A model generated the notes under the pieces. It did not search any database. It was not told the DNA's origin and was given only the letters and a program-made list of their open reading frames with translations. From a virus, in the IMG/VR virus record IMGVR_UViG_3300044522_001063, positions 1 to 30,416 of that record: DNA of 30,416 nucleotides; one strand, 5' to 3'. This document shows positions 1 through 30,416 of the stretch, in pieces (position 1 is the stretch's first letter; each line of letters opens with the position of its first letter). A program made the translations under genes and the position numbers.

Positions 1-289
1 CAGGGAATGGAAAGAAGAAAATACACCAATTGGAACTGGTAAAGTATTTTGCCCAAATTACCCTGTTGCGATTACGATCATTGTTAGACCGGGAAAGAAA
101 TGGCGAAAATGCGATTTGGATAATAGAGTTAAACCAATTCTAGATCAGCTTAAGAATTGTGGGTATTTAACTGATGATAATTGTGATTATGTTAAATCAA
201 TAACTATTGCATTGGGTGAAAAGGTTTCTAAAGATTTTGAGTCTTATGTAGAAATTGATATGACAAAATTTGGAGATGTTTTTGTATAA
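1..289 (+). CDS. rusA: RusA-like Holliday junction resolvase, C-terminal part
   Basis: The frame is open from the window edge, so the N-terminus is missing; about 95 residues are visible. The stretch with D-L-D-N-R-V-K-P-I-L-D followed by G-Y-L-x-D-D matches the metal-binding acidic motifs of the RusA endodeoxyribonuclease family (Asp pair near fragment residues 38 and 40, further Asp at 48 and 58-59). RusA dimers resolve Holliday junctions and are common in phage recombination and replication modules. The stop TAA shares its last base with the ATG of the next gene, so the two are probably translationally coupled. Family assignment rests on motif recognition. Confidence 0.8.
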   Translation, partial: REWKEENTPIGTGKVFCPNYPVAITIIVRPGKKWRKCDLDNRVKPILDQLKNCGYLTDDNCDYVKSITIALGEKVSKDFESYVEIDMTKFGDVFV

Positions 290-855
290 TGTTTCCTATG
301 AATCAAAAGATATCACAACTGGAAGCAATTCAATTAACAACCCGCAGAAGTTGCTTTTTAATTCGTGAATATACAGGACTGGAAGTAATGCCTGAAGAAT
401 TGTTTTCAACCTGTAGTGAAGCTATTTCTTTACTCGCATTAAAATGGGATTCTGATTTAATTCTTATTAAAAAGAATCCTGAATCAATCATTAACATTGT
501 TGTAACAATGAATGTGATGGAATGGTGCATCAAGTCTAAAGCAGAAATAACTGGTAAAAAGGAGTACAAACTAAATTCAAAAAAAATAAGTGACGATCTA
601 GAATTTATGGCAGAACATTTTGAACGAATGTTTCCCGGTCTAATGAATAGTAAAAATGCGGAAGATTCTTTGAATGCTGGTGTTTCAGCAACTGCAAATG
701 CTGTTGAAAACAATGGATTCTTCTGGACAAAAAAGCTAAATGAAAAGATAACAATTCTTATGTCTTTTTATCCTGTTCTGCAAATTCACGCAAAACAGAA
801 TAAGAAATTGAATGAACTTTTGGAATGTTTAACAACTAATAAAGGGGAAAAGTAA
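289..855 (+). CDS. Hypothetical protein, 188 aa
   Basis: Not recognised. A mostly alpha-helical soluble protein with no signal peptide or membrane segment. The central part (about residues 50-120) alternates hydrophobic and charged residues, and the end is Lys/Asn-rich. The start overlaps the stop of the RusA-like gene by one base (TAATG); an alternative ATG lies three codons downstream. The stop overlaps the ATG of the next gene by one base, so this is the middle of a coupled early operon. Position next to rusA suggests a DNA replication or recombination accessory role, which is inference. Confidence 0.7.
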   Translation: MFPMNQKISQLEAIQLTTRRSCFLIREYTGLEVMPEELFSTCSEAISLLALKWDSDLILIKKNPESIINIVVTMNVMEWCIKSKAEITGKKEYKLNSKKISDDLEFMAEHFERMFPGLMNSKNAEDSLNAGVSATANAVENNGFFWTKKLNEKITILMSFYPVLQIHAKQNKKLNELLECLTTNKGEK

Positions 856-1220
856 TGGCTTGTAAAATCAATGGAATGGTTTATGTCAGTAGTGCTGAAG
901 CAAGAATAATAACAGGTGAATCTGCAACAAGTGTTATGAATTCAATTAACAAATTGATTTATACTGATTGCGTAAACATGAATGATTTTGGATTTGCTAA
1001 AGATATCTTGAAAGATGCTGGTGTATTGTCTGATGAAATGGAAATGAGAATCAAAAAAATAACTGAGAAAACTAGAACAACTTGGTTAATACCTATTGAT
1101 CAAGTAATTGAAAAGGCAAAACGGTTTAAGATAAAGGAAGAAAAGAACGCTGAAAGAAAGTTAAAGAGAATTCAGGAAGCAATTACTCTTGTAAAATCCC
1201 TTGACGAAAAACAAATATAA
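855..1220 (+). CDS. Hypothetical protein, 121 aa, charged C-terminus
   Basis: Not recognised. Residues 1-60 look globular, with M-V-Y-V-S-S-A-E-A-R-x-I-T-G resembling the start of a MerR- or excisionase-type helix-turn-helix (a segment asking whether a site is present then binding DNA). Residues 75-115 are strongly Lys/Glu-rich and likely a long helix or coiled coil. Translation is coupled to the preceding gene through a TAATG overlap. A small DNA-binding protein is possible but unproven. Confidence 0.7.
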   Translation: MACKINGMVYVSSAEARIITGESATSVMNSINKLIYTDCVNMNDFGFAKDILKDAGVLSDEMEMRIKKITEKTRTTWLIPIDQVIEKAKRFKIKEEKNAERKLKRIQEAITLVKSLDEKQI

Positions 1221-1222
1221 AA

Positions 1223-1429
1223 ATGGAAACAACTAAAAAAACATGGGTTGTAAATTATGATCCTTCAGGCGGTAATTTTTGCGGTATTTCCATCAATGGA
1301 ATTGAATTAATGCCTATAAGTATTTCAATTGAAAAGAATTTGAATTGTTTAACAATACTGAAATTACAAATTTATATTTGTGATGGTGAATTAAAATTTA
1401 TTGAAAATGTTAAAAAGGAGAAATTTTAG
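1223..1429 (+). CDS. Hypothetical protein, 68 aa
   Basis: Not recognised. It starts three bases after the preceding stop, with no clear Shine-Dalgarno, so reinitiation is likely. The composition suggests a small beta-rich fold (alternating Ile/Val/Leu through residues 20-60) ending in a Lys-rich tail. It is kept as a gene because it fits tightly between two co-directional genes in the operon. Confidence 0.55.
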   Translation: METTKKTWVVNYDPSGGNFCGISINGIELMPISISIEKNLNCLTILKLQIYICDGELKFIENVKKEKF

Positions 1430-1431
1430 AA

Positions 1432-1743
1432 ATGCAATCATCAGTAAATTATCAAGTATTTTTTGCTAAGTGTGTTGAGACAATGCAACAGAGATCCCGT
1501 ACATATGATGATCCTGAAGTAAATTTTGATCGTATTGCAAGAGCATGGAGTATCTTTTTAAAGCGGGAAATTTCTCCCTATGAAGTTGCTATCATGATGG
1601 TGCATTTGAAGCTTGCAAGGTTAGCTAATGGGGTTCATCTGGATTCAATAGAAGATGCTGCAAGCTATTTAGCTATTGCAGAATCATTTGCACAAGCTGA
1701 AATTGATCAGGAAGAAGAAAAATTTGGAAAGATAAAGCTATAA
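1432..1743 (+). CDS. DUF6378-like phage protein, 103 aa
   Basis: The sequence R-S-x-T-Y-D-D-P-E-x-N-F-D-R-I-A-x-x-W (about residues 22-40) followed by I-S-P-Y-E-V-A-x-M-M-V-x-L-K-x-A-R-L is the pattern I associate with DUF6378, a short all-helical domain found in many phage early regions and of unknown biochemical role. The motif's acidic and His residues hint at an all-alpha NTP-pyrophosphohydrolase-like fold, but this is inference. AAGGAG lies just upstream. It is the last gene of the rightward early operon, ending immediately before a bidirectional terminator. Confidence 0.75.
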   Translation: MQSSVNYQVFFAKCVETMQQRSRTYDDPEVNFDRIARAWSIFLKREISPYEVAIMMVHLKLARLANGVHLDSIEDAASYLAIAESFAQAEIDQEEEKFGKIKL

Positions 1744-1747
1744 AAAA

Positions 1748-1780
1748 AGGAGAGGGAAAACCCCTCTCCTAATTTTTTTT
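1748..1780. terminator. Bidirectional rho-independent terminator
   Basis: A 9-bp perfect stem (AGGAGAGGG at 1748-1756, CCCTCTCCT at 1762-1770) with a 5-nt loop is followed by eight T residues on the plus strand and preceded by seven A residues, which form the U-tract on the minus strand. It ends the rightward operon and the leftward gene at 1790. Confidence 0.9.
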
Positions 1781-1789
1781 ATTTAGATT

Positions 1790-2095
1790 TTATTTTTTTC
1801 CCCAAAAATTATTAATGATATTTAAACACCTGTCAACAACTTCAGGAAAAATTTCTTTTGCTTGAAAACCGTTTAAAGGCAAACTTTTAACATTAGTATT
1901 AACAATTGCAATTTGATTATCTTGAAACAAATTATTTATGAATTCATATTTTTTAAAAGCATCTTCAAAACTTGAGCAAGATTTTAAGCTGTCACATAAT
2001 GCCCGAATTTGCTTCAAACTCATTATGTAATAAACATTTGTGTTTGCTGTCCAATGAAGTGGATTGTGTTCGGTAAAATCGTTTTTGTAAGGCAT
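1790..2095 (-). CDS. Hypothetical protein, 101 aa
   Basis: Not recognised. Predicted helical, with no membrane segment or known motif; one pair of cysteines sits in mid-sequence. The start is supported by AAAGGGG eight bases upstream, the ribosome-binding site shared by most leftward genes here. It is a single-gene transcription unit: its own promoter at 2148-2176, a leader hairpin at 2117-2137, and the bidirectional terminator at 1748-1780. Confidence 0.7.
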   Translation of the reverse strand: MPYKNDFTEHNPLHWTANTNVYYIMSLKQIRALCDSLKSCSSFEDAFKKYEFINNLFQDNQIAIVNTNVKSLPLNGFQAKEIFPEVVDRCLNIINNFWGKK

Positions 2096-2116
2096 CTCTA
2101 AACCCCTTTAAATTTT

Positions 2117-2137
2117 GGTCAATCGAAATGATTAACC
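2117..2137 (-). promoter_or_regulatory. 5' leader hairpin, copy 1
   Basis: On the transcribed strand GGTTAATC pairs with GATTGACC across a 5-nt loop: 8 pairs including one G-U wobble. It begins roughly 3-4 nt from the inferred transcription start of the 2148-2176 promoter and ends just before the AAAGGGG ribosome-binding site. Confidence 0.6.
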
Positions 2138-2147
2138 TTATACCTTT

Positions 2148-2176
2148 AATATATACCCTTGCAAATACATTGTCAA
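2148..2176 (-). promoter_or_regulatory. Sigma-70 type promoter P1
   Basis: On the minus strand TTGACA (2171-2176), a 17-nt spacer, then TATATT (2148-2153). The -35 box is followed by ATG and lies in a TTGT-N4-ACAA palindrome. The same arrangement recurs four more times upstream of other leftward units. It drives the gene at 1790-2095. Confidence 0.85.
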
Positions 2177-2210
2177 TACAAATTGAAAGAATTATTAGGA
2201 ATTTTTTTAA

Positions 2211-2240
2211 ATAAAAAACAGGGGGAATTTCTTCCCCCTG
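2211..2240 (-). terminator. Rho-independent terminator of the 2247-2576 unit
   Basis: A perfect 9-bp stem (CAGGGGGAA at 2219-2227, TTCCCCCTG at 2232-2240) with a 4-nt loop, followed on the minus strand by six T residues. It lies 6 nt beyond the stop codon at 2247 and directly upstream of promoter P1, insulating the two units. Confidence 0.88.
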
Positions 2241-2246
2241 AACTTT

Positions 2247-2576
2247 TTACAAACTTAGATAAAGCTTTGTATGGTTTTGGAACACTTCAATTAACATATC
2301 ATTGTAAACACCTTGTATTGTATGCTTTTCAATGCCTGATTTGCTGTAAAATTTCAAGGTATAAGTATCATTGTATTCTAAATAGATTCGAACCTTGGAA
2401 GCAATTCTACACCCTTTAAAATCAAACTGTAAAAACCCTTGGGTTAAAGAATCTGTACTAAAATAAACATTGTGCGTTGCAATCATTGCAGATAATTTAC
2501 GATTCCCGCCTAATTGGTTCAGGATTTCTTCAGCAATTGTTTTGGCTTCTTGGTTTTTGATTTCGATTTCGGTCAT
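2247..2576 (-). CDS. Hypothetical protein, 109 aa
   Basis: Not recognised. Alpha/beta small protein with a charged N-terminal helix (M-T-E-I-E-I-K-N) and a beta-rich second half with several Tyr. A longer open frame exists upstream, but I chose the ATG at 2576 because AAAGGGG lies six bases before it; the longer start would lie in the leader hairpin region. It forms a single-gene unit with its own promoter (2628-2656) and terminator (2211-2240). Confidence 0.7.
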   Translation of the reverse strand: MTEIEIKNQEAKTIAEEILNQLGGNRKLSAMIATHNVYFSTDSLTQGFLQFDFKGCRIASKVRIYLEYNDTYTLKFYSKSGIEKHTIQGVYNDMLIEVFQNHTKLYLSL

Positions 2577-2596
2577 TTCATTCCCCTTTAAATTTT

Positions 2597-2617
2597 GGTC
2601 AATCAAAGTGATCAACC
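2597..2617 (-). promoter_or_regulatory. 5' leader hairpin, copy 2
   Basis: On the transcribed strand GGTTGATC pairs with GATTGACC over a 5-nt loop: 8 pairs, two of them G-U. Same distance from the promoter as copy 1. The sequence differs from copy 1 in one arm while pairing is kept by wobble. Confidence 0.6.
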
Positions 2618-2627
2618 TTATACCTTT

Positions 2628-2656
2628 ACTATATGCTTATGTATTCGCATTGTCAA
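2628..2656 (-). promoter_or_regulatory. Sigma-70 type promoter P2
   Basis: Minus-strand TTGACA (2651-2656), 17-nt spacer, TATAGT (2628-2633). Upstream of the -35 lies the same TAATAATTC-like block seen at the other copies. It drives the gene at 2247-2576. Confidence 0.85.
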
Positions 2657-2691
2657 TACAAAAAGAAAAGAATTATTAAGATTTTTTAAAA

Positions 2692-2722
2692 TAAAAAAAG
2701 GAGAGGTTTTACCCTCTCCTTT
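2692..2722 (-). terminator. Rho-independent terminator of the 3347-2727 unit
   Basis: A 10-bp perfect stem (AAAGGAGAGG at 2697-2706, CCTCTCCTTT at 2713-2722), with the A run at 2693-2699 giving a U-tract on the minus strand. It starts 4 nt after the stop of the gene at 2727. Its stem core matches the terminator at 1748, suggesting a copied element. Confidence 0.88.
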
Positions 2723-2726
2723 GATT

Positions 2727-2885
2727 TTACTTTTCCTTTAGCTTTTTAAAGTATTTTAAAGCTAATCTAATTGCATCAGTTTTATTATCTAGATCCTGAT
2801 TTTCCCTAATCCATTCGATCAACTCTATATCCTTTTCGGTTAACCTGAATGAACTTTGCGGGTATTTCTTCTTTTCAGATTTCAT
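2727..2885 (-). CDS. Small ribbon-helix-helix-like protein, 52 aa
   Basis: A 52-codon gene. After a basic N-terminus (K-S-E-K-K-K), residues 12-16 read S-F-R-L-T, which fits the beta-strand of a ribbon-helix-helix (MetJ/Arc/CopG) DNA-binding dimer. Two predicted helices follow: E-K-D-I-E-L-I-E-W-I and K-T-D-A-I-R-L-A-L-K-Y-F. Size and layout match stand-alone phage RHH repressors. GGAG lies nine bases before the ATG, overlapping the end of the preceding gene. It is the last gene of a three-gene unit. It is a good candidate regulator of the repeated promoters nearby, which is inference. Confidence 0.7.
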   Translation of the reverse strand: MKSEKKKYPQSSFRLTEKDIELIEWIRENQDLDNKTDAIRLALKYFKKLKEK

Positions 2886-2888
2886 TGA

Positions 2889-3092
2889 TTATTCTCCATC
2901 TATTTGATTGTTGCAAATTTTATGGTGTATTCGATTTAAATCTTCGATGGTGCAACCTATCACCATTCTATTTAGTCTAGAATCTTCAGCATCAATAGAA
3001 GTTAATGATATTGCTGCTCTGATAATTTCAACTTCCCTTCTAGTTAAAGTTGATATTTTTTCAAAAGCATCTGGATTTCCAATTAAAGCCAT
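2889..3092 (-). CDS. Hypothetical protein, 67 aa
   Basis: Not recognised. Entirely helical prediction: residues 18-35 (L-T-R-R-E-V-E-I-I-R-A-A-I) look like a regulator-type helix and residues 50-62 form a second. I chose the ATG at 3092 because AAAGGGGTTT precedes it by the usual distance; an upstream in-frame ATG at 3134 lacks such a site. Three bases separate its stop from the start region of the RHH gene. Confidence 0.65.
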   Translation of the reverse strand: MALIGNPDAFEKISTLTRREVEIIRAAISLTSIDAEDSRLNRMVIGCTIEDLNRIHHKICNNQIDGE

Positions 3093-3143
3093 TTCAAACC
3101 CCTTTGTAAAAAGTAAAAAACAACACCTAAACACCTTAACCTG

Positions 3144-3347
3144 TTAGCCAACAAAACAGGTTCTATTTTGATTCCAAGGCAAAAGCATTTTAGACTTAGC
3201 CATCCAATAGCTAGTAAAAATGCAATCATCTTTGAATTCAATTTGGCTTATTGGTAACCAAACTTTTCTTTCACAAAAATCAACCTGAACAGCTTTATCT
3301 GTTCTGTTTACAATCTGGTGTTCCATTGCAATTAAGATATTTTTCAT
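3144..3347 (-). CDS. Small conserved phage-type protein, 67 aa
   Basis: The stretch N-R-T-D-K-A-V-Q-V-D-F-x-x-R-K-V-W-L-P-I-S-Q-I followed by an aromatic-rich M-A-K-S-K-M-L resembles a short domain I know from many phage early genes, where a W-x-P-x-S-Q-I core is preceded by a K-A-x-x-V strand and followed by a W-x-A-x-K motif. Its function is not established. AAAGGGG precedes the ATG. First gene of the unit from promoter P3. Confidence 0.7.
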   Translation of the reverse strand: MKNILIAMEHQIVNRTDKAVQVDFCERKVWLPISQIEFKDDCIFTSYWMAKSKMLLPWNQNRTCFVG

Positions 3348-3388
3348 TTCATTCCCCTTTGTTTTGTTTCAATCATCAACACAATATT

Positions 3389-3416
3389 AATATACAATCT
3401 GTAATTGCATTGTCAA
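3389..3416 (-). promoter_or_regulatory. Sigma-70 type promoter P3
   Basis: Minus-strand TTGACA (3411-3416), spacer of 16, TATATT (3389-3394). The -35 flanks match the other copies. The leader after the -10 instead carries a TGTTGATGATTGAA sequence shared with P4, not the GGTT hairpin of P1, P2 and P5. It drives 3347-2727. No terminator is visible between it and the gene ending at 3436, so readthrough from upstream is possible. Confidence 0.82.
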
Positions 3417-3435
3417 TACAAATTGTAAAGATTTA

Positions 3436-3795
3436 TTAGTTTATTTCTAAATTAGAATCATCCCATTCATAAGGAACAATTGTCCAACAGTCTAAATTAG
3501 TGGCTAAATTTGGATCTGGATGAACTTCAGGACACAATTGCCAAGTTAAGATTTTAACCCCCTGAATGATGATCCTATGATCTTCCATTAGGGTATAAAG
3601 GTTTATAGCTGCTCCAAGTTCTTCCCAATCTTCCGCTTCTCGATCTTCAGGTTCAATTTGAATAATTAGATTCCCGGTTATGTCCTGTAGACAATATGAG
3701 GATGGAAGCGGGAATTGCCCTGCATTGTTTGGATAATCACCCGGATCTTCCCAAATATCTAAATCAACGGATAATGTGTTTTTAAGAATCTTCAT
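3436..3795 (-). CDS. Hypothetical acidic protein, 119 aa
   Basis: Not recognised. Strongly acidic (clusters W-E-D-P-G-D and E-P-E-D-R-E-A-E-D-W-E-E), with several Trp, Cys and Pro. An acidic, DNA-mimic-like surface is conceivable, but nothing specific supports it. AAAGGGGTTT precedes the ATG. Last gene of the P4 unit; its stop lies 20 nt upstream of the P3 -35 box. Confidence 0.65.
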   Translation of the reverse strand: MKILKNTLSVDLDIWEDPGDYPNNAGQFPLPSSYCLQDITGNLIIQIEPEDREAEDWEELGAAINLYTLMEDHRIIIQGVKILTWQLCPEVHPDPNLATNLDCWTIVPYEWDDSNLEIN

Positions 3796-3820
3796 GTTAA
3801 ACCCCTTTGTAAAATGTGAA

Positions 3821-4060
3821 TTAAAACCTTTTTTTGTACTCTTGTTTTAAAGCCCTGATTGCCCTTTTTTTAGACATAATCCTTAAGTTGTTATGTCTTA
3901 TTGGGTGTTCAGATTCCAGCGAATCAATCGCTTCCTGAACGCTTTTAGTGCTGGAGCAAAACATCCAACCCAACATATCAATATCACCTTGATGCCCAAT
4001 ATACCCATAGGTATTATCATTTCTATCAATTCCATCGTGCATTCTTACAAATTCGTACAT
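3821..4060 (-). CDS. Hypothetical protein, 79 aa
   Basis: Not recognised. N-terminal half has a Gly/Asp/Asn-rich pattern (D-G-I-D-R-N-D-N-T-Y-G-Y-I-G); the C-terminal third is a basic helix (S-K-K-R-A-I-R-A-L-K-Q-E-Y-K-K-R-F), possibly nucleic-acid binding. AAAGGGGTTTAGAA precedes the ATG. Middle gene of the P4 unit. Confidence 0.65.
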   Translation of the reverse strand: MYEFVRMHDGIDRNDNTYGYIGHQGDIDMLGWMFCSSTKSVQEAIDSLESEHPIRHNNLRIMSKKRAIRALKQEYKKRF

Positions 4061-4101
4061 TTCTAAACCCCTTTATAAAAAGTAAAAATAACCCCTGAAG
4101 C

Positions 4102-4308
4102 TTACATAGCTTCAGTAAATTGTTTGTAAAGCTGGTCAACCATAGCTTCATACCTGTTTTCACCAAAAACAAGGTTTATTGCATCCTTGTTTGACATTCC
4201 GTAAGTTTCCTTCAAGCTGATAACGATGAAAGAAAATACTTCCATCTTTGTTGCCTTGATGTTTTTAGATTCAAAAAATTCAGCCATTGATTTAATTACT
4301 TCGTTCAT
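4102..4308 (-). CDS. Hypothetical helical protein, 68 aa
   Basis: Not recognised. Three predicted helices: residues 2-14, 20-36 and 38-66. The middle segment has a hydrophobic run (F-S-F-I-V-I-S-L) too short for a confident membrane span. AAAGGGGTTTTGCA precedes the ATG. First gene of the P4 unit. Confidence 0.68.
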   Translation of the reverse strand: MNEVIKSMAEFFESKNIKATKMEVFSFIVISLKETYGMSNKDAINLVFGENRYEAMVDQLYKQFTEAM

Positions 4309-4350
4309 TGCAAAACCCCTTTGTTAAAGTTCAATCATCAACACAATATT

Positions 4351-4379
4351 AGTATATATCCCTGTATGAACATTGTCAA
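4351..4379 (-). promoter_or_regulatory. Sigma-70 type promoter P4
   Basis: Minus-strand TTGACA (4374-4379), spacer of 17, TATACT (4351-4356). It shares the TTGACAATG box and the downstream TATTGTGTTGATGATTGAA leader with P3. It drives 4308-3436. Confidence 0.85.
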
Positions 4380-4419
4380 TACATATTGGCAAGATTGTTA
4401 GAAAATAAAATAAAATAAA

Positions 4420-4677
4420 TTAAAAATCTAGGAGGGTAAGATCCTTTTGAAGCTGGACAATCCTTTGAAGAAGCTGGTGTATACGATTTTCTTGGGTACG
4501 AACTTTATTTGTTAAAATGGAAATTTTTTGTTGTTGAATGCAAATAATTTCTACAGTATCACCTAATTTAGTGTGATAGCAGCTTTTGCATAATCTCCCG
4601 CTGTAAGTATATTTGGTCAATTTTTTGACACATTTTCGGCACTCCGTAGGGTGTTCTGTTAGTTTCCTGTTTCGCAT
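4420..4677 (-). CDS. Zinc-ribbon plus coiled-coil small protein, 85 aa
   Basis: Residues 13-33 carry C-x2-C-x13-C-x2-C (C13, C16, C30, C33), a likely structural zinc site. Residues 45-82 are a Gln/Ile/Leu-rich heptad region, probably a dimeric coiled coil. Such zinc-finger/coiled-coil pairs occur in small phage regulators, but I cannot name a family. The ATG follows the previous stop by 4 nt without a Shine-Dalgarno, so translation is probably coupled. Last gene of the P5 unit; no terminator hairpin is seen after it. Confidence 0.68.
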   Translation of the reverse strand: MRNRKLTEHPTECRKCVKKLTKYTYSGRLCKSCYHTKLGDTVEIICIQQQKISILTNKVRTQENRIHQLLQRIVQLQKDLTLLDF

Positions 4678-4681
4678 TAGA

Positions 4682-5059
4682 TTATTTAACCTTCCTTGGT
4701 TTAGATTTTGGTTCAGGATAATAGATTGGAATCATTTTTTCTGTTCCATCTTCTTTGTTCATTAGTCCTAAAGCTGGTTGCATCAAGTTCATAACAACAA
4801 CAGGTATAATCATTTCGTACTTCTTGATTGATTTACCGTTTTTGCTAGTAGGATAGTACACAAGTTGGGGGTAGGTTGAATGCGTTTTGGATTCAAATTC
4901 CCGTATGTTTTTTGCCTTTATTTCCCTTCCCCATGTAATGAATACTTCCCCCTCTATTCCCTCTATTTTGGCCTTACCTATGCCGGAACAACCTAGGAAG
5001 TAACTTCCGTAGATTGTCCCGTAATAACGCATTTCTAGAACCTTTAAAGCCTTAAGCAT
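4682..5059 (-). CDS. Hypothetical protein, 125 aa
   Basis: Not recognised. Beta-rich middle with alternating aromatic and aliphatic residues, including Y-Y-G-T-I-Y-G-S-Y-F-L-G and G-E-V-F-I-T-W-G-R-E-I-K-A-K, and a basic Pro-rich tail (E-P-K-S-K-P-R-K-V-K). AAAGGGGTTTAATC precedes the ATG. It sits between the coiled-coil gene at 5062 and the zinc-ribbon gene. Confidence 0.66.
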   Translation of the reverse strand: MLKALKVLEMRYYGTIYGSYFLGCSGIGKAKIEGIEGEVFITWGREIKAKNIREFESKTHSTYPQLVYYPTSKNGKSIKKYEMIIPVVVMNLMQPALGLMNKEDGTEKMIPIYYPEPKSKPRKVK

Positions 5060-5061
5060 GA

Positions 5062-5310
5062 TTAAACCCCTTTCTTTACTGGTGCATTGTTTTGGATAAA
5101 TACCCGGTTTTCAAGCTTCAAGATTTCTTCCAGCTTTTGATTAATTTCCTTTAATCTTCCTTGGTAGTTGTTGCATATGTTTAATATGCTTTTTGGGTTC
5201 TTTTCAATCTTTGACTTTACAATCTTTTTTTCTTCGCAAAGTTCTGCATAGAACCTTCCTAAAGAATTTCTGATAAGTTTCAAATCCTGTTCGCTTAGTT
5301 CAATGTTCAT
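5062..5310 (-). CDS. Coiled-coil small protein, 82 aa
   Basis: Not recognised. N-terminal helix with L-S-E-Q-D-L-K-L-I-R-N-S-L followed by a long Lys/Glu-rich helix (residues 20-68), suggesting a helical hairpin or coiled-coil dimer. An AGGGGAAT ribosome-binding site precedes the ATG. Second gene of the P5 unit; 2 nt separate it from the next gene. Confidence 0.66.
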   Translation of the reverse strand: MNIELSEQDLKLIRNSLGRFYAELCEEKKIVKSKIEKNPKSILNICNNYQGRLKEINQKLEEILKLENRVFIQNNAPVKKGV

Positions 5311-5350
5311 CTGATTCCCCTAGGTAAGTGTAAAGTAAATAGTAATGGTG

Positions 5351-5569
5351 TTAGTTGCAGCTTACTGGCAACATTTCAGTTTCACGGAGAGCAAAACCAT
5401 AGTTTTCAAAAGATACAGAATAAACAAACATATCTTCGCTTTTAAACCTCCCTGTTCTAGCAGGGAAAAAAGTTGCTTCGTTAACAATGCAAACTTTACC
5501 GAAATACCAAGAATTCTTATCATTGTTAACAACCTTTTGACCAACAACAAACTTTGATACATTAGCCAT
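5351..5569 (-). CDS. Small SH3-like barrel protein, 72 aa
   Basis: The pattern F-V-V-G-Q-K-V-V-x-x-D followed by W-Y-F-G-K-V and later Y-S-V-x-F-x-x-Y-G-F resembles SH3-like/KOW-type small barrels, with a terminal E-x-E-M-L element. The function is unknown. The ATG at 5569 is chosen because AAAGGGGATTGAA precedes it directly; a longer frame back to 5614 has no ribosome-binding site and overlaps the leader hairpin. First gene after promoter P5. Confidence 0.66.
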   Translation of the reverse strand: MANVSKFVVGQKVVNNDKNSWYFGKVCIVNEATFFPARTGRFKSEDMFVYSVSFENYGFALRETEMLPVSCN

Positions 5570-5604
5570 TTCAATCCCCTTTTCAAATCGTTCACAAGTT
5601 ACCC

Positions 5605-5625
5605 GGTCAAACACTTCGTTTAACC
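5605..5625 (-). promoter_or_regulatory. 5' leader hairpin, copy 3
   Basis: On the transcribed strand GGTTAAAC pairs with GTTTGACC over a 5-nt loop: 8 pairs with one G-U at the same position as copy 1. One interior pair is swapped relative to copy 1 on both arms, a compensatory change. Same distance from the promoter as copies 1 and 2. Confidence 0.62.
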
Positions 5626-5635
5626 TTATAAGTTT

Positions 5636-5664
5636 AATATATTATGCTTGGAATACATTGTCAA
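5636..5664 (-). promoter_or_regulatory. Sigma-70 type promoter P5
   Basis: Minus-strand TTGACA (5659-5664), spacer of 17, TATATT (5636-5641). The flanks match the other four copies. It is the promoter nearest the central non-coding region and drives 5569-4420. Confidence 0.85.
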
Positions 5665-5732
5665 GACAAGTTTGGAAAGATTGTTGGTTTTGTATGAATA
5701 TATTATTTTCTATGATTTTGGGTTGTTCTTAG

Positions 5733-6110
5733 GTTGTTTACAATGATTAGGTAATCTGTAAGCTTAAAATGTTTTGGCTCAAACTGTATGAATACATTCA
5801 TTATATTGTGAAATAATGTATTATTTGGTTATTTGGTTAGTTTACATTGATTAGGTTGTTATGTTTTTGAATGGTTTTGGGAAGGTTTTGTCTCAGTTTA
5901 TATGAATAGATTAAACTTTTGAGGGTTTATCAGGTAAGGTTTTCATCCAGTTTATATGAATAGATTCATATAGAATCGTAAACAATTGGGTTGATATAGG
6001 GGAAGCTCCTGATGCAATAGGGGAAGCTTAAAGGGGGAAGCTGGATCTGTTTTAGGAAGGTTTATGTCCAGTCTATATGAATAGATTCAACTGATTGTTT
6101 ACAATTGGGG
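5733..6110. repeat. GTTTACAAT-type repeats, four copies
   Basis: GTTTACAATGATTAGGT near 5737, GTTTACATTGATTAGGT near 5840, an inverted copy GTAAACAATTGGG near 5978, and GTTTACAATTGGGG near 6097. They interleave with the palindromic boxes, often about 20-100 nt away. A second protein-binding site family is likely. Confidence 0.5.
5999..6042 (+). repeat. Three copies of GGGGAAGCT
   Basis: Exact copies at 5999-6007, 6020-6028 and 6034-6042, spaced by 21 and 14 nt, between two palindromic boxes. Function unknown. Confidence 0.7.
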
Positions 6111-6206
6111 TGTTTGTTAAGATATCCAATACACTAGGGTATTTAGGTAAGAATTATTAGGTTGAATATATTCATACAGAAGTTTAAAAAAAAATAAAAA
6201 TAAATT

Positions 6207-6307
6207 GGGTGGGGGTGGCTCGGTCAAGGGGAGGGAGGGTATCTAGTGTTAACATAGGTAAGGTAGGTGGGTGGTGGGTAATGGGGTGGGTGAGGGGGTG
6301 TAGGGGG
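6207..6307 (+). other. G-rich tract with two quadruplex-capable clusters
   Basis: First cluster 6207-6239 has runs GGG, GGGGG, GGGG, GGG, GGG; second cluster 6283-6307 has GGGG, GGG, GGGGG, GGGGG with loops of 1-4 nt. Guanines are confined to the plus strand. The tract lies directly left of the AT-only segment. A C-rich run at 6637-6653 is the counterpart on the other strand. Confidence 0.65.
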
Positions 6308-6399
6308 TATAGGTAGTGCTATATTAAAGACCTCTCTTATCCATATATATATATCCATATTCTATTATAATATTTTTTTTTTTTTATATAGAGATACTA

Positions 6400-6549
6400 T
6401 TAAGACATCCAACCTTTATTTATATTAATCTATTCAACCTCTTCTACTCTTAATATATTCAACCTATCTTTGTCTTAATATATTCAACCTACTCTACTCT
6501 TAATATATTAAATGTCCTGTACTATGAATATATTATATCTGTCCACCAA
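6400..6549. repeat. 25-bp-period iteron array, five to six units
   Basis: Units begin at 6400, 6425, 6450, 6475 and 6500, exactly 25 nt apart, with a degenerate sixth at 6525. The core is TTAATATATTCAACCT in the two best units, with small changes in the others; the 9-nt tail varies. The core is the reverse complement of the palindromic box family (AGGTTGAATATATT at 6160). Confidence 0.85.
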
Positions 6550-6669
6550 CCTTGTGTACGAGATATTAAAGACAAACTTAGGTGCTAATTCCTGGAGATT
6601 GTCGAAACCCTATTAATATTGTCGAGGAGGATTTCTCCCCCCCCTCCCCTCCCTAAAAATAATTACCAT

Positions 6670-6722
6670 TTTTCCAAATCGTCAACTTAGAATATTTTCC
6701 AATTTTCCTAAATCGTCAACTT
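6670..6722 (+). repeat. Two direct repeats AAATCGTCAACTT
   Basis: TTTTCC followed by AAATCGTCAACTT at 6670-6688, and again with one extra T at 6703-6722. They lie just upstream of the late gene block, where a late-transcription activator would bind; a related TTGTCGA sequence occurs at 6599 and 6619. Confidence 0.6.
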
Positions 6723-6730
6723 GCAAAGTA

Positions 6731-6758
6731 TTGCAAAAATAGGAATCGATGTTACTAT
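6731..6758 (+). promoter_or_regulatory. Possible late promoter
   Basis: TTGCAA (6731-6736), 16-nt spacer, TACTAT (6753-6758), each four of six to consensus, 24 nt before the first late ATG. The weak match and the paired repeats directly upstream would suit an activator-dependent promoter. Low certainty. Confidence 0.35.
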
Positions 6759-6781
6759 GTTAAAATCAAAGGAGAACAATT

Positions 6782-7081
6782 ATGCCTTCAGACTCATCAA
6801 TGGCGATTTCGCAAACGATACCGGGAACAGTAACAATTGCTGCTAGTGGGGCAAGCCACATTCACGCATTCACATTGCAGGGCGATGGAGATTGTTCGGT
6901 ACAGTTTTTTAAAGCTGATGGAACAACAGCATTAACCGGATTGATTCATATTCCTTGCTATCAAATCTTTTCGCAAGCAATGCAATCAGTAGGTTTGATT
7001 CGTAGTGATGCGGGAATTAAATTAACGGTGGTAGGTAACGCATCAGGTAGATTAAGTGGGTTTGTTACTTATAACGCATAA
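6782..7081 (+). CDS. Small structural-type protein, 99 aa
   Basis: Not recognised. Ser/Thr/Gly/Ala-rich and beta-strand dominated (residues 12-99), with a V-T-I-A-A-S-G-A-S-H-I-H segment and a final S-G-F-V-T-Y-N-A strand, as in small virion or neck proteins. AAAGGAG is well placed before the ATG. It is the first late gene, 46 nt before portal. No terminase gene lies before it. Confidence 0.65.
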   Translation: MPSDSSMAISQTIPGTVTIAASGASHIHAFTLQGDGDCSVQFFKADGTTALTGLIHIPCYQIFSQAMQSVGLIRSDAGIKLTVVGNASGRLSGFVTYNA

Positions 7082-7127
7082 CCTTACCTAAACTTCCCCC
7101 GCAAATTGTAAACCCAAGAACTAAACC

Positions 7128-8912
7128 ATGAATTCTAAAAACCCAAGTAAAAAAGTTAAAGAATCCATTAGTTATGGTTCTGGTGAATATTCTTCAGGGT
7201 TTGGGCCTTTCTGGAATGATTCGGGTGCATACAATCCTTTTCAATTCCCTTCCGCTGGTCAAAACGGTTGGATAGATCCCGTACAGCTTGCAATTAGAGA
7301 TAATTACCTTTCAGGTGAGCAATTACCCGTTTATCTGACTTGGTGGCAATTAAAGAGCATCAGAGACAGGGCAAGGTATGTCTATGCTGTAAATGAGTTT
7401 GCTCATGGGATCGTTGGATGTTTTCAGAATTTTGTTGTTGGTGCTACCGGATTTAAGTGGCGGGTAGCAAATATTGATTTAAGAACACCAGTTCCTGAAG
7501 ACATATTGAAACGATGCCAAAATACTCTGGATATTTTCAGAGAATATAACAACATGGTTGAAGTTGAAAACGAGATAGTTTATCGGCTTCATGTTGATGG
7601 TGAAGTGTTCATCAGGAAGTTTCCTCAAGCAAATGGAATGCTTGTAATTAGATTCATAGAACCTGAACTTGTAAGAGGTTATGCAACGGATATAGGTTCA
7701 CCAAAAGATTCATTTGGGATAATTGCGGAAGAAGATGATATAAATTCTGTTCTTGGATATCAGGTTATTGAAAAGCCTTGGGAAACAAAAGAACCAAAAT
7801 TTATCCCTGCATCAGATATTATTCACATTAAGTTTGGAACTAATGCAAATGCAAAGAGGGGTTTAACTTCCTTCTATCCGGTGTTTCAAAATTTAAACAA
7901 TTGTGAAGATATTTTAGCTTCTACTGTAACGATGGCAAAAGCTAGAGCAAAGATTGCGATGATTCGCAAAGTTGCCAATGTTGCACCTGATTCAATGTCT
8001 AACCTTGTAGATGCAACGGTTGATGCAACGATTACTGATAATAATCCAATGACGGGTAATAACATGAAGCTTGAACGCTTTGGTTATGGATCTATCATTA
8101 CAACCCCCGAAAATATTAGTTATGAATTCCCCGGCATAAATGTTGATGCTGCTGGATTGATTGAAGTCCTTCAAGCTAATTTAAGATCCCTTGCCACTAG
8201 ATTTGGCATTAGTGAAACCTTAGTTTCTGGTGATGCTTCAAATAACAACTATTCATCCGCATTGATTGCAGAAGCACCAGCAAGAAGAACCTTTGAACGG
8301 TGGCAGGGTATTGTAGGAAGATCCTTGGCTGAATGCAGATTTGAACCAAACAAATCCCTTGCATGGACACAACTTAATTTAGCTGCTGAACATGGAATAA
8401 TACCAAAAGAGGTTTTAAAGAATCTGAAAGTTACTGCTGAAGCTTGTTCGCTTCAATCTAGAGATCATCAAAAAGAAGCAGAAATGAACAGAATGTATTT
8501 AGATATGGGTGTTAAGTCGATTCAAACAATTAGATCAGAAGTTGGTTTAGATAATGATACTGAAGCAAGTAACATAAACACCCAAGCAAATTCTAAACCC
8601 GGTTCATCTGCAACAGCAGCAGCACCCAATGCAGCACCAGCAGGAAATAAACCTGAAGGTGAAGCAACAGACAATGTTCAAGATACTGCTTTAAATGGGG
8701 CTCAAATTCAATCCCTAGTAAATGTAGTAACGCAATGTGTACAGGGGTTGTTACCAATTTCCGCTGGTATGGCTATTGCGAAATCATCCTTCCCACTAAT
8801 TCCGCAAAGTGTTATCGATGCAATTTTCAAAGATATCGAAGTAAAAAAAATACCAGAACCTGAAGCACCCAAGCCTTCCAACTCATTGACAACCGATACT
8901 AAGAAGGATTAA
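7128..8912 (+). CDS. Phage portal protein, 594 aa
   Basis: Forms the dodecameric ring at the capsid vertex through which DNA passes. Residues 60-170 carry T-W-W-Q-L-K-x-I-R-D-R-A-R-Y-V-Y-A-V-N-E-F-A, then G-x-V-F-I-R-K-F-P, and residues 225-260 I-P-A-S-D-I-I-H-I-K-F-G followed by R-G-L-T-S-F-Y-P-V-F, the spacing seen in lambda/HK97-type portals. Residues 370-395 (L-A-T-R-F-G-I-S-E-T-L-V-S-G-D) resemble the stem/clip region. The last 100 residues are a flexible Ala/Pro/Asn-rich extension, common in large portals. The length is normal for lambda-like portals. It sits directly before the protease/scaffold and capsid genes, as expected. Confidence 0.88.
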   Translation: MNSKNPSKKVKESISYGSGEYSSGFGPFWNDSGAYNPFQFPSAGQNGWIDPVQLAIRDNYLSGEQLPVYLTWWQLKSIRDRARYVYAVNEFAHGIVGCFQNFVVGATGFKWRVANIDLRTPVPEDILKRCQNTLDIFREYNNMVEVENEIVYRLHVDGEVFIRKFPQANGMLVIRFIEPELVRGYATDIGSPKDSFGIIAEEDDINSVLGYQVIEKPWETKEPKFIPASDIIHIKFGTNANAKRGLTSFYPVFQNLNNCEDILASTVTMAKARAKIAMIRKVANVAPDSMSNLVDATVDATITDNNPMTGNNMKLERFGYGSIITTPENISYEFPGINVDAAGLIEVLQANLRSLATRFGISETLVSGDASNNNYSSALIAEAPARRTFERWQGIVGRSLAECRFEPNKSLAWTQLNLAAEHGIIPKEVLKNLKVTAEACSLQSRDHQKEAEMNRMYLDMGVKSIQTIRSEVGLDNDTEASNINTQANSKPGSSATAAAPNAAPAGNKPEGEATDNVQDTALNGAQIQSLVNVVTQCVQGLLPISAGMAIAKSSFPLIPQSVIDAIFKDIEVKKIPEPEAPKPSNSLTTDTKKD

Positions 8913-8923
8913 AATATTTACAT

Positions 8924-10900
8924 ATGGCAAACGCATTAATTCAAAATCCTGTTGATCGAGAAAACCACATTGTTCACGGTGTGAAAGTTCTTGGATTCAC
9001 TTCTGCAAATGGAAGGATTTATGATTTTGCTGCTGTTAAGGAAGCTATTCAAAAATATGAAAAAGCTCCTGTTAACAAAGATCATAACATGGAAGAACCT
9101 TCCTTCTCTGATCGTCTAGGATGGCTTGAAAATGTGACTTTGCAAAAAGATGGGTTGTATGCCGATTTTCATTATAACCCTCATGCAGAGGGGATTGAAT
9201 CGTTTCTATGGTTCGCTGAACATAACGGTTTAGGTGATGTTGGATTTTCCCATTTAGTTTCAGGAAAGTATTCTGTTGATCCAGATGGAACGGAAAGAAT
9301 TACTAGAATTGATAAAGTTAAATCGGTTGATCTAGTTGCTAACCCTGCAACAACAAAAACAATATTTGAATCAGAAGTTAAGCCAATGGCGAATAAAGTT
9401 ATTGAAGAAGCAACTCAAGATGTAGGAACAGGTGATTCTGTTCAATACAGGGGTGGTTTTGGAACAATAAAAAACATTAAAAAATTTGATAAGGGAACAA
9501 TATATTCAATTAGAAATAGTAGGGGAAGCGAAGATACTTTAAAAATCTACGATGATGAAAATAAAAATACTCATGCGGATTGGATTTTGAAAGTTAAAAA
9601 GATTCCTAATCGAAAAGAAAAATCTCCCGCTGATCAAGGGTATGATCAAAGATCAGCATATAACGAATCAGATGAACCAGTTGTTTTTGGTTCTACTGTT
9701 ACAAAAACATTTTATGACAAGATGAAAAAACTTGCTGCTTCAGGAAGTGAAGAAGGTAAAAGGCAAGTAGCATGGATTGAAGACGAAATAAAGAAAAGCG
9801 AAAAAGAAAGAAAGATTCAAAAAGATTTGTGGGCAAAGCATCTTAAAGATAAAAAATCAAAATCTGAACAAGAGGGTAAACCAATGGATAAGAAGATTGC
9901 AAAAGAAGCTGGCAATGCAGCGAATAAAGCAAAGAAGAATGAATTGGATAGGAAGCAAGGCGAAGATTTTATGAAAAGAAATTCTTCTCTATTTAAACCT
10001 ACACCGGGGTTTCCAAATCAATTACCAGCAGATTACGATTATAAACCAGCACAAAAAGCCTTTGGAAGAAGTTTTAAAAAAGGTACATCTAAAGATGTTG
10101 GGGAAGATGATTCTGTAGATGAAGCATATAAAGACCAACCTAGTGATCCATACGAATTAGGTGTATTTCTTAGGAAACAAGGTGTAAAAAAACCTGATAA
10201 TCCTTTTGGAGATGGTATTGGTAAAACTTGGAATTCAGATCAATTTGATCGTGGATTTTCAGGAAGACCAAGAGCAATATTTAAAACTAAACCCGGTGAC
10301 CCCGGTGAACAAGAAGGAGATGATGAAATGGACAATAAGAAAATGATGGAAGAAGAAAATCCAATGCAACAAGAAGAAGCTATGCAAGAACCAATGATGG
10401 AAGAAGCAGATGATGTTTACGCAAAAGTAAAAGAAGTTTGCGAAGGGGAAGGTTCTGATGAAGAAAAATCCCAAAAGATTCTTGAAATGCTTGGCCTCTC
10501 CGGTGGTATGTCCGAAGGTGAAGGTGAACCTATGGAAGAAGCAGAAGAAGATCCAAAAGAAAAAGTTGGTTCTGAATCTGCTGTTCTTGAAGTCGATGAT
10601 GAAGAAGAAGAAGAACCCAAAAAAGAATCTAAATCGGAATTAGCTTCTTTGCGAAAATGGAAAGCTGAAAAGCTTAAGGAAGAAAAGATTGTGAATCTGA
10701 TTAAAGAATCTAATCTTGAACCAACCAAAGTATTCATCAAACAACTTTCAGCAATTGATTCTAAACTATGGAGTGAAGCAATCAACGATAGGAAGAAAGT
10801 TGCCTTAGTTAAATCTTCCGTTAAACCAATTTCATCTGGTTTGCAATCAAGAAGCGAATCCAGTTACAAACAATTTCTTGAATCCGTATTAGGTAAATAA
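8924..10900 (+). CDS. Prohead protease with fused scaffold, 658 aa
   Basis: Residues 1-150 look like an HK97-type prohead protease: K-D-H-N at 52-55 and G-F-S-H at 107-110 place a His (54) and a Ser (109) as the probable catalytic pair. K-S-V-D-L-V-A-N-P-A-T-T (133-144) is the usual end of the domain. Residues about 155-230 look like an SH3-like insert (G-D-S-V-Q-Y-R-G-G-F-G-T-I), then 230-460 is charged and low complexity. Residues 470-600 are very acidic and Met/Glu-rich, and 605-658 form a basic helix ending in K-Q-F-L-E-S-V-L-G-K, as expected of a scaffold. This architecture lets protease and scaffold be made from one gene and cleaved during maturation. An internal start (10328) may give free scaffold. 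Confidence 0.82.
   Translation: MANALIQNPVDRENHIVHGVKVLGFTSANGRIYDFAAVKEAIQKYEKAPVNKDHNMEEPSFSDRLGWLENVTLQKDGLYADFHYNPHAEGIESFLWFAEHNGLGDVGFSHLVSGKYSVDPDGTERITRIDKVKSVDLVANPATTKTIFESEVKPMANKVIEEATQDVGTGDSVQYRGGFGTIKNIKKFDKGTIYSIRNSRGSEDTLKIYDDENKNTHADWILKVKKIPNRKEKSPADQGYDQRSAYNESDEPVVFGSTVTKTFYDKMKKLAASGSEEGKRQVAWIEDEIKKSEKERKIQKDLWAKHLKDKKSKSEQEGKPMDKKIAKEAGNAANKAKKNELDRKQGEDFMKRNSSLFKPTPGFPNQLPADYDYKPAQKAFGRSFKKGTSKDVGEDDSVDEAYKDQPSDPYELGVFLRKQGVKKPDNPFGDGIGKTWNSDQFDRGFSGRPRAIFKTKPGDPGEQEGDDEMDNKKMMEEENPMQQEEAMQEPMMEEADDVYAKVKEVCEGEGSDEEKSQKILEMLGLSGGMSEGEGEPMEEAEEDPKEKVGSESAVLEVDDEEEEEPKKESKSELASLRKWKAEKLKEEKIVNLIKESNLEPTKVFIKQLSAIDSKLWSEAINDRKKVALVKSSVKPISSGLQSRSESSYKQFLESVLGK
10328..10900 (+). 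CDS. Possible internally started scaffold, 190 aa
   Basis: An in-frame ATG at 10328 is preceded by AGGAG at 10315-10319, an 8-nt gap, which is ideal. It would make a separate acidic, Glu/Met-rich, helical protein equal to the C-terminus of the protease fusion, the same trick as the lambda Nu3 scaffold nested within gene C. The rest of the parental gene has no comparable site. Function is inferred from the lambda precedent; only the start context and frame are seen. Confidence 0.55.
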   Translation: MDNKKMMEEENPMQQEEAMQEPMMEEADDVYAKVKEVCEGEGSDEEKSQKILEMLGLSGGMSEGEGEPMEEAEEDPKEKVGSESAVLEVDDEEEEEPKKESKSELASLRKWKAEKLKEEKIVNLIKESNLEPTKVFIKQLSAIDSKLWSEAINDRKKVALVKSSVKPISSGLQSRSESSYKQFLESVLGK

Positions 10901-10925
10901 ACAAACTATTTAAGGAGTTTCTACA

Positions 10926-11396
10926 ATGGCGATTCGATACAGTTTCAATACTACTAATCCTGTTATGGCTGAAGTTGATACAACTTCTGCAATCGCTTTA
11001 GGCGACCTTGTTGCACAAGTTTCAGGTGAAGTAATTTCTGCTGCTGATTTTACTTGGACAACCAACTTAGCAACAACCCAAGAAAATTTTGCAACAGCAT
11101 TTCTTGGAATATCTGGTCAAACTAAACTTGAAGATGTTGAAAAAATCTACGGTAACTCTGTAGCTAATCAAATCAGAATTGATTGCTCCGGTATTTATGA
11201 AGGTGATTATACAGGTGTTGCATTAGTTATTGGCGATTATGTTGGGCCTAGTTCCGCTGCTAGTGTACTGCTCCCGCAATCACTTGTTAAAGTTGCAACT
11301 GCTGCTTTAGCAATTGGTAGGGTTGTAGAATCTTTAGCTGGTAATGGAACTGTAAAATTCCAATTGCTATCCTCACTTAATTCAGTATCCCGTTAA
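10926..11396 (+). CDS. Head decoration-like protein, 156 aa
   Basis: Located between protease/scaffold and major capsid gene, as in phages with a decoration or head-stabilising protein. Beta-rich sequence with several Gly turns: V-A-Q-V-S-G-E-V-I-S-A-A-D-F near residue 30 and L-G-I-S-G-Q near 68, resembling DUF2190-type capsid accessory folds; K-V-A-T-A-A-L-A-I-G-R-V-V-E-S-L follows near residue 125. No transmembrane segment. Strong AAGGAG before the ATG. A decoration role is inference from place and composition. Confidence 0.6.
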   Translation: MAIRYSFNTTNPVMAEVDTTSAIALGDLVAQVSGEVISAADFTWTTNLATTQENFATAFLGISGQTKLEDVEKIYGNSVANQIRIDCSGIYEGDYTGVALVIGDYVGPSSAASVLLPQSLVKVATAALAIGRVVESLAGNGTVKFQLLSSLNSVSR

Positions 11397-11428
11397 ACAA
11401 ACTTTTTAATTTTTAGGAGATTTCGAGA

Positions 11429-12649
11429 ATGAAGAATCTAGGAAAAAAGCTTAAAGCATTTGGCAAGCAAAACGGTGTTTTAAAAACTAAAACCTACTTG
11501 GCAGAATCTATTGCCAAGGGTGATATCAGTTTAAGGAATGTATCGCTTAGAGGCCTTGCAGAAGGTATCATTGGCGATGATTGGGCCGAAAAGATGCAAC
11601 GGTTCAATGGGCCTGATCGAGTGTTTATGGAAGCATCTGAAGCGGTTGATGCAAGTAATTTTGCAGCAATCACCGGGCAGATTCTTATCACTACTGTTCA
11701 GGAAAAATACAAACTAGCAAACATGATTGGCGATGAATTGGTATCTACAATTCCCGCTGGTCAAAATCTTTCTAGTGAATTGATTCCTTGGCTATCTGAT
11801 ATCAGTCCTTCCCCTGATGTTGTTCAACCCGGTATGCCATATTCCCAAACTCAATTTAGTGGTAACTATGTACGCATTCCAGCAATCGAAAAGGTTGGTA
11901 GAATTTGTGCAATTACTGCTGAAATGATTTACTCCGATAAAACTTCCCAAGCTTTATCTAGTGCTGAATCGGTTGGAACTTATTGCGGTTTAGTTCGTGA
12001 AGAACGAATTTTAAACACCGTATTGGGTTTAACTGGTAGCTATGTTTATGGAACTGCTGTAGGTGCAGAATCAACCCTAAACACTTATAGCACTACAGCA
12101 CAAGCGGGAATGACATTCGGCTTTGTAAACAAAGTTGCATCTTATTCTTTAAGCAATTGGTCAAGTATTAATACTCTTGAACAATTGTTTTATAACATGA
12201 AAGATCCAAATACCGGAAAACCGATTCAGGTATTTGAACCCGGTGCAATGTCAATCCTAGTTATGCCATTCCAAAAGTATACTGCAAGTAGGATTCTTAA
12301 TCCTCAAACAGTTACTAAGAACGGTCCTTTTGCTACTAGTGGCGATGTTGAACAGCTTGAAAGTCCAAATCCTTTGGATACTAATTACAAGATTTTGACT
12401 TCTGCAAATGCAAGAAATCTTCTTGTAAATAGTGGTGTTGCTGCTGGAACTGCTGATAAGTATGTTTTCCTTGGCAACTTTAAAAAGGCTTTCTGTTGGA
12501 GAGAAGCAAAACCACTAGAAGTAGTTCAAGCTCCTGCAAATAACTGGGCCGAGTTCAATCAAGATATTACAGTTGCTATCAAGGCTTCTTGGTGGGGTTC
12601 GGTTGGTGTTCTTGATCCTCGCTATGTCGTTCAAGGTTTACCTGCATAA
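11429..12649 (+). CDS. Major capsid protein, 406 aa
   Basis: Builds the icosahedral shell. Place (after protease, scaffold and decoration genes), length and a TAGGAG ribosome-binding site fit. A positively charged N-terminal arm (K-K-L-K-A-F-G-K-Q) may be trimmed by the prohead protease. Residues about 255-285 contain E-Q-L-F-Y-N-M-K-D-P-N-T-G-K-P-I-x-V, and the C-terminus reads F-K-K-A-F-C-W-R-E-A-x-P-L-E-V-V-Q-A-P and V-L-D-P-R-Y-V-V-Q-G-L-P-A, a pattern I know from HK97-fold major capsid proteins. A rho-independent terminator follows, giving this gene the highest expected expression of the late block. Confidence 0.88.
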   Translation: MKNLGKKLKAFGKQNGVLKTKTYLAESIAKGDISLRNVSLRGLAEGIIGDDWAEKMQRFNGPDRVFMEASEAVDASNFAAITGQILITTVQEKYKLANMIGDELVSTIPAGQNLSSELIPWLSDISPSPDVVQPGMPYSQTQFSGNYVRIPAIEKVGRICAITAEMIYSDKTSQALSSAESVGTYCGLVREERILNTVLGLTGSYVYGTAVGAESTLNTYSTTAQAGMTFGFVNKVASYSLSNWSSINTLEQLFYNMKDPNTGKPIQVFEPGAMSILVMPFQKYTASRILNPQTVTKNGPFATSGDVEQLESPNPLDTNYKILTSANARNLLVNSGVAAGTADKYVFLGNFKKAFCWREAKPLEVVQAPANNWAEFNQDITVAIKASWWGSVGVLDPRYVVQGLPA

Positions 12650-12670
12650 CCCTCAGGTAAAACCCTCAAG

Positions 12671-12709
12671 GCCTGTACAGTTATTCCCTTTTCTGTACAG
12701 GCTTTTTTT
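12671..12709 (+). terminator. Rho-independent terminator after the capsid gene
   Basis: Perfect 10-bp stem (GCCTGTACAG at 12671-12680, CTGTACAGGC at 12693-12702), 12-nt loop, then seven T residues. It lies between the capsid gene and the connector genes, so downstream genes need readthrough or anti-termination. Confidence 0.92.
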
Positions 12710-12727
12710 CTTATAGGAGTATTTGCA

Positions 12728-12940
12728 ATGCCTACACCCGCTGAAAATATTCTTACCATTCGAGATAATTATATTGCAGCATTGTTAGCAGATTCTGCAA
12801 ATCCTCAACCATCATATTCTTGGGAAGGTGTTAGTGTTTCCAGAACTGAATGGAGACAACAACAACTTTTGAATGTAACGGAATGCAATAAGGTAGCAGC
12901 AGCATTAAACCCCCAAGAATTCCGTACTCAATTCATGTAG
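12728..12940 (+). CDS. Small hypothetical head-region protein, 70 aa
   Basis: Not recognised. Helical N-terminus (A-E-N-I-L-T-I-R-D-N-Y-I-A-A-L-L), a Pro/Ser/Trp-containing middle and a Gln-rich helix. Ribosome-binding site TAGGAG present. The order after the capsid suggests a head-tail connector or chaperone. Confidence 0.62.
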   Translation: MPTPAENILTIRDNYIAALLADSANPQPSYSWEGVSVSRTEWRQQQLLNVTECNKVAAALNPQEFRTQFM

Positions 12941-12948
12941 GAGTGTTT

Positions 12949-13272
12949 ATGCCTACTTTAGACTTATCGCAAGAATACAATGTTTTTGATAACCCTGAAG
13001 TTCTTATATTGCTTAATCCCGCTGGTGATACTGCAACAACTAATTACGGGTATCGTAGAGCAATTACAGTTGCTTACCAAGATCAATCAGGGGTTATGAA
13101 GGTTGAAAACATTACTAAATTTTTGGTTTGGAAAACTAATATAACCCCATTAGTTCCGCAAATTGATTGCGAAATAACTGATTCAAACGCTGAAAAATAC
13201 TATGTAAATAGTGTAGATAATCAGGGAAATCAAGAATATTACGGTTTAGACTGTACTAGGAAAAGCAGCTAA
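12949..13272 (+). CDS. Head-tail connector-like protein, 107 aa
   Basis: Not recognised by name. Beta-rich with two Cys near the C-terminal half (I-D-C-E-I and G-L-D-C-T). I start it at ATG 12949 because TAGGAG (12938-12943) precedes it; a GTG at 12943 would also read in frame. Ends in the TAATG overlap with the next gene. Place matches head-completion or stopper proteins. Confidence 0.62.
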   Translation: MPTLDLSQEYNVFDNPEVLILLNPAGDTATTNYGYRRAITVAYQDQSGVMKVENITKFLVWKTNITPLVPQIDCEITDSNAEKYYVNSVDNQGNQEYYGLDCTRKSS

Positions 13273-13748
13273 TGCAAAAAGTAATGAAAACAAATCGGCC
13301 TATAATGACAGCAAATCCCGCTGATCGTTATACCACTATTGAAGATGCTTTGGCTACAAATTTAGCTGCATTAGGTTACACGGTATACAAAAGAAAAGGT
13401 GCTGTAATTCGTGAAACAGATGTGTTTCCATCTGTAGTTGTTTCCCCTTCTGATGATGGTGAAGAATTAGGTGTAGAAACATTTGGTGGTATTGTTGAAT
13501 TCCTTTATAACTTTAGGGTTTATTATATTCAGACTTATACAAGGGATTTAGAATTTACTGATCTTGAAGACCGTTACAAAATAAGAAAAGAAATTTATAG
13601 GATTAATCAATTCGCTGGTTCTATAAGTCCTACAAGAATTTCCATCAAAGGTATTCAACCTTTTTCAATCAATGGACAACCACAAACTGTTTACAATGTT
13701 ACGGGTTTTAGGGTACAATATGGTTTTATGGAACAAGGTTTGGTTTAA
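13272..13748 (+). CDS. Tail completion-like protein, 158 aa
   Basis: Alpha/beta protein, residues 22-50 with Y-T-T-I-E-D-A-L-A-T-N-L-A-A-L-G-Y-T-V-Y (helix then strand), a V-V-V-S-P-S-D-D-G-E-E strand-turn near residue 57, and a C-terminal strand F-R-V-Q-Y-G-F. The order is that of tail terminator or completion genes in siphophages (between connectors and tube). ATG overlaps the previous stop by one base. Assignment from synteny and general shape. Confidence 0.62.
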   Translation: MQKVMKTNRPIMTANPADRYTTIEDALATNLAALGYTVYKRKGAVIRETDVFPSVVVSPSDDGEELGVETFGGIVEFLYNFRVYYIQTYTRDLEFTDLEDRYKIRKEIYRINQFAGSISPTRISIKGIQPFSINGQPQTVYNVTGFRVQYGFMEQGLV

Positions 13749-13762
13749 CTAGGAGATAAAAA

Positions 13763-14263
13763 ATGCCAGTAGATAATATATTTCTTACAGGTAAAATTGC
13801 TTTATTTGATTTAACTAGAACAGATGGAGTTGTAGGTACTGGTACACTTCCAGTTACTACAGCAACCATTGCAACAAAAATTGAAACACCTGAATCTTCC
13901 TCTTATGCTTCAAATGGTTATACAGAACTTGTTTTAGGTATTCAATCCGCAGAAATAACTGTTGAGATTCTTTATGATAAAGTTGCATTGCCTCCAATAT
14001 TTGCTGGTATGAAAGCAGATGTTACTTTATCTCCTACTGGTGGTAGAACTGCATTTCTTGCAGCATCTCCAACAAGCACACAAGCAACTTTATCAGCAAA
14101 TGAATATTTAGCTTATGCGGGTGATCCTTTAACTTTTATTTTTGAAAATTGTACTGTAACGCAAGTTACTTACGATATGCCTGTAAAGGATCTTCAAAAA
14201 GTAAAGCTAACTTTAATTCCTTCAGCAAGTCCAGAAGTAAATTTTAGTGATGTAGCATTCTAA
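13763..14263 (+). CDS. Tail tube-like protein A, 166 aa
   Basis: Beta-rich Thr/Ser/Ala protein. It shares with the next gene a S-A-E-I-T-V-E-I-L core (about residues 57-65) and a C-terminal motif C-T-V-T-x-V-T-Y-D-x-P-V-K-D-L-Q-K-V-K-L-T-L (about 134-155). Such folded beta proteins next to tail chaperones are major tail (tube) proteins. AGGAG precedes the ATG. It could instead be a tube-extending or adaptor protein. Confidence 0.62.
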   Translation: MPVDNIFLTGKIALFDLTRTDGVVGTGTLPVTTATIATKIETPESSSYASNGYTELVLGIQSAEITVEILYDKVALPPIFAGMKADVTLSPTGGRTAFLAASPTSTQATLSANEYLAYAGDPLTFIFENCTVTQVTYDMPVKDLQKVKLTLIPSASPEVNFSDVAF

Positions 14264-14286
14264 ATTTAATTTAAGGAGTTTATACA

Positions 14287-14667
14287 ATGGCTGTTTTATC
14301 AGGAAGATTAGGATCAATTAACTTTGGTGCATTAACAAACATTCCAGCAACAAACATTTCAGTTAATTCAAAAGCTGAAGTTGTTGATACAACTAATTTT
14401 ACAGGTTTAGGTTTTGATTCTCATGCAATTGGTATGTATTCCGCTGAAATAACTTTAGACCTGTTAGAAGTTAATTCTGGTTTCGGATTGAAACAAGGTC
14501 AATCAGGAACTGTAACAATAAACGATGGTGACGATGTAACACCCGGTGCAGTTACTATTACTAATTGCCTGATCACAGGTATTAATTATGATGCTGGTGC
14601 AAAAGACATCCAAAAAATGTCTATTACATTAGCAACTAAAGGTGCTTATTCTATCATTGTTGGTTAA
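14287..14667 (+). CDS. Tail tube-like protein B, 126 aa
   Basis: Paralogue of the preceding protein: S-A-E-I-T-L-D-L-L and C-L-I-T-G-I-N-Y-D-A-G-A-K-D-I-Q-K-M-S-I-T-L align with its motifs in the same order. An AAGGAG site precedes the ATG. Which of the two forms the tube cannot be decided from sequence; the smaller one may be the tube and the larger a tail-tip or terminator variant. Confidence 0.65.
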   Translation: MAVLSGRLGSINFGALTNIPATNISVNSKAEVVDTTNFTGLGFDSHAIGMYSAEITLDLLEVNSGFGLKQGQSGTVTINDGDDVTPGAVTITNCLITGINYDAGAKDIQKMSITLATKGAYSIIVG

Positions 14668-14682
14668 ATCTAAGGGGGAAAA

Positions 14683-15105
14683 ATGGCAGATTCAGTAGGA
14701 AATATTTTGAATTCATCTGGTGAAGGTTCACAAACGATTGAATTTAAGGGGAAAAAATATACTGCAAGTTTGATTACTCAAAAAGTAAAAGCTGATTTTG
14801 AAAAGTCGATGGAAAAAAAAGCTTTAGATTCAATTTTTACTTTGAAGGATCGGCTTGAACCTGTTGAATTTCGAGAAGCTGTAAGTGGTGTTACTAGAGA
14901 TATTGCTTCAGGTGTTTATTCTTTTGGATCAGAAAATTGTGTAGCGTTTTTAACAACTCCTGTAGGTGTTTTAACATTCGCTTCAATACTTTTTTCTGCT
15001 CCTGAAAATGAAATGCAAGATTTAGTTCTTTCTGAAAAAGAAAGATTTGAAGCAGTTATGGAAATCGTAAGGGAAAAAAGTTTCCCAAACGCAAGGAGGG
15101 AGTAA
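14683..15105 (+). CDS. Tail assembly chaperone, short product (gpG-like), 140 aa
   Basis: Position before the tape measure, with a second frame just downstream, is that of the lambda G/GT pair that chaperones tape measure folding. The protein is alpha/beta with a conserved-looking T-I-E-F-K-G-K-K-Y-T-A-S-L strand at residues 17-30 and a C-terminal helix. The frame is closed at 15105. At 15081-15087 the reading frame crosses TTTCCCA in phase as T-TTC-CCA, a canonical -1 slippery heptamer, just seven codons before the stop. Ribosome-binding GGGGG lies upstream. Confidence 0.78.
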   Translation: MADSVGNILNSSGEGSQTIEFKGKKYTASLITQKVKADFEKSMEKKALDSIFTLKDRLEPVEFREAVSGVTRDIASGVYSFGSENCVAFLTTPVGVLTFASILFSAPENEMQDLVLSEKERFEAVMEIVREKSFPNARRE

Positions 15106-15455
15106 GTTCATCCAAAAGATATGAACCTATTCCCCCGCCTAATTTAATTAATTACTATGTTCACTTAATGGATAAACCTTATCTATTAAGGCCTTGGGAG
15201 ATAGAAAAATTAACCGATATGCAGATTGTTGAACTGTACTACAGAAAAAGAGATGATAAGGGGATACCACTAGAAATACACGATGAAAAGCATGAATGGG
15301 ATACTAGGAAAAAAGTAGTACCTGAAGAATTAGCAATGTTTAATAAGTATCAAAATTTTATGAAAACGGGTTCTATGTTAGGTGGTTCACCCAAGCAATT
15401 AAATAAATCTTGGGTTGATAAATTTGGAAAAATACCGGAAAAACCAAATGGCTAA
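15087..15455 (+). CDS. Tail assembly chaperone, frameshift extension (T part)
   Basis: After a -1 slip on T-TTC-CCA, translation continues from 15087 with no stop until 15455, giving a fusion of 135 + 122 = 257 residues. The extension contains R-P-W-E-I-E-K-L-T-D-M-Q-I-V-E-L-Y-Y-R-K-R-D (about residues 30-51 of the extension), a pattern typical of the T domain. The possible ATG at 15168 has no Shine-Dalgarno, so independent initiation is unlikely. The stop overlaps the tape measure ATG. Confidence 0.78.
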   Translation, partial: KRKEGVSSSKRYEPIPPPNLINYYVHLMDKPYLLRPWEIEKLTDMQIVELYYRKRDDKGIPLEIHDEKHEWDTRKKVVPEELAMFNKYQNFMKTGSMLGGSPKQLNKSWVDKFGKIPEKPNG

Positions 15456-17925
15456 AGATATTCCAATTGATTCCGGTTCAGATTTTACAGCAGATGTTGT
15501 AAAAGCTGTTGAAGCAATTGCCCAAAACATAAAGAATTCATCAACCGCTTTTACAGGTAATTTTGATAAAGTTTCTAATTCAATTAAGACAATGCAAAAA
15601 GCGGTTGTAACTTCTGTTAAGCAGATTAAATTAGTTGCACCAGTAAATAAAAAAGATGTTAAGAAGGAAGAAACAAAAGATTTAACATCTGAATTTTCAA
15701 GAATTGTAGACGCAATTCAGAATATAAAATTAGTTTCCCCGGTTGAAAAACAAATCAAAAAAGAACCTGAGAAAAAAAAATCAAAATCTGAAAATAAAAA
15801 AGATACTATAAAAGAAAAAGAATCTAAGGCTGTTAAACCTAAAGATCCTATAAATTATACGAAGCCAATTTCATCAGGTTTTAAATCAATCATTACAGCA
15901 ATTGCAACCTCAACAAAGCAAGTTATATCAGCAATTTCTAAAATCAAATTAGGTAAAGAACCCAAAGAATCTATTAAAGAATCTTCTGAAAAATCATCTA
16001 AAGAATCTTCCGAAAAATCATCTAAAGAATCTGTTAAAGAATCTAAAAAAGAATCTGTTAAAGAATCAATCAAGGACAAGTCTGTTAAAGAATCTAAAGA
16101 AACAATAAAGGAATCTTCTAAAGAATCTGTTAAGGAATCTAAAGATAAATCAAAAGATTATTCAAAGGAACTTTCATCAGGTTTTAAATCTGTAACAACT
16201 TCTGTAAAGGATATGACAAAAGAAATTGTTGCATCTGTTGGAAAAATAAAACTAGATGTTGGTAAACCTGAAAAATCAAAAGCAGAAAAGAAAAAAGAAA
16301 CAGAAGGTAAAGCAAATTTTGCTGAAGATATTTCTTCCGGTTTTGCTTCTATCGTTACTTCTGTTTATGAAGCATCAATACTAATTACTAATGCTGTTCT
16401 TGAAATTGGAACAGAGATTGTAAACGAATTAACAAAAACTAAAGAACAACCCAAAAAAGAATCTAAAGAAAAGTCCGGGCCTGATTACACTCCTGATTCA
16501 TCGATGGATGAAAAAGAAAAAACAGATATTAAAAAAGAAGGTTACAAAGATAAGTCTAAAAAAGAACCTAAAGCAAAAGGGATTTCTATAGCTAAAGCAG
16601 TTATTGAAATCAAGCAAGCAATTATAAATATTGGAAAAGGTAAAGAAAAAGAAAGTAAAAAAGAAAAGGAAAGTAAAAAGGAAAAGGAAAGTAAATCATC
16701 AGTATCTTCTATAATTCCTGATTTAAAAAAAGCTTTTAGTTCTTTAATAAATAAAATTCCCGGTGCATCACAAATATCAAAAGGTGGTTTAGTTGGAGAA
16801 AAATTTTCAGGATTAAAAACTGTTGGTGCTGCTGTTGGTGGTTCTGTTGGTAGTGCTGTTGGTGGTGCTGCAAGTAGCGTAGCAAGTAAAGCTGCATCAG
16901 GTTTAGGAATGGCTTTAAATTCTGTAACTGGTTCAGTTGCTATTGCTTCAGGTGCAATTGGAATGTTTGGTTCATACATTGAAAAATCTAACCCCGCATT
17001 GATGGAACAATTTGGAATTATTCTAAATGATTTAGGTGGTGTAATTGGTCGATCTCTTGCACCAGTAATTCAAACACTATTGCCATTGTTTCGCCAATTT
17101 GCTGATTACATTGATTATGCAATGAAGTTAATTCAACCTTCCATTAATGTTGTAATTAACGCATTTAAAGCATTAGCCGGGCCTCTAATGGAAGCGGGTG
17201 CAACAATTTTAAAAGTGTTTGCCCCTGTATTAGTTTTTGCAGCAAAAATTCTTGAAGGTTTAGTTATTGTTGTTACTCCTTTGATTGATGCTTTTGCAGA
17301 ATTTATTGAAATAATTGGCGAAATGTTTGCAGCATTTTTTGATGGTATTGGCATAACTGAAATTATGATGAATGGCTTTAAATTAATGGCAGACGGTGTA
17401 AAGATTTTGGTAGGTGCGATAGGTTGGGCAGCGGGTGCATTTTACCAAGTAGTAGGTGCAGCAATAAAAGGAATTGGGTTTCTAATCAGCAAGATTCCGT
17501 TAACAGGTGATCTTGGAAAAACCTTGATGAAAATGGGCGATGATGCTGATAAAGCGGGAGAAAAATTAAGAAATTCCGGTGCTGATATGATTTCATCAGG
17601 GTTAACAGGTAAGGAAAGAGAAAAAAAACCCTCTAAAATTAAAAAAGATGCTTCTGTTGGTGCAGCGGTTCGTGAAGCTCAAGAGGTTTCAATCTCAGGT
17701 ATTGGCGATGATATCCGTAAATCGGCAATGATGGCAGGGCAAGGGCAAAAAACACAAGAAGAAGCTTTGAATGATATTAGTAAAAATCTAGAAAAGAACA
17801 ATCTTGCAGCAGCAGTTGCACAGGGAATGATTGAAGCACAATCAAAAATTGGAGATAAACCACAAGGATTTACAAACGATACTGATTATTCTGGTTCAGG
17901 TGGTTCTTTTGAAGCACCATCATAA
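15448..17925 (+). CDS. Tape measure protein, 825 aa
   Basis: Sets tail length and later forms the DNA channel into the host. Residues about 75-240 are Lys/Glu/Ser-rich, with dozens of K-E-S triplets. Four or more related segments S-S-G-F-x-S-I (about 76, 141, 241, 295) each followed by a hydrophobic helix and K-I-K-L are interspersed. Residues about 445-690 are hydrophobic, with likely membrane-inserting helices, as in other tape measures. The ATG at 15448 overlaps the chaperone stop; a TTG at 15415 would add eleven residues and lacks support. No lysozyme or peptidase domain is recognisable inside it. At 1.5 angstrom per residue, the tail would be about 120 nm long if fully helical. Confidence 0.87.
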   Translation: MAKDIPIDSGSDFTADVVKAVEAIAQNIKNSSTAFTGNFDKVSNSIKTMQKAVVTSVKQIKLVAPVNKKDVKKEETKDLTSEFSRIVDAIQNIKLVSPVEKQIKKEPEKKKSKSENKKDTIKEKESKAVKPKDPINYTKPISSGFKSIITAIATSTKQVISAISKIKLGKEPKESIKESSEKSSKESSEKSSKESVKESKKESVKESIKDKSVKESKETIKESSKESVKESKDKSKDYSKELSSGFKSVTTSVKDMTKEIVASVGKIKLDVGKPEKSKAEKKKETEGKANFAEDISSGFASIVTSVYEASILITNAVLEIGTEIVNELTKTKEQPKKESKEKSGPDYTPDSSMDEKEKTDIKKEGYKDKSKKEPKAKGISIAKAVIEIKQAIINIGKGKEKESKKEKESKKEKESKSSVSSIIPDLKKAFSSLINKIPGASQISKGGLVGEKFSGLKTVGAAVGGSVGSAVGGAASSVASKAASGLGMALNSVTGSVAIASGAIGMFGSYIEKSNPALMEQFGIILNDLGGVIGRSLAPVIQTLLPLFRQFADYIDYAMKLIQPSINVVINAFKALAGPLMEAGATILKVFAPVLVFAAKILEGLVIVVTPLIDAFAEFIEIIGEMFAAFFDGIGITEIMMNGFKLMADGVKILVGAIGWAAGAFYQVVGAAIKGIGFLISKIPLTGDLGKTLMKMGDDADKAGEKLRNSGADMISSGLTGKEREKKPSKIKKDASVGAAVREAQEVSISGIGDDIRKSAMMAGQGQKTQEEALNDISKNLEKNNLAAAVAQGMIEAQSKIGDKPQGFTNDTDYSGSGGSFEAPS

Positions 17926-17934
17926 GGAAAAAAA

Positions 17935-19230
17935 ATGCCAACGATTCCAATTGGTTTAGAAACAGCTTGGGTTGATAACACTATTGCCGAACGAATCGGA
18001 AGTAGTTCACCCAATTCCGCATCATTTAATTCTGATGGTAATTCTAGAGCATCAATGACTTATCTTGTTGATGGATTTGGTACGGATCTTGCACAACAAA
18101 ACCCATTAGTTGCATTTTGTCAACAAGCTTTAGGTACTACAAAAATAAGCGAACTTTTTAACGATGGATCTTTGGAACGATCTTCGCCAATGGCACACCC
18201 ACAATATCGATGGCTTTATGCTGATAGTATTTCTTCAATTCGTGGTTTGGGTTTACTTAGAGAATCGCAAGAAGATCCTTCTTCACCTTTAGTTCCTTGG
18301 GTTACTGCTTCAGATACTTCCTATCAATTAACAGCACCATATTTTACAATCTATTCAAAGTATGAAGTAACAGTTGAGTTTGGCCCAAGACCTTACCTTG
18401 CAATTAATGATCCAACGATGTTGGCACTAGAAGCAGAACACCCCGGTGAATATGCAATCATTGGGCCTGATAATACTTATTCAAAAGATGATGGAACACA
18501 AATAACAATTGCTGGTTCTCCATTCCGTGAATATATGCGTTTTACAACATTCACAACGGAAACTTCAGCAGAATATTTAACCCTTAAAGGTGGTCAATTT
18601 CAGTTTGTTTCTGATGTTACTGATCCCCCAATCAATGGAACAACTATCCCCGGTTTCTTTGGAAAAACATTAATTCCAAAAACAACTATTAAAATTACTT
18701 GGTTTGATGTTCCTTACAATTTTGTTGATCCTAATTCGACAGCATCAACAAATATTTATCAAGGTTTAGGAAGGGTAAATCAAAAATGGTTTTATGGTTT
18801 TGCCCCCGGTGAATTGCTTTTTGTTGGATTTTCTAATACGCAAAAAATGCGAAATCAATTTGATGTGTTTGATTATTCTTTAGCTAATGCAGCAGATTTA
18901 CCCGATATAAACACAATACTTTTAACTGATATTACATTTAACTTTTTATACATTCCTATTTTTTCTTATGACAAAACAGGAAATATTTATCCAGCAACTC
19001 CAACAGGTGTTATTAATCCTTTAAATTTAAGCTATGTAAACGCTGGACATAATTTGGCAATGAGTAACGCAAACAAAAAATATTATCCTGTTGTTTCCTT
19101 AGATGTTCCTCCTGACCCATTACCAGTAAATTGGGATAAAACAGAAAAAAAACCAATATATCCTAGTTATCCATTTGAATTAATGTTCAATGCTTTGCCT
19201 TATATCATGGCAGAAGAACCAACTGTATAA
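17935..19230 (+). CDS. Distal tail protein, 431 aa
   Basis: Not assigned to a named family. The location directly after the tape measure is where the distal tail or baseplate hub genes of siphophages lie. Beta-rich, Pro/Asp/Gly-containing, with a central T-I-A-G-S-P-F-R-E-Y-M-R-F-T-T-F-T segment and F-Y-G-F-A-P-G-E-L-L-F-V-G-F-S. No recognisable enzymatic motif. AAGGA precedes the ATG. Could be a distal tail adaptor or baseplate component. Confidence 0.65.
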   Translation: MPTIPIGLETAWVDNTIAERIGSSSPNSASFNSDGNSRASMTYLVDGFGTDLAQQNPLVAFCQQALGTTKISELFNDGSLERSSPMAHPQYRWLYADSISSIRGLGLLRESQEDPSSPLVPWVTASDTSYQLTAPYFTIYSKYEVTVEFGPRPYLAINDPTMLALEAEHPGEYAIIGPDNTYSKDDGTQITIAGSPFREYMRFTTFTTETSAEYLTLKGGQFQFVSDVTDPPINGTTIPGFFGKTLIPKTTIKITWFDVPYNFVDPNSTASTNIYQGLGRVNQKWFYGFAPGELLFVGFSNTQKMRNQFDVFDYSLANAADLPDINTILLTDITFNFLYIPIFSYDKTGNIYPATPTGVINPLNLSYVNAGHNLAMSNANKKYYPVVSLDVPPDPLPVNWDKTEKKPIYPSYPFELMFNALPYIMAEEPTV

Positions 19231-19239
19231 AGGAAAATT

Positions 19240-19590
19240 ATGAACGCTGGAACATACAATATAATTTGCGAACAAGGTGCAACATTTCAACGAATAATAA
19301 CGGTTGTAAATGCTGATGGAACTTTACCGGATTACAATTCATCAACTGCAAGAATGCAAGTAAGACCTACAGTTGAATCGGCAACAATAATAATTGAATT
19401 AACAACTGAAAACGGAAGAATTACATTATTAGATAATACGATTACCTTAGATATTCTTGCAGATGATACGACAATTCTTGCTGCTGGTGCTTATAAGTAC
19501 GATTTAGAAATTGAAACAGGTGCGGATGTAATTCGTTTAGTTCAAGGAAATTTTACAGTTTCACCTGAAGTTACAAGGGTAAACCCATAA
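19240..19590 (+). CDS. Baseplate/tail-tip beta-sandwich protein, 116 aa
   Basis: The pattern N-I-I-C-E-Q-G-A-T-F-Q-R at the start, A-R-M-Q-V-R in the middle, then L-T-T-E-N-G-R-I-T-L and A-G-A-Y-K-Y-D-L-E and a final V-x-G-N-F-T-V-S-P-E-V-T-R is one I know from small proteins next to tail fibre genes in many phages: a single Ig-like or lectin-like beta sandwich. Its TAATG stop/start overlap couples it to the fibre gene that follows, suggesting an adaptor that attaches that fibre. Confidence 0.7.
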   Translation: MNAGTYNIICEQGATFQRIITVVNADGTLPDYNSSTARMQVRPTVESATIIIELTTENGRITLLDNTITLDILADDTTILAAGAYKYDLEIETGADVIRLVQGNFTVSPEVTRVNP

Positions 19591-20753
19591 TGGCTAATAC
19601 AGATATTTTTGCAAGGGTTATTGTTAATGAAGACCCCGTTAAAGCAACTGTTGTTGTACCTCAGATTGTTGCAACAATTAACGATCCGTCTTCAAAAGTT
19701 GTTATCAATAATGATTCTTCTGTTGCTGTTTTTCGTTATGTTTCTTTTACTCCTTCTTCTTTTTCTGTTGGCTTGACTGCTCAAAACAATATTTTTTCTG
19801 TTTCAAATTCTCCTGTTACTTCTCAAGGTGTTATTGATTTAAGTTTTATTTCACAAGGGCAAAATACTTTTCTTGCAGCTTCTTCAACTAAAAATAGTGT
19901 TCCTGATTTTAGAAAAATAACACAAGCAGATTTACCAGATTTATCAGGAACTTATTTAACTTCAGTATCTCGTAATGGAACGCTTACAGGTTATGGTACA
20001 ACAGCATCACCGCTTCAAGTTGTTACAGGTGGTTCTGTTGGTACAGTAAATTCTGTTGCAATAACATCAACAGATTTTACAATTTCCGGTTCTCCTATTA
20101 CAAACTCTGGAACCATAATTGCTAATATTGCAACTACTGGTGTTTCTTCTGGAACTTATGGTAGTGCAACACAAGTTCCAATTATTACAGTTAATGCAAA
20201 AGGTCAAGTAACAGATGCAACTACAACATCAATTTCAATACCAACGCAAGGTTTAACATCTGTTGGTATTCTTTCAGCAAGTTTAACTGTAACAAATTCT
20301 CCAAGAACAACAGATGGAAACATAACTTTAGAAACTGCTCCAACTGGAGTAACTACAGGTGTATACGGAAGCAATTCGTCCATTCCACAAATTACAATTG
20401 GGCCTGATGGTAGAATAACATCAGCAGTAAATTTATCTGTAGGAACTCCCGGTAGTGGTATTGGTACAGTTACATCTGTTGGATTAGTTTCATCGACATT
20501 ATCTGTAACTTCTACACCAATTACTTCTAATGGATTTCTAGCGGTTGATCTTTCTTCTTCTGGTGTAATTGCTGGAACATATGGAAATTCATTTAACATT
20601 CCTATTGTTACGGTTAATTCCTTTGGGCAGATAACTAGTGTTAGCACAAGCGAAATAAGCCCACTTCCAGCGGGTGGTTTAACTAGTCAGGTATTAACAT
20701 ACAATAATGAAGATGAACAAGCTTGGGTGTATTCTGATGGGGGTACATGGTAA
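19590..20753 (+). CDS. Tail fibre protein, 387 aa, beta-repeat rich
   Basis: Starts in a one-base overlap with the previous stop. The N-terminal 100 residues (F-A-R-V-I-V-N-E-D-P) likely anchor it to the tail. From residue about 150 three near-copies of a 65-residue module follow, each with a G-T-Y-G/G-V-Y-G step, I-P-x-I-T-V-x-x-x-G-x-I/V-T and T-S-V-G; the same module recurs once in the larger fibre downstream. Such Thr/Ser/Val-rich repeats form trimeric beta-helical shafts. C-terminus ends in G-G-T-W. Proteins of this kind bind the host surface. Confidence 0.75.
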   Translation: MANTDIFARVIVNEDPVKATVVVPQIVATINDPSSKVVINNDSSVAVFRYVSFTPSSFSVGLTAQNNIFSVSNSPVTSQGVIDLSFISQGQNTFLAASSTKNSVPDFRKITQADLPDLSGTYLTSVSRNGTLTGYGTTASPLQVVTGGSVGTVNSVAITSTDFTISGSPITNSGTIIANIATTGVSSGTYGSATQVPIITVNAKGQVTDATTTSISIPTQGLTSVGILSASLTVTNSPRTTDGNITLETAPTGVTTGVYGSNSSIPQITIGPDGRITSAVNLSVGTPGSGIGTVTSVGLVSSTLSVTSTPITSNGFLAVDLSSSGVIAGTYGNSFNIPIVTVNSFGQITSVSTSEISPLPAGGLTSQVLTYNNEDEQAWVYSDGGTW

Positions 20754-23700
20754 TGAGTTTAACGATAAATAGTTATTCTGGTGGAACTATATCAGGATCT
20801 GGAACATTTGCAGATCCTTATTCAATTGAAATGAATTATTATAGTTTTAGTGCTTCTTTTAGTTATTCTGAAAACGGAACCATATTTTATGAATTTAGTG
20901 GTGAAGGATCACCTTATTACGATAACTCCGTAGAACCACCTGTTTATCATGGTGGATATGCTCTTTTTGTTCAAAATTTAAATTATGTTTGGAATGATGA
21001 TTTACCTTTTACTGGGTTTCCTTCTGGTCTTTCTAACAGCGACAATTTTAGCGTAGACATTACTAATGTAAACCCAGTTGTTTTTGACATAAGTGCTTAC
21101 CCAGAATCAGGAACATATGTTTGGGATAATACTACAGTTAGTCTTTCTGTATGGTTTGTTTCAGATGTCCAAATTCCTACTGCATTAATAGTTGATGTTC
21201 AACCAGCGGGAGTTGTTTCTGGTGATCCATTTACAACTCAACCAACAATTAAAATAGTAGATCAAGATGGAAATTTAATTCCAACAGCAACAGATGATGT
21301 TGATGTTTCAATCAATGTAGTAACTGGATCTGGGTCATTAACAGGAACTACGACAATAACCGCTGTTGATGGGTATGCAACTTTTACTGATTTAGTTGTT
21401 ACTGGTTATGGTTCATTTTATCTAACATTTTCATCAGGTACATTGACTTCTGTAAATTCTGATACATTGTTTTTTACTCCTGATGCTGGAAATCCTAATC
21501 CCCCAATTCCAGTTAAACCAAAAAGATCATATATACCCTCATCAGTTCCAACTTCTGGTGATATGGAAACTAATGAATTTGCAATAAATGTTGCAGATAA
21601 AAAAGGATATGTTCGTGATTCAAACGGTATTGTTCATCAGGTTTTTGATGGCAATGCTAGTGGTTCTGGAACAGTTACTTCTGTTGGATTGTCTTCCACT
21701 AATTCAACATTAACAATTTCTAATTCCCCTGTTACAACTTCTGGAACAATTAAAATTGATTTATCAAAAACTAGTGTATCTGCAAAAGCTTATACCAATG
21801 CAGATATTACAGTTGATGCTTATGGAAGAATTACTGCTGCTTCAGATGGTGCTGTTGGTGTAACTTCAATTATTGCTGGGACTGGTGTTAGCGTAGATAC
21901 TGCAACAGGTGATGTTACTGTAACCAATTCTTTGCCTGACCAAACTGTTTCATTAACTAATGGAACAGCAATTTCTGTAACAGGAACTTACCCTGATTTT
22001 ACTATTACTAATGATGCACCAGACCAAATTGTTACATTGACTGATGGAACAGCAATTTCTGTAACAGGTACATATCCTGATTTTACTATTACTAACTCTT
22101 TACCTGATCAAACTGTTACCTTAACTGAAGGTACAGATATAACCATTACTGGAACATATCCAGATTTTACCATTGGTTATTCTGGAGTTGCTAGTGGTGT
22201 TACATCTATTATTGCTGGAACAGGCATTAGCGTAGATGTTACAACAGGCGATGTTACTGTTACTAATTCTTTGCCAGATCAAACAGTTACATTGACAAAT
22301 GGTACAGCGATTTCTGTAACAGGAACTTACCCTGATTTTACTATTACTAATGATTCTCCAGATCAAACAGTTTCATTAACCAACGGAACGGCAATTTCTA
22401 TAACAGGTACATATCCAGACTTTACTATTACCAATGATGCTCCTGATCAAATTGTTTCGATCACCTCTGGAACTGGCATTAATGCTACTGGAATTTATCC
22501 TGACTTTACGATTGATTCAACCATAACTCAATACACGGATTCAGATGCAAGATTAGCATTATCCGCTGGTACTGGCATAAGTTACGATAATGCAACAGGA
22601 ATTATTACAAATTCAGAACCAGATCAAATAGTTGCGTTAACTGGTGGAACAGATATATCTGTAACAGGAACATATCCTGATTTTACAATTGATTTTGATG
22701 GGAACACAAGTTATCTGCCGTTAAGCGGTGGAACTATGACAGGTTCAATTACAAGTTTTGGTACAACGCATGATACTGAAGTTTCTGGTGATTTCTTTGG
22801 TGTTCAATTATCTGCTGATCACACACAAGGAACAATGATAAACTTTGATGGTCTTGATACCTATTCTGGTTCAAGCCACATGAAAGTAATTCCAACTGGT
22901 TTAACTTTTCCTGATGCAACTACTCAAACTACTGCTTACACAGGTGGTGCTGGTGTTTCTTCAATTATTGCTGGAACTGGAATATCAGTAGATGCTGCAA
23001 CAGGTGATGTAACTATAACTAATGAAGCTCCTGATCAAACAGTTTCTTTGACTGATGGAACAGGTATTTCTGTTACAGGAACATACCCAGATTTTACCAT
23101 TGCAACAACGATTACCCAATATACAAATTCTGATGCAAGATTATCCTTATCTGCTGGAACTGGAATTTCCTACGATAATGCAACAGGGATTATTACAAAT
23201 TCTGCTCCCGATCAGACTGTTTCGTTAACTGAAGGAACAGATATAACCATTACTGGTACATATCCAGATTTCACTATTGCTTATTCTGGTTCTTCAGGTG
23301 GTGTAACTTCTATTACTGCTGGTACAGGTATTAGTGTAGATGTAACAACAGGTGCTGTTACTGTTACCAATTCTGAACCTGATCAAACTGTTACATTAAC
23401 TGCCGGAACTTCCATTTCAATCACAGGAACTTATCCTGATTTTACAATCGGATATACAGGATCTAATCTTTCTGAAGCTGAAAACCTGATTGCAGAAGTT
23501 TATAACAATTCTGGTGCAACATTAACTAAAGGAACAATTGTTTACATCAATGGTGGTCATGGAAACCTTCCGACAGTTGCAAAAGCTTTGGCAACTAGTG
23601 ATGCAACTTCAGCACAGACTTTTGGAATTGTTCGTACAAATATAACAAATAATAACAATGGTTATTTAATCATAGTTGGAAATCTAATTGATTTAGATAC

Positions 23701-25195
23701 ATCTGATTATGCAGAAGGAACACAATTATATTTAAGTGGTACAACTGCTGGTACATGGACATCAACAAAACCTTCTGCACCAACTCATCTTGTGTATGTT
23801 GGTATCGTAGTACGAAGCCACCCAACTCAAGGTGTAGTAACTGTAAAGATTCAAAACGGATATGAACTAGATGAAATACATGATGTTTCAATTACTAGTG
23901 TAGCTAACAACAATATTCTTCAATATAATTCTTCAACAAAGTTGTGGACAAATGTTGCTGGTACAACCAAAAACATTTCTGAAGATACCAACCTTTATTA
24001 CACGGATACTAGAGCAAGATCATCTGTTTCTTCAACTGCTACGGGTTTAACTTATACTTCTGGAACTGGTGTTTTTAGTTTAACTAGTGGATATTCAATT
24101 CCTTCAACTAGCTCCCAAAGCAATTGGGATACAGCTTACACAAATAGAATTACATCATTAACTGTTACTGGTTCTTCAGGTGCATCAACTTTAGTTTCTA
24201 ATGTTTTAAATATTCCAACTTACACTTTATTAGGTTTGGGTGGTCAAGCTTCATCAGCATCTTTAACCTCATTAGCAGGGTTAACATATGTTTCTGCAAG
24301 CTTTATAAAAATGACAGCATCAAATACATTTTCATTGGATACTTCAACTTATTTAACTGCTAATCAAACTATTACATTAAGTGGTGATGTTAGTGGTTCT
24401 GGTTCTACATCGATTACAACTACACTTGCTACTGTACCTATAACAAAAGGGGGAACAGGGCAGACTACAGCTAATGCAGCAATAAATGCTTTGCTACCTA
24501 GTCAAACAAGTAATAGCGGAAAATATTTAACAACTGATGGAACAAATTCTTCATGGGGTACAGTTTCTTCTGGAACAACAATTCCATCTGCATCAATGCA
24601 AATGTTTGCTGGTGCAATTACTCAAACAGTAAGTGCTGGAACCGTTACAACTACAGCACCAACAGGGTGGTTATTGTGTAACGGTAATGCAGTTTCAAGA
24701 TCGACATATTCAGCATTGTGGACAGCATTAGGCCAAACAGCAAGCCCATACGGCCAAGGCGATGGTAGCACCACATTCAACTTGCCCGATATGAGATCAA
24801 GAGTTGGGGTTGGTGTAGGACAAGGAACTGGGCTAACAAACCGCACACTTGGTGGAACAGTTGGAACTGAAAACGAGACATTGTTATCTTCACAAATTCC
24901 CGCACATAGTCACCCTAATACCGTGAGTGGTGGAAATACTTCAAGTGCAGGAAGTCACACGCATACGCTAAGTAAAGAAGTTTTAACTTATGTTGGAAGT
25001 GGTGGGAGTAGATACGACCCATATCCCGGAACAGTTTGGACAGGTAGTCCAGCAGCAGGGTTAACGCTAACCACTCAGCCAGATCACCAACACACATTTA
25101 CCCCAAGCATTACAAACAACAACAATACTGGCGGTGGTGGTTCTCATAATAATATGCAACCAAGTATTGGCCTTAACTTCATCATCAAAATCTAG
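20753..25195 (+). CDS. Large tail fibre with collar domain, 1480 aa
   Basis: Likely the main receptor-binding fibre. Start ATG 20753 (TAATG overlap) is preferred over 20747. Residues 1-260: head domain, then an Ig-like part; 300-370: module shared with the upstream fibre. About 375-900: ten near-copies of P-D-Q-x-V-x-L-T-x-G-T-x-I-S-V-T-G-T-Y-P-D-F-T-I and four of I-I-A-G-T-G-I-S-V-D-x-x-T-G-D-V-T-V, plus two copies of L-S-A-G-T-G-I-S-Y-D-N-A-T-G. About 900-1060: domain with E-V-Y-N-N-S-G-A-T-L-T-K-G-T. C-terminal 200 residues: tail-collar domain (G-W-L-L-C-N-G, F-N-L-P-D-M-R-S-R-V, and His-rich A-H-S-H and H-x-H clusters) typical of host-binding tips. Repeats suggest a beta-helix shaft. Confidence 0.88.
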   Translation: MSLTINSYSGGTISGSGTFADPYSIEMNYYSFSASFSYSENGTIFYEFSGEGSPYYDNSVEPPVYHGGYALFVQNLNYVWNDDLPFTGFPSGLSNSDNFSVDITNVNPVVFDISAYPESGTYVWDNTTVSLSVWFVSDVQIPTALIVDVQPAGVVSGDPFTTQPTIKIVDQDGNLIPTATDDVDVSINVVTGSGSLTGTTTITAVDGYATFTDLVVTGYGSFYLTFSSGTLTSVNSDTLFFTPDAGNPNPPIPVKPKRSYIPSSVPTSGDMETNEFAINVADKKGYVRDSNGIVHQVFDGNASGSGTVTSVGLSSTNSTLTISNSPVTTSGTIKIDLSKTSVSAKAYTNADITVDAYGRITAASDGAVGVTSIIAGTGVSVDTATGDVTVTNSLPDQTVSLTNGTAISVTGTYPDFTITNDAPDQIVTLTDGTAISVTGTYPDFTITNSLPDQTVTLTEGTDITITGTYPDFTIGYSGVASGVTSIIAGTGISVDVTTGDVTVTNSLPDQTVTLTNGTAISVTGTYPDFTITNDSPDQTVSLTNGTAISITGTYPDFTITNDAPDQIVSITSGTGINATGIYPDFTIDSTITQYTDSDARLALSAGTGISYDNATGIITNSEPDQIVALTGGTDISVTGTYPDFTIDFDGNTSYLPLSGGTMTGSITSFGTTHDTEVSGDFFGVQLSADHTQGTMINFDGLDTYSGSSHMKVIPTGLTFPDATTQTTAYTGGAGVSSIIAGTGISVDAATGDVTITNEAPDQTVSLTDGTGISVTGTYPDFTIATTITQYTNSDARLSLSAGTGISYDNATGIITNSAPDQTVSLTEGTDITITGTYPDFTIAYSGSSGGVTSITAGTGISVDVTTGAVTVTNSEPDQTVTLTAGTSISITGTYPDFTIGYTGSNLSEAENLIAEVYNNSGATLTKGTIVYINGGHGNLPTVAKALATSDATSAQTFGIVRTNITNNNNGYLIIVGNLIDLDTSDYAEGTQLYLSGTTAGTWTSTKPSAPTHLVYVGIVVRSHPTQGVVTVKIQNGYELDEIHDVSITSVANNNILQYNSSTKLWTNVAGTTKNISEDTNLYYTDTRARSSVSSTATGLTYTSGTGVFSLTSGYSIPSTSSQSNWDTAYTNRITSLTVTGSSGASTLVSNVLNIPTYTLLGLGGQASSASLTSLAGLTYVSASFIKMTASNTFSLDTSTYLTANQTITLSGDVSGSGSTSITTTLATVPITKGGTGQTTANAAINALLPSQTSNSGKYLTTDGTNSSWGTVSSGTTIPSASMQMFAGAITQTVSAGTVTTTAPTGWLLCNGNAVSRSTYSALWTALGQTASPYGQGDGSTTFNLPDMRSRVGVGVGQGTGLTNRTLGGTVGTENETLLSSQIPAHSHPNTVSGGNTSSAGSHTHTLSKEVLTYVGSGGSRYDPYPGTVWTGSPAAGLTLTTQPDHQHTFTPSITNNNNTGGGGSHNNMQPSIGLNFIIKI

Positions 25196-25203
25196 GAGAA
25201 ATA

Positions 25204-25389
25204 ATGGAAATATTAATTACTGAAGTAACGACTATGGAAGGAATAAAAGGTTATTCCATTACATATATTAATAGAAACAACAAAAGAACTATTAATGATC
25301 AGGATTTTTTCCCTGATGGTTCGGATATAGAAACTAAGGTTCAACAACTCAAAAAGTTGTTAAAAGACTATTTCATTTTACAACCGTAA
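25204..25389 (+). CDS. Hypothetical protein, 61 aa
   Basis: Not recognised. AGGAG precedes the ATG. Beta-strand-like start followed by a Lys/Leu-rich helix (V-Q-Q-L-K-K-L-L-K-D-Y). Placed between the fibre and the lysis-like region. Confidence 0.6.
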   Translation: MEILITEVTTMEGIKGYSITYINRNNKRTINDQDFFPDGSDIETKVQQLKKLLKDYFILQP

Positions 25390-25423
25390 ATGTTAGAATG
25401 TTTATTTATTACAGGAATAAAAC

Positions 25424-25696
25424 ATGATGTTTTCTGAAATAAATTTTATAGAAATATTTGAAAAGTTTGGAGTTTCTTTAGGCTTTTTAGTTTTCATGTT
25501 ATGGACAACTTACAAAGGTTTTGGATGGTTGGGAAGTAATATATTATTACCACTACACCAAAGGCATATGTTGTTTATAGATAGATTAGAAAGCTCAATA
25601 AATGAAGTTACTAAAGTACAAACTGAATCTATGAGAATCTTGGCAGAAGTTTTAAACCATACAAAAATTTTACGGAAGGACTCTAAAAATGATTAA
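25424..25696 (+). CDS. Holin-like membrane protein, 90 aa
   Basis: One predicted transmembrane segment (residues about 13-30, F-G-V-S-L-G-F-L-V-F-M-L-W-T), followed by W-L-G-S-N-I-L-L-P-L-H-Q-R-H and a cytoplasmic coiled-coil-like tail with Lys/Asp end. Size, topology and place directly before putative lysis genes fit a type III holin or XhlA-type membrane partner. AGGAATAAAAC precedes ATG-ATG. No direct proof of function. Confidence 0.55.
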   Translation: MMFSEINFIEIFEKFGVSLGFLVFMLWTTYKGFGWLGSNILLPLHQRHMLFIDRLESSINEVTKVQTESMRILAEVLNHTKILRKDSKND

Positions 25697-25997
25697 GTTT
25701 CCAGACTCGTTACCAATGGATTCTATTTTATTAGTTATAAATAAAATCAAAGGTACAAATGAACCATCTAATAAAGAATTTGCGGAAGCTATTTGGAATA
25801 TCGTTGGCTATGCAGCTAATCAGGTTATACCGGAAGATAGGCCGATTATTGGCGAAGTTCAAGATTTGAACCTTGAAGATTTTGCAGCAATTTTAGAACA
25901 AGCAATCACAATGAAAGATTCTCCTGAAGTTACTAAACTTCCTTGGGCTAACATTTTAAAGATTGGTTTGAAGCTTTTGATTTCGATTTTTTTGTAA
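25689..25997 (+). CDS. Hypothetical protein, 102 aa, hydrophobic C-terminus
   Basis: Not recognised. Mostly helical with a C-terminal hydrophobic stretch (I-L-K-I-G-L-K-L-L-I-S-I-F-L, last 14 residues). Its ATG overlaps the previous gene's stop. The last sense codons run through a seven-T tract (25987-25993) followed by TAA; the HNH frame opens in the +1 phase immediately there, so this protein may be the N-terminal part of a frameshifted HNH protein. Confidence 0.6.
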   Translation: MIKFPDSLPMDSILLVINKIKGTNEPSNKEFAEAIWNIVGYAANQVIPEDRPIIGEVQDLNLEDFAAILEQAITMKDSPEVTKLPWANILKIGLKLLISIFL

Positions 25998-26274
25998 TAG
26001 GGGATCGGATTGGCACAAAGTAAGAAATAGGTATTTAGAAAAGTATCCAACTTGTGCAGCTTGTTTAGAAGTCGATCCCAAAGATTTACAGATTCATCAT
26101 GTAATACCTTTTTCAGTAGATGAAAAATTAGAATATGATGAATCTAATTTAATAACGCTTTGCCGGGAATGTCATTTTCTTTTTGGTCATTTAAAAAATT
26201 GGCGATCTTTTAATAAGTGGTGTCGAACAGATTGCAAAACAATGTCTGAAAGAATAAGGAATAGACCATGCTAA
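25990..26274 (+). CDS. HNH endonuclease frame without a start codon
   Basis: The open frame runs from 25981 to 26274. It reads W-H-K-V-R-N-R-Y-L, C-x2-C, I-H-H-V-I-P-F, N-L-I-T-L-C-x2-C-H-F-L-F-G-H: all HNH signature residues (first HH, Asn, last His, four zinc cysteines) are intact. No ATG, GTG or TTG lies upstream of the first Cys pair; the frame begins just past a stop at 25978. A +1 slip on the T7 tract of the preceding gene would give a 194-residue fusion whose join (L-L-I-S-I-F then C-N-R-G-S-D-W) looks natural. Alternatives: a homopolymer sequencing error, or a broken gene. HNH proteins in this position often assist packaging or act as homing-type nucleases. Confidence 0.7.
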   Translation, partial: FCNRGSDWHKVRNRYLEKYPTCAACLEVDPKDLQIHHVIPFSVDEKLEYDESNLITLCRECHFLFGHLKNWRSFNKWCRTDCKTMSERIRNRPC

Positions 26275-26894
26275 ACATCGTTTTATTAGTGTTTCTGCAA
26301 ATTCCAACGGTAGAACTACCCGCAAAGGTTACAGGGCAAATAGGGGCATTTATAACGATCCCTGCAAGAACAGAAGCAAAATCTGTTAAGTGGGTTTCGG
26401 TTGATAAAGGTTTAAATATTTTCCCTGTTGATCTTCTTAAAGATTCTAAAACTTTGATTGTTACGGCTCAATCTGAAGGTGCTTACAGAGTTTTTGCATA
26501 TGCTGGAAATGAATTTGGGCCTTCTGATCCAGCATTTACAACAGTTTTAATTGGTGAAAATCCTGAACCTATTCCAGTTAATCCAACAGAATCAGACATT
26601 ACAAAAGCAGCATCAAAAGAAAATAAAGATTCAGTAAAATGGTTGTCTATGTTTTATACCCAATTGTCTACAGATATCCAAAAACCTGAATATGAAACTT
26701 TAGGAAGTGTTTTTAAAACAGCTAAAAAAACAATTGATGATAAATTTAAACCTGAAGAATTATCTAATCTAAGAAGTGTTATAGGTAAAAGGTTAAATGA
26801 AAAACTTCCTAAAGATGCTGAATTAAAACTTACACAAGATGTTAAGGATTTATTAACATCAACATTTCTACAAATTTCTAAGGAGTTAAAATAA
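26268..26894 (+). CDS. Secreted Ig-like domain protein, 208 aa
   Basis: Starts inside the HNH stop (ATGCTAA overlap). A short hydrophobic N-terminus (L-N-I-V-L-L-V-F-L-Q) is a probable signal peptide or anchor. Residues 15-100 form a beta-sandwich resembling a planctomycete secreted domain I know, with V-K-W-V-S-V-D-K-G-L-N-I-F-P-V-D-L-L-K-D-S-K and S-D-P-A-F-T-T-V. Residues 105-208 are helical. Role in lysis or surface attachment is inference from neighbourhood. Confidence 0.65.
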   Translation: MLNIVLLVFLQIPTVELPAKVTGQIGAFITIPARTEAKSVKWVSVDKGLNIFPVDLLKDSKTLIVTAQSEGAYRVFAYAGNEFGPSDPAFTTVLIGENPEPIPVNPTESDITKAASKENKDSVKWLSMFYTQLSTDIQKPEYETLGSVFKTAKKTIDDKFKPEELSNLRSVIGKRLNEKLPKDAELKLTQDVKDLLTSTFLQISKELK

Positions 26895-27853
26895 TGGATG
26901 AACCATTTGGTGGTTTTAAAAAAACTGTAGAAATTGCAAACAAATTTGGTTGGTTACCAATTGAATCCCAACCTCAAGAACTTCAAGATAAATTTAATGC
27001 AACATTAGTTCCATTTATGATTTCAGGGGAAGATGTTGAAGCAAAAGAAGCTTTGTTATATAAGGTAGTTAATAAAGCTTGTGGCTATGATTTTTTCCCT
27101 TGGAATCAAAAAACTGGTTCTTGTGTCGCTCAAGGTGCTTTAGCAATGCTTGCAACTTTGCAAGCTGTTGAAATCGTAACACTAGGACAATCTTACGAGG
27201 AATTTAGAGTTCCATTTATTTTGTATAATTATGGGCAATCTCGATCCCGTGGCGGTCTTCGTGGAACTGGTGAAGGTTCTTTTGGTTCATCAATGGCAGA
27301 ATCATTAAATGAAGATGGTTGTCCTCCCCTAGACCCTAGTTATCCTCAACCGATTAAAGAATCTGATGGTTCTTTCACATTTGGTGCTGCTGCTGAAATG
27401 GCTTGGTCAAATGGCGATAAACCCCCAATGAACCTAAAAGAAAAAGCTAATAATTTTAAGATAAAATCTACAAGCAAACTTGTAAACGCTTCACAAGTAA
27501 AACAAGCTTTAGCAAATGGATATCCCGTTACAATCGCTTCTAGTTGGTGGGGTTTTAGTGATTTAAAAGTTAAACCATCTGGAACACCATCAATCCAATT
27601 AGCTTCAAGGAATCAAACTTGGGGACATCAACAATCATGTTTGGGATTTACTACACATCCTGAATTTGGTCTAATATTCCTAATTCAGAATTCTTGGGGT
27701 AATTCTCATGGAACATCACCCGGTAATTTTGGAGAACCAAAGGGATCATATTGGATTAAAGAATCTGATATGGATCGAATTTGCAAAGAAGAAGTGTTTT
27801 CTTTTTCAAATTTTGAAGGATATCCAGCAAGAATTATTGACTGGAATTTGTAA
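26894..27853 (+). CDS. Papain-like cysteine peptidase, 319 aa
   Basis: Family C1 signatures occur in order: Q72 then C77 in G-S-C-V-A-Q-G, H245 in W-G-H-Q-Q-S-C-L-G-F, and N266 in Q-N-S-W-G, so the Cys-His-Asn triad and oxyanion Gln look intact. No signal peptide is visible; the 70 residues before the catalytic Cys look too short for a classical propeptide. Its start overlaps the previous stop. Positioned with a holin-like gene and secreted genes, it may act as the lysis enzyme (peptide cleavage in or around the cell wall) or process virion proteins. A phage-borne papain-type enzyme is uncommon. Family call is firm, role is inference. Confidence 0.8.
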   Translation: MDEPFGGFKKTVEIANKFGWLPIESQPQELQDKFNATLVPFMISGEDVEAKEALLYKVVNKACGYDFFPWNQKTGSCVAQGALAMLATLQAVEIVTLGQSYEEFRVPFILYNYGQSRSRGGLRGTGEGSFGSSMAESLNEDGCPPLDPSYPQPIKESDGSFTFGAAAEMAWSNGDKPPMNLKEKANNFKIKSTSKLVNASQVKQALANGYPVTIASSWWGFSDLKVKPSGTPSIQLASRNQTWGHQQSCLGFTTHPEFGLIFLIQNSWGNSHGTSPGNFGEPKGSYWIKESDMDRICKEEVFSFSNFEGYPARIIDWNL

Positions 27854-27873
27854 CTTTTTGAAAGGATTTTGAA

Positions 27874-28065
27874 ATGTTTTCATTAATTTTGGCGGTTGGT
27901 TTTGCAGTTGATTTACCTGTTCGTGGTGGTAGCTGTTCTGGTGGTCAATGCTCTGCTGTAACAGTTGAGAAGAAAATTGAAAAGAAGGTTGAAATAAAAG
28001 TTCAATCTAATAATCGTAGTAGGTTTGGGAAAATTAAATCCCGTTTTGTTCGTTCGTGTTCCTAA
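27874..28065 (+). CDS. Small secreted Cys/Lys-rich peptide, 63 aa
   Basis: N-terminal hydrophobic stretch M-F-S-L-I-L-A-V-G-F-A-V-D-L-P is a plausible signal sequence. The mature part has G-G-S-C-S-G-G-Q-C-S-A and then a highly basic Lys/Arg tail. Similar short signal-bearing Gly/Cys peptides occur, in my memory, in planctomycete genomes. Function unknown; possibly a membrane-disrupting or lysis-accessory peptide. AAAGGA precedes the ATG. Confidence 0.58.
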   Translation: MFSLILAVGFAVDLPVRGGSCSGGQCSAVTVEKKIEKKVEIKVQSNNRSRFGKIKSRFVRSCS

Positions 28066-28080
28066 TGAAAGGGTGTTTTT

Positions 28081-28338
28081 ATGAATCCTCAAATGATGGG
28101 TGGTCAACCGGGAATTCCTGTTGCACATCCTTCCCTAGATGTTTTTGAAAAGTTTATCAAAGGTGAAGCTACAAGGGAAGAAGCTGTAAACGCTTTTGCT
28201 GATTATGTAATGACTGGAATTCGTGGTATTCCTGTTCCAGAAATTGATTTAGCAAAATCTGTTTTGTCCTATCCAAGTAATAATTTCATGCAATACCCTC
28301 AAGTAATTCAATGTATGGCTTTGCTTATTAAGGGTTAA
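28081..28338 (+). CDS. Hypothetical protein, 85 aa
   Basis: Not recognised. Soluble, mostly helical from residue 20 onwards with F-E-K-F-I-K-G-E-A-T-R-E-E-A-V-N-A-F, after a Met/Gly/Pro-rich N-terminus. AAAGGG precedes the ATG. Last gene before the terminator at 28362. Confidence 0.6.
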   Translation: MNPQMMGGQPGIPVAHPSLDVFEKFIKGEATREEAVNAFADYVMTGIRGIPVPEIDLAKSVLSYPSNNFMQYPQVIQCMALLIKG

Positions 28339-28358
28339 TTAATGAGGTTATTTTAAGT

Positions 28359-28364
28359 TATAAT
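28359..28364 (+). promoter_or_regulatory. Possible -10 box for the adhesin genes
   Basis: A perfect TATAAT at 28359-28364, overlapping the left arm of the following hairpin; no good -35 (TTAATT at 28335-28340, 18-nt spacing). Transcripts starting here would begin inside the hairpin and could not fold the terminator. Confidence 0.35.
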
Positions 28365-28395
28365 AGAACACTAGACTGTTAGTGTTCTATTTTTA
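28362..28395 (+). terminator. Rho-independent terminator before the adhesin genes
   Basis: Perfect 12-bp stem (AATAGAACACTA at 28362-28373, TAGTGTTCTATT at 28380-28391) with a 6-nt loop, followed by T-rich sequence. Ends the lysis-type operon. Confidence 0.85.
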
Positions 28396-28410
28396 TTTAA
28401 GGCAAAAATC

Positions 28411-29592
28411 ATGCGAATACAACCTGTACAGGGAAGCGGTAGTAATGTTGGCTTTGATGCTGCTACAGGTTCTATCACAATTTCAAATGAAGGTTTAACA
28501 CCATTTCTTTATTTTAGAGTTAATAATAAAATACCTTATGGTGATGAAGTAGAAATCACAGGGTATTATCGTTATTACGATTTCTATGAAGTTACTTGGA
28601 ATGGTACAGATTTTGAAGAAGTTATTGGTGGTTTGTTCGCTGATTTTGATACTAGAGAAACTTGTCCTAAACTTTATGCAATGCCTTATGATATCGATGA
28701 ACCAACTAATCAAGGTAATTTTGCTGGCAATGTAGGTGTATCAGGTCAAGGTTTAGTTTATGTTTCTAGATATCGTGGTACAGATTCAACTGATGGTAGA
28801 GATGTTTACGAATTCCTTAGAAGTTTAGATCCTTCTTCAAAATGCTTTGTTGAAATAGATGAAACAGGGATTATTAACGGTTATTACCCTGCATTGGGTT
28901 TTGATACCCTTTCTCAATCTTCTGCAAATATGGGTACATTTTGGGGCAAAGATATCAACGGTGGTGAATTAGTTGCTGGAAGAAAATATGTAGGTTATTA
29001 TGTTGGAACTTCTTACGATCCATATCCAAACGATCCTATTAATTCCGATCCAAGACCTATAGTTACTTTATTAAATTCGCTTGTTGCCGGGCCTACAGGT
29101 ATTACTGTTGTCACAGATACAACTTGCGTAAATGGTGTTTTATCAAATACCTATGCAACTTTTTACCCTTCTGAAACAGTTCAAATTGCAGAAGATACAA
29201 GAAAAAGTTTTCTTACTTTAAATGATACTCCTGATTCATATGCTGGTGTTGCAAATTATTATGTAGCTGTCAATCCAACTGCAACAGGTTTAAAATTTAC
29301 CTCAACAAATCCCGCTTCTGTTACTGTTCCTCCAATGTCATTCATAAACCTCCAAGATTGTCCTAATTCTTATTCTGGAACATCTGGAAAAATAGTTACT
29401 TCAAATGGTGCTGGACTGACATTTACAACTGTTGCGTTTACTACACCAAATGATTCTTCAGTTATACCCAAACAAAACGCATTAAATTCAACTATACAAT
29501 TCAAACTTATCAATGATGAATTAACTCCCGGTGCAAATAAATATTACGGAACTAATAATGCTGGTGTTAAAGGTTGGTACGATTTACCATAA
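28411..29592 (+). CDS. Adhesin/tail-fibre-like protein, 393 aa
   Basis: Beta-rich, Gly/Tyr/Asn/Thr-rich protein. The C-terminal third contains two copies of a fibre motif I know from other phages: L-N-D-T-P-D-S-Y-A-G-V near residue 271 and L-Q-D-C-P-N-S-Y-S-G-T near residue 313, each followed about 15 residues later by G-L-K-F-T/G-L-T-F-T. The N-terminal 200 residues carry V-T-W-N-G-T-D-F-E-E-V and several G-Y-Y segments. Probably a virion surface or receptor-binding protein. No signal peptide. First gene after the terminator/promoter element. Confidence 0.65.
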   Translation: MRIQPVQGSGSNVGFDAATGSITISNEGLTPFLYFRVNNKIPYGDEVEITGYYRYYDFYEVTWNGTDFEEVIGGLFADFDTRETCPKLYAMPYDIDEPTNQGNFAGNVGVSGQGLVYVSRYRGTDSTDGRDVYEFLRSLDPSSKCFVEIDETGIINGYYPALGFDTLSQSSANMGTFWGKDINGGELVAGRKYVGYYVGTSYDPYPNDPINSDPRPIVTLLNSLVAGPTGITVVTDTTCVNGVLSNTYATFYPSETVQIAEDTRKSFLTLNDTPDSYAGVANYYVAVNPTATGLKFTSTNPASVTVPPMSFINLQDCPNSYSGTSGKIVTSNGAGLTFTTVAFTTPNDSSVIPKQNALNSTIQFKLINDELTPGANKYYGTNNAGVKGWYDLP

Positions 29593-29600
29593 GGGAAGCA

Positions 29601-30416
29601 ATGGCATACAGACCAACAAACAATATTCAAGAAAATGTAATTCATAGGAACACAATCTTTGATTCTCAAGGAATGGTTTCTTGTTGCACTTGTGGATACT
29701 GCATTGAAAAAACGCAAGATCCAAGTTTAACATTAACTAATTTTAAAGCAGCAACCCCGCTAATAAACGAGCAATCAATTGGCTCAACCATAGTTGAGTT
29801 TTCCGACTACATGATTCCAACAGGAAGCTTTGATTATGTATTAACACCGTATCAAACTACAGATACTTTTGCAGATGGAACAAATGCAACAAATCTTAAA
29901 TTTGCAGATTCTTTAGTTTACTATCCATTTTTAAAATGTAATGGAATAACCACATTAAAACCCAATGAATATTACTACGGTTTTAGCAATCCAAATGCTT
30001 GGCCTTTGTCATTAAATGTAAATGGTTTACCAACAAAAACGCAAAAACCTTACGCTTCAGAATTTGCAAAACCTTCTTATTCTCAGGTAGGAACATCACC
30101 ATATGTTGCAGCTAGTAATGGACTACAGCAAACACCTTCTTATTATCCATCTCTTATAAATAATGTTTCTACAGTTTCAAATATTGTTTACGCTGATCAA
30201 ATATTTTTTGATTCTCAATTTGGATCTTTTATTGCAAATTCCTATTATTTATATGATGGTTTTAATTATAGCAACACATCTTTTAATAGAACATTTTATA
30301 ACGCTGGTTATCTTTATTACCCCGCTTCTACCCCAGAACCAATACAATCTAATTATTATAAATGGGGCGATGCTTCTACAGTTTTTTTTACATCTTATCT
30401 TCTAAAAAATATTACA
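29601..30416 (+). CDS. Partial surface/fibre protein, at least 272 residues
   Basis: Open from ATG 29601 to the window end, so the C-terminus is not visible. AAGGGAAG precedes the ATG. N-terminal S-C-C-T-C-G-Y-C (residues 27-34) holds four closely spaced cysteines, a possible metal site or disulphide cluster. The rest is Asn/Ser/Thr/Tyr/Phe-rich and low-complexity, typical of beta-structured tail proteins or adhesins. No conserved domain is recognised. It follows the adhesin-like gene by 8 nt and is likely part of the same unit. Confidence 0.65.
   Translation, partial: MAYRPTNNIQENVIHRNTIFDSQGMVSCCTCGYCIEKTQDPSLTLTNFKAATPLINEQSIGSTIVEFSDYMIPTGSFDYVLTPYQTTDTFADGTNATNLKFADSLVYYPFLKCNGITTLKPNEYYYGFSNPNAWPLSLNVNGLPTKTQKPYASEFAKPSYSQVGTSPYVAASNGLQQTPSYYPSLINNVSTVSNIVYADQIFFDSQFGSFIANSYYLYDGFNYSNTSFNRTFYNAGYLYYPASTPEPIQSNYYKWGDASTVFFTSYLLKNIT

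Follow-up and report, generated by a model that had tools for sequence, protein, structure and literature searches.

Between the two gene blocks of this phage lies a gene-free stretch with an array of regularly spaced repeats, and the question is whether these repeats mark the place where replication starts or the place where a repressor binds. The DNA analysed, called the window here, is the stretch of 30,416 nt from position 1 to 30,416 of IMG/VR record IMGVR_UViG_3300044522_001063, which belongs to an uncultured phage; all coordinates refer to the window. A preliminary description had given the array the layout of either a theta-type origin or a cooperative repressor cluster. We predict that 5615-6781 serves as replication origin and control region and that its repeats are iteron-like sites for a protein, and we put the probability of this reading at roughly one half.

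Genomic setting

5615-6781, unstranded: non-coding control region, flanked by leftward small genes on one side and rightward structural genes on the other
5636-5664, minus strand: candidate leftward promoter TTGACA-17-TATATT, 11 of 12 consensus positions, with related copies upstream of other leftward genes
6782-7081, plus strand: 99-aa gene of no assigned function, first of the structural run, conserved in relatives

The control region contains no ORF of at least 50 aa in the ORF listing of the window. The small genes to its left run leftward and have strong sigma-70-like promoters, and to its right are the rightward structural genes (the 99-aa gene, the portal gene and the capsid run). A 44,248-bp contig, G001, matches the left 9.1 kb of the window at 99.97% and also carries the capsid gene of the window. 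The gap measures 1167 bp in G001, and it is the longest gap in all six of the larger genomes examined (G001 and five relatives). Named phages and plasmids gave no DNA match, and at the protein level they gave only a remote portal match and remote primase matches. Since no close phage was found in the named collection searched, the replication of this group is, as far as the searched collections show, unstudied. Searches for known RNA families and tRNAs found none, and the capsid protein had no relative among the genome contigs searched.

Several repeats occur elsewhere in the window. A strong promoter resembling TTGACA-16/17-TATATT recurs on the minus strand at 1808-1836, 2148-2176, 2628-2656, 3389-3416, 4351-4379 and 5636-5664; these copies precede leftward small genes, and most of them sit in related intergenic repeats of about 60-120 bp. 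In the structural run, an 836-aa protein contains an in-frame 24-nt tandem repeat of the KESSKES type and a 1482-aa protein contains in-frame tandem repeats of 84 and 339 nt, the repeats of the two genes lying at 15964-16141 and 21856-22514.

The 25-nt array and the palindromic boxes

6400-6536, unstranded: array of six sites 25 nt apart (6400, 6425, 6450, 6475, 6500, 6525), from lag identity
5695-5706, plus strand: left box TGAATATATTAT, from the box search, as are the next four
5789-5800, plus strand: left palindromic box TGAATACATTCA
5903-5914, plus strand: left box TGAATAGATTAA
5957-5968, plus strand: left palindromic box TGAATAGATTCA
6078-6089, plus strand: left palindromic box TGAATAGATTCA, second copy
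6163-6174, plus strand: left perfect palindrome TGAATATATTCA, which has AGGTTGAATATATT in common with the array

The 25-nt array is real. Identity at a lag of 25 over 6395-6549 was 0.70, compared with 0.325 +/- 0.041 in dinucleotide shuffles (z 9.2; 0 of 2000 shuffles), and the highest value that 2000 shuffles gave at any lag from 10 to 60 was 0.55. At lags of 50 and 75 the identity within the array was 0.70 and 0.61. Together with the lack of ORFs, these values confirm the periodicity in a gene-free region that had been noticed from the sequence. The exact 25-nt steps hold at all six sites, but the ranking of the sites as five units and a weaker sixth does not: read by eye against the core TTAATATATTCAACCT, the sites at 6450 and 6475 have no mismatch, that at 6425 has one, those at 6400 and 6500 have three and that at 6525 has four, so the array is more accurately described as having three strong units (6425, 6450, 6475) and three weak ones (6400, 6500, 6525). 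In relative L010 the array cores match those of the window at 71 of 72 positions (99%), the whole array is 95% identical and the 99-aa gene is 68% identical. The 9-nt tails, which had been called variable beside a conserved core, are not free to vary, being pyrimidine-rich and sharing in this 95% conservation.

The left boxes are near-palindromes (TGAAT-N2-ATTCA) with a variable central base, while in the array sites ATTCA is retained as one half and the second half, TTAAT, is weaker. As had been proposed, the core and a left box are reverse complements, exactly so for the box at 6158-6172 (15 of 15 positions). When the 30,416-bp window was searched for TGAATANATTNA, matches without a mismatch were found only between 5789 and 6486; allowing at most one mismatch gave 22 matches against 10.1 expected, 18 of which lie between 5695 and 6536. 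The boxes are essentially confined to this region. A second repeat family, TTGTTTACAAT followed by GATTAGG or TGGG, is found among the left boxes at 5733-5754, 5837-5858, 5975-5993 and 6094-6112, and at 5999-6042 GGGGAAGCT or a near variant occurs three times in about 45 bp.

Helix stability

6338-6393, unstranded: AT tract, candidate unwinding element, within the least stable 200 bp of the genome

Nearest-neighbour energies place the weakest 200 bp of the 44-kb G001 exactly at window positions 6338-6537, that is, at the AT tract plus the array. With 200-bp windows the stability minimum is at this locus in 8/8 records (G001, G003, G004, G006, G007, G008, G010 and G011); with other window sizes it is not at the locus for G004 (100 bp) nor for G001 and G004 (300 bp). 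Because the records are related, the agreement in stability and in gap length is one lineage's property seen repeatedly and not independent evidence. The tract at 6341-6390 had been described as AT-only, which has to be corrected, as it contains five C (6341, 6342, 6355, 6356 and 6362) and the AT-only run covers about 6363-6390. Two features of iteron origins, tandem direct repeats of one sequence and an adjacent AT-rich region of low helical stability, are present here.

Comparison with relatives

6206-6312, plus strand: G-rich block with several G-runs, from the sequence
6609-6620, plus strand: invariant element CCTATTAATATT, which contains CCTATTAAT, from comparison across relatives
6637-6653, plus strand: C-run CCCCCCCCTCCCCTCCC
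6663-6730, plus strand: two tandem 34-nt repeats with AAATCGTCAACTT, CGTCAA being kept in relatives
6731-6758, plus strand: weak late promoter TTGCAA-16-TACTAT, read from the sequence and below the promoter-scan threshold; most relatives have an aligned promoter-like sequence

Relatives share a constant frame made up of a G-run (in most), the AT tract, lineage-specific repeats, the invariant CCTATTAAT with a C-run following about 28 nt from its start, and the late promoter. CCTATTAAT was found in all 21 distinct upstream regions at a near-fixed place (-175 to -213 from the 99-aa gene); counted from its start, the C-run begins 27-30 nt downstream in 8/8 records. The 12-mer CCTATTAATNTT has one copy each in eight of the nine records searched, G006 reading CCTATTAATATC there; the 9-mer CCTATTAAT has one extra same-strand copy in G001, G003 and G006. 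G-runs of at least 5 lie upstream of CCTATTAAT in G001, G003, G006, G007, G008 and G010.

The expected conservation of the 25-nt spacing is seen in the closest relatives only. The period is 25 nt in L008, L009 and L010 (one 26-nt step), but it is 26 nt in L011/L012 and in G004/G005, and the array is absent in the more distant relatives examined, where palindromes or other repeats, such as those of 43 nt in L055 and L024, occupy the same place. L010 also encodes, at 3019-4056 on its minus strand, a 345-aa protein that by eye is DNA cytosine methyltransferase-like and lies beside the ribbon-helix-helix gene; the window is without it there.

Replication genes and candidate binding proteins

2727-2885, minus strand: 52-aa ribbon-helix-helix-like protein, candidate box binder, from phrog_876 and fold rows

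G001 encodes a replication module comprising a primase-polymerase (Prim-Pol), an SF2 helicase, SSB-like DUF669 proteins and a 266-aa Sak4-like ATPase. The distance from the control region leftward to these genes is about 8-14 kb, the primase-polymerase gene being about 12 kb away, with the large terminase gene beyond them (about 14 kb away); the Prim-Pol gene abuts the terminase gene with zero gap. The Prim-Pol is 70-99% conserved among relatives, and in the structure model its C-terminal residues 728-813 resemble winged-helix domains, this end and a few short stretches being the exceptions in a model of otherwise low confidence (mean pLDDT 37).

We consider this winged-helix end and the 52-aa protein to be candidate binders of the region. 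Support for a ribbon-helix-helix identity of the latter is weak: it matches phrog_876 (E 4e-4), with Pfam RHH_1 below the cut-off; the helices of its model fit a ribbon-helix-helix fold, and the fold rows include NikR, ParD and Arc at Z 3.5-5. The box-bearing G001, G003 and G004 encode the protein, a search of G006-G008 did not find it, and a scan for ribbon-helix-helix proteins gave matches only in close phages. A close copy is present in L119, a fragment that need not extend to the boxes. In G004, where the box shifts towards TAAAT/ATTTA, the protein is 43% identical and has changed N-terminal strand residues. Many other early genes share its presence pattern, so covariation with the boxes does not single it out. 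An HTH-like reading of a 121-aa protein (855-1220) was dropped for want of family support. A second ribbon-helix-helix-like protein of 65 aa, widely conserved and weakly Arc-like (phrog_582), is encoded before the exonuclease gene (33908-34105, plus strand, in oriented G001; 10144-10341, minus strand, in L085).

Origin or operator

If the region is an origin, the targets of a phage-encoded protein would be the palindromic boxes (TGAAT-N2-ATTCA) and the half-degenerate sites of the 25-nt array. Once assembled on the array, the nucleoprotein complex would assist in melting the AT tract next to it, where the primase-helicase encoded by the phage would load. A more specific form, which we regard as unlikely, is an origin in two layers: an invariant core (CCTATTAAT and the C-run at fixed spacing) could be read by the winged-helix end of the Prim-Pol, and an adjoining, interchangeable, lineage-specific iteron array by a fast-evolving phage protein.

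Several properties of textbook origins were looked for and count against that form. In G004 and G006 the cumulative GC skew reaches its lowest point close to the 99-aa gene; however, the GC3 skew of plus-strand genes is equal or higher on the left arm than on the right in six of six genomes, and once gene direction was controlled no arm effect remained in these genomes. The skew therefore follows transcription and marks no origin, and we rejected it as origin evidence, so that the proposed check by a skew minimum at the array gave no support. DnaA boxes are not enriched in the window and are fewer than expected by chance (23 found, 50 expected); the control region has no exact box, and a single site with one mismatch lies at 6337. 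The repeats are out of helical phase, 25 nt (26 in G004) being about 2.4 turns, and the neighbouring genes (5351-5614 and 6782-7081) have no match to a Rep initiator. As first proposed, the layout fits an origin or a repressor cluster, with its phase-locked direct repeats, the weakest helix of the genome and the longest non-coding gap; of the checks proposed with it, the skew gave no support and the spacing held only in the closest relatives.

The most serious alternative, possible but in our view less probable than an origin, is a cooperative operator cluster, in which a phage regulator, perhaps the 52-aa protein, would act on the palindromes and the array to control divergent promoters while replication starts elsewhere. 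The region does lie between divergent transcription units, with the leftward promoter at one end and the weak late promoter at the other, and the distribution of the 52-aa protein, including its divergence in G004 with the altered box, is what a box-reading regulator might show, although this presence pattern is common to many early genes. The coordinates fit such a cluster less well. Operators that overlap or abut the promoters they regulate were not found: neither promoter is overlapped by a box, the closest left box lies upstream of the leftward -35 at a distance of about 30 bp, about 195 bp separate the end of the array from the late -35, and the remaining leftward promoters have no box. 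An origin is favoured over an operator by the low helix stability, the invariant core and the distance from box to promoter, but only weakly.

Two other functions seem improbable. The C-run and CCTATTAAT could mark a cos or pac packaging start or genome end, given that CCTATTAAT is an invariant element with one place per genome and that many contigs of the group end within the control region (L009, L024, L032, L036, L054, L064, L066, L075 and L076, at their starts). These ends, however, are scattered (among those listed, between 104 and 320 nt to the left of CCTATTAAT), fall in low-complexity DNA and are thus probably assembly breaks, three circular-looking contigs (127-bp end overlaps) run through the region, and the large terminase gene is distant, so a packaging site is quite unlikely. 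Less likely still, indeed very improbable, is a centromere-like partition site of a plasmid prophage. Plasmid centromere layouts combine repeats with a ribbon-helix-helix protein, which is the likeness seen here, but the proteins scanned included no recognisable NTPase of the ParA or ParM type, and the 266-aa ATPase is Sak4-like.

Comparison with known origins

An origin at 5615-6781 would be a candidate origin, with exact coordinates, for phages that have their own primase-polymerase, and it would join a constant core to changing repeats. In phage lambda and in plasmids the iterons adjoin an AT-rich opening region, and plasmid iterons are generally in helical phase (PMC5043065). Like the theta-plasmid iteron origins of P1, F, RK2 and R6K, the region has direct repeats beside an AT-rich, weak-helix tract and an array with a half-site in common with nearby inverted repeats; unlike them, it has no adjacent Rep gene, no DnaA boxes, a spacing out of helical phase, and palindromes spread over 0.5 kb. 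With ori lambda it shares repeated initiator sites beside an AT-rich region (40 bp in lambda), but the lambda iterons are inside the initiator gene O, whereas here the sites lie in non-coding DNA and no gene resembling O was found.

The PLE satellite of Vibrio cholerae has three semi-palindromic iterons of about 30 bp in a non-coding region (PMC8263062). These resemble the sites described here in their symmetry, non-coding location and lineage specificity, although PLE has a RepA_N initiator and none was recognised here. The primase-polymerase replicon pRN1 includes a repressor gene, and its candidate origin is a stem-loop (PMC4234260). This stem-loop is downstream of the replication gene, where the phage has its terminase gene, but both replicons have a primase-polymerase with a helicase and a repressor gene, putative in the phage.
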